Source: Polynucleobacter sp. AP-Latsch-80-C2
GTDB lineage: Bacteria > Pseudomonadota > Gammaproteobacteria > Burkholderiales > Burkholderiaceae
Assembly (NCBI RefSeq): GCF_018882185.1
Contig: NZ_JACVOY010000001.1
Coordinates: forward strand, 372,001 to 436,000
DNA: 64,000 nt
Direction of reading: 5' to 3'
A model generated the notes under the pieces. The model searched no databases. It saw nothing but the letters and a program-made list of their open reading frames with translations, and had not been told where the DNA came from. Shown here one piece after another: positions 1 to 64,000 of this stretch. Positions within the stretch are counted from its first letter, which is position 1. The number at the start of each line of letters is the position of its first letter. The position numbers and the translations under genes were made by a program.

Positions 1-747
1 CAATCCTTCTTGTAGTAACTCTTTAAAACTGGGGGAGCGAAAACCTACTGACCAAGTTTGACATCCTGGATCCAATGCAATTCCGTGATGGGCAATGTGT
101 GGGGGCAAGTACAGCATATCGCCTGGCTCTAATATCCACTCGTGCTCTACGGAAAAATTTTGCAAAATCTTCAGGGGAAGTTCGGGGTTAAGGCTTAAAT
201 CTTTTTGCCCTGAGATACGCCACTGTCTTCTGCCGGACATCTGGATTAAGAACACATCATAGGAATCAAAATGTGGGCCAACTCCACCGCCGATGCCAGC
301 AATACTAATCATTAAATCATCGAGGCGTGCATCAGGAATAAAGCGAAACCAAGATAAGACGGTTGCTGCTGCAGGAAGATGCGCTTCCATGCCTTGAAGC
401 AGTAAAGTCCAGTCACGCTGTTCTAACTTTGGAATGGATTTTTGCTTAAAGGGGCCCGTCTCAAAACGCCATGGATTTGCCTGAATTAAACGTGACTCCA
501 CTAACTCATCACTGGCAAGATTAAATAGTGCTTGCGCTGCAATCGGACTGCTTAATTCATCATGGTAACTTTTAGCCAAGGCAAACGCAGGAATAGCGCC
601 CCTTACCAGCAGTGGCTTTTTATGCCAATGCTGTTTCATAAACTGATCGGGGCTTATTCCCCCAAATAAGGCCCATGGCTGGTTCAAAGGCAGGTTTTTG
701 GGGGCTTGGGGTGGTTGATACGGATTGCTCAAGTAAAATGAGGTCAT
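1..747 (-). CDS. JmjC/cupin ribosomal oxygenase-like protein (RoxA/YcfD type), 3' end cut by the window
   Basis: Reading the reverse strand from the ATG at 747 gives 249 open codons that run off the left edge, so the C-terminus is missing. The protein starts MTSFYLSNPY and has a JmjC-like cupin core. An HFD iron-binding triplet lies at residues 159-161, the distal histidine is in the PPHIAHHG segment (about 217-221), and a WSVGFRSPS strand follows. This is the pattern of the 2-oxoglutarate/Fe(II) oxygenases that hydroxylate an arginine of ribosomal protein L16. The family assignment rests on these motifs and the exact substrate is inferred. The gene is transcribed divergently from the downstream SlyD-like gene. 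Confidence 0.8.
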   Translation of the reverse strand, partial: MTSFYLSNPYQPPQAPKNLPLNQPWALFGGISPDQFMKQHWHKKPLLVRGAIPAFALAKSYHDELSSPIAAQALFNLASDELVESRLIQANPWRFETGPFKQKSIPKLEQRDWTLLLQGMEAHLPAAATVLSWFRFIPDARLDDLMISIAGIGGGVGPHFDSYDVFLIQMSGRRQWRISGQKDLSLNPELPLKILQNFSVEHEWILEPGDMLYLPPHIAHHGIALDPGCQTWSVGFRSPSFKELLQEGL

Positions 748-800
748 AAAGTAAAAGCTTGATAGAAATTGATTAAAAACGAATGTTTGACAGATTCCGC

Positions 801-1403
801 ATGAAGATTGAAAAAAATACCGTCGTATCCCTTCGTTATAAGTTAACCGATGCCCAAAACAATACCATCGAGGAACCAGATTCTCCGATGGTATACCTGC
901 ACGGTGGCTATGAGGGCACTTTTCCGAAAATTGAGACTCTCCTGGATGGCCAAGATATTGGTTACGAGGCAAGCGTGCAATTGGAGCCCAGTGAAGCGTT
1001 TGGTGAGTATGACCCAGAGTTACTCAAGATAGAGCCTCGTACTCGTTTTCCGGAGCCGCTAGAGGTTGGCATGCAGTTTGAAGGTGTGCCTGATGCCGAT
1101 GAAGAAGCTGCTGAAGCTGATGATCTGGATGAAGAGCCCTTGATCTACACCGTCACTGATGTTGCTGATAATCAAGTGGTATTAGATGGTAATCATCCAT
1201 TGGCAGGCATGGCCTTGCGCTTTTGGGTTCAGGTTGAAGATGTTCGCGCTGCAACAGATGAAGAAATTGAAAATCGCCACCCAGAGGGCGGCGAAAGCTT
1301 TACCTTTGGCATGCCTAATGATGATGGTAATGCAGAGGACGATGATGAATATCCTGGTAACGCATTAGATTCTGGAAATACTAACCCGCGTACTTTGCAT
1401 TAA
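801..1403 (+). CDS. FKBP-type peptidyl-prolyl isomerase, SlyD-like
   Basis: A 200-residue FKBP-fold prolyl isomerase of the SlyD class. The N-terminus MKIEKNTVVSLRYKLTDAQ, the YLHGGYEG loop and the VQLEPSEAFGEYDPEL flap match this family. An insert-in-flap chaperone region follows, and ALRFWVQVEDVRAAT returns to the FKBP core. The C-terminal tail is acidic and Asn/Asp-rich rather than His/Cys-rich, so the metal-storage tail of E. coli SlyD is missing. An in-frame ATG at 783 would add six residues; I prefer 801 because family homology begins there. It probably acts as a cytosolic folding helper. Confidence 0.85.
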   Translation: MKIEKNTVVSLRYKLTDAQNNTIEEPDSPMVYLHGGYEGTFPKIETLLDGQDIGYEASVQLEPSEAFGEYDPELLKIEPRTRFPEPLEVGMQFEGVPDADEEAAEADDLDEEPLIYTVTDVADNQVVLDGNHPLAGMALRFWVQVEDVRAATDEEIENRHPEGGESFTFGMPNDDGNAEDDDEYPGNALDSGNTNPRTLH

Positions 1404-1421
1404 AAAAGTATTCTAAACAGA

Positions 1422-2180
1422 CTACTCTTTAAGCCATTCTTTAATGGCGTCTAGGCCACGCTTCGTATCGCTTGATCCGGCATTATCGGTCGGCGTATTG
1501 TTCAGCTTCGAAATGATTTTCTCGAGAGCGGCAATTTTCGCTTCTTGCACGATCGTGGCATCGATCAATCCTTTTAAAGCCATGGATACTGGGTCATCGA
1601 CGTTCGGGGTGACACCATAAGCAGAAAAATATTCTTTAGTTTTGCTGTCTGGGCCCTGCGGAAGATCTGGGTGCAAGATGCGCGCTGGAATACCTACAGC
1701 AGTAGCGCCCGGAGGAATTTCTTTGAGCGCAACCGCATTGGAGCCGACGCGTGCACCATCCCCAACGGTAAAGCCACCCAGTACTTTTGCGCCCGCGCTA
1801 ACAACCACGCCCTTACCAAGAGTGGGGTGACGCTTAACGCCTTTGTAAAGGGATGTTCCGCCTAAGGTAACGCCTTGATAAATAGTGCAGTCATCACCAA
1901 TTTCAGTAGTTTCGCCAATCACAATCCCAAGGCCGTGATCTAAAAAAACTCTACGACCAATTTTTGCGCCTGGATGGATTTCAATGCCAGTTAGAAAACG
2001 TGCAAACATCGACATCAATCGTGCGATCCACTTTAATCCAATACCCCAAAAAAAATGGGAGACACGATGCAGCCAAACAGCGTGCAAGCCTGGGTAGCAG
2101 GTGATGACCTCCAGGCGATTTCTGGCGGCAGGATCCCGAACAATAATCGAGTCGACGTGGTCAAAAAGGGAATTAAACAT
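1422..2180 (-). CDS. cysE: Serine O-acetyltransferase
   Basis: A 252-aa serine acetyltransferase that makes O-acetylserine from serine and acetyl-CoA, the committed step of cysteine synthesis. A helical N-terminal region (FNSLFDHVDSIIVRDPAARN) precedes a left-handed beta-helix of hexapeptide repeats. The catalytic segment is FLDHGLGIVIGETTEIGDD, followed by TIYQGVTLGGTS and the GVVVSAGAKVLGG repeats. It is the shorter CysE/EpsC type and lacks the long E. coli N-terminal domain. It lies 23 bp downstream of trmJ on the same strand, so the two are probably cotranscribed. It converges with the SlyD-like gene. Confidence 0.93.
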   Translation of the reverse strand: MFNSLFDHVDSIIVRDPAARNRLEVITCYPGLHAVWLHRVSHFFWGIGLKWIARLMSMFARFLTGIEIHPGAKIGRRVFLDHGLGIVIGETTEIGDDCTIYQGVTLGGTSLYKGVKRHPTLGKGVVVSAGAKVLGGFTVGDGARVGSNAVALKEIPPGATAVGIPARILHPDLPQGPDSKTKEYFSAYGVTPNVDDPVSMALKGLIDATIVQEAKIAALEKIISKLNNTPTDNAGSSDTKRGLDAIKEWLKE

Positions 2181-2203
2181 AGTTTGATTTTAACGGGATG
2201 CGC

Positions 2204-2944
2204 TTATTTTCTCAGGAGCATCTGTTTAGCGATGCCGCGTAATAGATCAATCTCTTCTTTTTGGAGGCGACTACGAGCAAATAAGGCTTGTAAACGGGGC
2301 ATGAGTTTCTTAGGGTTGGCGGGATCTAGATAGCCAATGGCTTCTAAGCCACTACGCCAATGCTCCAGCATAGCTGCAATGGCTGCGGGATCAGCATAGT
2401 CAATCCCACTCTGAGAATCTAATGGATCAACGCCATTGTTTAAGGCTTCTCTCAGAGTAAAGGCGCACACCATAATGGCCTGAGCAAGATTGAGTGAGGG
2501 GTAGTCCGGGTTGGCATCCAGCCAGACTCGATGGGTGCAAAGCGCAAGATGGTGATTGTCTAAGCCCGTACGTTCGGGCCCAAACACCATTGCTACCTGT
2601 TGACCAACTCCAAGCGTTTGTTTAATCAGACCTCGTGCTTGTTCCCAGTTCAGTGCGGGAGGGCCAAATTCTCGGTCTCGGCTAGTAAGGCCTAATACTA
2701 ATGAGCAGCCCTCAACAGCAGATTCTAAAGAGGGGCTTTCTTGAGATCTATCGAGCACATCGCTCGCGCCGCTTGCTAAAGCAATTGCCTCTGGCAATTG
2801 CGCTATGCCTCTGGTTTTGGGATTGATGAGATGAAGCGCATCAAACCCCATGGTTTTGAGGGCGCGAGCTGCTGATCCCACATTACCGGGGTGGCTGGTT
2901 TCAACCAGAATCCAGCGCAGCAGATGGGCGTTTTGAGCGTTCAT
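2204..2944 (-). CDS. trmJ: tRNA (cytidine/uridine-2'-O)-methyltransferase TrmJ
   Basis: A 246-aa SPOUT-class RNA methyltransferase. The N-terminus [20 protein letters not shown], the [12 protein letters not shown] segment and [14 protein letters not shown] are the three knot motifs of the TrmH/TrmJ superfamily. The C-terminal extension after residue 165 is typical of TrmJ, which methylates position 32 of certain tRNAs using SAM. It is divergent from suhB, with the two starts about 120 bp apart. The open frame antisense to its 5' end is only an N-terminal run-on of the suhB frame. Confidence 0.9.
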
Positions 2945-3067
2945 AAGCTTCTGATTAAGGAATGGGAAGGTAGTTCAATGGGCAAATCGTTTAGAATCAG
3001 TCTGTTAGCTTCGTATTGTCATGCAATATTACAGGCTTGTTCTTATTTAATTTGTCCATCCAAAACT

Positions 3068-3856
3068 ATGCATCCCATGTTAAATGTGGCCGTTAAGGCC
3101 GCCCGTCGTGCAGGAACCGTTATCAACCGTGCCTCTCTTAATTTAGAGCGTTTGCAGGTGGATCGTAAACAGCATAATGATTTTGTTACCGAGGTGGACA
3201 AAGCTGCAGAGGCAGCCATTATTGAAACCCTGAGTGAGGCCTATCCAACCCATGGATTTTTGGCTGAAGAAACCGGTGAGCACAATGCTGATGCAGAAAA
3301 TGTGTGGATCATTGATCCCTTAGATGGTACAACCAACTTCATTCATGGCTTTCCGCAATATGCCGTTTCTATTGCATTGTCGGTAAACGGCGTTATTCAA
3401 CAAGCGGTAGTGTATGACCCAACTCGTGATGAACTTTTTACAGCCACTCGCGGCGCTGGTGCTTATTTAGATCGCCGTCGCTTACGCGTTGGTACTCAAG
3501 ATCGATTGGCAAGCTCGCTCATCGGCACAGGTTTTCCATATCGTGAAGATCAAGACCTAGAGAAATATTTAAAAATCTTTGCTGAGATGTCACGTCAATG
3601 TGCTGGCTTGCGCCGTCCAGGCGCAGCATCACTCGACTTGGCATACGTTGCTGCCGGTCGTTACGATGGATTTTTTGAAAGCGATCTCAAACCTTGGGAT
3701 ATGGCTGCTGGTGCTTTATTAATTACCGAAGCGGGTGGGTTGATCGGCAACTACAAGGGTGAAGAGGGCTTCTTGAAAAGCGGTGAAGTGATGGCTGCTA
3801 ATCCCCGCGTTTATGCCCAGATGGTGCAACTGCTCTCTAAATACTCGAAATCTTAA
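3068..3856 (+). CDS. suhB: Inositol monophosphatase family protein
   Basis: A 262-aa Mg-dependent sugar/inositol phosphatase of the SuhB family. The metal-binding motifs are LAEETGEH (near residue 70), [17 protein letters not shown] (about 85-100) and [15 protein letters not shown] (about 215). The frame is open back to 2891, but I set the start at [16 protein letters not shown] because family homology begins there and the length then matches the usual 260-270 residues. It converges with lpxH and shares four bases with it at the stop codons. In E. coli the homologue also assists rRNA transcription antitermination; that role here is inferred. Confidence 0.9.
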
Positions 3857-4671
3857 TTTAAAACGGAAATAGAACTGACTTGATTGGGTTTAGTCAGGTC
3901 AGTAAAGCGAGCCCCTAGGCCGTTAATCAGCAAGGCATTCGCTTTTGGTAGAACGCTCTCTGGGTGATCTAAATCCCAATCTGAAAGCACCCAACGCTGC
4001 CACACTTGATCACCAAGTTGCTCATGATGATGGGCTGGTAGATGAGTATGTCCATGAATCAAGCGTATTCCATCTTGTTCTCGAAGCATTGCTGCGCATG
4101 CCTTCAGGGTGACATTCATTCGAATACTATTCTGACTTGCGGAAGTTCTTGCAGCATTTTGGTATTGCATGTGACTATTGCTGCGAAGATGGTTGGCAAT
4201 GGATTTGCGCCATACGAGAGGGAGGCGCAAGAATAAGTTTTGCACCCATTTTTTTCTCGTCCATTTTCTAAAGATTTGATAACCATCATCGGCAGTGCAG
4301 AGGACATCACCATGACTGAGGATGTATTTGCTGCCAGAAATTTCAACGCAGCTAGGGTCTGACAATAAGGTCATGCCCGTTTTTTTTAAATAGCTACTAC
4401 CTACTAAAAAATCACGGTTGCCGTGGATGTAATAGGTTTTGACCTTAGTCGAAAGATTAGCGAGCGCTCGTCGTACTTCCTGCTGAAATGGAGAGGTGCT
4501 TGCTGCATCATCACCAACCCAATATTCAAATAAATCCCCCAAAATAAATACAGCCTCTACTTTGGGCGCCTCTTTTTCACAGAAGTCAAAGAAACGTTGT
4601 GCCGTCAAAGGCATTGACGGCGTGAGATGCAGGTCTGAAATGAGCAGCGCGCTCGTGTATTGCGGGATCAT
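3853..4671 (-). CDS. lpxH: UDP-2,3-diacylglucosamine diphosphatase LpxH
   Basis: A 272-aa calcineurin-like phosphoesterase that cleaves UDP-2,3-diacylglucosamine to lipid X in lipid A synthesis at the inner face of the cytoplasmic membrane. The metal ligands are visible in order: [45 protein letters not shown] and [10 protein letters not shown]. The start overlaps the ppiB stop by four bases (ATGA), which suggests translational coupling with ppiB and the TPR lipoprotein gene upstream on the same strand. The C-terminus is longer than in E. coli LpxH, ending in a variable tail. Confidence 0.92.
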
Positions 4672-5171
4672 TCCTCTAAAACTGTGGCCTTCTCTATCAC
4701 AACATCTTCAGATGGAACGTCTTGATGAAAGCCCGTAGTACCCGTTTTAACTTTACGGATCTTGTCGACAACATCTAGGCCATCAGTGACTTTTCCAAAA
4801 ACAGCATAACCCCAGCCTTGTGCATTGGGTGCTGTGTGATTTAGAAAGTCATTGTCATTGACGTTAATAAAAAACTGAGCAGTCGCAGAATGGGGATCAC
4901 TAGTGCGAGCCATAGCTACAGTGCCGCGGTCATTTTTGAGGCCATTATTAGCTTCATTTTCAATTTCTGCGCCAGTAGGTTTTTGTTTCATACCGGCAGT
5001 CATGCCGCCACCCTGAATCATAAAGTTATCAATGACACGATGAAAGATCGTGCCATCGTAATGACCGCTCTTAACGTATTGTAAGAAGTTGGCAACGCTT
5101 TTTGGTGCCTTAACAGAATCTAATGTGAGGGTCATATCGCCCTGGTTTGTTTTTAAGAGTACTTTCGCCAT
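4668..5171 (-). CDS. ppiB: Cyclophilin-type peptidyl-prolyl isomerase B
   Basis: A 167-aa cytosolic cyclophilin with no signal peptide. The active-site segments [14 protein letters not shown] (around residue 45), [19 protein letters not shown] and [19 protein letters not shown] are intact. It catalyses cis-trans isomerisation of X-Pro bonds. It sits between a TPR lipoprotein gene (15 bp upstream) and lpxH (4-bp overlap), forming a three-gene reverse-strand operon. The length is normal for bacterial PpiB. Confidence 0.93.
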
Positions 5172-5185
5172 GATTTAATTCACTT

Positions 5186-6067
5186 TCAGTATGGATAGTT
5201 GGATGGAAGAGAGGGTTGTGCTGGCTGCATTGACTGGGCTGCTGGGATAACTACAGGATTAGCCGGTGGCTGGGCTGCGGAAGATGCTGCAGGGCTGGCA
5301 ACAGGACGCTTGGGGGGCTTGAGCACATCGAGCAAAGCCTTGGCGCGATTTGTATATTGGCGCTGGTTGGTTTGTGCACCTTTAGCGGCATCTTCGTAAG
5401 CTTGTGCACCAAGGCGAATATAAATCTCACCTAAATTAGCAGCAGCAACTGCATAGGTGGGACGAAGTTTTAAGGCGAGCTCTAAATAATCCCTTGCTTC
5501 AATCCACTGGCCTTGATTGGCCGCAATCGCCGCTAAGTTGTTATAGGGCTCAGGTAACTCTGGAAATTGTTGGGTAATCTCAATTAAGGTTTTTTTGGCA
5601 TCGTCAAACTTACGCATTTCAATTTGCAAGCGTGCTTTTACGAATCGAATTTGTACATTACGCGGATTCGTTTTAAGTTGTGTATTGATGAGGTTAATGG
5701 CATCTTGATATTGACGCGCTTTGACTAGTTTTTCTACATCCGGCGGAACTGCATTTTTTGGAATAGGGTCTGGTTCAATAATCAAAAACGAGAAAAAAGG
5801 AACTGCAACGGTATCGGAAAGCTCTGGATTTAAGGGGTCATACCCAGTATCCGCGGAGAGCCTTGGCGGGTCTATCGGACTATATCCCCCTAAATAAGGT
5901 TGGGACATCGCTTGGGGAGACTTCATTTGCTGAGCATTTAAGGCATACATTTCAGCCTGTGTCCGCTCTTGGGCGGGGGTGGTGCAGCCTGCTAAAAAAA
6001 GAAGGAAGCAGGCCCCTAATACGGGCATAAGTAGGCTTTGGCGTGTTGCTGAGAAGGTTACGGGCAT
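5186..6067 (-). CDS. Tetratricopeptide-repeat lipoprotein
   Basis: A 293-aa protein with a lipoprotein signal. The hydrophobic stretch around [18 protein letters not shown] ends in an LAGC lipobox, so it should be lipidated and anchored in the outer or inner membrane facing the periplasm. Helical TPR-like repeats follow, for example [36 protein letters not shown] and [17 protein letters not shown]. The C-terminal tail is rich in Pro, Ala and Gln. The frame also opens at 6094; I chose 6067 because the signal peptide then has a normal length. TPR proteins usually scaffold partners; the partner here is unknown. Confidence 0.75.
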
Positions 6068-6154
6068 AGGGGAAGGGGTGTAAAACGGGCTCATTCGATA
6101 TACTCAGCGCTCAGTCTAACAAATTGGCGCTACTTGCCCAACCTTTATAGCCCT

Positions 6155-7576
6155 ATGCTGCAAATCTATAACACCCTTAGCCGTTCAAAACAGGTATTTA
6201 AACCCATCGTACCGGGCAAGGTGAAGATGTACGTCTGCGGCATGACGGTGTATGACTTTTGCCATATTGGCCACGCCAGAGTCATGATTGTGTTTGATAT
6301 GGTCGTCCGGTGGTTGCGGGCCAGCGGATATGAGGTTTTATATGTGCGCAATATTACGGATATTGACGACAAAATTATTAACCGGGCCATCGAAAATGGT
6401 GAACCTATTGCTGCTTTAACCCAGCGCTTTATAGATGCTATGCATGCCGACTCAGATCACTTGGGCTTAATGCACCCTGACCAAGAGCCGCGTGCTACAG
6501 ATTTCATTGCGCAAATGCAGGGCATGATTGGTAAGTTGATTGAAAATGAATTGGCATATCAAGCGGACGACGGTGATGTTAATTTTGCAGTGCGCTTACT
6601 CCCTGGTTATGGAAGTCTTTCTGGTAAATCCTTGGATGAACTCAATGCGGGTGAGCGCGTAGCAGTTACCGGTGGTAAACGTGATCCTCTGGATTTTGTT
6701 TTATGGAAAAGCGCCAAGGCTGAAGAGCCGGTAGATACCCGCTGGAAATCCCCTTGGGGAGAAGGTCGCCCAGGCTGGCATATTGAGTGCTCTGCAATGT
6801 CTTGTGATTTATTGGGCGAGCATTTTGATATTCATGGTGGAGGTGCAGACTTACAGTTCCCGCATCATGAAAATGAGATCGCTCAAAGCGAAGGTGCCTT
6901 GTATGGCAAAGACCGAACCCCTGACGATGCCCCATTTGTAAATTACTGGATGCATAACGGCCACATTCGTGTGAATGAAGAAAAGATGTCCAAGTCTCTT
7001 GGTAACTTCTTCCTCATTCGGGATGTCTTGAAAAGTTTTGATCAGGAAGTGCTGCGCTTCTTTATGTTGAAGGCGCATTATCGAAGCCCAATTAACTATA
7101 GCGATGCTCAACTAGAGGAGGCCCGTTCTGGCCTGGTGCGCCTCTATACGGCGCTGGCTCAGACACCACAAGCCAAAACGGAAATCACGGACCCTCAAAG
7201 TTCTTGGGTGCTTCGTTTTACCCAGGCAATGAACGACGACTTCAATACACCCGAAGCGATTGCCGTTTTGTTTGATTTGGCCAGTGAAATGAATCGCGCA
7301 CAAGGCGACGAAAAGTTAATGCTCGCTAATACTCTGCGATCACTAGGCGGGGCATTAAATTTCTTGCAACGCAACCCCACAGAGTTTCTGCAATCTGGCA
7401 CTAAGCAAGATGATGGCTTGAGTGCCGCAATGATTGAAGCGCAAATAGCAGCGCGTGTAGCTGCTAAGTTAGCAAAAGACTTTGCACAGGCTGATGCTAT
7501 TCGAAAAGATCTTCTAGCGCAGGGAATTGTTTTAGAAGATAAACCTGGTGGCATCACTGAATGGCGAAGGGCTTAG
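6155..7576 (+). CDS. cysS: Cysteinyl-tRNA synthetase
   Basis: A 473-aa class I aminoacyl-tRNA synthetase charging tRNA-Cys. The HIGH motif is at residues 37-40, and Cys28 belongs to the zinc site together with the [15 protein letters not shown] and LQFPHHENE segments. KMSKS occurs in [12 protein letters not shown] at about residue 275. The C-terminal anticodon-binding helices end in an [13 protein letters not shown] motif typical of CysS. An earlier in-frame ATG at 6134 would add seven residues; the family usually starts at MLQIYNTL. The 3' end overlaps the DNA glycosylase gene by 16 bp. Confidence 0.94.
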
Positions 7577-8232
7577 TGAGTCCAGTTAAAGATCAAGTTA
7601 TTTATAAAGAAGCAGCACCAGAGTATTGGGAGCAGGCTTGCCGTGAATTGATGAAGCAAGATCGCATTCTCAAAAAATTGATTCCGAAATATGGGTCTAG
7701 ATTTTTAGTAACACGTGGCGATGCATTTAATACTTTAGCTAGAGCGATTGTTGGGCAACAGATTTCAGTTGCTGCTGCACAATCGGTTTGGAATAGAGTG
7801 CTGGCAGTCAGCAAGAAAAAAGTAAACCCCAAAAATATCTTAGCGCTCACCGTAGAAGAATTGCGTGCTGCTGGATTATCGGGGCGCAAGGTTGAATACA
7901 TCCGAGATTTAGCGGATCATTTTGATTCTGGGCGCCTGCATGCTTCCCAGTGGAAAGATATGGATGATGAGAGTGTTATCAAGGAATTAAGCGATATTCG
8001 AGGAATTGGACGCTGGACAGCAGAAATGTTCCTTATTTTTAACTTGGTACGCCCTAATATTCTCCCCTTAGACGATGTAGGCTTGATTAAGGCCATTTCC
8101 CTCAATTACTTCAGTGGAGAGCCTGTCAGCCGCCATGAAGCCCGTGAGGTGGCTGCAAATTGGGCCCCTTGGCGTACCGTTGCAACCTGGTATATGTGGA
8201 GAAGTATCGACCCCATCCCAGTTGAATATTAA
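7561..8232 (+). CDS. DNA-3-methyladenine glycosylase II family (AlkA-like)
   Basis: A 223-aa helix-hairpin-helix DNA glycosylase. The N-terminal helices carry [16 protein letters not shown]. The HhH-GPD motif is [18 protein letters not shown] (about residues 140-157), and the catalytic aspartate is in LPLDDVGL. This combination marks the AlkA branch that excises alkylated purines. It lacks the N-terminal TBP-like domain of E. coli AlkA, which is common in bacterial homologues. The start overlaps the end of cysS and accA follows after 9 bp, so it is embedded in a cysS-alkA-accA-tilS transcription unit. Confidence 0.87.
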
Positions 8233-8241
8233 AATCAGACC

Positions 8242-9213
8242 ATGAAAACGACTTTCTTAGATTTTGAGCAATCAATCGCCGAATTAGAATCAAAGATTGA
8301 AGAGCTGCGTTTTGTGCAGGATGAATCATCAGTAGATATTTCTGATGAGATTAAAACACTTGCGGAAAAGAGCCTTCAGCTGACTAAAGATGTCTATGCA
8401 AATTTGACCCCTTGGCAGGTGTCTCAAGTTGCTCGTCATCCACAGCGTCCGTATACCTTAGATTATGTGACCGCCTTATTCACAGACTTTCATGAGTTAC
8501 ACGGCGATCGCACTTTTGCTGATGATCAATCCATTATTGGTGGCTTAGCGCGTTTTGAGAATCAGCCTTGTATGGTGATCGGCCATCAAAAGGGTCGCGA
8601 TACCAAAGAACGCGCTCTCAGAAACTTTGGGATGAGTCGTCCTGAAGGTTATCGCAAGGCGATGCGTTTAATGCGCCTCGCTGAAAAATTTGGATTGCCA
8701 GTATTTACTTTTGTGGATACGCCAGGCGCCTTTCCAGGTATTGATGCGGAAGAACGTAATCAATCAGAGGCTATTGGCCGCAATTTATATGTGCAGGCTG
8801 AGCTCAAAGTGCCTATCATTGCCACCATCATTGGTGAGGGTGGTTCTGGCGGTGCACTAGCAATTGCGATGGGTGATGCGGTATTGATGCTGCAAAACTC
8901 GACATACTCCGTCATTTCCCCTGAAGGCTGTGCTTCCATTTTGTGGAAGACAGCTGATAAAGCCTCTGAAGCTGCTGAGCAGTTAGGCTTAACAGCCCAG
9001 CGTATTAAAGCTTTGGGTCTGATTGATAAGATTGTTGCTGAGCCCATTGGTGGAGCTCATCGCGATTACGACACCATGATGGTGAACATGCGTAAAGCAC
9101 TTGCCGAGTCTCTCAAGACTTTTGATGGCATGAAAGAGGATGCGCTTCTTGAGCGCCGTCATGAACGTCTGATGAGTTATGGCAAGTTCAAGGAAATCAC
9201 AGCAAAGTCCTAA
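8242..9213 (+). CDS. accA: Acetyl-CoA carboxylase carboxyltransferase subunit alpha
   Basis: A 323-aa AccA subunit that, with AccD, transfers the carboxyl group from carboxybiotin to acetyl-CoA to start fatty-acid synthesis. Recognisable stretches are [18 protein letters not shown] at the N-terminus, [40 protein letters not shown] and the oxyanion-forming [15 protein letters not shown]. The length is normal. Its last 35 bases overlap the start of tilS in another frame. Confidence 0.95.
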
Positions 9214-10471
9214 ATTTGGAAAACGGATTGCGGTCGCCTTAAGTGGTGGCCTCGATTCCGTAGTGCTGCTCGATACGGTTTGCAAAACGCAAGCAGCCGA
9301 TAAAAATCCTGCAGAAATTTGGGCATTTCATATTCATCATGGTTTACAAAAGCCGGCAGATGATTGGTTTATCTTTTGTGAAAAGCTCGCCAAAAAATAC
9401 AAAATCCATTTTGACTTTCGGCTCTTACACTTAGGAACGGACGCAGCTCAAGGTAACGTGGAGGCGAGAGCCAGAGCAGGGCGCTATGAGGCCTTAGCAG
9501 AACTATGCGCTGATCACAATATTGAAGATCTACTCTTGGCGCATCATCAAAATGATCAAGCTGAAACAGTCCTGTTGCAATTATTGCGTGGTGCTGGCGT
9601 AGCGGGGCTTGCGGCTATGTCCGATATGCGTGAGCTAAACAGCGGCAATGGTGTTATTCAGTTATGGCGTCCGCTATTGAGCCAAAGCAAGGCAGAGCTA
9701 GAAGCCTACGCAAAAGCCAATAAGCTTAAATGGATTGAGGATCCTAGCAATCATGATACTCAATATCGACGTAATGCCATTCGTAAAAAAATTATTCCGC
9801 AATTGGAAAAAATTCAACCTGATGCAGTGGCCAGTCTGGCCCGCAGTGCAAAGGTATTGGCGGAGGCGCAATCCTTACTTGATCGTCTAGCAAAACAAGA
9901 TGGCAGCACAGTGATAGAGCAGAGCCACTTAAGAATCAAACCATTATTGATTCTGGCCAATCAAGATTTGCCTGCAGCGAATAACTTAGTAAGGTTCTGG
10001 CTTAAATCCCATGGTTTGGCAATGCCTTCACAAGGGCGCTTAGCATCGTGGTGGAAAGATCTAGCTGCCGTGAAAGCCGATGCGCAATTAGAGTGGTTGC
10101 ATGATCAGCATCCGATTCGGCTTTGGCGTGGTTTACTCCAAGTAAGCAAAGCGCGCTCTGGTGAGTGGACGTTTCAGAAAGTTTCTACCAATAGCAAGAC
10201 TCCGGGATTGCCGGCCAAATGGGTAAAAGATGCCCAAAAAAATGGGCTGATTACTCTTATATCTAGGGCGGGTTCGGAGAAGATTCAAATCAAGCCCAAT
10301 AGCCCCAGAAGGTCTCTCAAAAATCTCTTTCAAGAGGCTGATATCCCGCCCTGGCAGCGACAGGCCCCATTGCTCTTCATTAATGGAGAGCTCATTGCGG
10401 TCGCTGGAATCGGCATTAGTTACCCGCATCTAGTGGATGTTGGCCCCCGAGTTCTGCCGGAGTGGGCATAA
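9179..10471 (+). CDS. tilS: tRNA(Ile)-lysidine synthetase
   Basis: A 430-aa N-type ATP pyrophosphatase that attaches lysine to C34 of the CAU-anticodon tRNA-Ile, changing its codon reading to AUA. The PP-loop SGGLDS lies at about residues 22-27. The [19 protein letters not shown] helix and the [17 protein letters not shown] motif are diagnostic. A C-terminal TilS substrate-binding domain ([20 protein letters not shown]) is present. The start lies inside accA, which suggests translational coupling. Confidence 0.93.
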
Positions 10472-10522
10472 GCAGGCCTTTTAGGTTCAAAACCCTGTAA
10501 AATAAGCCCTTTTTAGATCCTC

Positions 10523-10539
10523 GGGGAACACGGTTCCCC
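10523..10539 (+). promoter_or_regulatory. Seven-bp hairpin just upstream of lysC
   Basis: GGGGAAC and GTTCCCC pair around a three-base ACG loop. The run of T after it is only three bases, so it is a poor terminator. It ends 17 bases before the lysC ATG and would sit in the leader of the lysC message. It may be an attenuation or stability element; no lysine riboswitch core is recognisable. Confidence 0.4.
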
Positions 10540-10556
10540 TTTAAAAGACGGTTTTT

Positions 10557-11807
10557 ATGGCTCTTATCGTTCATAAATATGGTGGCACCTCTATGGGCTC
10601 GGTTGAGCGCATTGGGAATGTTGCTAAACGCGTTGCCAAATGGATGCGTGCTGGTCACCAGGTTGTGGTGGTGCCTTCGGCCATGTCTGGCGAAACTAAT
10701 CGCTTGCTTGGTTTAGCAAAAGAAATCAATCCCGATGCACATCCACGTGAGTTAGATCAAATTGCTTCGACTGGTGAGCAGGTTAGCTCTGGTTTGCTGG
10801 CATTGGCATTAATGCGCGAAGGTATCGATGCAGTGAGTTACGCCGGATGGCAAGTTACCGTGCACACAGACTCCTCATTTACTAAGGCACGCATTAAAAG
10901 CATTGATAGCCAAAAAATCTTAGGTGATTTAAATGCCGGTCGTGCAGTAGTAGTGACTGGTTTTCAAGGCGTGGATCCTGAGGGCAACATTACTACCTTA
11001 GGCCGTGGCGGCTCTGATACTTCAGCAGTCGCTATGGCAGCAGCATTAAAAGCAGATGAGTGTTTGATCTATACCGACGTCGATGGCGTGTATACAACGG
11101 ACCCGCGCGTCTGCGAAGATGCTCGTCGCTTAGATAAGATTACTTTCGAAGAGATGCTGGAGATGGCCAGCTTAGGTTCTAAGGTATTGCAGATTCGCTC
11201 AGTCGAATTTGCTGGTAAGTACAAAGTTAAAACCCGGGTCCTGTCTTCTTTGACAGATCCTTTGATGCCCTTAGACGCAGAGATGAAGTCGGGTACCTTG
11301 ATAACATTTGAAGAGGACAGCACTATGGAAGCCGCAGTTATTTCCGGCATCGCCTTTGCGCGTGATGAAGCGAAGATTACCGTTTTAGGAGTTCCTGATC
11401 GCCCAGGTATTGCGTACCAAATTTTGGGACCGATTGCGGATGCCAATATTGATGTGGACATCATTATTCAGAATCAATCAGTAGAAGGTAAGACTGACTT
11501 TACCTTTACAGTGCCACGCTCTGATTATCAAAAAGCACTCGATCTACTTAAGAACACAGTTCAATCCCAGATCGAGGCAAAAGAAATCTCAGGTGATCCA
11601 AAGGTTTCTAAAGTGTCAGTAGTGGGCGTTGGCATGCGCTCCCACGTTGGCATCGCAAGCAAGATGTTCCGCACCTTGTCGGAAGAGGGTATCAATATCC
11701 TCATGATCTCCACTAGTGAAATCAAGATCTCTGTTGTGATCGATGAGAAATACATGGAATTAGCAGTACGTGCCTTGCATAAGGCATTTGAGCTAGACCA
11801 GAAGTAA
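10557..11807 (+). CDS. lysC: Aspartate kinase
   Basis: A 416-aa aspartokinase catalysing the first step of the aspartate pathway to lysine, threonine and methionine. The N-terminal kinase domain begins VHKYGGTSMG, carries VVVVPSAMSGETN and LGRGGSDTSAVA, and ends near residue 240. Two ACT domains follow (ITVLGVPDRPGIAYQILG and VSVVGVGMRSHVGIASKMF), so it is expected to be allosterically inhibited by lysine and/or threonine. It is a monofunctional form of normal length. A stable hairpin precedes the start codon. Confidence 0.95.
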   Translation: MALIVHKYGGTSMGSVERIGNVAKRVAKWMRAGHQVVVVPSAMSGETNRLLGLAKEINPDAHPRELDQIASTGEQVSSGLLALALMREGIDAVSYAGWQVTVHTDSSFTKARIKSIDSQKILGDLNAGRAVVVTGFQGVDPEGNITTLGRGGSDTSAVAMAAALKADECLIYTDVDGVYTTDPRVCEDARRLDKITFEEMLEMASLGSKVLQIRSVEFAGKYKVKTRVLSSLTDPLMPLDAEMKSGTLITFEEDSTMEAAVISGIAFARDEAKITVLGVPDRPGIAYQILGPIADANIDVDIIIQNQSVEGKTDFTFTVPRSDYQKALDLLKNTVQSQIEAKEISGDPKVSKVSVVGVGMRSHVGIASKMFRTLSEEGINILMISTSEIKISVVIDEKYMELAVRALHKAFELDQK

Positions 11808-11886
11808 AAGGGTAGCAAAAACGCAGTAAAACCCCCATTAGACGGTAATCCGTTAAACTGTGGGTCGTTGTAACAGTATCAAGTAC

Positions 11887-11981
11887 GGAGACGTGGCCGA
11901 GCTGGTCGAAGGCACTCCCCTGCTAAGGGAGCATCGGGGCTAAAACTCTGATCGGAGGTTCGAATCCTCTCGTCTCCGCCA
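11887..11981 (+). tRNA. tRNA-Ser (anticodon GCU)
   Basis: The acceptor stem GGAGACG pairs with CGTCTCC, followed by discriminator G and an encoded CCA at 11979-11981. The anticodon stem CTCCC/GGGAG encloses the loop CTGCTAA, giving anticodon GCT at 11922-11924. A long variable arm (class II) lies between the anticodon stem and the T arm with its GGTTCGAATCC loop. It would read AGC and AGU serine codons. Phage-related genes lie immediately downstream. Confidence 0.97.
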
Positions 11982-12028
11982 ATAACTTTGGCAAACTTTC
12001 TGCTTTTTGCTTTATACAACAAAGACAT

Positions 12029-12050
12029 AGCCCCTTAACCGGGGCTTTTT
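12029..12050 (+). terminator. Rho-independent terminator after tRNA-Ser
   Basis: AGCCCC (12029-12034) pairs with GGGGCT (12041-12046) over a six-base loop, followed by a T-rich tract. It is well placed to end the tRNA-Ser transcript. Confidence 0.8.
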
Positions 12051-12114
12051 CTTTTCTTAAAAATACATCTGCTTACCAGTACGCTTACCAACAAAACATT
12101 GCTTGGTTATGGGT

Positions 12115-12312
12115 CTAGTTAGATTGCCTTGCTCGTTCCTGGATAAATCCCTGAACCTGATCAATGGTCCAAAAGGAAGATCTCCCAATTTTGATCGGCT
12201 TTGGGAATTCGCCTTTTTGAACCATGAGCCAAAACTTAGATTTTGAAACTGGCATGACTTCCAAAATCTGTGGAATTCTCATTAAGGTTACTTCTGAATT
12301 TGAATTACTCAT
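12115..12312 (-). CDS. AlpA-like helix-turn-helix regulator
   Basis: A 65-aa MerR/AlpA-superfamily DNA-binding protein. The segments TLMRIPQILEVMPVSKSKFW (helix-turn-helix), GEFPKPIKIGRSSFW (wing) and VQGFIQERA match AlpA family prophage regulators, which often control excision or integrase genes. No integrase is present nearby, so its original target may be lost or elsewhere. Its ATG overlaps the stop of the small upstream ORF by ATGA. The position next to a tRNA gene and a terminase gene suggests a degraded integrated element. Confidence 0.8.
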   Translation of the reverse strand: MSNSNSEVTLMRIPQILEVMPVSKSKFWLMVQKGEFPKPIKIGRSSFWTIDQVQGFIQERARQSN

Positions 12313-12497
12313 GACGGCCCCCTTGACGGGCGCGCTTCATATTTTTTCGATAAACCTGCAAAGCCATTTTTGCTGAACTCATCTTCGTGTATCTGCAATT
12401 GAGCATACGGGCAAAGATGGTACCCCGCTGCAAAGCGGCGTGCTTGTTGTACCAAGTGCCATGACTGTTGAGGATTGGGAGCGAGCAGCTCAGCCAA
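12309..12497 (-). CDS. Small hypothetical protein upstream of the AlpA-like gene
   Basis: A 62-codon frame with a TTG start whose stop codon overlaps the ATG of the AlpA-like gene (ATGA). That overlap favours this frame over the one beginning with GTG at 12502 that covers the same DNA. The product (AELLAPNPQQSWHLVQ...) is soluble and partly basic at the C-terminus, with no motif I recognise. It is head-to-head with the terminase gene, so both probably use promoters in the short gap around 12500. Either of the two overlapping frames, or neither, could be real. Confidence 0.4.
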   Translation of the reverse strand: MAELLAPNPQQSWHLVQQARRFAAGYHLCPYAQLQIHEDEFSKNGFAGLSKKYEARPSRGPS

Positions 12498-12520
12498 AAC
12501 ACTAAGGCTTTAAAAACCCA

Positions 12521-13831
12521 ATGAAAACCATCTGGGCACCATTGCCCGGCAGTCAGACTTTATTTCTGACATGTCCCGTGTATGAGGTATTGCTCGAAGG
12601 CACCAGAGGAGGAGGTAAGACCGATACCTTACTCATGAGCTATGCCCAGCATGTGGGCAGAGGCTTTGGGGATCAATGGCGAGGCACACTCTTTCGCCTA
12701 ACTTATCCGCAGTTGGCTGACGTAGTAGCCAAGAGTAAGCGTTGGTTCTATCAAATCTTTCCAGGTGCAAAGTTCAACGAATCAGACTACGTATGGAAAT
12801 GGCCCACAGGAGAGATGTTGTACTTTCGGTATGGCGCCAATGAAGACGACTACTGGAACTATCACGGCCATGAATACCCCTGGCTAGGATTTGAAGAGCT
12901 TACCAACTGGCGCAATCTATCTTTCTACGAAGCGATGCATTCCACCTGCAGGTCATCTCATCCTGGAATGCCAAGAATGGTGAGGGCAACATGCAATCCA
13001 TTTGGAGTGGGGCATGCATCGGTTAAGGAAAGATTTCAGATTGGGACAATACCGGCTGGGCAAATCATCAGGCAAGAGGGCGCATTACCCAGGGTTCGAA
13101 TACATTCCACCATCTATGAGAACACTCACCTTCTTAAAAACGATCCAAACTACCTACTGAGCTTGGAGTCATTAAGCGACCCAAACAGACGTAGAGCATG
13201 GCTAGAGGGAGATTGGGATATCCACGTGGGAAGTTTCCTGGAAGGCGTATGGCAGCCTTCTAAACACGTTGTAGAGCCATTTGCCATTCCACCAACATGG
13301 AGGGTATGGCGTTCCATGGATTGGGGATACGCCAGGCCATATGCCGTCTACTGGTTTGCTTTATCCAATGACGGAATCTACTACTTATGGAGAGAGCTCT
13401 ATGGATGCGGCGACAAAGAAAACACCGGTACTAGAGAAGATGCAACGGTAGTTGCAGAGAAGATCAAGAAGATCGAGATCCACGACCAACGCCTTGGATA
13501 CGAATACCGAATGAACCTAGCTGACCCATCGATCTTATCGAAGATTGGGGCAGAGCGATCAATAGGTCAAATATTCAGAGATAAGGGTGTGAAATGGACC
13601 GAGGCCTATTACGCTACTAGAAGCAGGGTAAACGGTGCTCAGGAAATCATACGACTGCTAGCTGAAGACAGACTCAAGATCTTCTCGACCTGTAAGCATT
13701 GGCTTCGAACTATTCCGCAACTACCACCAGATTCACTTAATCCGGAAGACGTAGATACTGATGCTGAGGATCATGCCTGGGATGCTACTAGGTATGGTCT
13801 GATGAAGATGCGGAGGATGCCGGACAAATAA
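12521..13831 (+). CDS. Phage terminase large subunit (TerL-like), solitary
   Basis: A 436-aa protein with both halves of a DNA-packaging terminase. The ATPase has Walker A GTRGGGKTD (about residues 28-36), Walker B-like YPWLGFEELTNW and a coupling motif ATCNP. The nuclease half has MDWGYARPYAVYW, LADPS and DAEDHAWDATRYGLM, which supply the expected acidic residues. The frame is intact and full length. No portal, capsid, small terminase or integrase gene is within the window, so it looks like a prophage relic or a domesticated gene. Its function in the cell is unknown. Confidence 0.85.
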   Translation: MKTIWAPLPGSQTLFLTCPVYEVLLEGTRGGGKTDTLLMSYAQHVGRGFGDQWRGTLFRLTYPQLADVVAKSKRWFYQIFPGAKFNESDYVWKWPTGEMLYFRYGANEDDYWNYHGHEYPWLGFEELTNWRNLSFYEAMHSTCRSSHPGMPRMVRATCNPFGVGHASVKERFQIGTIPAGQIIRQEGALPRVRIHSTIYENTHLLKNDPNYLLSLESLSDPNRRRAWLEGDWDIHVGSFLEGVWQPSKHVVEPFAIPPTWRVWRSMDWGYARPYAVYWFALSNDGIYYLWRELYGCGDKENTGTREDATVVAEKIKKIEIHDQRLGYEYRMNLADPSILSKIGAERSIGQIFRDKGVKWTEAYYATRSRVNGAQEIIRLLAEDRLKIFSTCKHWLRTIPQLPPDSLNPEDVDTDAEDHAWDATRYGLMKMRRMPDK

Positions 13832-14260
13832 AGCGGAGCTTATGTAGTATGGACATACATTGTTTTCTTAAAAATCTGGTGCACTTTGGTAGACATCGGA
13901 TCCGAGGCCTCTGTTGCTTCCGCTAGAAGACTTTAATTGACCTAACCATCATTAAGCACTAGCTAAAGCATTCAAATACTTAAAAGATATGCTTAAATAC
14001 AACCATCAAGGACAGATTTTTACTAAATCAAGGGTAACCAGTGAACAACAGGGCAATTGAAACCAGAGACAAATTAGCAAAAATATATTTTATATTTGAT
14101 GCTATTTTTATTGCTATTTTTTCGACAATATCACTTTTGGCGTTATTTTTTTCAGCTCTAAATTTTTAGAAATAGACTGAAAATAAAGTCCCTTAGTAGC
14201 TGAGGTTTGTGACAGTAAATAATTACTGAGCACGATCGCCCCCTGGGCTAGAGATTAATA
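13832..14260. other. Sparse region after the terminase gene
   Basis: About 430 bases hold no gene longer than 43 codons. The first 200 bases show no recognisable structure; the rest contains the short membrane ORF at 14041-14169, which is annotated separately. I see no copy of the tRNA-Ser 3' end that would mark an attachment site, and no insertion-sequence ends. Confidence 0.5.
14041..14169 (+). CDS. Possible 42-aa single-span membrane peptide
   Basis: A GTG-started frame of 43 codons. A polar N-terminus (NNRAIETRDKLAK) is followed by a strongly hydrophobic span rich in Phe, Ile and Leu and then a stop. An AGGG lies upstream at a long spacing. The region is AT-rich, so chance TTT/ATT codons could mimic a membrane span. 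It is reported as a weak candidate only, with no family recognised. Confidence 0.25.
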   Translation: MNNRAIETRDKLAKIYFIFDAIFIAIFSTISLLALFFSALNF

Positions 14261-14707
14261 TTAATCGCTGGAATTAGCTGGAAATCTGCTAGAGGCATAG
14301 CGAACTAGGGCATTTGCAAGGGCCAAAATTAGGATTGTGGCTCCCAGAATTAAGATTTGCACATCAGCCTCATGCTTTGTATTTGCTAAATCAATAATCA
14401 GCCTTGTCACTGCAGTTATAGCAACGTAAATTAAGAATCTTACTGGCATGTGATTGGTTTTAAAGTAAATTCCGACCATCGCACCAATTTCTAAAAAAAT
14501 AAATAGCAATAAAAGATCTTCAATAGAAGCAGCACCCTTGTTGATCATCCCTAAAAAAGTATGAACCCCTGACCATACTGTTGCAGCTCCAATTCCAAAC
14601 AATGCAATACGATGAAACAAAGAGACAAATAAATTCCCAATAGGGTCAGAGATTTTCTCCAAGGAGATTTCAAGCTTAGAACTTTTATTTGTTGGCTTGG
14701 GTGACAT
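14261..14707 (-). CDS. PsiE-family (phosphate-starvation-inducible) membrane protein
   Basis: A 148-aa integral membrane protein with about four hydrophobic spans. The segments LLLLFIFLEIGAMVGIYF, HMPVRFLIYVAITAVTRLII and a final LGATILILALANALVRY are typical of the PsiE/DUF family. The biochemical role of PsiE is unknown; the E. coli gene responds to phosphate limitation and cAMP-CRP. No pho box was recognised upstream here. It stands alone between the terminase patch and another lone hypothetical gene. Confidence 0.75.
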   Translation of the reverse strand: MSPKPTNKSSKLEISLEKISDPIGNLFVSLFHRIALFGIGAATVWSGVHTFLGMINKGAASIEDLLLLFIFLEIGAMVGIYFKTNHMPVRFLIYVAITAVTRLIIDLANTKHEADVQILILGATILILALANALVRYASSRFPANSSD

Positions 14708-14868
14708 ATTTATTTTGGTAATTTTCTATGCTATTTGATTAATTCTATTCTGAGAATTTAAAAAATAAAAGAGCATTAGATCCTCTAGATTCGGCGACTT
14801 CTATCAAACTTCTGATTTCGTACAGAAACCACTTGAGGCTAACAACGAAGAAATGATTATTTTTTTAT

Positions 14869-15222
14869 CTAGGATATCTTAGAAAGCCCCTCGTCAGCAA
14901 TATTTAGAACATCCTCGGCCGTATTCGCTAATTTACCTATACCATTTACTTCAATAAGAAAATATTTCAGTTGATGAATATAAATTCGCGCACTAAAACT
15001 GTCCCTCTCATTGGAAAGAATTAAATCCAGATAAGCCTCATTCGAATTTGTGTCATATTTTTCTGTCAAACCGGAGAATGTAGCAATGGAGCTATTTTGC
15101 TTACTCAATTCTCTAAGCTTATCTATTAACTTCGTTACTAAAATGACGTACTCAGCATGTAGCGCAGGATTAGTAAACGCCAAATCATCAACTGTGATTG
15201 TATGTAGTGTTTGTAGTGCCAT
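14869..15222 (-). CDS. Hypothetical protein, 117 aa
   Basis: A soluble, mostly helical protein beginning MALQTLHTITVDDLAFTNPA and ending LNIADEGLSKIS. I see no signal peptide, membrane span, metal motif or known domain. It is a single gene with AT-rich flanks of 160-170 bases, in the accessory stretch between the terminase gene and the HiPIP gene. The frame and codon use look like a real gene, but function cannot be inferred. Confidence 0.6.
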   Translation of the reverse strand: MALQTLHTITVDDLAFTNPALHAEYVILVTKLIDKLRELSKQNSSIATFSGLTEKYDTNSNEAYLDLILSNERDSFSARIYIHQLKYFLIEVNGIGKLANTAEDVLNIADEGLSKIS

Positions 15223-15395
15223 TTTGAGCCTTACTAGATGCTGATTAATTTAATGCCATCTATTCTTTTTATTACCGTGGTTTAAATTTCTAATTGAGCC
15301 TAAATTGCTAAGCTGGCGATATTGGCATTAATATTTACTTAATATATGATTAAATGCGTAGTGATATGTTCATGTTAAATGCGATAGGAGTCAAG

Positions 15396-15701
15396 ATGAA
15401 AACTACCAGGCGTACTTTTATGACAATGTCCATTGCTGGAGTGGCGGTATTGGCTTTAAATAAACATGCCCAAGCCCAGGCAATGCTTTCTCCTGCCGAT
15501 CCTCAGGCGGCTGCACTTGGCTACAATCCAGACGCATCTAAGGTGGATAAGACTAAGTTTCCAAAGTATGCCGCTCCACAGGCTTGTGGAAACTGCGCTC
15601 TTTATCAAGGTGGCGCTGCAGCAACTGGCGGTTGCCCTTTGTATCCTGGAAAGCAAGTGTCTATTAAGGGCTGGTGCTCTGCATACAATAAAAAAGCCTA
15701 G
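15396..15701 (+). CDS. High-potential iron-sulfur protein (HiPIP), Tat-exported
   Basis: A 101-aa periplasmic electron carrier. The start is set at 15396, where a good AGGAG ribosome site precedes MKTTRRTFMTMS, a twin-arginine signal with a hydrophobic span and AQA cleavage site. The mature part binds one [4Fe-4S] cluster through four cysteines, in ACGNCALY, TGGCPLYPG and KGWCSAYNKK. In several purple bacteria such as Rubrivivax, a HiPIP re-reduces the reaction-centre cytochrome. Lying about 4 kb from the photosynthesis cluster, it could serve PufC here, which is an inference. A strong terminator follows. Confidence 0.93.
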   Translation: MKTTRRTFMTMSIAGVAVLALNKHAQAQAMLSPADPQAAALGYNPDASKVDKTKFPKYAAPQACGNCALYQGGAAATGGCPLYPGKQVSIKGWCSAYNKKA

Positions 15702-15815
15702 GTCAAGCCTTTGATGGCCTCATTTAAGGGGTGCACATACCTCTGAATGCAGGGTTATTGACTTTATGCCAATAAATCTTAGAATAAACTTTGAAGTCCC
15801 TATTTTTCCAACTTT

Positions 15816-15839
15816 TCGCCCCATGTGGGCGATTTTTTT
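15816..15839 (+). terminator. Rho-independent terminator of the HiPIP gene
   Basis: TCGCCC (15816-15821) pairs with GGGCGA (15827-15832) over a CATGT loop, followed by seven T. It ends the HiPIP transcript just before the convergent hemF gene. Confidence 0.85.
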
Positions 15840-15846
15840 ATAGGGC

Positions 15847-16788
15847 TCACGCTAGCCAATCGCATGGCTTAAGGTAGTAGTCATAAAGCTTGGCCTCGGG
15901 TGTACCAGGTTTTGGTTGCCAGTTGTACCACCATTGCACTACTGGTGGCATCGACATCAATATAGATTCAGTACGCCCACCGGAGTGCAAACCAAATATA
16001 GTGCCTCGATCAAAAATGAGGTTGTACTCCACGTAGCGACCGCGCCGATATTCCTGGAAAGATTTTTCTTCCGGTGTGAAGCTATCTTGATAACGTCGTT
16101 GTACGATCGGCAGATAAGCATTGATAAATGCATCACCTACTGCGCGTGTCATGGCAAAGCTCTGCTCAAAACCGAGTTCATTAAAGTCATCAAAAAATAC
16201 ACCGCCGATACCGCGTGGCTCTTCGCGATGTTTTAAGTAGAAGTATTCATCGCACCATTTTTTAAAGCGAGGATAGAGCTCTTCACCGAAAGGGTCTAGC
16301 GCATCTTTAGCTCTTTGATGAAAGTGTTTGTAGTCTTCATCTACGCCGTAATAGGGGGTAAGGTCAAAACCACCACCAAACCACCATAACGGCTCTTTAC
16401 CGGGTGCTTGCGCAATGAAGCAACGCACATTCATATGGGTAGTCGGTACTTTGGGGTTATTAGGATGAAAGACCAGGGAAACGCCCATGGCTTCAAAGCT
16501 GCGCCCCGCTACTTCTGGACGATGATGCGATGCAGAGGGTGGCATTTGATCGCCGCGTACATGTGAGAAGCCTACACCACCTTTTTCAAGAATATTGCCG
16601 CCATTCAAAATGCAGGTACGGCCATATCCTTTAAGTTTGCTGTCTTCAGGTTTATGCCATTCGTCAGCAACAAAGGCCATACCATCCAAAGCGCTCATGG
16701 CAGTGGTGATGCGATCCTGCAAGCCTAAAAAATATTCTTTTAGGGCGTTAACATCAATTTGGGTATGTTGATCTTTATTGTCAGGCAT
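15847..16788 (-). CDS. hemF: Oxygen-dependent coproporphyrinogen III oxidase
   Basis: A 313-aa aerobic oxidase converting coproporphyrinogen III to protoporphyrinogen IX with O2. Recognisable blocks are [52 protein letters not shown] and [20 protein letters not shown]. The length is normal. Its start overlaps the ABC exporter gene by eight bases, so the two are cotranscribed. Together with AcsF, it marks the pigment pathway visible here as oxygen-dependent. Confidence 0.95.
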
Positions 16789-18550
16789 CAGTAAATTGCA
16801 GCTTAGCTAGATGTGAGTAAAGACCTTCATTATTCACAAGCGAAGAGTGGTTGCCAATTTCAACAATTCGACCATTCTCCATGACAACAATTCTGTCAGC
16901 TTTTTTGACAGTCGCCAGTCTATGTGCAATGACTATGGTTGTTCTACCTTTCATTGCCTCTTCGAGTGCTTGTTGTACCAGTCTTTCCGACTCTGCATCT
17001 AGGGAGCTAGTAGCCTCATCTAATAAAAGTAATGGTGGATTTTTTAGCAAGGCTCTTGCTATGGCAATTCGTTGTTTTTGACCGCCAGATAGCCTGACAC
17101 CTCGGTCACCTAAGAATGTGCTGTATCCATCGGGTAACTTGGATATGAATTCATCCACAAAGGCAATCTTAGACGCCTTAATTACATCCTCATCGCTTGC
17201 ATTTTCATCACCATAGCGAATATTTTCTAATGCATTTTCAGAAAAGATGCTGATATCTTGAGGTACCACTCCAATGAGTTTGCGTAAATCATCTAATTTA
17301 TAGTTTTTTATATCAACACCATCAAAAGAAATGCTACCTGACTGAGGATCATAAAATCTCTGTATTAATTTAAATAAGGTTGTTTTACCTGAACCCGATG
17401 GACCTACAATCGCAATTTTTTCTCCAGCCTGAATATTTAGAGAAATGTCTGTAAGTACATTTGTTGGAATGGATTGGTAGTGAAAGCTTAACCCTTGGAT
17501 GTTAATACTGATAGCTTTATTGGCTGATGATGGAGGGATAAAGGGTTCTTTAGGATTTTGTACATGTGACTCGATGCTCAATAGCTCTAAAAGTCTATCG
17601 CCAGCACCGATCGCTCTTTGTGAGTCACCAAGAACCTCTGAAAGAGCTGCTATAGAGCCTGCAACAATTACGGCATACAAGAAAAACTGGGTTAGTTCTC
17701 CACCAGACATCTCCTGGTTGCTGACTGCATAGGCACCAAGCCACAACACGGTGATGATGCTGGTAAAGCCCAAGAGTATGGCAACAAAAGTAAGCTTGCC
17801 ACGAGCTGCACTCCTAATTTTTGAGGCCAAAAATGAAGCTTCAACAGATATGTTAAATGCTCGGATTTCTTTTTGTTCATTTGCAAACGACTGAACAGTA
17901 AGAATGGCATTTATTTTTTCACCTGCTATTGCAGAGGCCAGCGCAATTTTATCCTGTGAATTTCTGGATAGCTTCCGAACTTTTTTACCCATCACCATGA
18001 TGGGTACTACGGTTAATAATAGGGTAGCAAGAATGAGTAAGGACAATTTAATGCTGGTAATAAACATCATTGTCATCCCGCCAAGCAGTAGAAATAAATT
18101 TCTCACCGCCATGGAAATGCTTGTACCTATTAGGATTTGAACTATTGAAGTGTCGTTATTAATCCGAGAGAGAAGTTCGCCACTTTGTTGGGTTTCGAAG
18201 AACTCTGGACTTTGTACGATGATATGTGAGTAGACTGCTTTCCGAATATCACAAGTAACTCTTTCCCCTAGCCAGGAGACGATGTAGTAACGCAGTGCAC
18301 TGGCAAATGCAAGTACAAACGCAGCTGCGAAAAGATTGATGAAGGTAAGGTTAATTTGTTCGTGGCTTATATCACTAAACCCTAGATCAATGATCTTCCG
18401 AAAACAAAGTGGTACTACTAAAGTTGCTGAAGCAGCAAGAATAAGGCTTACTGCAGCAATTATTAGCTGTTTTTTATAAGGCCTTAAAAAAGGTAAAAAT
18501 GACTTTATTGATTTAAGTTTTTTTGAGTTTTGAATTTCTTTATCAGTCAT
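16781..18550 (-). CDS. ABC exporter, ATP-binding/permease (MsbA-like)
   Basis: A 589-aa half-transporter with six membrane spans in the first 310 residues and a nucleotide-binding domain after about 345. Walker A is GPSGSGKTT, the signature LSGGQKQR, Walker [15 protein letters not shown], and the H-loop IVIAHRL. The architecture and the [13 protein letters not shown] motif match the MsbA/ABCB family of lipid or drug flippases. The substrate is not readable from sequence. It leads a two-gene operon with hemF, which raises the untested possibility of a tetrapyrrole-related substrate. Confidence 0.88.
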
Positions 18551-18613
18551 AAGCCATTTTTTATTGCTTTATTGCATTGTTATTGAGGATCTATCTTATT
18601 TTAAAGGGGGTGC

Positions 18614-18642
18614 TTGACTATTAAATATAGCTGTTATGTAAT
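18614..18642 (+). promoter_or_regulatory. Putative sigma-70 promoter of the CDGSH gene
   Basis: TTGACT (18614-18619), a 17-base spacer and TGTAAT (18637-18642) lie about 50 bases before the CDGSH protein start. The -35 box is close to consensus and the -10 box moderate. Confidence 0.45.
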
Positions 18643-18692
18643 GGCCTTGCAGAAGTTATCTTACATAGATTCAGTAATTCAGAGGCATTTTT

Positions 18693-18929
18693 ATGAGAAA
18701 AAAGAAGTCTGATAATTTGCCTTATCCGCTATTGGTAGATGCAGAAAAAAAATATTACTGGTGCGCCTGCGGTTTGAGCGATGCACAACCTCTGTGCAAT
18801 GGCTCTCATGCGAGTGATACAGCTCAGCCTATTGAGTTTTCAGAGATGCAAAGCAAAACCGTCTACTTGTGTGGATGTAAGCACACCAAAACACCGCCTT
18901 ATTGCGATGGTAGCCATGCTGATCTCTAA
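18693..18929 (+). CDS. CDGSH iron-sulfur domain protein, tandem domains
   Basis: A 78-aa protein with two CDGSH-type [2Fe-2S] sites. The first is WCACGLSDAQPLCNGSH (about residues 23-39), where CNGSH replaces CDGSH, and the second is LCGCKHTKTPPYCDGSH (about 59-75). Each has the 3Cys-1His ligand set of mitoNEET-type proteins. Small bacterial tandem forms are widespread and probably handle electrons or clusters. The gene is divergent from the ABC exporter and converges with hemC, whose stop is 13 bp away. Confidence 0.88.
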   Translation: MRKKKSDNLPYPLLVDAEKKYYWCACGLSDAQPLCNGSHASDTAQPIEFSEMQSKTVYLCGCKHTKTPPYCDGSHADL

Positions 18930-18942
18930 TTAGACAAGCGCT

Positions 18943-19920
18943 TTACTTGCTCACATTAGGAATTAAATCTGCTGCACCCTGCGCTAACAAATTCTTTGCT
19001 ACTGCAAGCCCCAAGGCTTCTGCATCCTCAACCGACCTTACTTGTGCAGTGCCATTAGCTAAGCAAATTGCTTTTCCATCAACACTCGCTACAAAGGAGC
19101 GAATGTTCATTTGATTCTGATCCCATACAGCATGAGCTGCTAACGGCACTTCGCATGAGCCGCCCAACTGACGTGACACCATGCGCTCAGCAGAAACAGC
19201 GAACAGAGTTGGTAAATCATTTAATGGAGCAAGCCATTGCTTGATGTTGGGATGCTTACTTAAAGTTTCGATACCCAAAGCACCCTGACCTGCAGCAGGC
19301 GTATAAGGATCATATGGCAAAAATGCACGGATGCGTGACTCCAAACCTAAACGTTTTAAGCCAGCAGCCGCCAAAATGATTGCTTGGTACTCACCGCGAT
19401 CCAACTTACCCATGCGGGTATCTAAATTACCGCGCAATGGCTGAATTACTAAATGGGGAAATTTTGCACGCAGAACTGACTCACGTCGCAAGCTCGATGT
19501 ACCTACAATCGCGCCCTCAGGAAGATCTTCAAGAGTGGCGTAATCGTTAGCAACAAAGGCATCGCGTGCATCCTCTCTCGCCATGACACAGGCCAGGTCA
19601 AAACCCTCAGGCATGACCATCGGAACATCTTTCAGGGAATGCACCGCTAAATCGGCTCGTCCATCCTCAAGCGCTGTTTCTAGCTCTTTTACAAAAAGAC
19701 CCTTACCACCCACTTTAGAGAGGGCTTTATCCAAAATCTGGTCACCGCGGGTAGTCATCCCCAAAATCTGGACATCACAGTCCGGATAGAGCTTTTTAAG
19801 GCAATCTCGGACGTGCTCAGCCTGCCACATGGCTAGGCGACTTTCACGGGAGGCGATTACGAGGCGCTTTGGGGCTGCCAAAGATGAAGAGATAGGGTTA
19901 AAACTCAGGGTTTGCGACAT
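18943..19920 (-). CDS. hemC: Hydroxymethylbilane synthase (porphobilinogen deaminase)
   Basis: A 325-aa enzyme that polymerises four porphobilinogens to hydroxymethylbilane. The dipyrromethane cofactor cysteine is in [15 protein letters not shown] (around residue 260). Other family blocks are [49 protein letters not shown] and [10 protein letters not shown]. It has a slightly extended N-terminus. It is divergent from bchI, with 89 bases between the starts, so a core haem gene abuts the photosynthesis cluster. Confidence 0.95.
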
Positions 19921-19950
19921 GGCAATCTGCTCAAAGCGTTATTAACATCT

Positions 19951-19974
19951 GGTTAAACTGAGCTAAATTTAACC
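19951..19974. promoter_or_regulatory. Inverted repeat between hemC and bchI
   Basis: GGTTAAA and TTTAACC are separated by ten bases, in the middle of the 89-base divergent gap. This is not the TGT-N12-ACA form of a PpsR site. It could bind a dimeric regulator shared by hemC and bchI; the evidence is the symmetry only. Confidence 0.35.
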
Positions 19975-20009
19975 TATATTTTAATTTGAATGATTTATGT
20001 AGGACGTCA

Positions 20010-21044
20010 ATGACTATCACCTTCCCCTTTACCGCCATTGTTGCGCAATCAGAAATGAAGCTGGCAATCGCCCTTTGCACGATTGACCCTTCGTTAGGCG
20101 GTGTTCTTATTTTTGGAGATCGTGGAACAGGTAAGTCCACCACCATTAGATCCTTAGCCTCCTTGCTTCCTACGATGAAATCAGTGGTTGGCTGTAACTA
20201 TCATTGCGATCCAGATGCTAAAAGCCTTTGCCCTGAATGTGAGCTCAAAAAGAGTGCGGGACATAAGCTAAGGTCCGAAAATATTTCTGTTCCAGTAGTA
20301 GATTTGCCGCTTGGGGCTACAGAAGATAGAGTTGTAGGCGCTTTGGATATTGAGAAAGCCTTGACCCAAGGCATCAAATCCTTCGAGCCTGGCCTGCTTG
20401 CAAAGGCTAATCGAGGATATCTTTATATCGATGAGGTCAATTTACTTGAAGATCACTTAGTTGATTTGCTAATTGATGTAGCTGCTTCTGGTGAAAATAT
20501 TATTGAACGTGAGGGATTGAGTATTCGACATCCGGCTAGGTTCGTTCTTATTGGAAGCGGTAATCCGGAGGAGGGGGAGTTGCGACCGCAAATGCTTGAC
20601 CGTTTTGGACTATCTATAGAGGTAAAAACACCCACTGATTTTAAAGAACGGATTGAGATTATAAAAAGACGAGATGAGTTCGAGCGGAATCCAGAAAAAT
20701 TTATTGCCAAGTGGGAAGGGTCAGAAGAAGACTTTAAGAAGCAGATCATTAAGTCGAAGAAGCTTCTGGATAAAGTGGAGGTAGATGATCAATTGCTTGA
20801 GTCTGCCACTAAGCTTTGCGCTCATCTTGGCACTGACGGCCTAAGAGGCGAGCTTACCTTGCTTAGAGGTGTCAGAGCATTAGCTGCTTTTGAGGGTAAG
20901 AAAAAAGCGAATCTGAATCATTTAAAGAAAATTGCGCCAATAGCGCTTGGGCATAGATTGCGTCGTAATCCACTTGACGATAGCAATTCAAAAATTCGTA
21001 TTGAGCGTGCCATGCAGGAATTCTTTGCTAGTACTGAAAAGTGA
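20010..21044 (+). CDS. bchI: Magnesium chelatase ATPase subunit I
   Basis: A 344-aa AAA+ ATPase of the Mg chelatase, which with BchD and BchH inserts Mg2+ into protoporphyrin IX. Walker A is GDRGTGKSTT (near residue 40), Walker B YLYIDEVNLL, and sensor/arginine-finger segments are LIGSGNPEEGELRPQMLDRFG. A CxxC-type insertion (DAKSLCPECELKK) is typical of bacteriochlorophyll BchI. The start at 20010 is preferred over 19986 because AGGA precedes it and MTITFPFTAIVAQ begins the family homology. The stop overlaps the GTG of bchD. Confidence 0.96.
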   Translation: MTITFPFTAIVAQSEMKLAIALCTIDPSLGGVLIFGDRGTGKSTTIRSLASLLPTMKSVVGCNYHCDPDAKSLCPECELKKSAGHKLRSENISVPVVDLPLGATEDRVVGALDIEKALTQGIKSFEPGLLAKANRGYLYIDEVNLLEDHLVDLLIDVAASGENIIEREGLSIRHPARFVLIGSGNPEEGELRPQMLDRFGLSIEVKTPTDFKERIEIIKRRDEFERNPEKFIAKWEGSEEDFKKQIIKSKKLLDKVEVDDQLLESATKLCAHLGTDGLRGELTLLRGVRALAAFEGKKKANLNHLKKIAPIALGHRLRRNPLDDSNSKIRIERAMQEFFASTEK

Positions 21045-22858
21045 ATCCAGTACAACAAGCTTGGTTTGATGCAAACTTAATCGCTATTCTTTTGGCTATT
21101 AACCCGCGTGGCTTAAAAGGAGTATCGATAAAGAGCCAGTTTGGGCCCATTAGAGATTCCTGGCTTAATTATTTTATAAATCTATTGCCCGCAGACAGTA
21201 AAGTTATTAAAGCTCCGGCAAATTTATCCTCTGAGCAATTATTTGGATCATTAGATATTGAAAGCGCTCTTTTGTCTGGAGAATTTAAGGTTAGCCAGGG
21301 CCTTCTAGAAAGACTGGGCGGACAATATCTTCTTTTGCCCATGGCTGAGAGAATGAATTTACAAACGATAACTCATATATCTCAGGCTTTGGATGAAAAA
21401 AATCTTTTCAATCATCCTCATGCGGCCAACAATGATCACTTTGGAGTAATTGTCTTTGATGAGTCTGAATTCCAAGAGGAGGGTGCTAACCTACGATTAT
21501 TAGATAGGCTTGCGTTTGGGATTTATCTCGATCGTTTTTCAATTAACGATACTAAGAAATATCTAGAAGTTACTCCGTCCGATATTAAGGACGCTATAGC
21601 ATTGCTACCATCTGTAACTTGCCCCCAAGATTTGATGGAGGTACTCATAAAAGCTGGTCTGAGCCTTGGAATTTCCTCATTAAGAGCCAATCAATTTGCA
21701 TTAGATGTTGCCAAGTCGCTAGCTGCGCTGAGGGGATTAATTACGGTGGGCCAAGAAGAGGTAATTGATGCTGCACGACTTGTCTACACCCATCTTAAAA
21801 GTATGCAATCGCCGCTCGAAGAGGGAGCAGACAATAAAACAGATGACGGCGAAGATGTTGAGGGTAATCAGGAAAGTCAACATAACTCAGACAATGAACT
21901 TTCAAAAGATGAAGAAACCTCAGATTTAGAAAATACAGATCCTCCATCTTCTGCTGATGAATTAGAGGAGTTAGTGGTTGAAGCTGTACAGGCTTCTTTA
22001 CCCCCAAAATTTATGATGCGGATGAATCAGACCCTAAGATCCACCAAGACTAAAGCGAGTATTGCTGGTAAATCGGGATCAACTGAGAAAAGCTTCACCA
22101 GTGGGAGACCTCATGGTGCAAGAAAAGGGCTTCCTGGTAATGGCAGGCGCCTTGATATCTTAAAAAGTATTCGATCTGCTATCCCATGGCAAAGAATACG
22201 CGCTCAACAGAACAACGCTTTCTTAAAAGCAGATAATAGAAGCAAAATTCACTTTAGAGCAGAGGATTTACATACCAAACAATATTTGAAACGCCGAGGC
22301 ACGATAACTATATTTTTGGTGGACGCCTCTGGCTCATCAGCAACTCAACGATTATCGGAGGCTAAAGGCGCTTTAGAAGAATTATTGAGTCAATGCTACA
22401 TTCGACGCGATGAAGTAGCAATGCTGTCTATGAGAGGCTCTAAGGTAGATATTGTTTTGCCGCCAACTAGGTCGCTAGTTAGAGCAAAAAGAAATTTAGC
22501 TACCTTACCCGGCGGTGGCGGCACCCCCCTTGCATTAGGACTTCGTTCCGCTAATGAAATGGCAAGTTCATCAGAGCGAAAAGGCTTAACGCCAATCATC
22601 GTAATCATGACTGATGGTAAGGCAAATGTTAATTTGAATGGCGTAGGCGGAAGAGCGGGGGCTCACAATGATGCAATTACCGCCGCAAAAGAGTTAAGCA
22701 TGCAGAGTCATCGAATTTTATTTGTAGACACTTCACCTCAACCAGAAAAATTAGCCCAAGAGCTTGCTGGGATCATGGCTGCACAATATTTCCCCCTTCC
22801 GTATACCGGGTCCAGAAAAAAAATTACATCTGCAGCTATTCAATTGGCAAATTTCTAA
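21041..22858 (+). CDS. bchD: Magnesium chelatase subunit D
   Basis: A 605-aa subunit that bridges BchI and BchH. A degenerate AAA+ domain occupies the first 260 residues. An acidic, Ser/Glu-rich linker follows (about 265-320). The C-terminal VWA domain has the MIDAS motif DASGSS with later threonine and aspartate ligands (GGGGTPLALG, IIVIMTDGKAN). It starts with GTG overlapping the bchI stop (GTGA), so translation is coupled. Its last 23 bases are antisense to a small reverse-strand ORF. Confidence 0.95.
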   Translation: MNPVQQAWFDANLIAILLAINPRGLKGVSIKSQFGPIRDSWLNYFINLLPADSKVIKAPANLSSEQLFGSLDIESALLSGEFKVSQGLLERLGGQYLLLPMAERMNLQTITHISQALDEKNLFNHPHAANNDHFGVIVFDESEFQEEGANLRLLDRLAFGIYLDRFSINDTKKYLEVTPSDIKDAIALLPSVTCPQDLMEVLIKAGLSLGISSLRANQFALDVAKSLAALRGLITVGQEEVIDAARLVYTHLKSMQSPLEEGADNKTDDGEDVEGNQESQHNSDNELSKDEETSDLENTDPPSSADELEELVVEAVQASLPPKFMMRMNQTLRSTKTKASIAGKSGSTEKSFTSGRPHGARKGLPGNGRRLDILKSIRSAIPWQRIRAQQNNAFLKADNRSKIHFRAEDLHTKQYLKRRGTITIFLVDASGSSATQRLSEAKGALEELLSQCYIRRDEVAMLSMRGSKVDIVLPPTRSLVRAKRNLATLPGGGGTPLALGLRSANEMASSSERKGLTPIIVIMTDGKANVNLNGVGGRAGAHNDAITAAKELSMQSHRILFVDTSPQPEKLAQELAGIMAAQYFPLPYTGSRKKITSAAIQLANF

Positions 22859-22976
22859 TATAGGCTTGCTCTCGAATTTTTCGGAGAACCTTTTTGCCTT
22901 TGATGTAAGCATTTAAAAACATCCCAAGACCAAGGGCAATGCAGATAATTATTAATACATTGTTAAGAGTTGACAT
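22836..22976 (-). CDS. Possible 46-aa membrane protein downstream of bchO
   Basis: A short frame with ATG at 22976 and a purine-rich ribosome site (GAGGAGGAAGAGGAGA) directly upstream, inside the 3' end of bchO. The product begins MSTLNNVLIIICIALGLGMF, a single hydrophobic span, followed by a basic tail (YIKGKKVLRKIREQ). It overlaps the last codons of bchO by 14 bases and the bchD 3' end antisense by 23 bases. The SD strength and the positive-inside tail make it plausible. The bchO end itself encodes Glu-rich residues, so the purine run may be coincidental. Confidence 0.4.
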   Translation of the reverse strand: MSTLNNVLIIICIALGLGMFLNAYIKGKKVLRKIREQAYIRNLPIE

Positions 22977-23841
22977 TCTCCTCTTCCTCCTTATTTAAGG
23001 CATTCTGAATTAAGTTAAGAGCCATTTCTTCATCGCCTTCGTGAAATAAGTGGCCACCTTTTAGCTCAATCACTTTTGCTTTATCAAAATATTCCCTAAT
23101 TACGTCACGTAAATTTTTAATTGGTATCCAACCATCATCTTCTGAGAGGATGAAGGTCAATTTTGATTTTATTAATTTGCATTTCTTTAGCAAAATCGCT
23201 ATGTCTGTTCCTGCCATGAAGCTCATAGAGCCATTAAGATGATTTGCGCTATTAAATAAAGTCTTATATTTCTCTCTTTTATCAGGGCTTAACTTTGTTT
23301 TCGTTGAGTCTAAAAGTCCATCAATAATCTTGGTGTGAGGTAATAGGTCACTTAATATGGAAGTGAAGAAAGACGAAGTAACAATTGGATTTAATAGTGG
23401 GGCTATAAAGTTTTGATAAAAGCTAGGTAAGGTAATTAGGGATGGGTTTAGCCCAATGATTTCTTTGGGTTGCTCATTAATGAGTGCGTAACTTAATCCA
23501 AGTGTTGCGCCAGCAGAATGACCAATAATGTAATCAAAATATTGAATACCTAAACCTTCCCTTAGCCTTGTGAGTTGGGTTGCAAGCTCATCTAAGCTGA
23601 AGGACTTTTTTGTAACACTCGTTGTAAAACCATGACCCGGCAAGTCAGGAGCAACCACGGTGTAATTCTTTGCTAGCTCTGTAAAGATTGTTCCCCAGGT
23701 GTGTGCTGAAGAACCAGTTCCATGAAGCATGAGAATGTGTTTTGGCGAATTACCCCCAACTTGTACATGCCAAGATAGGTCCTCAGTCTTTATCTCTCTA
23801 CTGAAGGATTGGTTAGGCCAATCCTTTGGAATGTTTTTCAT
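22963..23841 (-). CDS. bchO: BchO-type alpha/beta hydrolase
   Basis: A 292-aa alpha/beta hydrolase found beside bchID in purple bacteria and thought to assist Mg chelatase or handle a pigment ester; no reaction is established. The fold is shown by HILMLHGTGSSAHTWG (oxyanion region), VVAPDLPGHGFT, the nucleophile elbow IGHSAGATLGLSYAL (Ser near residue 110), the late acid DDGWIP and histidine GGHLFHEGD. It is transcribed away from crtE, and the 139-bp gap between them carries two PpsR-type sites that may control both genes. Confidence 0.9.
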   Translation of the reverse strand: MKNIPKDWPNQSFSREIKTEDLSWHVQVGGNSPKHILMLHGTGSSAHTWGTIFTELAKNYTVVAPDLPGHGFTTSVTKKSFSLDELATQLTRLREGLGIQYFDYIIGHSAGATLGLSYALINEQPKEIIGLNPSLITLPSFYQNFIAPLLNPIVTSSFFTSILSDLLPHTKIIDGLLDSTKTKLSPDKREKYKTLFNSANHLNGSMSFMAGTDIAILLKKCKLIKSKLTFILSEDDGWIPIKNLRDVIREYFDKAKVIELKGGHLFHEGDEEMALNLIQNALNKEEEENVNS

Positions 23842-23889
23842 TTGTATTAAAACTTCACTCTAATTAAGGGTAAACCCGAATAAATAAGT

Positions 23890-23918
23890 TTGACAGCTCG
23901 ATTAATTGTGTCTATATT
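23890..23918 (+). promoter_or_regulatory. Consensus sigma-70 promoter for crtE
   Basis: TTGACA (23890-23895), exactly 17 bases, then TATATT (23913-23918). It is the best promoter match in the photosynthesis region. The -10 box lies inside the first PpsR-type palindrome, so bound repressor would occlude RNA polymerase. Confidence 0.7.
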
Positions 23919-23926
23919 TTTTTACA
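23909..23926. promoter_or_regulatory. PpsR/CrtJ-type operator 1 upstream of crtE
   Basis: A TGT-N12-ACA palindrome overlapping the -10 box of the crtE promoter. TGT is at 23909-23911 and ACA at 23924-23926. PpsR is encoded in this window, and this spacing is its established recognition form in Rhodobacter. Confidence 0.75.
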
Positions 23927-23934
23927 TATTAAAT

Positions 23935-23952
23935 TGTATTTTAATTTAGACA
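23935..23952. promoter_or_regulatory. PpsR/CrtJ-type operator 2 upstream of crtE
   Basis: A second exact TGT-N12-ACA palindrome that starts 26 bp after operator 1, downstream of the predicted transcription start. Paired sites fit cooperative tetramer binding as described for PpsR/CrtJ. Confidence 0.75.
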
Positions 23953-23980
23953 AAGCTATTTCCTTCAAAGGGGCAAGATC

Positions 23981-24886
23981 ATGTCACCAATTAAGCATTT
24001 GGATCGGGCAATAGAGCAGGCGTTGAAATCGCACGAGTCTATGAAGGGGCCTCCTTCGCTAAGCAAGGCTATTAGACATGCTGTTTTTCCTGGTGGTGCA
24101 CGGATTAGGCCTCAGTTGACTTTGGCAGTGGCTCAAGCCTGCGGAAATGATGATCCCCAATTATCGATGGCCAGTGCAATTTCTATTGAAATGATTCACT
24201 GCGCCTCTTTGGTTCATGATGATTTGCCTTGTTTTGATAATGCAGATATGCGGCGCGGTCAGACATCAGTTCATAAAGAATATGGCGAAAGGTTGGCCGT
24301 CTTAACTGGTGATGCGCTGATTGTTATGGCTTATGAAACAGTTGCAGCTGCTTCAAGAAGATCCTCTCATCGCTTAGCACCAATTATCAAAACGATTTCA
24401 CAGGGCGTTGGAGCGCCATTTGGAATTATTGCCGGACAGTCTTGGGAGTGTGAGACACAAGCCAACCTTAGTGACTATCAGAGAGCTAAAACTGGAGCGT
24501 TGTTTGCTGCGGCAACCTCAAGCGGTGCACAGGCTGCTGGAGCTGATGCCGAGACATGGAGGGGTTTGGGTGAATGGCTTGGCGAAGCGTATCAAATTGC
24601 AGATGATATTCGAGATGTATTAGGTGATGCGCAATTTTTGGGGAAGCCTGCAGGGCAAGACCAGGAACATCATCGCCCTAGCTCTGCAAAAGAATTGGGA
24701 TTAAATGGAGCTGTTGAGCATTTTGATTTGTTGGTCGGTAAGGCAGTGGCATCCATTCCAAGCTGCATAGGTGATAAGGCGCTAAAAAAATTAGTCGCAT
24801 TTGAGGCCGAGAGATTACTGCCTTCATCATGGTTTGAGCGTGGTGAAAGACACATTGCTATTGAAACCCTTCGTCAGGCTGCATAG
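23981..24886 (+). CDS. crtE: Geranylgeranyl diphosphate synthase
   Basis: A 301-aa trans-prenyltransferase making C20 geranylgeranyl diphosphate for carotenoids and the bacteriochlorophyll tail. The first aspartate-rich motif is HDDLPCFDNADMRRG (near residue 85) and the second is YQIADDIRDVLGD (near 207). GGARIRPQL binds the isopentenyl pyrophosphate. A clear AAAGGGG ribosome site precedes the ATG. The gene leads crtE-crtF and is controlled by the tandem PpsR-type sites upstream. The assignment over farnesyl diphosphate synthase rests on the cluster context. Confidence 0.92.
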   Translation: MSPIKHLDRAIEQALKSHESMKGPPSLSKAIRHAVFPGGARIRPQLTLAVAQACGNDDPQLSMASAISIEMIHCASLVHDDLPCFDNADMRRGQTSVHKEYGERLAVLTGDALIVMAYETVAAASRRSSHRLAPIIKTISQGVGAPFGIIAGQSWECETQANLSDYQRAKTGALFAAATSSGAQAAGADAETWRGLGEWLGEAYQIADDIRDVLGDAQFLGKPAGQDQEHHRPSSAKELGLNGAVEHFDLLVGKAVASIPSCIGDKALKKLVAFEAERLLPSSWFERGERHIAIETLRQAA

Positions 24887-24900
24887 CGCGCCTAATTAGA

Positions 24901-26064
24901 GTGCCTCAAGCCCGAACAATTCTAATTGAACAAGACCAAAGTGAGTATGGTCTGTGGGATAGGTTATTTATCTACAAAGATAAGCTAATAGCAAATTCTC
25001 GATTCCAAAATACAGTCGCAAAAATTCCATTTCTAAGACGTATCGCAAAAAAAAGAGCTAATCAATTATTTGATGTAATGGCGGGTTTTGTATATTCCCA
25101 AATCCTTCTAGCTTGTATACGCCTAAATCTTTTTAATCATTTAAAAAACGGTCCATTAACTTTAGAGGCCATAAAAAATAAATGTGGTTTAGAGCAAGCA
25201 CCTCTAAAACAATTACTAGACGCCGCCGTATCAATTGATTTATTAGAAATTCGCAGCAATCAAAAATTTGGTTTGGGAAAGTTAGGTGCACCGCTAGTTG
25301 AGAATTCTGCTTTAGCGGCAATGATTGAGCACCATACCGTTTTGTATGAAGATTTGAGAGATCCTCTTCTTTTGCTATCTGGCAAATTAAAGAATAAGAA
25401 ATTAGAGAAATTTTGGCCTTACGTTTCGAATGATCTTGAGGATCAAGAGTCTCTTAAAGATCAAGATCTAGTTAAGGGTTACTCAGATTTAATGTCTACA
25501 TCGCTACCATTGGTGGCAGATCAAGTCGTGAGTGCATATGATTTTTCTAAGCACCGCTGCTTGTTGGATGTTGGAGGAGGGCAGGGTACTTTTTTAAAAA
25601 GAGTGCACCTTCAATCCCCTCGGTTAGAGAGAATGCTTTTCGACTTGCCGGGTGTTGTGAATCTTGCCGCAGAAAATTTCTTGGCCAATTCAGAAGATCA
25701 ATCCATCAAAGTTTTTGGTGGAGATTTCTTTAAAGATGACCTCCCTAGTGGAGCAGATTTAATCACTCTTATCCGTGTCATTTTTGATCACGATGATGAG
25801 CGAGTAAAAATTTTACTGAAATCAATTTTTAAGGCTCTTCCTACAGGTGGCAAGTTATTGATTGCTGAGCCTATGGCAGAGACGCCTGAACATCCCCCAA
25901 TGGGGCATGCCTATTTTGGTTTTTATTTAATGGCGATGGGTAGGGGTCGACCCAGAACAGTTGAAGAGATAAGTCATTTAGCTCTTCATGTTGGCTTTAA
26001 AAATATCGACATATTGCACTCGGATATGCCTATAAATGCCCAAGTTTTGCTACTGAGCACCTAA
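24901..26064 (+). CDS. crtF: Hydroxyneurosporene O-methyltransferase
   Basis: A 387-aa SAM-dependent methyltransferase that methylates the tertiary hydroxyl of 1-hydroxy carotenoids in spheroidene synthesis. An N-terminal dimerisation/winged-helix region (DVMAGFVYSQILLACIRL) is followed by the SAM motif CLLDVGGGQGTFL (about residue 223), FDLPGVV and GGKLLIAEPMAET. It starts with GTG at 24901, 15 bp after crtE, with homology consistent with that start. The lysine-rich N-terminus is slightly long for the family. Confidence 0.9.
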   Translation: MPQARTILIEQDQSEYGLWDRLFIYKDKLIANSRFQNTVAKIPFLRRIAKKRANQLFDVMAGFVYSQILLACIRLNLFNHLKNGPLTLEAIKNKCGLEQAPLKQLLDAAVSIDLLEIRSNQKFGLGKLGAPLVENSALAAMIEHHTVLYEDLRDPLLLLSGKLKNKKLEKFWPYVSNDLEDQESLKDQDLVKGYSDLMSTSLPLVADQVVSAYDFSKHRCLLDVGGGQGTFLKRVHLQSPRLERMLFDLPGVVNLAAENFLANSEDQSIKVFGGDFFKDDLPSGADLITLIRVIFDHDDERVKILLKSIFKALPTGGKLLIAEPMAETPEHPPMGHAYFGFYLMAMGRGRPRTVEEISHLALHVGFKNIDILHSDMPINAQVLLLST

Positions 26065-26099
26065 TTAAGGGTAAGTACTAATAGAAAGTATTTGAATAG

Positions 26100-26117
26100 T
26101 GTATAAATTACTTTACA
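26100..26117. promoter_or_regulatory. PpsR/CrtJ-type operator upstream of bchC
   Basis: An exact TGT-N12-ACA palindrome (TGT 26100-26102, ACA 26115-26117) in the 80-base gap before bchC. A degenerate partner, AGT-N12-ACA, begins 26 bp later at 26126 and ends at 26143, one base before the bchC start codon. Confidence 0.7.
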
Positions 26118-26144
26118 TATAAGAAAGTAAATTAAAATAGACAC

Positions 26145-27095
26145 ATGCAAAGTCAATTTCATTCCACAGCAGTACTGCTGGAGTCTCCAAGAGAGCTCAG
26201 GTTGAAGCGACTTTTGCTTGATGAGCCCAATGAATCGGATGTTGTAGTGCAAATTGAGTGGAGCGGCATCAGCACTGGAACTGAAAAGCTACTTTGGAAT
26301 GGAACTATGCCAGATTTTCCTGGAATGGGATATCCGCTAGTGCCTGGATACGAATCTGTTGGCAGAGTTACTCGGGTAGGAAAGTCATCTCACCTAAGTC
26401 TTAACCAAAGAGTATTTGTACCCGGCGCAAAGTGTTTTGGTGATGTGAAGGGTTTGTTTGGAGGGGCTGCCTCGCATGTTGTGGTTTCTTCCGATAGGGT
26501 TATCGAACTCAATGAAGAAATTGGCGAAGAGGGCGTTTTGCTTGCCTTAGCAGCCACCGCCTATCACGTTACTCAAGGAAAAAAATCATTACAACCCGAT
26601 TTGATTGTGGGCCATGGCGTATTAGGAAGACTGATTGCTCGAATTGCAGTCATGTTTGGTCACCAGCCAGTTGTCTGGGAGATTGATTCAGACCGTATGA
26701 GTGGAGCTGAGGGCTATACGGTTCTTCATCCTTGTGATGACCAAGATAACAAATATAAAAATATCTGCGATGCAAGTGGGCAGGTGAGTGTATTAAATAA
26801 ATTAATTAGTCAACTCCAGTTTGGCGGAGAAATTACCCTTGCTGGTTTTTATGACAAAGACATTCAGTTTAATTTCCCCAGTGCATTTATGAAGGAAGCT
26901 AAATTGCGGATTGCTGCACAGTGGGCGCCTCAGGATTTGAAGGATGTGAAGCAGCTCTTATCGAATGGCAGATTAAATCTTAATGGATTAATAACGCATC
27001 ATCGTAAGCCCTCTTCAATTGGTGATGTATATCGCACCGCATTTGAAGATCCTAACTGTCTCAAAATGGTAGTTGATTGGAGAGAAGCACTATGA
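26145..27095 (+). CDS. bchC: Bacteriochlorophyllide a dehydrogenase
   Basis: A 316-aa zinc-free MDR-type dehydrogenase that oxidises the 3-hydroxyethyl group to acetyl in bacteriochlorophyllide. The family blocks WSGISTGTEKLLWNGTMP and MGYPLVPGYESVGRV are intact, and VGHGVLGRLIARIAV is the nucleotide-binding turn. The ATG at 26145 is the only sensible start, yet no Shine-Dalgarno is present and a PpsR-like half-site ends one base before it. The 3' end overlaps bchX by ATGA. It heads the bchCXYZ-puf superoperon. Confidence 0.95.
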   Translation: MQSQFHSTAVLLESPRELRLKRLLLDEPNESDVVVQIEWSGISTGTEKLLWNGTMPDFPGMGYPLVPGYESVGRVTRVGKSSHLSLNQRVFVPGAKCFGDVKGLFGGAASHVVVSSDRVIELNEEIGEEGVLLALAATAYHVTQGKKSLQPDLIVGHGVLGRLIARIAVMFGHQPVVWEIDSDRMSGAEGYTVLHPCDDQDNKYKNICDASGQVSVLNKLISQLQFGGEITLAGFYDKDIQFNFPSAFMKEAKLRIAAQWAPQDLKDVKQLLSNGRLNLNGLITHHRKPSSIGDVYRTAFEDPNCLKMVVDWREAL

Positions 27096-28099
27096 ATGCC
27101 CCAAGCGTCCCAAAAGAAATAACAATTCAATTTACGCAATTGAAAAAAGAGGCCGCTATTGAGCCTGATCAGGTCCATACAGGTGAGATTAAAAAAGAAA
27201 CTCAGATCATTGCAATTTATGGCAAAGGCGGAATTGGGAAAAGCTTCACATTAGCCAACCTGTCCTACATGATGGCGCAGCAGGGCAAAAAGGTATTGCT
27301 GATTGGCTGCGACCCAAAAAGCGACACCACTTCATTGCTATTTGGAGGTAAAGCTTGTCCTACCATTATTGAAACTTCTTCCAAAAAGAAGTTAGCCGGT
27401 GAAGAAGTCAAGATTGGCGATGTTTGTTTTAAGCGTGATGGCGTATATGCCATGGAATTGGGTGGCCCTGAGGTCGGTAGAGGGTGCGGTGGCAGGGGAA
27501 TCATTCATGGCTTTGAAACACTGGAGAAGCTTGGTTTTCATGACTGGGGGTTTGATTACGTATTGCTAGACTTTTTAGGCGACGTAGTCTGCGGAGGCTT
27601 TGGATTACCAATCGCTAGAGATATGTGTCAGAAGGTTATTGTTGTGGCAAGCAATGATCTCCAGTCGCTCTATGTTGCCAATAATGTGTGCTCTGCAGTT
27701 GAATACTTCCGTAAATTAGGTGGCAATGTTGGTGTAGCTGGCATGGTTATCAATAGGGATGATGGCACTGGCGAAGCAACAGCTTTTGCTGAGCATGTGG
27801 GTATCCCTGTACTTTCGGTTATTCCTGCGAATGACGATATCAGAAGGAAAAGTGCTAGCTACGAAATCATTGGCAAGCCAGATTCACAATGGGGTCCGCT
27901 CTTTGAGGGTTTGGCAAGCAATGTTGCTGAGGCGCCTCCAGTCCGACCAAAGCCAATGGCACCAGATGATTTACTGGGCTTATTTTCTGCAAGTCAAGTT
28001 GGTAGAGATATCGTTCTTGAGCCTGCAACAATTTTCGATATGGTTGGTAAGAATGAAGTGATTAAGCCAACGCTTGAAGTGATTTACGACAAAGCCTAG
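27092..28099 (+). CDS. bchX: Chlorophyllide a reductase iron protein subunit X
   Basis: A 335-aa NifH-like ATPase that feeds electrons to BchYZ for reduction of chlorophyllide ring B. The P-loop is [11 protein letters not shown] (about residue 45). The [4Fe-4S] cysteines lie in VGRGCGGRGI and [10 protein letters not shown], at the dimer interface. The start at 27092 overlaps the bchC stop (ATGA), which makes it preferable to the in-frame ATG at 27077. The length is typical of BchX, longer than BchL because of N- and C-terminal extensions. Confidence 0.96.
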   Translation: MNAPSVPKEITIQFTQLKKEAAIEPDQVHTGEIKKETQIIAIYGKGGIGKSFTLANLSYMMAQQGKKVLLIGCDPKSDTTSLLFGGKACPTIIETSSKKKLAGEEVKIGDVCFKRDGVYAMELGGPEVGRGCGGRGIIHGFETLEKLGFHDWGFDYVLLDFLGDVVCGGFGLPIARDMCQKVIVVASNDLQSLYVANNVCSAVEYFRKLGGNVGVAGMVINRDDGTGEATAFAEHVGIPVLSVIPANDDIRRKSASYEIIGKPDSQWGPLFEGLASNVAEAPPVRPKPMAPDDLLGLFSASQVGRDIVLEPATIFDMVGKNEVIKPTLEVIYDKA

Positions 28100-28113
28100 A
28101 AACCGGAGCCATC

Positions 28114-29637
28114 GTGAAATCATCTAAAGTTATTCCGATACAAGCTCAGAACACTTCTGAGACTGGAATAACCTGTCATTCAGGCGCAGAAGAATTATTA
28201 GCAGCTGCTAAGTCTGCCAATAAAAGTGAGATCTTGGGTCAGTACGCAAAAGATTACCCTAAGGGCCCTCATGATCAACCACAAAGTATGTGCCCTGCAT
28301 TTGGTTCTTTGCGAGTAGGCTTGAGAATGCGTAGGACAGCGACGATTCTGTCAGGTTCGGCCTGTTGTGTATACGGCCTTACTTTTACCTCCCACTTTTA
28401 TGGTGCGCGACGTAGCGTCGGATATGTACCATTTAACTCTGAGTCCTTGGTTACTGGGAAGTTATTCGAAGATATACGGGATGCGGTTTATAAAGAAACT
28501 AATCCCGACCTCTATGACGCCATAGTCATTATCAATTTATGTGTTCCAACTGCTAGTGGCGTGCCGTTGCAATTATTGCCAAAAGAAATCAATGGTGTTC
28601 GTATTATTGGCATTGATGTTCCGGGATTTGGGGTGCCTACCCATGCAGAGGCCAAAGATGTTCTAGCAAGCGCAATGTTGCGTTATGCACGTACTGAAAT
28701 CGAAAATGGCCCAGTGTCTGCACCACGGAATGGCCTTTCTGATAAGCCTACAGTTACCTTGTTAGGTGAAATGTTCCCGGTAGATCCAATCAGCATTGGA
28801 ATGATGTTAGAGCCAATGGGTATGGGTGTTGGACCGGTTGTGCCAACTAGAGAATGGCGCGAGCTATATCAGGCGTTCGACTCTAAGGTAGTCGCAGCAA
28901 TTCACCCGTTTTATACCGCAAGTATTCGTGAATTTGAAAGTGCTGGAAGAACCATTGTGGGCTCTGCTCCGATTGGTTACGATGGCACAGCTCAATGGCT
29001 AGAAAACATTGGAGTAGCCTCTGGTGTCAGCGCAGAAAAAATTGGTAATGCTAAAGCCAAGTTTTTGCCAATGATTCAAGCTGCACTCAAAGCAAAACCA
29101 ATCAAAGGAAGAATCACTCTTAGTGGGTATGAGGGTTCGGAATTACTAGTGGCACGTTTATTGGTAGAGAGTGGGGCGGATGTACGTTATGTTGGCACTG
29201 CTTGTCCAAAGACAATTTGGAGCAGCGGCGACTTAGATTGGCTTGAGCAACACGGCGTTCATGTTGAGTATCGCGCTTCTTTGGAGCAAGATCTCGCCGC
29301 AATGAAAGAGTTCGAGCCAGATTTAGTGATTGGCACAACGCCAGTAGTTCAAAAGGCCAAAGAATTGTCTATCCCATCCTTGTATTTCACGAATTTAATT
29401 TCAGCACGACCACTAATGGGGGCTGCTGGTGCAGGTTCTTTGGCTCAAGTCATCAATGCAGCATTAGCAAACCAAGATCGTTTTGATGCTATGAACTCAT
29501 TCTTTGAGGGTGTGGGTAAAGATCATGCAGCTGGTGTTTGGGAATCAGTGCCTGTTGATCGTCCTGAATTTAAAGCTGATGTAAGGCGTCGCATGGAAAA
29601 AGCGCGAGCCAAGCAAAAAGCTGAGGAGATGGGCTAA
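28114..29637 (+). CDS. bchY: Chlorophyllide a reductase subunit Y
   Basis: A 507-aa NifD-like catalytic subunit of chlorophyllide a oxidoreductase. Cysteine ligands for the [4Fe-4S] cluster are in [12 protein letters not shown] and [30 protein letters not shown] and the [20 protein letters not shown] fold match the family. It starts with GTG at 28114, behind a CCGGAGCC ribosome site and 14 bases after bchX. The stop overlaps the bchZ start (TAATG). Confidence 0.95.
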
Positions 29638-31094
29638 TGCTAGTCCTAGATCACGATCGCGCTGGAGGATATTGGGGGGCTGTATATGTATTTACAGCTG
29701 TAAAGGGTCTTCAAGTTGTTATTGACGGTCCAGTTGGCTGTGAAAACTTGCCGGTGACATCAGTGCTCCATTACACCGATGCCTTGCCCCCTCATGAATT
29801 GCCAATAGTAGTGACTGGTTTAGCTGAAGAGCAGTTAGGCAGAGAAGGTACAGAAGAGTCAATGAAGCGCGCTCATAAAGTGCTTGATCCTGATTTACCT
29901 GCAGTAGTAGTAACGGGTTCTATTGCGGAGATGATTGGTGGTGGTGTAACACCTGAGGGAACTGGTATTAAGCGCTTCTTGCCAAGAACAATTGACGAAG
30001 ATCAATGGCAATGCGCAAATAGGGCAATGAATTGGCTTTGGACCGAATATGGACTTAAAAAGATTCCTCCACGCAAAAGAGATGCAGATACAAAACCTAG
30101 GGTCAATATTATTGGACCTTCTTATGGCAGCTTCAATTTATATAGTGACTTAGCTGAAATTAGGCGTTTAGTCGAAGGTATTGGTGCGGAAGTAAATTTA
30201 GTATTCCCCTTGGGAACTCACCTTGCAGATATTCCAAAATTAATTGATGCGGATGTCAATATCTGCATGTATCGAGAGTATGGACGACTCCTATGTGAGA
30301 CGCTTGAGAGACCTTACTTGCAAGCCCCCATTGGAATGCAATCTACCACTGCTTTTTTACGAAAGCTGGGCGAGTTGTGTGGTCTTGACGTGGAACCTTT
30401 CGTTGAAAAAGAGAAGCACACAACATTAAAGCCAATCTGGGATTTATGGCGTTCTGTCACGCAAGATTTTTTTGGCACAGCTAGCTTTGCCATCGTAGCA
30501 AGTGAAACCTATACACGAGGCGTTAGAAATTTCCTCGAAGAAGAAATGGGTCTTCCGTGTAATTTTGCAGTCTCTAGATTGCCTGGAAACAAGACAAATA
30601 ACGTTGAAATCAGAGAGTTAGTTCAAAAGAAAACTCCTCTAGTGATGTTTGGAAGTTATAACGAGCGGATGTACGGTAGTGAAATCAGCGCACGGTTTTC
30701 TTTCATAACCGCTTCATTTCCTGGGGCAATTATCCGTAGGCATACCGGCACTCCTTATATGGGATATTCCGGATCAGTCTATTTAATTCAGGAAGTTTGC
30801 AATTCACTGTTTGATGCTTTATTCAATATTTTGCCACTAGGCACTGAAATGGATAAGGTTGATCCAACCCCTGCGAAATTACAAAGCTCCATTCAGGCAA
30901 TGCCATGGGAGCAGGGGGCCCAGGAGTTATTAAACAAGTTAATTAGTAAACAACCAGTGCTCACTCAAATATCGGCAGCGAAAAAAATCCGTGATGAGGC
31001 TGAGTTAGAGGCACGTAAACAAAAAATTGAAAAAGTAACTGTAGCTTGTTTACAGAAGTCATCCTTCTCCTTGGTTGAAGGGGAGGCTGTATGA
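29637..31094 (+). CDS. bchZ: Chlorophyllide a reductase subunit Z
   Basis: A 485-aa NifK-like partner of BchY. The N-terminal [20 protein letters not shown] supplies the cluster cysteine, and [34 protein letters not shown] and [14 protein letters not shown] are conserved. The C-terminal helix ([16 protein letters not shown]) is the usual extended tail. It is separated from pufB by 123 bases of leader with no strong terminator, so read-through into puf is expected, as in the classical superoperon. Confidence 0.95.
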
Positions 31095-31217
31095 CAGGCA
31101 TTCAAAGATATTGCTCTAGTAAAGAGCTAAACCAATATGGTGTTGTTAAGCCATATCCTCAAATCTACAGGGGTGATGTAGAAAAGACCGCAAGGTCAGT
31201 TTCAAGGAGTAGTCATC
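31095..31217 (+). promoter_or_regulatory. puf leader with three small hairpins
   Basis: Three stem-loops lie before pufB: GCTCT/AGAGC (31113-31127), ATATGG/CCATAT (31135-31156) and GACC-GCAA-GGTC with a GNRA tetraloop (31186-31197). A strong AAGGAG ribosome site follows. No PufQ-like ORF is present here. The structures could set the 5' end or the stability of processed pufBA mRNA. Confidence 0.4.
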
Positions 31218-31364
31218 ATGAGTGAAAACAGATCTATATCTGGGCTTACCGATGCAGAAGCTAAAGAATTCCATACATTTTATATGCAAGGTCTTCTTGG
31301 ATTTACTGCAATCGCTGTCGTCGCGCACATACTTGTATGGGCATGGCGTCCATGGTTCTTTTGA
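31218..31364 (+). CDS. pufB: Light-harvesting 1 beta polypeptide
   Basis: A 48-aa LH1 beta chain that spans the membrane once and ligates bacteriochlorophyll through histidines. The polar N-terminus [19 protein letters not shown] carries the conserved helix, [19 protein letters not shown] is the span with its ligand His, and the chain ends in WRPWFF. The ribosome site AAGGAG is ideal. Unusually, the alpha gene does not follow at once: 281 bases, mostly a separate 73-codon frame, intervene. Confidence 0.96.
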
Positions 31365-31413
31365 TGCAGTAGTAAGTACATAGTAAACGTAGTCAATTAG
31401 AGGGAGTGTTTTT

Positions 31414-31635
31414 ATGAAGATCAATACGGATTTAATGCATAAACATGTTTTGCATGACACCTGGTCATTCAAAATTATTTTTTTGATTAGTTACGTGGTG
31501 CTCTTTGTTGTAGCACTTTTTTTAATTGTCTTACCTGCATCACAGAAAAGTTGGTTATTTTCTGGTGCTGACGGAGGTTCATTCTTCAAGTCAGTTGAAA
31601 CAGGTGTTTACGGCTTTATGTCTTACTTAAATTAG
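31414..31635 (+). CDS. Unknown 73-aa single-span protein between pufB and pufA
   Basis: A 73-residue frame with its own GAGGGAG ribosome site. A polar N-terminus ([17 protein letters not shown]) is followed by one strongly hydrophobic span (about residues 19-42, [20 protein letters not shown]) and a C-terminal tail [10 protein letters not shown]...[12 protein letters not shown]. It is neither an LH1 alpha nor beta chain: it lacks the ligand His inside the span. It does not look like PufX, and it is in the wrong place and lacks the usual C-terminus for PufQ. Placement between two LH1 genes with independent translation signals points to a ring component or assembly factor, which is inference. 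Confidence 0.8.
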
Positions 31636-31645
31636 GAGAAATATT

Positions 31646-31822
31646 ATGTGGAGAATTTGGAAACTATACGACCCACTACGTGCGATGGTTGCACAGGGCG
31701 TTTTTCTCTTTGCTTTGGCAGCAATGATTCATCTCATTTTATTGAGCACAGTTCAATACAAATGGCTGGATGGTATGAGTCAAGAGCAGTACAAAGCAGC
31801 TATATCAGCAGCGAAGAAGTAA
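31646..31822 (+). CDS. pufA: Light-harvesting 1 alpha polypeptide
   Basis: A 58-aa LH1 alpha chain. [18 protein letters not shown] is the conserved interfacial N-terminus, and [17 protein letters not shown] is the span with the bacteriochlorophyll-ligating His29. YKWLDG follows, with a short charged tail ending [13 protein letters not shown] precedes the ATG by eight bases. The longer frame starting at 31648 is only a shadow of this gene. Two stable hairpins lie between it and pufL. Confidence 0.96.
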
Positions 31823-31836
31823 TTAGATGTGCAAAC

Positions 31837-31872
31837 CGTAGGCGAATTTCTAGAAATAGTGATTCGTCTACG
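31837..31872 (+). promoter_or_regulatory. Intercistronic hairpin 1 (pufA-pufL)
   Basis: CGTAGGCGAAT (31837-31847) pairs with ATTCGTCTACG (31862-31872), ten Watson-Crick pairs and one G-U, over a 14-base loop. It is in the position of the Rhodobacter pufA-pufL stem-loops that slow 3' decay and give excess pufBA over pufLM mRNA. Confidence 0.7.
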
Positions 31873-31887
31873 CAAGATTAATTTAAT

Positions 31888-31904
31888 GTGAGAAAAATTC
31901 TCAC
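31888..31904 (+). promoter_or_regulatory. Intercistronic hairpin 2 (pufA-pufL)
   Basis: GTGAGAA and TTCTCAC pair around an AAA loop, immediately before the AAGGAG ribosome site of pufL. Besides protecting pufBA mRNA, it may influence pufL translation. Confidence 0.6.
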
Positions 31905-31921
31905 TGTGTAAGGAGCGCTAA

Positions 31922-32746
31922 ATGGCCATGCTCAACTTTGAAAAAAAATACCGCGTGCGCGGTGGGACTCTAATAGGAGGAGATCTTTTTGATTTCTGGG
32001 TAGGCCCTTTCTACGTCGGATTTTTTGGGGTAACCACTATATTCTTTGCATTCCTTGGGACTGCAATGATTCTTTGGGGGACATCCCAAGCGGGCGTCTT
32101 TAATCCTTGGCAAATAAATATTGCCCCTCCGGATTTGAAATATGGGTTAGGCGTAGCTCCTTTGATGGAGGGTGGATTATGGCAAATCATTACTATCTGC
32201 GCCTTAGGAGCATTTGGTTCTTGGGCAATGCGTGAGGTGGAAATTTCTCGAAAATTGGGAATGGGCCTTCATGTACCAGTTGCTTTTAGTATGGCCATCT
32301 TTGCGTATTTCACTTTGGTTGTAATTCGCCCAGTGTTAATGGGTGCATGGGGCTACGGTTTTCCCTATGGAATATTGAGCCATTTAGATTGGGTATCGAA
32401 TACTGGGTATCAGTATCTTCACTTTCATTACAACCCAGCCCACATGATTGCGGTAACACTATTTTTTACAACAACATTAGCGCTTGCGCTGCATGGAGCT
32501 TTGATCTTATCTTCTACGAATCCACAACCTGGGCAGCCGGTCAAAACTCCTGAGCACGAGGATACTTTCTTTAGAGACATTATTGGATATTCCGTTGGAA
32601 CATTGGGCATTCATCGTCTTGGATTATTCCTAGCCTTAGCGGCTGTATTTTGGAGTGCTGTTTGTATTGTTATTAGTGGCCCCTTCTGGACAAAGGGTTG
32701 GCCTGAATGGTGGACATGGTGGTTGAATTTGCCAATCTGGGGTTAG
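31922..32746 (+). CDS. pufL: Photosynthetic reaction centre L subunit
   Basis: A 274-aa five-span membrane protein that binds the special-pair and accessory bacteriochlorophylls, bacteriopheophytin and quinone with Puf[21 protein letters not shown] is the diagnostic start. Bacteriochlorophyll and iron ligands lie in [29 protein letters not shown] and [21 protein letters not shown]. The length matches purple-bacterial PufL. An AAGGAG ribosome site precedes it and pufM follows after 32 bases. Confidence 0.97.
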
Positions 32747-32778
32747 TTTTCAGCTAAATTGAAAATGCGGAGAGCATT

Positions 32779-33777
32779 ATGGAATATCAAAATCTATTTA
32801 CACAAACACAAGTAACTGGTCCTGCGAGTCATGGCGTTCCGATCAACGCCTACGATATGCGTGAGCGAACTCGCTCTATTGGATTTAGTCATTTGATGGG
32901 GCGCATTGGTAATGCGCAGCTCGGACCTATATACCTTGGGAGATTAGGGGTCGCATCACTAATATTTGGGATGACAGCATTTTTCATTATTGGTATGAAT
33001 ATGCTGGCCCAGGTTGGCTGGAATCCTTTGCAATTTGTGAGGAAATTATTTTGGCTCTCTCTAGATCCTCCAGCACCAAAGTATGGTTTAACCCTTGCGC
33101 CATTAAATGAAGGGGGCTGGTGGTCAATTGTTGGATTATTTTTAACGATCTCAATTATGCTTTGGTGGCTTAGAACCTTCCGTAGGGCTCAGGCTCTTGG
33201 AATGGGTACCCATGTACCTTGGGCATTCGCATCAGCAATTTGGTTGTTCTTGGTATTAGGTCTGATTCGTCCCGTGCTGATGGGTAGCTGGAGCGAAGCG
33301 GTACCATTTGGTATCTTTTCTCACCTAGATTGGGTATCCGCCTTTTCAATTCGCTACGGCAACTTGTTTTATAACCCATTCCATATGCTGTCCATTGTGT
33401 TTCTTTATGGGTCAGTTCTTTTGTTTGCCATGCACGGCGCAACTATTCTGGCAGTGAGTCGATTTGGTGGTGAAAGAGAAATTGAACAAATTGTCGATCG
33501 CGGAACCGCATCTGAAAGGGCTGCTTTATTCTGGAGATGGACTATGGGCTTTAACGCTACCATGGAATCCATTCACCGTTGGGCCTGGTGGTTTGCTGTA
33601 CTCACTCCATTAACAGGTGGCATTGGAATTTTACTAACCGGCACCGTTGTGGATAACTGGTATCTATGGGCTGTTAAGCATAATATGGCGCCAACTTATC
33701 CTGCAATATATGGGACCGTTTCTGATCCTGCTTTAAAAGCACCTTCAGCTCCAGTAGCAATAGGGGAGAAAAAATGA
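32779..33777 (+). CDS. pufM: Photosynthetic reaction centre M subunit
   Basis: A 332-aa partner of PufL with five membrane spans. Conserved segments are [31 protein letters not shown], the special-pair region [19 protein letters not shown] and iron/quinone-binding [19 protein letters not shown]. The C-terminal tail, rich in Ala and Pro, extends to the periplasm and fits a reaction centre that carries a PufC cytochrome. The stop overlaps the pufC start (ATGA). Confidence 0.97.
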
Positions 33778-34817
33778 AAAACGTTCGCCAAAAAATTGCC
33801 ATTGCATTTAGTGTTTTGGCAATCCTTACGCTTACGGCGTGTGAGCGACCACCAGTTGAGTCAAAGCAAACTGGATACCGCGGCACTGGTATGGATCAGA
33901 TTAATAATCCTAGAACACAAGAGCAGCTAGCTAAGATTAATGAAATGCCAGCTGGCATACCCGCTTCCCCTGATGGACCGAAGGCTGGGGCAACGTACAA
34001 AAATGTTAAGGTGTTAAATAACCTCAGCACTGCTCAATTCGGTGCTTTTATGGTCTCAATGACTGCATGGGTCGCCCCTAAAGAGGGTTGCTCTTATTGC
34101 CATAATGTTCAGAATTTTGCTGACGATTCTCTCTACACCAAAACTGTAGCTAGAAGAATGATTCAGATGAATCAGCAAATTAATAGCAATTGGACTGATC
34201 ACGTAAAACAAACGGGCGTAACCTGTTACACCTGCCATAGAGGTAATAACATCCCTCAAAATGTTTGGTTTAACCCAGAAGAAAAGCGTGGCGGTAACAT
34301 GCTAGGCAATGCAAACGGACAAAATGATCCTGCTCCAGCAGTTGCTTACACTTCTTTGCCTAATAAACCATTTGCAGCCTATTTGGTTGAAAAAGGTGAT
34401 CCAGCAAGGATAGTTGGCAAAACAGCTCTTCCTACGGGGAACAAAGCAACCCTTCAAAGCACGGAAAATGTATATGGAATGATGACTCACATGTCTCATT
34501 CTCTGGGGGTTAACTGTACTTACTGCCATAACTCTCAGAACTTCTCTAGCTGGGAGCAAAGTACACCACAGCGAGTGCAGGCTTGGCATGGAATCCAGAT
34601 GCTCAAAGACGTCAATACAAACTTTTTGACATCCTTAGAAAGTGTATTCCCACCAAATCGACTCGGGCCCACTGGTGACGTTGCTAAAGCAAACTGCGCC
34701 ACCTGTCATCAAGGTGTAAATAAACCACTCTTAGGTCAAAGTATGTTGAAGGATTATCCGTATCTTGCTCCAAATAGAGATATGCCAAAAGATAGCACCC
34801 ATAGCGCAGCAAAATAG
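33774..34817 (+). CDS. pufC: Reaction-centre tetraheme cytochrome c subunit
   Basis: A 347-aa lipoprotein (lipobox LTAC, Cys23) bound to the periplasmic face of the reaction centre, re-reducing the special pair. Four CxxCH haem sites are visible: Cys106-His110, Cys151-His155, Cys248-His252 and Cys308-His312. Met ligands are likely in [15 protein letters not shown] and the [10 protein letters not shown] region. It would accept electrons from soluble carriers such as the HiPIP or a cytochrome c. It is the last gene before a strong terminator-like hairpin. Confidence 0.97.
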
Positions 34818-34826
34818 CCTTGCCAA

Positions 34827-34858
34827 CCCCTTTGATATTAAATATCAAAGGGGTTTTT
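34827..34858 (+). terminator. Strong rho-independent terminator after pufC
   Basis: CCCCTTTGATATT and AATATCAAAGGGG form a nearly loop-less perfect inverted repeat followed by TTTTT. Only about 16 bases separate it from crtI, so crtI transcripts must either read through or begin inside this element. Confidence 0.85.
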
Positions 34859-34874
34859 AAATAAAGGAAGTCTG

Positions 34875-36434
34875 ATGGACCAACAGGTCGATCAATTTAA
34901 GATCCCCGAAAACATTGCCACAGCTGGAGATGTTAATGCCTCAGAACGCGCTCTTGTAATCGGTGCGGGGTTTGGTGGTCTTGCCGCAGCAATTCGTTTA
35001 GCCATAAAAGGATATGACGTTCAGGTATTGGAAAGATTGGGAGACGCTGGAGGTAGGGCTTATGTACATAGAAGAAATGGCTTTACGTTTGATGCCGGCC
35101 CTACTATTATCACTGCACCTTTTTTACTAGAAGAGTTATGGAGCTTGTGCGGCAAAAAAATGTCTAACGATGTTGATTTGCGTGCAATGGATCCGTTTTA
35201 TCAAATCCGATTTGCAGATGGCCGCATATTTAATTACACCGGTGATCTGGAGCGAATGAAGCAAGAAGTTGCTAAATTTAGTCCTAGTGATTTACCAGGT
35301 TATCTACGTTTTTTAGAAGAGGCAGAGTATTGCTACAAACTAGGGTTTGAAGAGCTGGGAGATGTTGCATTTGATAGCTTAAAAGATTTAGTAAAAGCAT
35401 TTCCAAGCCTCGTGAAGATGAGGGCTTGGAATAATCTCTATAGCTTAGTTGCGAAACATATCAAAGACCCACAGCTTAGAGAAGTGATGAGCTTTCATCC
35501 ATTGCTCATTGGCGGTAATCCTTTTTCGGTTACCTCTGTTTATGCATTAATTAATTCCTTAGAGCGCAAATGGGGCGTTCATTCCGCAATGGGTGGAACG
35601 GGATCAATTATCAAAGGACTTGTTGGTTTGCTAAATGGCCTTGGCGTAAGAATCCGTTATGCAAGTACCGTTAAGAAAATCAATATCGTTGAAAATAAAG
35701 TAACGGGCGTCACATTGGAAAATGGTGAGGTTTTATTTGCCAATAAGGTAGTCTGTAATGCTGATACAGCATGGACTTACAAAAATTTGATTGACCCAGA
35801 ACATCGAAAAATATGGACTGATAAAAAAATTGAGAATGGTAAGTACTCAATGAGTCTATTTGTCTGGTACTTTGGCACTAAAAAACAATACCCAAAAATA
35901 CCGCACCACATGATGCTGTTAGGTAAACGTTATAAAACTCTTTTAGAGGATATTTTTAAACGCCATCATCTTGCTAAAGACTTTAGCCTTTATTTGCATC
36001 GTCCCACAGCAACTGATCCTAACTTAGCTCCTCCAGAATGTGATACCTTTTATGTACTTTCCCCCGTTCCTCATCTGGACAGTGGAACCGATTGGAAGCA
36101 GGAGGCTGAGCCCTATAGAAAAGCCATTGCAAAGATGCTTGAAGAAACTGTTTTACCGGGCTTGCAAGAGAATTTAGTGGAATCGTTTGTAATGACTCCA
36201 GAAGATTTTAAAGACAGGCTGCTTTCCTATAAGGGAGCTGCTTTTGGTTTGGAACCTTTGCTTACCCAAAGTGCTTGGTTCAGACCACATAATCGTAGCG
36301 AAGATATTGAAGGTCTTTATATGGTTGGGGCGAGCACTCATCCGGGTGCGGGGATTCCTGGGGTTTTGTCATCAGCCAAAGCTTTAGATTCGTTGATTGC
36401 GCCCGCTAAAATACTCTCTCAAAATGCACGATAG
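34875..36434 (+). CDS. crtI: Phytoene desaturase
   Basis: A 519-aa FAD-dependent desaturase turning phytoene into neurosporene or lycopene. The dinucleotide-binding motif VIGAGFGGLAAAIRLA starts near residue 29. FDAGPTIITAPFLLEELW is the conserved second block, and YMVGASTHPGAGIPGVLSSA is the C-terminal carotenoid-desaturase signature. AAGGAAG precedes the ATG. With CrtC, CrtD, CrtF and CrtA encoded nearby, a three-step product (neurosporene) is the likely main output, which is inferred. The 3' end overlaps crtB by 11 bases. Confidence 0.95.
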   Translation: MDQQVDQFKIPENIATAGDVNASERALVIGAGFGGLAAAIRLAIKGYDVQVLERLGDAGGRAYVHRRNGFTFDAGPTIITAPFLLEELWSLCGKKMSNDVDLRAMDPFYQIRFADGRIFNYTGDLERMKQEVAKFSPSDLPGYLRFLEEAEYCYKLGFEELGDVAFDSLKDLVKAFPSLVKMRAWNNLYSLVAKHIKDPQLREVMSFHPLLIGGNPFSVTSVYALINSLERKWGVHSAMGGTGSIIKGLVGLLNGLGVRIRYASTVKKINIVENKVTGVTLENGEVLFANKVVCNADTAWTYKNLIDPEHRKIWTDKKIENGKYSMSLFVWYFGTKKQYPKIPHHMMLLGKRYKTLLEDIFKRHHLAKDFSLYLHRPTATDPNLAPPECDTFYVLSPVPHLDSGTDWKQEAEPYRKAIAKMLEETVLPGLQENLVESFVMTPEDFKDRLLSYKGAAFGLEPLLTQSAWFRPHNRSEDIEGLYMVGASTHPGAGIPGVLSSAKALDSLIAPAKILSQNAR

Positions 36435-37482
36435 AGCTATTACATCCGAATACGGATTTCAGCTTGATCTACTCTCTTGCGAGACCTTGATGAGAGATGG
36501 CTCCAAATCCTTTTTTTCTGCATCCAGGATCCTGCCTTCTAATATTCGTGATTCTGCTATAGCTTTATATGCTTTTTGTCGTTTACTGGATGATATGGTG
36601 GACGATCAAAATGCGTCTGATAATGTTATAGAGCAGATTGAATATCGATTAGATCGTATCTATTCAAAAAATCCACTAGATATACCCGCGGATAGAGCTT
36701 TAGCTCTTGTAGTTGAGCGATTTTTAATTCCTCGAAGCCTCCTGGAGGCACTGGTAGAAGGATTTAAGTGGGATCGTACTGGTCGCCAATATCAAACCAT
36801 AGAAGAGTTATGTGACTATGCTGCTAGAGTTGCTTCAACAGTAGGGGTCATGATGACTCTGATTATGGGTATACGGGATCGAGCTGTATTAGAACGCGCA
36901 TGCGAGCTTGGCCTTGCAATGCAGTTGACTAATATTGCGCGGGATATTGGGGAGGACGCTAGAAACGAGCGTCTCTATCTTCCTAGAGATTGGCTTCAAG
37001 AAGAAAATATAGACCCTGATCAGTGGCTTAAAAATCCTATTTTTAATGATGGTATCTTGCGAGTGAATCAAAAGCTCATTCAGTACGCCGATGATTTATA
37101 TGCTCGTTCGGCATTTGGATTCTCTGGTTTACCAAGAAATTGTCGATCAGCCATAGCTGCTGCTAGTTTGATTTATTCAGAAATCAGCAGACAAATTGAG
37201 CGACAGGGGATGGATTCGGTTACAAAAAGAGCTGTCGTATCAAAGAAAAGAAAAGTTTTATTGCTATTCAAATCTCTTGGGGCGGCTATCTATAGTGCAA
37301 AACCAACGCAGAGTTTAGATTCCATTCCTGCAATACAATTTTTGGTTGATGCGGTAGAGCCAGAAGGACGATACGCGCATTACAGCGGATCTGTTGAGGA
37401 TAGGCTCATTTGGGTTGTTAGTCTTCTGGAAAAAGTAGAGCATAGAAAAATAGACTCATACCATTCTTTTGCTCAGCATTAG
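36424..37482 (+). CDS. crtB: Phytoene synthase
   Basis: A 352-aa enzyme condensing two geranylgeranyl diphosphates to phytoene. The two aspartate-rich motifs are FCRLLDDMVDDQ (about residue 58) and NIARDIGEDARNERLYLP (about 175), and SFFSASRILP is the conserved start of the fold. I chose the ATG at 36424, which overlaps the crtI end, over 36397 inside crtI because homology begins there. It converges with crtC, with 33 bases between the stop codons and no clear bidirectional terminator. Confidence 0.94.
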   Translation: MHDRAITSEYGFQLDLLSCETLMRDGSKSFFSASRILPSNIRDSAIALYAFCRLLDDMVDDQNASDNVIEQIEYRLDRIYSKNPLDIPADRALALVVERFLIPRSLLEALVEGFKWDRTGRQYQTIEELCDYAARVASTVGVMMTLIMGIRDRAVLERACELGLAMQLTNIARDIGEDARNERLYLPRDWLQEENIDPDQWLKNPIFNDGILRVNQKLIQYADDLYARSAFGFSGLPRNCRSAIAAASLIYSEISRQIERQGMDSVTKRAVVSKKRKVLLLFKSLGAAIYSAKPTQSLDSIPAIQFLVDAVEPEGRYAHYSGSVEDRLIWVVSLLEKVEHRKIDSYHSFAQH

Positions 37483-37515
37483 GATTGCTTGGCTGTCTTC
37501 TATATTGCTAGTTTA

Positions 37516-38595
37516 TTAATATATACGCGTTGGATTTCTAGGCATTCTCCATGGCAGCATAAATTGGACAATGTTGGATTCCAGGCGTTTTATATTTAAT
37601 GTTTCATGCATCGAAATAACATCCTCTCCAAGTAGTTTTGATGCAATCATCGAGCGAGCATAAAAAGGCGTATCTTCTAAGGTATTCATTACCGTTACCT
37701 TGTGATCTGACTCAGAACGCATATTTCGCTGAATTCTCCATCCTGTTTTGCGAAGTTCAACTCTATTTGGCGCCAAAAAATCCTCAGTGCTACCATCCAA
37801 TTTAAAGATGGTTGCCAAAACCTTTTCAACTCCGTTCTTTTGTCGCACATCATAAATTACAGCAGTGCTTCCATCTTTTAAGTGAGCTCGTGACCAATCC
37901 CACTCACTAAAGGGCTTGTTGATTGCCTCATCTCCCTCATTAGAGTCAAAGTAAGCATTACCAATCCAGTTTAGATTAGGTTTATTGAAAGAGACTTCGA
38001 CTCTGGAGGAGGGCGCTATTGGTCCCCAGCGATGCTTCTGTTGATCATCTAGGGCTACTACATGATTAAAAAGTTGCTCTGTAAATACTTTGATGGTTCC
38101 CTGAACTCTTTGACCAAGCAAGGGAACTCGCTCATTAATGGTGATAGTAAGAGTGTTATCTTTCCAGCTTAGCTGGCTGGGGCCGATAGTGAACTGATTG
38201 GCCGTGCGATGGATTGCATTTTTGCCCCTTTCAGTCATCGTCCAATATTTTTTAGTTGGCGTATAAAGCGCGACATTAATGGAGCAAAAGTCTTCAGCTT
38301 GTGCAGGCTTGCTTTTATTTGCCCAAGCGTAATAGGGAGAAAAGACGCTGCCAACAAAGGCAATAATGCTAAACCCATTTAAGCCATCATCGCTAAGGCC
38401 GTCAATGTACCACCAAAGATAGTTGCCCGGATTTACCGCTTGGTCAAACCTAGGCGATCCATCAGGGTTGCGGCCGCCAATCGTCCTGACATTGCCGCCA
38501 TTGGAACTCCCGGACCTGGGTGGGTGCTGCCTCCCGCTAGGAGCAGATTGTTGATTTGCGATTGAGAACCTAGTCTGTGAAATGAGCTCATCCAT
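37516..38595 (-). CDS. crtC: Carotenoid 1,2-hydratase (hydroxyneurosporene synthase)
   Basis: The enzyme adds water across the C-1,2 double bond of neurosporene or lycopene ends. Conserved blocks are NYLWWYIDGLSDDG, FIIAFVGSVFSPYYAW-like sequence and WDWSRAHLKDGS. The start is a problem: family homology begins at about PRFDQAV, but between there and the ATG at 38595 there is no in-frame ATG, GTG, TTG or CTG. I give 38595, which makes a 359-residue protein overlapping crtD by 163 bases. An ATT start near 38470 is the alternative. The open frame continues upstream to 38736. Confidence 0.85.
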   Translation of the reverse strand: MDELISQTRFSIANQQSAPSGRQHPPRSGSSNGGNVRTIGGRNPDGSPRFDQAVNPGNYLWWYIDGLSDDGLNGFSIIAFVGSVFSPYYAWANKSKPAQAEDFCSINVALYTPTKKYWTMTERGKNAIHRTANQFTIGPSQLSWKDNTLTITINERVPLLGQRVQGTIKVFTEQLFNHVVALDDQQKHRWGPIAPSSRVEVSFNKPNLNWIGNAYFDSNEGDEAINKPFSEWDWSRAHLKDGSTAVIYDVRQKNGVEKVLATIFKLDGSTEDFLAPNRVELRKTGWRIQRNMRSESDHKVTVMNTLEDTPFYARSMIASKLLGEDVISMHETLNIKRLESNIVQFMLPWRMPRNPTRIY

Positions 38596-39926
38596 CCATG
38601 AGTTGCTTGGCCATATAGCGCTCCGCCTCGACCCGGAAATAGCATTGAGAAATCCTGAGGGGTCGTTCGCGTAATTTGAGCATCCTTCAGCTGGAGTCCA
38701 TATTTGTTCATCATTGAAAATGCTTTTTGTTCGCATTGATCGATTTCCTCATTGTTATAAGGTTTTTTTGAGCCATTCGCAGGTGCATTTACTAAACAAA
38801 ACAATCTTTCAGGCTGATTATTCTCAAGTGCTAAATCATTTCTATCTTGGGCGCAGATATAGACTGTTGGGTTGAGTGGAAGGCGCTGATTTTCAAAAAT
38901 ATCAGAAAATTCGCTCTGATAGGGCTGATTAAAAAACACGTTATGACGCACCAGAGGGAATCCAGAGGATTTCACCTTCATTGACCAAGTCACCGCTGAT
39001 AGGGAGTCTGTTTGTTTGAGCTTGGAAGGTATCGCAGTACTTACTCTCTCGCCTAATAAGTGATTTTTTAAAGCGTTTACATCACCATTAAAAATGAGGT
39101 AATCACATTCTAGAAATTCACCACTTTTGAGATGTACACCGCTAATTTGCGAACCAGCCAGCTCAAGATAATCAACCTCTGAGTCATAGCGGAATTTACA
39201 ACCTTTTTTTTGCGCTAACCTGGCTATCACCTCAGGTATTTTTGCCATACCACCTTTGATTGACCAAACTCCATCCATTTCTACCTGGGCGATCAACATC
39301 AGAGTTGCTGGAGCTAAATAGGGAGACGAGCCACAATAAGTTGCATAACGTCCAAAGAGTTGATGTAAGCGTGGGTCTGGAAAGTATTTTTCTAGAGCGG
39401 ACCATAGACTACTAAAGGGTCCGATATCCCATAATATTTTACTTTTCTCAATCCCTAGTGCACCCATCATTCCCAGCATGCTGGGGCGTGTAGATTCTAT
39501 AAAGGGCTGTTTTAAGGATTCGTAAACCTTTTTAGCTGTACTACAGAACTCTAAAAATAATTGTGCTTGTTTAGGATTACAAAACTGAGCGATAGCATCT
39601 ACGCTTTTTTTGTTGTCAGCATATAAGTCTAGATAGTCGTCGCCCCAACTATGTCTAGCGAGGATATCTAAAGCCTCTAACTCAAATTCAGAAGAAAAAT
39701 TTTCATCACAATCATCAAATAATTTTTCAAAAACCCAGCGCATTGTAAAGACCGTAGGCCCTGAATCTATCAATGCACCATCAATATCGATTTGACGAAT
39801 TTTCCCGCCTGGGTAGCTATTCTTTTCAAGAACGGTAACGTTGAGACCATGGTGAGCTAGCTCTAGAGCGGCTGTAAGACCGGCAATACCTGCACCAACT
39901 ATGATGACCTTAGGGGATTTGGACAT
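38433..39926 (-). CDS. crtD: Methoxyneurosporene dehydrogenase (carotenoid 3,4-desaturase)
   Basis: A 497-aa CrtI-related FAD desaturase that introduces the C-3,4 double bond in spheroidene synthesis. KVIIVGAGIAGLTAALELA at the N-terminus binds FAD, GALIDSGPTVFTMRWVFEKL follows, and LLLAGGSTHPGPGVPMAAMS is the C-terminal signature. The start at 39926 is preceded by AAGGAA inside the crtA 3' end, so 39944 is less likely. It is the fourth gene of the ppaA-ppsR-crtA-crtD-crtC operon. Confidence 0.93.
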   Translation of the reverse strand: MSKSPKVIIVGAGIAGLTAALELAHHGLNVTVLEKNSYPGGKIRQIDIDGALIDSGPTVFTMRWVFEKLFDDCDENFSSEFELEALDILARHSWGDDYLDLYADNKKSVDAIAQFCNPKQAQLFLEFCSTAKKVYESLKQPFIESTRPSMLGMMGALGIEKSKILWDIGPFSSLWSALEKYFPDPRLHQLFGRYATYCGSSPYLAPATLMLIAQVEMDGVWSIKGGMAKIPEVIARLAQKKGCKFRYDSEVDYLELAGSQISGVHLKSGEFLECDYLIFNGDVNALKNHLLGERVSTAIPSKLKQTDSLSAVTWSMKVKSSGFPLVRHNVFFNQPYQSEFSDIFENQRLPLNPTVYICAQDRNDLALENNQPERLFCLVNAPANGSKKPYNNEEIDQCEQKAFSMMNKYGLQLKDAQITRTTPQDFSMLFPGRGGALYGQATHGWMSSFHRLGSQSQINNLLLAGGSTHPGPGVPMAAMSGRLAAATLMDRLGLTKR

Positions 39927-40602
39927 ATTTTCCTTGCCAAACACCGCTTGCTGAGCCGACCTTAAAGCGAGTGAACATAGACTCTGAAAAGTAATTCTCT
40001 CCGTACGCTGCCTTTATGGCCGAGAGATGTGCGCCTGATTGTGCATACGCATCAATGGATTTGAGATTTTCCCATATAGTAAATGTAGCTTGACGAAAGT
40101 AGGGTGCTTCTCCTAGCCCAGCTGTCAGAATCGATCCTGAGGCTTCTTTAATTGATTGTTCTGCTGGTTTTGCTTTGGCCCAAAATTGCACTGCTTTGAA
40201 AGGTCTGATTGATGCCCTGGTAAGAGATGCTATTGGCCCACTTTCAGGGGGAGAGCTTAAATTATTTATTGAGAAGCCTGACCATGATCCTCGGCTTGAA
40301 TAAGCATAGAGTGTAGCTATAAAGAACTCATTAGCATGGGATCTGTAAGCATTCACAGTGGGAGATGTTTGCTGAAAAATTTCTGCATTTTGTTTTGTAT
40401 CAAAAACACAAAAGAATCCCTGTTTAGTAAGGCTTGGCTTGGTACTGAAGCCGCCATTAAAACCAGATCCCAAGATCTTACAAAAGACGAGGCCAGGAAC
40501 ACCCCTAAAGGCAAATTTACCAAAAATATAGCGACTAAACCCCCACAACCTAGATCCAGAAGCAATATCTATTAAAACCAATACTGCCGTCTGTTCGCTC
40601 AT
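39910..40602 (-). CDS. crtA: Spheroidene monooxygenase
   Basis: A 230-aa oxygenase that converts spheroidene to spheroidenone using O2. Conserved parts include LWGFSRYIFGKF, GLVFCKILGSGFNGGFSTKPS and a central FKAVQFWAKAKPAEQ. Its presence predicts ketolated carotenoids under air, as in other aerobic phototrophs. It starts seven bases after the ppsR stop, so it is directly cotranscribed with its probable regulator. Confidence 0.93.
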   Translation of the reverse strand: MSEQTAVLVLIDIASGSRLWGFSRYIFGKFAFRGVPGLVFCKILGSGFNGGFSTKPSLTKQGFFCVFDTKQNAEIFQQTSPTVNAYRSHANEFFIATLYAYSSRGSWSGFSINNLSSPPESGPIASLTRASIRPFKAVQFWAKAKPAEQSIKEASGSILTAGLGEAPYFRQATFTIWENLKSIDAYAQSGAHLSAIKAAYGENYFSESMFTRFKVGSASGVWQGKYVQIP

Positions 40603-40608
40603 GAGGCC

Positions 40609-42033
40609 TTATGAATCTAAATCATCGCTAGCATTGTTATCGACAATACCAAAACGTCTCATTTTGATATAGAGACCTTGGCGTGATAATCCCAGTAGCT
40701 CGGCAGCTGAGGCCCTATTAGACATGGTGAGATCGAGGGCTGCTAGGATACAGAGTTTTTCAATAATGTCTGTTGTTTCAGTGACAATTTGCTTAAGCGG
40801 AACTTTGCCAACTAATTGGGTAAGCTCTTTTGCATTCTTGCCCAAGTTATCTGATTTGCTTGCTGGCTCGCGAGAAGTTTTTGATATTTGATGAATGCCA
40901 ATAGCTACAGCTGATAATTTTCCAGCATTGAAATTTGTTGCCGATATGACAACATTTATCGGTGAGCTGCCATCATCAGTAGTGATGGTGCTTGCATAGT
41001 CTTTAATTACCCCGTACTCACGTACAGTCCCGAGAATAATTTTTAAATCAATACTTGCTCTACCAAGCCATAGCTCAAAAGACTTGCCAAGAATATTATC
41101 TTTCTGAGTAGTTTGTGACATCGAAAGAAAAGCGTTATTCGCGGTCAAAATAACGCCATTTGTACTGCAAATGATGAAGCCATCTTGGAAATCTTCGATT
41201 GCTTGTGATACCAAGATGCTTTGATCGCTTACATTACCAACTTGAATGCCGCTAGCTTTAGGCTTTACCGTAACTAGGCAGATATTGTGATTACCTTCGC
41301 GTAAAAGTACGCTGGAAATTTCTACATCTTCCTGAAGGTTCTCTAGGGTCGAATGAATAGAGGATTGCATGATCCCCGACTTAGATCCAGTAAGGTATTC
41401 TTGTATAGCGACATGATCCTTAGTCGGAAAAAGATTGGTAAATAGCTTGCCCTGAATCTTTTTAAGATCACCTACTAAAAACCCGGCGGATTTATTTACT
41501 TCTAAAATTTTCAGCGTCAAGCTATCAATTATTAAATAGGCCTGATCAATGCTATTAAATAATTGTAAGTATCGATTTTCTATTGCATGAAGACTCGCAT
41601 AGTCCCGCTCAATTTCTTGTTGAGATTGAACTAATTTTTGCTGAAGGGCAGATAGACCGCTAAGATCTTTTCCGATTGCAATCAGCTTATTTTGTTGCTG
41701 AAAAAAGAGCGTACTAAATTGAATGGGGATAGAAGAAGAGTCACCCATCTCTTGATTTACTTGACGCCAATTCTGCTCTTCACTATTGCTGATTGTTTTA
41801 AGTAGTGCGTTTACCTTCGGCTGGCTATCAATCGCAACAGTATCTATCCATTTTTTCCCAAGCAATGACTGTGTTTTGGTGTGAACTGGTTTTGAGCCGT
41901 CGATGACTTTCTCAATCATTCCAGACTGATCGATGACTAAAACGAGATCTACAGAATGCGCAAGCAGAGAAGCTGCTTGATTTACATTTAATGTATTTAG
42001 TTCGGGTGTGGCTAAATTCACAATTTTGGTCAC
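40609..42033 (-). CDS. ppsR: PpsR/CrtJ photosynthesis-gene repressor
   Basis: A 474-aa redox-responsive regulator with an N-terminal PAS-like region, a Q-rich linker helix (LQQKLVQSQQEIERDYASL), two further PAS domains and a C-terminal Fis-type helix-turn-helix (NRASAAELLGLSRQGLYIKM). Only three cysteines are visible; one, Cys428 in EKLCILAALDL, matches the redox cysteine in the DNA-binding domain of CrtJ/PpsR. It should bind the TGT-N12-ACA sites upstream of crtE, bchC, bchG and ppaA/bchF, and so regulate its own operon. Confidence 0.93.
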   Translation of the reverse strand: MTKIVNLATPELNTLNVNQAASLLAHSVDLVLVIDQSGMIEKVIDGSKPVHTKTQSLLGKKWIDTVAIDSQPKVNALLKTISNSEEQNWRQVNQEMGDSSSIPIQFSTLFFQQQNKLIAIGKDLSGLSALQQKLVQSQQEIERDYASLHAIENRYLQLFNSIDQAYLIIDSLTLKILEVNKSAGFLVGDLKKIQGKLFTNLFPTKDHVAIQEYLTGSKSGIMQSSIHSTLENLQEDVEISSVLLREGNHNICLVTVKPKASGIQVGNVSDQSILVSQAIEDFQDGFIICSTNGVILTANNAFLSMSQTTQKDNILGKSFELWLGRASIDLKIILGTVREYGVIKDYASTITTDDGSSPINVVISATNFNAGKLSAVAIGIHQISKTSREPASKSDNLGKNAKELTQLVGKVPLKQIVTETTDIIEKLCILAALDLTMSNRASAAELLGLSRQGLYIKMRRFGIVDNNASDDLDS

Positions 42034-42055
42034 AATATTTTTTCTACTTATGCAT

Positions 42056-42889
42056 CTAAGTGTTATTTTCTATTAGGCTGAGATGCTGATCTAACTTTTG
42101 CACAGATTCTTCAGGAGTAAAAGCTTTGACATCTGCCTGAATATGATTAAACTTTTCAGGCGATTTATTATAGAGCGGACCTCCAATTAGAACAAGGATT
42201 TGAGGGTTATTAGATTTCCCCTTGAGCAACTTAATTAAGCTTGGAAGCTCCTGAAGTTGCTCATAGGTAGAAATAGATATTCCTAATACATGGTGATGTT
42301 TTGATTCAATTTCATGAATTATTGCATTCAGTCCATTATTAGCTGGCCGATAAACCTGCCAGCCAGAATAGGTAAAGAAGTTGGATAAGATTAATGTTCC
42401 AAGAGAGTGCTGCGAGTCCGGAAAGAGAGAGATCAGAATTGATTTGTCCTGTCGCTTTTCTAATTGAGTAGCTTGGAATAAGTAATCAAGCTTATGTATT
42501 GCGCGCTCTAGCTTTCCAACCCCAATGGATACCTCGGCAAAACTTAATGTATCTTCTTCCCATTGCTTCCCCAGCTTCTTGGCGATTTCAGGAATAAGCT
42601 CTAAAACAATATAGTTAATTGATGCTCCATGAGTTTTTAATACGGTGATTGCAAGCTCGAATGCGCCTTCTTCTGTATCAAGTAATAGCTCAGTAATTTT
42701 GCATACCTGCTCTTCATTTAACGCTTTTTGGTTTTTATGTTTAGCTGCTGGAGTTTGATTCCAGCTTTCATTGGATGGTGGGTTAAGGGTTGACTTATCA
42801 ACCTTGCGTTCAATCTCTTCAATTAGCCTGGGTAATTGAGTGCTGAAAACTTCCCTGATGAGTTCTTTTTTTACTAAGGTGTCCATCAA
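42056..42889 (-). CDS. ppaA: PpaA/AerR-type cobalamin-binding antirepressor
   Basis: A 277-aa protein with a helical N-terminal half and a B12-binding Rossmann half (about residue 148 onward). His161 in FPDSQHSLGTLIL aligns with the AerR histidine that ligates cobalamin, followed by LGISISTYEQL and LVLIGGPLYNKSPE. In Rhodobacter such proteins antagonise PpsR/CrtJ in a light- and B12-dependent way. It is the first gene of the ppaA-ppsR-crtADC operon, divergent from bchF. The exact subtype (AerR or PpaA) is uncertain. Confidence 0.88.
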   Translation of the reverse strand: MMDTLVKKELIREVFSTQLPRLIEEIERKVDKSTLNPPSNESWNQTPAAKHKNQKALNEEQVCKITELLLDTEEGAFELAITVLKTHGASINYIVLELIPEIAKKLGKQWEEDTLSFAEVSIGVGKLERAIHKLDYLFQATQLEKRQDKSILISLFPDSQHSLGTLILSNFFTYSGWQVYRPANNGLNAIIHEIESKHHHVLGISISTYEQLQELPSLIKLLKGKSNNPQILVLIGGPLYNKSPEKFNHIQADVKAFTPEESVQKLDQHLSLIENNT

Positions 42890-42929
42890 TGCCCCCGAGG
42901 ATAAAAGTTGCTTATCAACGTTACTTATA

Positions 42930-42947
42930 TGTAAAATAAATATTACA
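42930..42947. promoter_or_regulatory. PpsR/CrtJ-type operator between ppaA and bchF
   Basis: An exact TGT-N12-ACA palindrome (TGT 42930-42932, ACA 42945-42947), 41 bases upstream of the ppaA start and 138 upstream of bchF. It would let PpsR control its own operon. Confidence 0.7.
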
Positions 42948-43040
42948 TTTATGTCCTCAATAATGCAATTATTTTCAATAATTAAGGGTAATTACCTATC
43001 ATTATAGGGGTAAATACTAGTTCTAGTAAGACATATTTGG

Positions 43041-43058
43041 CGTAAAGTTTTGTTTACA
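43041..43058. promoter_or_regulatory. Degenerate PpsR-like site before bchF
   Basis: CGT-N12-ACA, one base away from the PpsR pattern, 26 bases before the bchF ATG. It may be the bchF-proximal operator; the mismatch in the first arm lowers confidence. Confidence 0.4.
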
Positions 43059-43084
43059 CAAAGCCAATAAGGCAACGCCAAAAA

Positions 43085-44847
<1,763 letters not shown>

Positions 44848-44858
44848 GGAATAGGGCC

Positions 44859-46470
44859 ATGCAACTAACACTCTGGACTTATGAAGGCCCTCCACATATT
44901 GGTGCAATGCGAATTGCTGCATCAATGACTGACTTACATTATGTTTTGCATTCTCCCCAGGGAGATACTTACGCAGATTTACTGTTTACGATGATTGGCA
45001 GGTCTTGTAAGCGTCCTCCAGTCACCTATACGACCTTTCAGGCAAGGGATCTAGGGGGGGATACTGCCCAGCTATTTCAGGATTCTGTGAATAACGCATA
45101 TCAGCGTTTTCAACCTAAGGCGATGATTGTCGGAGCATCTTGTACTGCAGAGTTAATTCAGGATGACCCAGGTGGTCTAGCTAGAGCACTTACTCTGCCA
45201 ATCCCGGTGATTCCTCTAGAGCTACCTTCGTATCAGAAAAAGGAAAACTGGGGCGCCTCAGAAACTTTCTATCACATTGTTCGTGGTTTGGTAGCTGTAG
45301 ATAAATCCATTTCAGCGCAACAGTATCAAGAGAATCGCACTGCTAGTAAGCAAGAAGGTCAGAAACCTACTTGCAATATTTTGGGACCAACAGCCTTAGG
45401 GTTCAGAAATCGTGATGATGTACAGGAGATTCAGGGCTTATTGGAATCTATGGGCATTGAAGTGAGGGTAGTAGCCCCTTTAAATGCATCTGTATCTGAT
45501 CTGTCCAAGATCACGAAGGCTGATTTCAATGTGTCACTCTATCCTGAGATTAGTCAGCTGACTTGTACTTGGTTGAATAAAACCTTCGGACAGCCATTTA
45601 CAAAGATCATTCCAATTGGTACAAAAGCGACTAGGGCATTTATTGAGGAGGTAGCACAGCTCGCCAATCTTAATCCTGAGTCCACCTTAGCAAATCAAGA
45701 GGAGCGGGCACACTGGTATGCAAAATCAGTTGACTCTACCTATTTAACTGATAAAAGGGTCTTTATCTTCGGTGATGCAAGTCACGTTATCGCTGCAGCC
45801 AAGGTGGCCGCAGAAGAAATTGGTTTCAAGGTGGTTGGTCTTGGAACCTATAGCCGTGAATTTGCTCGTGAAGTACGCGAAGCAGCAAAACTGTACGATG
45901 TTGAAGCGCTAATTACTGATGATTATTTAGAGGTCGAGCAAAAAGTATCTGAATTAGCTCCAGATCTAGTTTTAGGTACTCAGATGGAGCGCCATATCGC
46001 TAAGAGATTAGGCATTCCTTGCGCAGTAATTTCTGCGCCAGTGCATGTACAAGACTTCCCTGCGCGCTATTCTCCTCAGATGGGCTTTGAGGGTGCCAAT
46101 GTCTTATTTGATACCTGGATTCATCCTCTGATGATGGGGCTTGAAGAGCATCTAATCATGATGTTCCGGGATGATTTTGAATTTAGTGCAAAAGCTGCGC
46201 CTTCTCATTTAGGGCATGCAGCCCCACCCGAATCTAGCCAGCCAAAGACCTCACAGATTTCTGTAGCAAGTCCATCTTCCGTCAAGATCAATGCAGGAGA
46301 GGCAATATCTAGCTCTGTTGATAGTTTGTGGGCTGCCGATGCTGAAAAAGAGTTAGGCAAGATTCCATTTTTTGTCAGAGGGAAGGCGCGTCGTAATACT
46401 GAAAAATTTGCAGTTGAGCATGGTATTAGTCACATCACCATTGAAACCCTCTACGATGCAAAGGCTCACT

Positions 46471-46481
<11 letters not shown>
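44859..46481 (+). CDS. bchB: Light-independent protochlorophyllide reductase subunit B
   Basis: A 540-aa NifK-like subunit that holds the substrate with Bch[21 protein letters not shown] is the diagnostic start. The catalytic-site segment [18 protein letters not shown] and [20 protein letters not shown] are present, and the C-terminal [15 protein letters not shown] domain covers the substrate. A Ser/Pro-rich linker (about residues 448-490) precedes that domain. It overlaps the start of bchH by 11 bases. Confidence 0.96.
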
Positions 46482-51164
<4,683 letters not shown>

Positions 51165-51166
51165 TC

Positions 51167-51871
51167 ATGGATGCTATTTCATATTTAAGTAGACGCGGTA
51201 AGTTGCAAGATTATTTTGATCGAACAGCTCTCGACGCCTGGGCAAAACTGACATCGGATGCACCAGTAAGCGGAATTCGGGCTACCGTGAGAGCGGGTCG
51301 AGATCAAATGCGCAATAGCATCATTGGTCGATTGCCAGAAAATCTTCATGGGAAAAGAGTGCTTGATGCGGGATGTGGCACCGGAGCTTTAGCACTTGAA
51401 TTGGCAAAAAAAGGGGCAAAAGTAACAGCCGTTGATTTATCTCCTAAGCTCATCAAATTAGCTAAAGATAGAATTCCTGAGTTCGATCGCCGAAATATTG
51501 AGTTTCATGCTGGCGATATGTTGGATGAGGCTTTAGGAGAATTTGATTATGTCGTAGGGATGGATTCAATGATTCACTATTGTGCTGCCGACATGTTGGT
51601 AGTCCTGGAGAAGCTATCACCTCGCGTCAAAGACAAGATCTTATTTACATTTGCGCCGAGCACCTTACCGCTAGAGGTCATGATTCGAGTTGGCCGCCTG
51701 TTTCCAAGAAAGAACAGAGCTCCTTTTATTGAGCCTATAAGTCACATCAAGCTTCAAAAGCTCATCTCCCAATCTCCATGGTTCGTTGAATGGGGAGCCC
51801 CCTTTACTAATTTGGTATCAAGTGGATTTTATAAGTCGCAGTTGATGGAGCTGCAAAAAAATCATGATTAA
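51167..51871 (+). CDS. bchM: Mg-protoporphyrin IX methyltransferase
   Basis: A 234-aa SAM-dependent enzyme that methylates the ring C propionate of Mg-protoporphyrin IX, upstream of AcsF. The SAM motif is VLDAGCGTGALALELAKKG (about residue 65), with DLSPKLIKLAK following. FDYVVGMDSMIHY is the acidic post-motif. The 3' end overlaps the lhaA start by eight bases. Confidence 0.94.
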   Translation: MDAISYLSRRGKLQDYFDRTALDAWAKLTSDAPVSGIRATVRAGRDQMRNSIIGRLPENLHGKRVLDAGCGTGALALELAKKGAKVTAVDLSPKLIKLAKDRIPEFDRRNIEFHAGDMLDEALGEFDYVVGMDSMIHYCAADMLVVLEKLSPRVKDKILFTFAPSTLPLEVMIRVGRLFPRKNRAPFIEPISHIKLQKLISQSPWFVEWGAPFTNLVSSGFYKSQLMELQKNHD

Positions 51872-53294
51872 GTTATCTAGGATGGCTAAGACATGGATGA
51901 GGATAGACCCTCGGTTTTTGCCTTTTGCTGATGTAGCCACTCCTAATTTACCGTTGAGCCGACTCTTACGACTTTCATTGTTCCAAGTTTCAGTTGGCAT
52001 GGCTACCTCATTATTAGTTGGAACCTTGAATCGTGTCATGATTGTTGAGTTGGGAATGGAGGCATGGTTGGTTGCGTTGATGGTAGCGCTACCGCTGATT
52101 TTTGCCCCATTTAGAGCTCTTATTGGGCATAAGTCTGATGTTCATCGGTCAATTTTGGGCTGGAGAAGAGTTCCCTACATTTGGATTGGTACTTGGCTGC
52201 AATTTGGCGGTCTTGCCATCATGCCTTTTGCCTTAATCATTCTCTCTGGGGATACCCATTGGCCGATTTGGTTTAGTTATTTAGGAGCCGGATTTGCCTT
52301 TCTGTTAGTTGGTGCTGGGATGCAGACAACTCAAACAGCTGGTTTGGCTCTTGCAACGGATTTAGCCGATGAAAAAAATAGACCCCGAGTAGTAGCAATG
52401 ATGTATGTGATGTTGCTAGTGGGTATGGTAGTAAGCGGAATTTTATTTAGTGTATTTCTGAAGCCGTTTAGCCCATTACAACTTGTTAAAGTAATTCAGG
52501 GTGTAGCTTTAGTTACCTTGTTGCTAAACATATCCGCGCTTTGGAAGCAGGAGGCAAGGCAACCAAAAAATACATCCCCTTCGATTCCGCAGCCTAAATT
52601 TAGCCAAAGTTGGCAAGACTTTATTAAAGCACCCAATGTACGCCGTTTTTTAATTATGTTGGGGCTTGGTACCACTGCTTTTAGTATGCAAGACATCATT
52701 TTGGAGCCTTATGGCGGTGAAATCTTAAAGCTCGATGTATCTGCAACTAGTTTTCTAACTGCTTTAATTGCCTGTGGATCATTAACAGCATTTTCTCTCT
52801 CTGCGCGTTGGTTAAGTCGAGGATATAACGCATACAGAATAGCTTCTGTTGGTCTATTGCTAGGTTTGATTGCATTCACATTAGTCATTTTTTCTGAACC
52901 TATGGATTCGCCAAATTTATTCAGGGTAGGGGCTTTGTTGATCGGCTTTAGTGGCGGCTTATTTGCGGTCAGTACGCTTACCATTGCAATGAGCATGGAT
53001 AAAGAAAATATGAGTGGAATGGTAATAGGCGCTTGGGGCGCTGTTACAGCAACATGTTCCGGTATTGGCATGTCATTGGGTGGTGTGGTGCGCGATGTAG
53101 TAGCCGATCTGGCAATGAATGGAGTGATTGGTTCTGCGCTAATAAGCCCTGCAACTGGCTATAGCTTCGTCTATCACATTGAAATTTATTTGTTATTTAT
53201 TACTTTGGTTGCTTTAGGTCCATTGGTCAACAAAGGATCTAATAAGGTTGGTTCAAAAATGAGTAAGTTTGGTCTAGCTGATTTTCCAGGCTAG
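51864..53294 (+). CDS. lhaA: LhaA-type LH1 assembly protein (BCD/PucC family)
   Basis: A 476-aa polytopic membrane protein with about twelve spans in the PucC/LhaA family of the major facilitator fold. Family segments are VGTLNRVMIVELGMEAWLVA, LGWRRVPYIWIGTWLQFGG and TQTAGLALATDLADEKNRPR. Its place between bchM and puhA is that of lhaA, which promotes LH1 assembly around the reaction centre in Rhodobacter. A second family member lies at 59341-60669. Confidence 0.9.
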   Translation: MIKLSRMAKTWMRIDPRFLPFADVATPNLPLSRLLRLSLFQVSVGMATSLLVGTLNRVMIVELGMEAWLVALMVALPLIFAPFRALIGHKSDVHRSILGWRRVPYIWIGTWLQFGGLAIMPFALIILSGDTHWPIWFSYLGAGFAFLLVGAGMQTTQTAGLALATDLADEKNRPRVVAMMYVMLLVGMVVSGILFSVFLKPFSPLQLVKVIQGVALVTLLLNISALWKQEARQPKNTSPSIPQPKFSQSWQDFIKAPNVRRFLIMLGLGTTAFSMQDIILEPYGGEILKLDVSATSFLTALIACGSLTAFSLSARWLSRGYNAYRIASVGLLLGLIAFTLVIFSEPMDSPNLFRVGALLIGFSGGLFAVSTLTIAMSMDKENMSGMVIGAWGAVTATCSGIGMSLGGVVRDVVADLAMNGVIGSALISPATGYSFVYHIEIYLLFITLVALGPLVNKGSNKVGSKMSKFGLADFPG

Positions 53295-53316
53295 TTTTTT
53301 AAAGAAGGAGAGAAAA

Positions 53317-54081
53317 ATGGGTACAGGTGCAATTACACAATATGTTGATGTAGCTCAAGTTGTGGTTTACCTTTTTTTATTTTTCTTTGTTGGATTGGTT
53401 ATCTATCTAACATTGGAAAGTAAAAGAGAAGGTTTTCCATTGGAGACCGAGCGTTTTGGAAAGATTCGTCGCGAGTATGGAATTCTTGGTATGCCGCGTA
53501 TTAAAAAGTTTGTTACAGAATTTGGCGAGACTTATTTTGCCCCAATGGCAAACCCACCTAACACTGAAAAAGTTTCAGCAGTGCCTATTCATCCATGGAA
53601 TGGTGCACCCTTAGCGCCAGTTGGAAACCCTCTCCTAGCCGGTGTTGGCCCTGGTTCATATGCAAATAGAGCTGATCATGTTGATTATGATTTAGATGGT
53701 CATGCACGTATCCGTCCATTGCGAAAATTACACGAAATTTCAATATCTAAGATTGATACCAACCCAATTGGCTTAAGTGTTATTGGAGCGGATGGCCAAA
53801 AAGCCGGTACTGTAACGGATGTCTGGGTAGATCATATGGAAATGTTGATTCGCTATCTAGAGGTAGATGTTGCTGGCAATAGGACGCTGCTACCAATCAA
53901 TTTTTCACGGATAGGCAAGAGGGACATCAAAGTTCAGTCAATTCTTGCCAGTCAATTTAATCAGGTCCCTAAGACTAAGCATCCTGAAGAAGTTACTCTG
54001 CTAGAGGAAGAAAAAATCATGGCCTACTTTGGTGCGGGCACTTTATATGCCACTCCAGGTCGTCAGGAACCGCTGATATGA
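53317..54081 (+). CDS. puhA: Photosynthetic reaction centre H subunit
   Basis: A 254-aa protein with one N-terminal membrane span (VVVYLFLFFFVGLVIYL) and a cytoplasmic PRC-barrel-like domain that caps PufLM. PPNTEKVSAVPIHPWNGAPL and VGPGSYANRADHVDYDLDGH are diagnostic, as is the WVDHMEMLIRYLEVDV barrel strand. A strong AAGGAGAG ribosome site precedes the ATG. Its stop overlaps puhB by four bases. Confidence 0.96.
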   Translation: MGTGAITQYVDVAQVVVYLFLFFFVGLVIYLTLESKREGFPLETERFGKIRREYGILGMPRIKKFVTEFGETYFAPMANPPNTEKVSAVPIHPWNGAPLAPVGNPLLAGVGPGSYANRADHVDYDLDGHARIRPLRKLHEISISKIDTNPIGLSVIGADGQKAGTVTDVWVDHMEMLIRYLEVDVAGNRTLLPINFSRIGKRDIKVQSILASQFNQVPKTKHPEEVTLLEEEKIMAYFGAGTLYATPGRQEPLI

Positions 54082-54758
54082 GTTTGAATATCCACAGCAG
54101 TCCGGAGCATGAATTTGAGCCTGAACTAGGGCTTCCTGAAAAGCTGCCGGAAGGGGAGAAAGTATTATGGCAAGGCTCTCCAGATCTGAAAACTTTATTG
54201 CTTAAAGTTTTTCATATGAAGGGTCTTGTCCTATATTTTGGATTATTGCTAGCCTATCGAGTTATTAGTGGCGTGCTAGATAGTGATCCCCTATACCCCA
54301 TGCTTCTCTCAATATTGCAAATAATTATTTTTTCAAGTTTGGGACTTGGCTTAATTGGCTTATTAGGCTATCTCATGGCATCTACAGCTGTGTATACGAT
54401 CACTAATAAAAGGGTGGTGATGCGGATTGGGATTGTGCTCAATATGACTTTTAACTTTCCACTTAAACAGATCGAGTCAGCCGATTGCGGGCTTACTAAA
54501 GATGGTTGTGGCGATATCTACATGAAGTTAATTAAGGGAACTAAGATCGCTATTTTTCATCTTTGGCCCCATTCAAGACCGACTAAATGGGCTGTTCCGC
54601 AACCTAGCTTAAGGTGTATCAAGAATTGTGCTGAAGTTGCGCAAATTTTGGTTGATGCCTGGTCTGTGCAAAATAATGTGATTTCGCGTTCTGTTCAGAT
54701 CAGCAATAACATATCAGATGAGTCAAAGCGTCATTTCACAGGGGTTGAAACAGCATGA
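54078..54758 (+). CDS. puhB: Photosynthetic complex assembly protein PuhB
   Basis: A 226-aa protein with a bacterial PH-like core. LPEGEKVLWQGSPDLKTLLL precedes two or three membrane spans, then VYTITNKRVVMRIGIVLNMT and the LPLKQIESADCGL-like strand. In Rhodobacter capsulatus PuhB helps assemble the reaction centre. It is coupled at both ends: the start overlaps puhA and the stop overlaps puhC by four bases. Confidence 0.92.
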   Translation: MSLNIHSSPEHEFEPELGLPEKLPEGEKVLWQGSPDLKTLLLKVFHMKGLVLYFGLLLAYRVISGVLDSDPLYPMLLSILQIIIFSSLGLGLIGLLGYLMASTAVYTITNKRVVMRIGIVLNMTFNFPLKQIESADCGLTKDGCGDIYMKLIKGTKIAIFHLWPHSRPTKWAVPQPSLRCIKNCAEVAQILVDAWSVQNNVISRSVQISNNISDESKRHFTGVETA

Positions 54759-55198
54759 TTCTTCAGATGACTACTGCACGCATACAAAATTACATTGGAT
54801 TGGTAATTTTTGCTGCTTTGGTGATGGTAGTTATCGGTGTGGGAAGTTTCATGAAGGCTGGAGCATTAGAGCGCCAGGCAGATGCTAGTGTATTGGTTCA
54901 AAAAGATCTCTATTTTAGGGATCTACCGGATGGATCGGTTGGGGTTATTTCAGCTAATAATGGAGAAGTAATTGCGCAAGTAACAGGGCAAGCTGGATTT
55001 GTGAGGGGGATTCTCAGGGCAATGGCGCGTGAACGTCGTATTCGTCAAATTACAAGTGATGAAGCTTTTTTATTGATTAGTCACTCTGACGGTAGGCTAA
55101 CTTTAGTAGATCCGGCTACTCAGAATCGAATTGATTTAGAGTCATTTGGAAAAGATAACGCGGCTGAGTTTGCTGCATTTTTAAATAGTCCGAGGTAG
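54755..55198 (+). CDS. puhC: Photosynthetic complex assembly protein PuhC
   Basis: A 147-aa protein with a single N-terminal span (IGLVIFAALVMVVIGVGSFM) and a periplasmic domain. LYFRDLPDGSVGVI, GFVRGILRAMARERR and LVDPATQNRIDLESFGKDNA are the conserved parts. PuhC is needed for normal reaction centre/LH1 amounts. It follows puhB with an ATGA overlap. Confidence 0.92.
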   Translation: MILQMTTARIQNYIGLVIFAALVMVVIGVGSFMKAGALERQADASVLVQKDLYFRDLPDGSVGVISANNGEVIAQVTGQAGFVRGILRAMARERRIRQITSDEAFLLISHSDGRLTLVDPATQNRIDLESFGKDNAAEFAAFLNSPR

Positions 55199-55200
55199 AG

Positions 55201-55554
55201 ATGTCAAAACAGCTAGTGAATTGTCATATTGATATGTCCAATACATCTGAATTTTTGTATGCACACGTTGATCTTAATGGTGTCAAGGTGGGGCCAGGCG
55301 ATGCAGTTTTAGTACATAACCCAATTGTAGATATTGAATATGGAGAAATTCTCAGTTACAGCAGAACGGCGACGGTTTCAAAGGCTGGGATTTTTTCGCG
55401 CCTGTGGGTCTACCTTACTGCAAGACTAGAAATTACTATGTTGTACGAGGTCAGTTTTTCTACAACTCGATTCAGTAAAGCCAAAAGATACCCAAGGCCA
55501 AGCGCGAAGCAAGAAATTAGCCCATTAATTTTGCAAGAAGGAGTAAAGGCATGA
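55201..55554 (+). CDS. Uncharacterised protein between puhC and acsF
   Basis: A 117-aa soluble protein with no signal or membrane span. It begins MSKQLVNCHIDMSNTSEFLYA. A beta-rich stretch (VKVGPGDAVLVHNPIVDIEYGE) is followed by TATVSKAGIFSRLWVYLTARLEI and TMLYEVSFS, with a basic Pro-rich tail. It starts two bases after puhC and overlaps acsF by four, so it must be translated with both. I believe similar ORFs occur at this position in related clusters but know no function. A role in cyclase activity or complex assembly is a guess from position. Confidence 0.8.
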   Translation: MSKQLVNCHIDMSNTSEFLYAHVDLNGVKVGPGDAVLVHNPIVDIEYGEILSYSRTATVSKAGIFSRLWVYLTARLEITMLYEVSFSTTRFSKAKRYPRPSAKQEISPLILQEGVKA

Positions 55555-56627
55555 GCGCATCCACTACCAGCATGGATTCTGTTCGTCCAATTAATGAATC
55601 AACTGATAGGGCCTTAGAAAATACCATTCTTAGCCCACGCTTTTATACAACTGATTTTGATGAAATGGATCGATTTGACATTTCTTCTGTAAAGCCTGAG
55701 TGGGATAAATTAATGCAAGAATTTGATCAGGATATTAATCAGGCGCATTTTCAACGTCCTGAAGATATGTCCAAGGATTATTCGCATTTGCCAGATGGCC
55801 TATATCAGGAATTTTTAGATTTCTTAATTAGCTCGATTACATCCGAATTTTCAGGTTGTGTTCTTTATTCTGAGATTAAAAAATCGATTAACAATCCAGA
55901 TCTTAAAAGCCTTTTTTCTTATATGGCTCGAGATGAAAGTAGGCATGCTGGATTTATTAACCAATGGCTGAAGGATTTTGGTATTGGCGTAGATTTGGGT
56001 TTCTTGGCAAGAACTAAAAAATACACCTTCTTTAAGCCGAAATTTATTTTCTATGCAACCTACCTATCGGAAAAGATCGGATATGCAAGATATATTACGA
56101 TTTACCGAATAATTCAAAACAAGCCTGAATTACGTTTTCATCCAATATTTCTCTGGTTTGAAAAGTGGTGTAACGACGAGTTTCGCCATGGCGAAGCATT
56201 TGCCTTATTGATGCGCTCAAACCTAAATCTGCTAAGTGGTGTTAATAAGCTCTGGATTCGCTTCTTCTTATTGGCGGTATATGCCACGATGTATGTTAGA
56301 GATCATTCCCGTCCAGAGTTTCATAAGGCGCTCGGTGTTTCCCCATCAGACTATGACCGTAAAGTATTGCAAATTACTTCAGATATTACTAAGCAAGTAT
56401 TTCCTTTCACTATTGATTTAGACAATCCACGACTCTGGGAAGGATTCGACAAATTAAGAAGGATTTCCGATGAGGTTGAGGAGTTAAAGCTGATGGGAGG
56501 GCCTTTGTCCTTAATCAAGCGTGGATACCTAGCAGCCTGCGCAATGGTTACATTTGTGAAAATTTATACCATGCCCGTTGTTCCAAATGAGCTTCCTCAA
56601 GACATTCGTCTTGCTCCTGTTTGGTAA
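55551..56627 (+). CDS. acsF: Aerobic Mg-protoporphyrin IX monomethyl ester cyclase
   Basis: A 358-aa diiron oxygenase that forms the isocyclic ring E using O2. NTILSPRFYTTDFDEMD is the diagnostic start. Diiron ligands lie in SSITSEFSGCVLYSEI, ARDESRHAGFINQW and CNDEFRHGEAFALLMR (ExxH pairs). No anaerobic BchE is present in the window, so pigment synthesis here needs oxygen. The gene overlaps the 117-aa ORF by four bases and puhE starts six bases after its stop. Confidence 0.96.
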   Translation: MSASTTSMDSVRPINESTDRALENTILSPRFYTTDFDEMDRFDISSVKPEWDKLMQEFDQDINQAHFQRPEDMSKDYSHLPDGLYQEFLDFLISSITSEFSGCVLYSEIKKSINNPDLKSLFSYMARDESRHAGFINQWLKDFGIGVDLGFLARTKKYTFFKPKFIFYATYLSEKIGYARYITIYRIIQNKPELRFHPIFLWFEKWCNDEFRHGEAFALLMRSNLNLLSGVNKLWIRFFLLAVYATMYVRDHSRPEFHKALGVSPSDYDRKVLQITSDITKQVFPFTIDLDNPRLWEGFDKLRRISDEVEELKLMGGPLSLIKRGYLAACAMVTFVKIYTMPVVPNELPQDIRLAPVW

Positions 56628-56633
56628 CTACTC

Positions 56634-57392
56634 ATGTATTTTTGGATAAGTCCTTTAATTTTTACCATTTTTATATGGTGGTTTAGTACAGGACTTATTT
56701 TAAAAATTAATAGCCTTCCAAGACACTTTTACAAAGCAATATTTGTTATTTCGATTGTGACCCTTATGTTTGCATTTTGGGGTCTGCAAATATCTAGTCG
56801 GGAGGCAACTATTGCCGGCGCTTATTGTTCATTTACATGTGCCATTATTATTTGGGGGTGGCAAGAGCTTGCATTTTTACTCGGCTACATCACAGGATCA
56901 CGGCGATCAGATTGCCCAAAGGATTCAGGTGGCTTACGACGTGCCTGGTATGCATTTCAAACGATCAATTATCACGAATTAACTTTATTGGGTTTGGGTC
57001 TCGTCCTATTTTTGATTAATCTTGACTCCGCCAATCAAACTGGCTTTTGGACCTACGTTATTTTGTGGGGGATGAGGCAAAGCACCAAGGTAAATATCTT
57101 TTTGGGAGTCTTGAATTTCAATGAAGCATTTTTGCCTCAGCATTTGAAATATCTAATTACATACTTTAGACGTAGGGCTATGAATTTATTGATGCCTTTC
57201 TCTATTCTCGTGTCTTTGCTTATTCTTATTCCAATCTGGTCTCATGCAGCCTCTGAATCCTCTCTATTTGAAACAACATCTTCTGCACTTTTGGGTACCT
57301 TATTAGGGCTTGGTCTGTTGGAGCATTTATTTCTCATACTTCCATTTCCAAATGAGTGGTTATGGAAGTGGGGTTATAAGAACAATCGCTAG
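56634..57392 (+). CDS. puhE: Photosynthetic complex assembly protein PuhE
   Basis: A 252-aa polytopic membrane protein of the DUF3623 family with about seven hydrophobic spans. FIWWFSTGLILKINSLPRHF and AYCSFTCAIIIWGWQELAFLLGY are typical, as is MRQSTKVNIFLGVLNFNEAF. R. capsulatus PuhE modulates bacteriochlorophyll production. It lies directly behind acsF and 11 bases before ispH. Confidence 0.9.
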   Translation: MYFWISPLIFTIFIWWFSTGLILKINSLPRHFYKAIFVISIVTLMFAFWGLQISSREATIAGAYCSFTCAIIIWGWQELAFLLGYITGSRRSDCPKDSGGLRRAWYAFQTINYHELTLLGLGLVLFLINLDSANQTGFWTYVILWGMRQSTKVNIFLGVLNFNEAFLPQHLKYLITYFRRRAMNLLMPFSILVSLLILIPIWSHAASESSLFETTSSALLGTLLGLGLLEHLFLILPFPNEWLWKWGYKNNR

Positions 57393-57403
57393 AGAGAATT
57401 TAT

Positions 57404-58345
57404 ATGATCTCATCTAAAACCATTTATCTTGCTCAACCGCGAGGATTTTGTGCGGGCGTCGAAAGGGCAATCCTTATTGTTGAGGAAGCTCTTAAGCGAT
57501 TCGGAGCCCCAATCTATGTAAGGCATGAAATTATTCATAATGCTTATGTAGTAAAAGATTTTGAAAGTAGGGGAGTTATTTTTGTAAACGACTTATCTCT
57601 CGTCCCTAAGGGGGCTATCCTTATATTTAGTGCACACGGTGTATCCAAGGCAGTGAGGTTTGAGGCTGATGAGCATGAACTTACAGTTTTTGACGCTACT
57701 TGCCCATTGGTAGCCAAGGTTCACGCTGAAGTAGTGCAATTAAAAGAGCGTGGTTATCAAATTATTATGATTGGTCACCATGGCCATCCTGAGGTAGAGG
57801 GGACTATGGGGCAAGTTGATGCATCCATTCATCTTATTGAGTGCGTATCGGACGTAGCCAATTTAAACTTTAGTGAGAGTGATTTATTGGCATACGTAAC
57901 GCAAACTACTTTATCCATAGATGAGACTCATGAGATTACTGCTGCATTAGTTCGAAGATATCCGCAGATACACGCGCCTAAGCGACAAGACATTTGTTAT
58001 GCAACACAAAATCGCCAGGATGCCGTTAAGGCGATGGCACCTCAAGTCGACTTAGTTATTGTTGTCGGAAGTCAAAATAGTTCAAATTCCAAGCGACTTC
58101 AAGAATTAGCTAGCAGTTTGCATATCCCGGCTTATTTGGTTGATGAACCAAGCCAAATCCAAAATAAATGGTTTAGAGGGGTAGCGAATATTGGAATTAC
58201 CGCTGGCGCATCCGCTCCCGAGGCATTAACCGCCAAAATTATTGAGGCGGTTGGCGTTATCTGTCAGGCCAAAATACTGGCTCTAGATGGCATTGAAGAG
58301 AACGTCAATTTCTCTTTACCAAAAGCCTTATTGCAGGCTGCATAA
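57404..58345 (+). CDS. ispH: 4-hydroxy-3-methylbut-2-enyl diphosphate reductase
   Basis: A 313-aa [4Fe-4S] enzyme, the last step of the MEP pathway, making IPP and DMAPP. Cluster cysteines are in QPRGFCAGVERAI, DATCPLVAKVH and DICYATQNRQ, and GHHGHPEVEGTMGQ is a conserved active-site loop. It is embedded in the photosynthesis operon, so it is likely a cluster-dedicated copy supplying crtE and the phytyl tail. Whether another ispH exists elsewhere cannot be seen here. Confidence 0.95.
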   Translation: MISSKTIYLAQPRGFCAGVERAILIVEEALKRFGAPIYVRHEIIHNAYVVKDFESRGVIFVNDLSLVPKGAILIFSAHGVSKAVRFEADEHELTVFDATCPLVAKVHAEVVQLKERGYQIIMIGHHGHPEVEGTMGQVDASIHLIECVSDVANLNFSESDLLAYVTQTTLSIDETHEITAALVRRYPQIHAPKRQDICYATQNRQDAVKAMAPQVDLVIVVGSQNSSNSKRLQELASSLHIPAYLVDEPSQIQNKWFRGVANIGITAGASAPEALTAKIIEAVGVICQAKILALDGIEENVNFSLPKALLQAA

Positions 58346-58411
58346 ATCCCTAAAATTGCCCTTTCTTATTGATATATAAGGGTTTTCACTGGTAAAAACA
58401 GTCTATAAAAG

Positions 58412-58429
58412 TGTCAAATTTAATTGACA
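58412..58429. promoter_or_regulatory. PpsR/CrtJ-type operator upstream of bchG
   Basis: TGT-N12-ACA with six-base perfect outer arms (TGTCAA and TTGACA). A second TGT starts exactly 26 bp later at 58438, but its right arm reads CAT instead of ACA. The TTGACA at 58424-58429 could also serve as a -35 box. Confidence 0.75.
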
Positions 58430-58459
58430 CTTTAAAATGTCAATGACAAAATCATTTAC

Positions 58460-59344
58460 ATGAATATGCCAGAACCTAGAGCAATTTTGACGCTTTTGAA
58501 GCCGATCACATGGTTTCCTCCAATGTGGGCGTTTGCTTGTGGCTCCATCACTGGCAGTGAAACAATCAATCAACATCTCCCAATATTTTTCTTGGGTTTA
58601 CTTTTAACTGGCCCCCTTGTTTGCGCTTCAAGTCAGGCTGTAAATGACTGGTACGACCGTCATGTTGATGCAATCAATGAGCCTGATAGACCAATACCTT
58701 CAGGCAGAATTCCTGGAAGTTGGGGATTATATATAGCCATTATTTGGTCTCTGATTTCACTTTATGCTGCCAGCTACTTAGGTGCGATTGGTTTTTTAGC
58801 GACTGTTTTAGCTTTAGTCTTGGCTTGGCTATACAGCATGCCACCGATACGATTTAAAAATAATGGTTGGATTGGAAACCTTGCTTGTGGAGTGAGCTAT
58901 GAAGGTTTGGCTTGGATAACAGGCGCAACATTGTTATCAGGTGGATCTATTCCAAATAAGCCATCGCTATTGCTCGCAGGTTTATATAGCGCAAGTGCCC
59001 ACGGCATTATGACCTTGAATGATTTCAAGGCGATTGAGGGCGATAGACAAATGGGCGTGCGCTCATTACCTGTTCAGCTGGGAGCAAAAAGAGCGGCTCA
59101 ATTTTCTGCGGCATTTATGTTAATCCCGCAGATCTTGGTAATGATCTTATTGTTTTATTGGGATAAGCAGGGTTATGCCATCGTTATTGGGGTATTAATG
59201 ATGGGGCAGGTTTTCCTGTTAGTTGATTTCCTCAAAAAACCTATACAAAAAGCACTTTTTTATAGTGGCTTTGGCGTTCCATTGTTAGTGTCGGGGATGA
59301 TGGTCGCAGCATTTGCAGTCAACAGCATGGAGTTGGGATCATGA
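58460..59344 (+). CDS. bchG: Bacteriochlorophyll synthase
   Basis: A 294-aa UbiA-family prenyltransferase that esterifies bacteriochlorophyllide with geranylgeranyl or phytyl diphosphate. The aspartate motif NDWYDRHVDAINEPDRPIPS (near residue 70) and DFKAIEGDRQMGVRSLPVQ (near 190) are intact, with about eight membrane spans. The ATG is preceded by no Shine-Dalgarno. A short AT-rich gap with a PpsR-type site separates it from ispH, so it starts a new transcription unit. It overlaps the next gene by ATGA. Confidence 0.95.
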   Translation: MNMPEPRAILTLLKPITWFPPMWAFACGSITGSETINQHLPIFFLGLLLTGPLVCASSQAVNDWYDRHVDAINEPDRPIPSGRIPGSWGLYIAIIWSLISLYAASYLGAIGFLATVLALVLAWLYSMPPIRFKNNGWIGNLACGVSYEGLAWITGATLLSGGSIPNKPSLLLAGLYSASAHGIMTLNDFKAIEGDRQMGVRSLPVQLGAKRAAQFSAAFMLIPQILVMILLFYWDKQGYAIVIGVLMMGQVFLLVDFLKKPIQKALFYSGFGVPLLVSGMMVAAFAVNSMELGS

Positions 59345-60669
59345 GTATCGCAATTGCTCAAGCTGTAACTCGTCACTCTACATTTGGATGGCTCAGTATT
59401 GTGCGATTGGGTCTTGTCCAAGCTTCAATTGGTGCCATTGTCGTCATGACAACCTCAACACTAAACCGCATTATGGTGGTTGAATTGGCTTTACCTGCTA
59501 GCCTTCCTGGGCTTTTGGTTGCTATTCATTATTTCGTGCAGGTTATTAGGCCGCGGATGGGTTTTGAATCCGATAGTGGCTCGAAGAAAACGCCTTGGAT
59601 TATCGGCGGTGTTGCATTGCTAGCATTAGGTGGATTTGGCGCGGCTATTGCTACGACATTGATGGGCGTTAATTTAATTATCGGAATTTTGGCTGCAATA
59701 CTAGCCTTCTTCTTAATTGGCATTGGTGTCAGTATGAGCGGCACATCATTGCTTGCCTTGTTGGCAAAAGGTGTGAGTGACGACCGTAGGGCGGCTGCAG
59801 CAACAACCGTTTGGCTGATGATGATTTTTGGGTTTGCATTGACTAGTGGATTAGCGGGGAAATTTTTAGATCCTTATGCCCCTGAAAAGGTAATTCTGAT
59901 TTCAGGGATCATCTCGCTAGTTGCTATTGCACTTACATCATTAGCCCTATACAGGCTAGAAGGCTCTGACCTTGAAAATAAGATATCCAAGACCAAAGAA
60001 AAAATCCCTTTCAAGATCGCTCTTAGGGAGATCCTATCCGATCCTGATACTAAAAGATTCACCATTTTTATCTTTTTATCGATGCTTGCTTTTAGTGCCC
60101 AAGACTTAATTTTGGAGCCTTTTGCGGGAATCATTTTCAAGTACACACTTGGAGAAACGACTAGTCTTTCAGGAATTCAACATTCTGGCGTTTTAACTGG
60201 AATGCTGTTAGTTGCCGTTTGTGGCTCAAGTAGATTGAGGCGCTACTTTGGGTCTTTAAGGTCATGGATGATTTATGGTTGCCTCGCATCAGCATTGGCA
60301 ATGTTTGGATTGGTAATGGCCGGAATATTAGAAGGCGAATGGCCTCTAAAGCTCAATGTATATGTTTTGGGTCTGGCTAATGGAGCGTTTTCAATTGCGG
60401 CAATCGCATCAATGATGCGATTGGCAGTAGTTGGGGGTGGCGGGAAAGAGGGGGTCAGAATTGGCCTTTGGGGTGGCGCTCAAGCAATAGCGTTTGGTCT
60501 TGGAGGCCTATTGGGGGCAGGCGCAAGTGATCTAGCCCGTTCAATATTCACGAATCCTGCCTGGGCCTATGCAAGTGTATTTTTTATAGAGGCAATTTTA
60601 TTTGTTGCTTCTGCCTACATGGCATCTTTGGTTGAACGCAAATCCACTAATGAATTCAAGGCGGGGTGA
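59341..60669 (+). CDS. PucC-family (BCD) membrane transporter between bchG and bchP
   Basis: A 442-aa polytopic protein, about twelve spans, homologous to LhaA/PucC and in the classical ORF428 (bch2) position between bchG and bchP. Family segments are TTSTLNRIMVVELALPASLPG, VGVSMSGTSLLALLAKGVSDD and SAQDLILEPFAGIIFKYTLGE. It may move or deliver bacteriochlorophyll to antenna complexes; this is established only loosely for the family. It overlaps bchG by four bases. Confidence 0.88.
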   Translation: MSIAIAQAVTRHSTFGWLSIVRLGLVQASIGAIVVMTTSTLNRIMVVELALPASLPGLLVAIHYFVQVIRPRMGFESDSGSKKTPWIIGGVALLALGGFGAAIATTLMGVNLIIGILAAILAFFLIGIGVSMSGTSLLALLAKGVSDDRRAAAATTVWLMMIFGFALTSGLAGKFLDPYAPEKVILISGIISLVAIALTSLALYRLEGSDLENKISKTKEKIPFKIALREILSDPDTKRFTIFIFLSMLAFSAQDLILEPFAGIIFKYTLGETTSLSGIQHSGVLTGMLLVAVCGSSRLRRYFGSLRSWMIYGCLASALAMFGLVMAGILEGEWPLKLNVYVLGLANGAFSIAAIASMMRLAVVGGGGKEGVRIGLWGGAQAIAFGLGGLLGAGASDLARSIFTNPAWAYASVFFIEAILFVASAYMASLVERKSTNEFKAG

Positions 60670-60672
60670 ACA

Positions 60673-61878
60673 ATGTCATCAGAATTGATTTATGACGCAG
60701 TAGTTATTGGTGGTGGACCAGCCGGCGCTACCGCTGCACATACTCTAGCGCTAAAAGGGATGAAAATTCTCTTGCTGGACAAACGGGGAAGAATTAAGCC
60801 ATGTGGAGGCGCTATTCCCCCCAGATTAATTAAAGATTTTCAGATTCCTGATGAATTACTGGTTGCTCGAGCAAAATCAGCACGCATGGTTTCGCCTAGC
60901 GGGAAAGCAGTAGATATTCCGATTGAAAATGGTTTTGTAGGAATGGTGGATCGAGCACAATTTGATGAATGGTTAAGAAAGCGTGCCGTAAATGCGGGCG
61001 CCGAAAGAGAAGATGGTTTATTTGAAACCCTGACAAGGGAGAATGCTCATGTCCGAATTCATTATCGATCTAGGGGCGCCCGTGATGGCGATCATGGTTC
61101 TATAAAGAGCGTTTTAGCCAAATCAGTTATTGGCGCCGATGGTGCTAAATCCCAAGTGGGTAGAAGTGCCGGGGTTAAGGGGTGCGCAGAGGCAAATTAT
61201 GTATTTGCTTATCACGAGATTATTAAAACCCCTAAGGACAGCCCAAGCTCATTTGACGCAAGTCGATGCGATGTTCTCTATCAACAACCGGTATCTCCTG
61301 ACTTTTATGGTTGGGTGTTCCCCCATGGCGATACGATCAGTATTGGAACTGGCAGTGCTGATAAGGGTTTCTCTCTCCGCAATGCAGTAGGGAAATTGAG
61401 GAAGGATATTGGATTAGAGCATGCTGAGCTAGTTCGACATGAGGGCGCGCCGCTACCTATGAAGCCTTTAAAAAAGTGGGATGACGGAAAGCAGGTTGTA
61501 CTGGCTGGTGATGCTGCAGGAGTTGTAGCGCCAGCATCTGGTGAGGGGATTTATTACGCCATGCTTGGTGGTCAATTAGCGGGTGAGGCTATTGCTGAAT
61601 TTGTAGAGACGCAAAACCCGGCAAAACTACAACTCGCGAGAAAAAGATTTATGAAAGAGCATCGTATGACGTTTCTGGTGCTTGGAATCATGCAATATTT
61701 TTGGTATTCAACTGATAAACGTCGCGAGAGTTTTGTAAAAATGTGTGAGGACAAAGATGTGCAAAGACTCACCTTTGAGTCTTATATGAACAAAAAGTTG
61801 GTTCGCAAAAAACCTCTTGCACATTTCAAAATCTTTATTAAGGATATGGGACATCTGCTAGGGCTAGCAAAGGTATGA
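60673..61878 (+). CDS. bchP: Geranylgeranyl reductase
   Basis: A 401-aa FAD flavoprotein that reduces the geranylgeranyl tail of bacteriochlorophyll to phytyl. The FAD motif VIGGGPAGATAAHTLALKG starts near residue 11, PCGGAIPPRLIKDF follows, and VVLAGDAAGVVAPASGEGI is the second flavin motif. The C-terminal TFESYMNKKLVRKKPLAH tail is typical. Its stop overlaps tspO by four bases. Confidence 0.95.
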   Translation: MSSELIYDAVVIGGGPAGATAAHTLALKGMKILLLDKRGRIKPCGGAIPPRLIKDFQIPDELLVARAKSARMVSPSGKAVDIPIENGFVGMVDRAQFDEWLRKRAVNAGAEREDGLFETLTRENAHVRIHYRSRGARDGDHGSIKSVLAKSVIGADGAKSQVGRSAGVKGCAEANYVFAYHEIIKTPKDSPSSFDASRCDVLYQQPVSPDFYGWVFPHGDTISIGTGSADKGFSLRNAVGKLRKDIGLEHAELVRHEGAPLPMKPLKKWDDGKQVVLAGDAAGVVAPASGEGIYYAMLGGQLAGEAIAEFVETQNPAKLQLARKRFMKEHRMTFLVLGIMQYFWYSTDKRRESFVKMCEDKDVQRLTFESYMNKKLVRKKPLAHFKIFIKDMGHLLGLAKV

Positions 61879-62360
61879 AAATTTTCTTTCAACATAAGTA
61901 CCTTTTGCTGATTGCCATTTGGATGGTTGGCACATCATTAATGGGGGGTCTTGCAACAGAAATAGGCCCTTGGTACTTTTCATTAAAGCAGCCGGACTGG
62001 AAACCCCCAGATTGGGCTTTTGGTGTCATCTGGACCATTATTTTTGTTTTATCAGCAATCGCCTGGATGATTGCATTCAATAGCAATCCATCTTCATCTC
62101 AGAAAAATAAAATTATTACTTTATTTTTCTTGAATGGATTTTTAAATGTGCTTTGGAGTGTTTTCTATTTCAGGATGCACCATCCAGACTGGTCCTTAAT
62201 AGAAGCATGCTTCCTGTGGGGCTCAGTGTTGGAGATTATTTTAGTGATGTGGCCGATTAGAAAGTTAGCCGCATTGCTAATGGTTCCATACTTACTATGG
62301 GTAACGATCGCCATGCGTTTGAATTGGGAAACGATGGTCTTAAATCCAGGGGCCTACTAA
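61875..62360 (+). CDS. tspO: TspO/MBR family protein
   Basis: A 161-aa five-span membrane protein. WYFSLKQPDWKPPDWAFGVIWT and NGFLNVLWSVFYFRMHHPDWSL carry the conserved Trp/Pro pattern. TspO binds porphyrins, and in Rhodobacter sphaeroides it modulates expression of the PpsR regulon in response to oxygen. Its position between bchP and hemA, coupled to bchP by an ATGA overlap, is where purple bacteria often keep it. Confidence 0.92.
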   Translation: MKIFFQHKYLLLIAIWMVGTSLMGGLATEIGPWYFSLKQPDWKPPDWAFGVIWTIIFVLSAIAWMIAFNSNPSSSQKNKIITLFFLNGFLNVLWSVFYFRMHHPDWSLIEACFLWGSVLEIILVMWPIRKLAALLMVPYLLWVTIAMRLNWETMVLNPGAY

Positions 62361-62364
62361 AAAT

Positions 62365-63675
62365 ATGTCAGGTATGAAGCTCCTAAACCTCGGTGTTAAT
62401 CACCATACAGCGCCAGTCGACATTCGAGAAAGTGTTGCTGTCTCACCTGAGGTTTTGCAGGACTCACTTATCGATTTACGTAAATATCTACAGGGAAATG
62501 GCTCAGGGCACAAACCAGAGGTAGCTATATTGTCCACATGCAATCGCATGGAAATTTATTGCGCAGCAAATGATGTTGAATATACCGAGAACCATTTGGA
62601 AGATCGGGCTTTTGAATGGTTGGCAGCTCAAAATAATGTCCAAAAAGATGAGTTACGTCCTTACATCTATTCAGCAAAAGAAAGCGATGCTGTAAAACAC
62701 GCCTTCAGAGTCGGAAGTGGATTGGATTCAATGGTTCTGGGAGAAACACAAATCCTAGGGCAAATGAAAAAAGCTATAGAAAATGCTAATCAGGTTGGGA
62801 CGTTGGGGGCTTATTTAAAGCCCTTGTTTAATAAAACTTTTTCAGTGGCAAAAGTTGTTCGAGGTAATACCCAAATTGGAGCGCACTCTATATCAATTGC
62901 GGGCGCCTCCATTAAGTTGGTTGAGCGTATTTTTGGACAAGTCAGTGATTGCAATATTTTATTTATTGGAGCTGGGGAGATGATCGGGCTTTGCGCTAAT
63001 CACTTTGCTGGTAAAGCCCCAAAAAAGATTGCAATTTCAAATAGAACCGTTGATCGGGGTAGTGAGTTAATTAAAGCTTTTGCTGATAAGAATTTAAGAA
63101 CGGATGTATTCCCTTTAGTTGACTTACCAAAGCAGTTACATGAATACGATGTTGTTGTTTCTTGTACTGCTAGTTCGCTCCCAATCATTGGCATGGGAAT
63201 GGTTAAAACAGCTCTCAAAGCTAGGCAATCACGCCCCATTGTTCTGATAGATTTAGCGGTACCAAGAGATTTTGAGCCCGAAATTAAGACTCTTAAAAAT
63301 GCCTATCTTTACTCTATTGATGATCTTGGTGAAATAGTAAGCGCCGGGAAAGCAAATCGTGTGGATTCTATTGGTGATGCTGAAAAGATTATCGAAAGAG
63401 GTGTCGTGGAGTTTTACGAAACCTTAGAAAAAAGAGCCGTTGTACCAATTATTAAGTCAATTCAAAACGTTGGCGAGCAATATCAAAAGATCGAGTTGGA
63501 AAAGGCAAGTAGAAGGATTGCTAACGGTGACGACCCTATGGTTGTCCTTTCACATATGGCAATAGCGCTTGCTAATAAATTTATGCACGCACCAATTCAT
63601 GCCTTAAAGCAATCTTCCGATGCGAATCTGGAAGAATATAAACAAATTATTTCTAAAATATATTCTTCCAAGTGA
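62365..63675 (+). CDS. hemA: Glutamyl-tRNA reductase
   Basis: A 436-aa C5-pathway enzyme reducing glutamyl-tRNA to glutamate-1-semialdehyde, the start of tetrapyrrole synthesis. [18 protein letters not shown] is the start of the fold, [11 protein letters not shown] carries the catalytic cysteine, and [17 protein letters not shown] and [15 protein letters not shown] (NADPH) follow. Unlike alpha-proteobacterial phototrophs, it is not the glycine-using ALA synthase. Placement in the photosynthesis cluster suggests a dedicated copy. dxs starts a few bases later. Confidence 0.95.
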
Positions 63676-63682
63676 GTTGGCT

Positions 63683-64000
63683 ATGCTAAAAATGACTAAC
63701 CTACTCGAAACCATATCAAACCCAGAAGAATTACGGGCCTATGAAATTTCTAAGCTCCCTCAAATAGCGAGAGAACTTAGAAATTTCATATTGAGCTCTG
63801 TTTCAAGTACGGGCGGTCATCTTTCTTCAAACCTAGGGACAGTGGAGCTTGCAATAGCACTTCATTATGTATTTGATACCCCTTATGATCGTCTGATCTG
63901 GGATGTGGGTCATCAAAGCTATGCTCATAAAGTACTCACTGGCCGCAGGGAGGCGATGTCTGGGCTAAGGCAGTTTGGCGGTATTTCAGGGTTTCCTAAA
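63683..64000 (+). CDS. dxs: 1-deoxy-D-xylulose-5-phosphate synthase, 5' part
   Basis: The first 106 codons of a thiamine-diphosphate enzyme that starts the MEP isoprenoid pathway; the rest lies beyond the window. [19 protein letters not shown] is the conserved N-terminal block, followed by [20 protein letters not shown] and [14 protein letters not shown], which is the thiamine-binding entry. The ATG at 63683 or the one at 63692 could be used. With ispH in the same cluster, it supplies C5 units for pigments. Confidence 0.93.

Follow-up and report, generated by a model that had tools for sequence, protein, structure and literature searches.

Our analysis indicates that ORF73, a small gene of the puf operon of the freshwater bacterium Polynucleobacter sp. 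AP-Latsch-80-C2, located between pufB and pufA, almost certainly encodes a paralogue of the LH1 beta polypeptide that has diverged from it, as judged from profile comparisons. The protein is a beta by descent and not by defining chemistry; since that chemistry is gone although the descent is beta, we do not file it as an LH1 beta. The features of the locus are listed in Table 1, in the numbering of the window, that is, the whole stretch of 64,000 nucleotides that was analysed.

Table 1. Features of ORF73 and its surroundings in the window.
Feature	Position	Strand	Basis or remark
pufB 5' leader, structured	31135..31197	+	three hairpins and a probable pseudoknot (31157-31160 with 31170-31173); covariation, folding
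pufB, LH1 beta, short form	31218..31364	+	NCBIfam pufB_517; 2 residues after WRPW
ribosome-binding site of ORF73, GAGGGAG	31400..31406	+	sequence
ORF73, 73 aa	31414..31635	+	ATG 31414 to TAG 31635; very probable pigment-less LH1-beta paralogue
parts of ORF73			span about residues 18-41; conserved W47; tail 53-73
ribosome-binding site of pufA, AGGAGA	31634..31639	+	sequence; overlaps ORF73 stop codon
pufA, LH1 alpha	31646..31822	+	NCBIfam pufA_517
strong hairpin between pufA and pufL	31837..31872	+	z -4.87 for 31823-31921
pufL	31922..32746	+	NCBIfam
pufM	32779..33777	+	NCBIfam
pufC	33774..34817	+	NCBIfam

The locus has the order bchZ, pufB, ORF73, pufA, pufL, pufM and pufC, and the neighbours of ORF73 were named by NCBIfam matches (pufB_517, E 8.8e-24; pufA_517, E 2.8e-17; pufL, pufM and pufC were also matched). 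The first-pass annotation of this DNA had described a full frame with its own ribosome-binding site between pufB and pufA, whose product has one membrane span and no histidine in that span; this description was confirmed from the sequence, the span being a predicted one. ORF73 lies downstream of pufB, so it is not at the pufQ-type place directly upstream. The ribosome-binding site of ORF73 is a good one, and that of pufA overlaps the ORF73 stop codon. In 41 of 44 loci the ORF ends 9-12 nt before pufA, and in two of the remaining three the distance was counted from PufA residue 6. These features suggest translational coupling of the two genes. The protein has a single match in the window's own genome, and Polynucleobacter sp. 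UK-Gri1-W3 carries an identical one.

ORF73 is a real gene, since dN/dS analysis demonstrated purifying selection in its frame. Pooling 14 distinct sequences, drawn from Polynucleobacter and its near relatives, gave a dN/dS of 0.171 in frame and of 1.50, 2.13, 1.02, 0.32 and 1.92 in the other five frames; the 0.32, which belongs to an antisense frame, is taken as a shadow of the true frame. By part, dN/dS was 0.12 for residues 48-73 and 0.20 for residues 1-47. The tail is likewise the most conserved part by entropy (1.40 for residues 53-73, 1.80 for the span and 2.99 for the N-terminus). V65, Y66, M69 and S70 were invariant across 17 members; V65, Y66 and S70 can be called nearly unchanging, and W47 and M69 likewise but less strictly. 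Nevertheless, ORF73 evolves much faster than its neighbours: identity between the window and locus L073 was 38% for the ORF73 protein, 79% for PufB and 84% for PufA. Fast change together with a few near-fixed residues would fit a protein of few copies with one conserved contact. An AlphaFold model built from eight close relatives gave a simple fold at low confidence (pLDDT 69, pTM 0.35), with helices at residues 3-39, 42-48 and 54-72.

The beta origin became apparent with profiles. Searched as a single protein, ORF73 gave only matches below the cut-off in Pfam and NCBIfam (CbiN, DUF6480, PRK02898) and no match in PHROGs, and PF00556 matched 2 of 17 single members, with a best E-value of 0.32. 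A profile of 17 ORF members was then compared with the PDB at E-values up to 10, giving 41 rows, the first 30 of which were antenna chains, most named beta and none alpha. The best chains were 8z81_B (1e-12), 7xxf_B (8e-11) and 9m8m_B (4e-10), and the first unrelated chain appeared at E 0.59; no member of the family was itself found in the PDB in this search. A family set of 61 rows was assembled from 37 distinct proteins of the PufC-based loci described below and 24 chosen from a locus scan, near copies being omitted. Its profile matched six long PufB at E 4.9e-27 over 73 columns and short PufB at E 8.4e-12, and in both cases none of 48 decoys, which were overlapping and hence not independent 75-column windows of the PufL, PufM, PufC and BchZ alignments, scored higher. 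The best decoy (E 7.5e-4) was far below these matches.

The alignment also revealed what has been lost. All 58 beta rows (40 distinct) have the bacteriochlorophyll-ligating histidine and none of the 61 family members does; these members have Q (30), V (10), I (6), L (5), K (3), T (3), S (2), A (1) or G (1) at the ligand place; the residue in the window is Ile. The tryptophan at the end of the span was retained in 59 of 61 members. The N-terminal SGLT..EA.EFH motif was lost, its EFH histidine remaining in 2 and its SGLT serine in 5 of the 61.

Other origins were weighed against beta. Kinship with LH alpha was considered on account of a single-sequence PDB search, whose one weak match was the B-808/866 alpha chain 8ydm_A (E 0.077). 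With the family profile, 3 of the 48 decoys scored higher than alpha, and we read this kinship as weak at best beside the beta match. A wider profile, made of the ORF, the upstream ORFs described below and long beta, placed LH alpha above all 48 decoys (E 0.0021); this profile and one of the upstream ORFs only both did so, at E 0.002-0.007. The first-pass annotation had also offered a diverged PufQ-like factor. That kinship was not borne out with the family profile, against which 3 of 48 decoys scored higher than PufQ, and PF05398 (PufQ) did not match ORF73, nor did any of the 18 relatives searched exceed the Pfam cut-off. With the wider profile no decoy outscored PufQ, weakly (E 2.1e-4), and the PufQ profile comparison gave E 0.001-0.002, with one-side-reversed controls no better than E 0.011; the PufQ set for this work contained 9 of 13 matches, after omission of a near copy and of three that have no pufBA next to them. 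Since the wider profile raised LH alpha above all decoys as well, the PufQ signal is not specific; a distant kinship with PufQ or alpha is possible. As for PufX, protein-W and the gamma chain, named in the same annotation by analogy, kinship found no support: no PDB chain of these names, whose presence in the searched set we presume, occurred among the 41 matches at E up to 10, and the 30 antenna chains were followed by chance matches only.

Each of the 8 named loci has a homologue of ORF73, 67-100% identical, between its pufB and pufA genes. The PufC family was present in 43 of 150 relatives searched; 37 of these genomes provided 40 stretches, of which 36 show both pufB and pufA and 4 lack pufB/pufA. 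No stretch came from the other six genomes, namely that of the window itself and five whose contigs are short or partial. The 36, the window and the eight named loci make up 45 loci, which are not 45 genomes as some share a contig. The ORF was present between pufB and pufA in 44 of the 45; it is 73-76 aa long, except in L072, where an early start makes it 86, and the sole locus without it, L075, has a long PufB; the family set drew on 43 loci, since the motif filter also missed L074. Second PufC-like genes, 43-45% identical, were observed in G047, G091 and G140 (L055, L071 and L078), with no pufB/pufA in the stretch.

The ORF73 profile recognises PufB too, and profiles of this kind served to find both the upstream ORFs and the long betas. 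A PufL census guards against the bias of finding loci in this way. In the census, a PufL search was set beside the ORF73-profile search in 399 Burkholderiales genomes; PufL was above the cut-off in 46, all of which also match the ORF73 profile, and three arrangements were distinguished. Thirty-eight genomes have the ORF downstream of a pufB whose product ends 1-3 residues past WRPW; the position between pufB and pufA was verified in 37, the contig of G141 ending before pufA. Five (G119, G341, G371, G268, G254) have no ORF and a PufB with a tail of 27-28 residues, this PufB being itself the profile match. The remaining three (G158, G277, G308) carry a related ORF upstream of a short pufB. In G277 and G308 the profile match is the short PufB, as is the best match in G158; the upstream ORFs themselves came from the locus scan, at E 4e-7 to 9e-6, and their high later scores come from a model built on them. 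None of the 46 genomes combines two arrangements within the sequence that was read, which extended about 1.5 kb or less to each side and was in some cases cut by contig ends. Outside the 46 stand G235 and G388 (PufL match under the cut-off), G362 (profile match, PufB and PufA, no PufL), and G369 and G452 (profile matches at E 3e-4, five stops). An unusual, very diverged PufA (MWRYWRIVDPRKAIILTG...) was noticed in G327, G298 and G164 (L116, L117, L119), where the ORF between pufB and pufA is kept.

Beyond Burkholderiales the pattern is looser. The class search gave matches in 10 of 369 genomes. An upstream ORF accompanies a short PufB in G601. G739 has only a long PufB, and G803 and G589, which belong to other orders, have only a short PufB, the sequence read there containing no such ORF. 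In G760 there is a beta-like protein, but the stretch shows no pufA, and the matches of G622 and G727, with no pufB or pufA nearby, are taken as chance. G508, also outside the order, has a long PufB and an upstream ORF that still bears the ligand histidine; this beta-like ORF (L125:1381-1695) adjoins the long-tailed PufB gene. Those matches with an E-value of 1e-10 or below whose loci were read are located in puf operons. On a PufL tree, from which L099 was dropped as too short and in which two loci occur twice, 4 changes account for the label "ORF downstream, short beta", compared with a shuffled mean of 21.3; with 4 changes, a single origin is not established.

PufB has the pigment site without the tail and ORF73 has the tail without the histidine. 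An ancestral long beta therefore looks, from these sequences, as if it had been divided in two, the pigment going to PufB and the tail to the paralogue; a duplication would have been followed by a division of labour. The upstream ORF of G508 is a possible intermediate of this split.

For the conserved 63-base pufB leader, alignment of 12 chosen leaders showed at least one pair-keeping double change in 12 of 15 consensus pairs, with several pairs broken in some rows. The leader of the window has a moderate folding advantage over shuffled versions of itself (z -2.19; 4 of 200 reached its level). In 49 of 76 distinct leaders, a stretch of four upstream bases is fully complementary to the beginning of the loop of the middle hairpin; the scan picks the best fit and is hence biased, and 24 of the 76 are without such a hairpin. 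The pairings seen, CCCC-GGGG, GCCC-GGGC and TCCC-GGGA, suggest that the leader probably forms a pseudoknot. No Rfam family matches it at gathering thresholds. The interval between pufB and ORF73 showed no RNA structure (z +2.18). ORF73 is located in the LH1 part of the operon, ahead of the pufA-pufL hairpin, which by analogy may stabilise the LH1 portion of the mRNA; ORF73 would lie in that portion. A second hairpin between pufA and pufL was observed at 31888-31904.

An accessory role in LH1, as proposed in the first-pass annotation, is plausible for a histidine-less, single-span product whose strong matches (E 1e-10 or below), where read, are located in puf operons; the kin suggested there were not supported, and the beta origin was missed. 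The most likely of the readings considered is a ring cap or spacer, with an assembly factor close behind. We would put the former, a non-pigmented, beta-like subunit of RC-LH1, at a little short of an even chance, and we infer its topology, copy number, ring place and effect as follows. ORF73 would insert like a beta chain and would take a beta-type place at the edge or a break of the LH1 ring, in few copies per reaction centre. The conserved tail (V65, Y66, M69, S70) would make contact on the periplasmic face, and the pigment ring, interrupted at ORF73, would allow easier quinone exchange or have its size set. The duplication pattern, the fast change with a conserved tail and the place in the LH1 message favour this reading. 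In contrast, evolution so much faster than that of PufB and PufA is unusual for a ring-packed helix and fits a single copy or an assembly factor, and the loss of the N-terminal motif may mean that ORF73 no longer pairs with alpha. Operons without the ORF exist, both in the five long-PufB Burkholderiales and in G803 and G589 with short PufB. The low rate of PF00556 matches, the lack of a member in the PDB and the low AlphaFold confidence also count against it. A more specific version, which we consider less likely than not, is that a "beta-prime" derived from the Burkholderiales beta split is a regular single-copy subunit interrupting the pigment ring as a quinone gate, independent of PufX and protein-W. 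If so, the gate would be built from an antenna protein itself.

The assembly factor, which has a considerable though clearly minority chance in our estimate, would act as a dummy beta, binding alpha, PufB or new pigment for a time while LH1 is being built, and would be absent from the finished complex. PufQ and LhaA, which have roles in LH1 assembly, are the model for it. The size and single span of ORF73 resemble those of PufQ, its span changes fast while the tail is conserved, and PufQ was above the Pfam cut-off in none of the relatives searched; moreover, G158, G277, G308, G508 and G601 have related ORFs upstream of pufB, in the place of pufQ, and the combined profile ranks PufQ, weakly, above every decoy. 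However, three decoys outscore PufQ with the family profile alone, the wider profile lifts LH alpha too, and the ORF lies, according to the available text on Roseateles (PMC10037100), in the abundant LH1 message, which is more than such a factor seems to need.

That none of the 46 Burkholderiales genomes has both a long-tailed PufB and a separate ORF, and that the tail is the best conserved part, might also mean that ORF73 carries a periplasmic beta tail needed at few ring places, for example for docking of the PufC cytochrome, without opening the ring. We regard this as unlikely, since G803 and G589 have a short PufB with neither, G508 has the upstream ORF and the long PufB together, and no partner was identified. 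It is very improbable that translation of the ORF outweighs its product, by setting the PufB:PufA ratio or by coupling to pufA: the short, steady distance to pufA and the overlapping ribosome-binding site agree with such a spacer, whereas purifying selection on the protein, the four residues invariant in 17 members and the placement of related ORFs upstream of pufB in some lineages do not. A cap or assembly role, if true, would mean that an antenna subunit was recruited as a non-pigmented structural or assembly part. ORF73 also offers a route to how Burkholderiales core complexes pass quinones.

The gene had been called unrecognised, which holds for its identity but not for its existence, since an ORF in this place, of unknown function, is described in the accessible text of two publications. 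In Roseateles depolymerans, the locus tag of ORF74 stands between those of pufB and pufA, and the three genes are cotranscribed in a major 1-kb mRNA; pufA, pufB and ORF74 were the most reduced transcripts of a sigma-factor mutant, with 0.71, 1.09 and 2.34% remaining, respectively (PMC10037100). The puf operon of Rubrivivax gelatinosus contains two ORFs of unknown function, of which ORF2 is upstream of pufA (PMC12817894, citing Nagashima 1994). Alignment of ORF2 with alpha chains gave 10.1-14.5% identity to PufA2 and no histidine at the alpha-ligand place, and pufA2 was concluded not to be derived from ORF2; the comparison described there covered alpha chains only (PufA, PufA2; PMC12817894). 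In the literature searched, where subscription papers were mostly missing, no link of ORF74 or ORF2 to beta was found, and within that literature the beta kinship and the tail partition are new here. Thus, an ORF known from Rubrivivax since 1994, by the citation in PMC12817894, gains an identity and a testable role.

From these published descriptions, ORF74 and ORF2 resemble ORF73 in their place beside pufA, and ORF2 is also alike in that it has no histidine at the alpha-ligand place and ORF73 no pigment histidine. PufX, protein-W and gamma are small membrane accessories of RC-LH1, the first two of which keep the ring open (PMC10214105, PMC7806223), while protein-W differs from the single-span ORF73 in having three membrane helices, as the accessible text describes it (PMC7806223). 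PufQ (PF05398) is similar to ORF73 in its size, single span and puf operon, but its gene is upstream of pufB and that of ORF73 downstream. The closest likeness is with beta chains: the long-tailed PufB of G119, G268 and G254 is like ORF73 along the whole length, tail included, and 7xxf_B, 8z81_B and 9m8m_B align to about residues 12-67 of the ORF73 profile. Unlike ORF73, long-tailed LH beta chains retain the ligand histidine and the EFH motif. The 105-aa antenna-domain chain 8k5o_4, a weak match to the ORF73 profile (E 0.15), stands in one copy beside 16-fold chains in a solved complex, and by analogy may serve as a precedent for a minor antenna paralogue in the ring.
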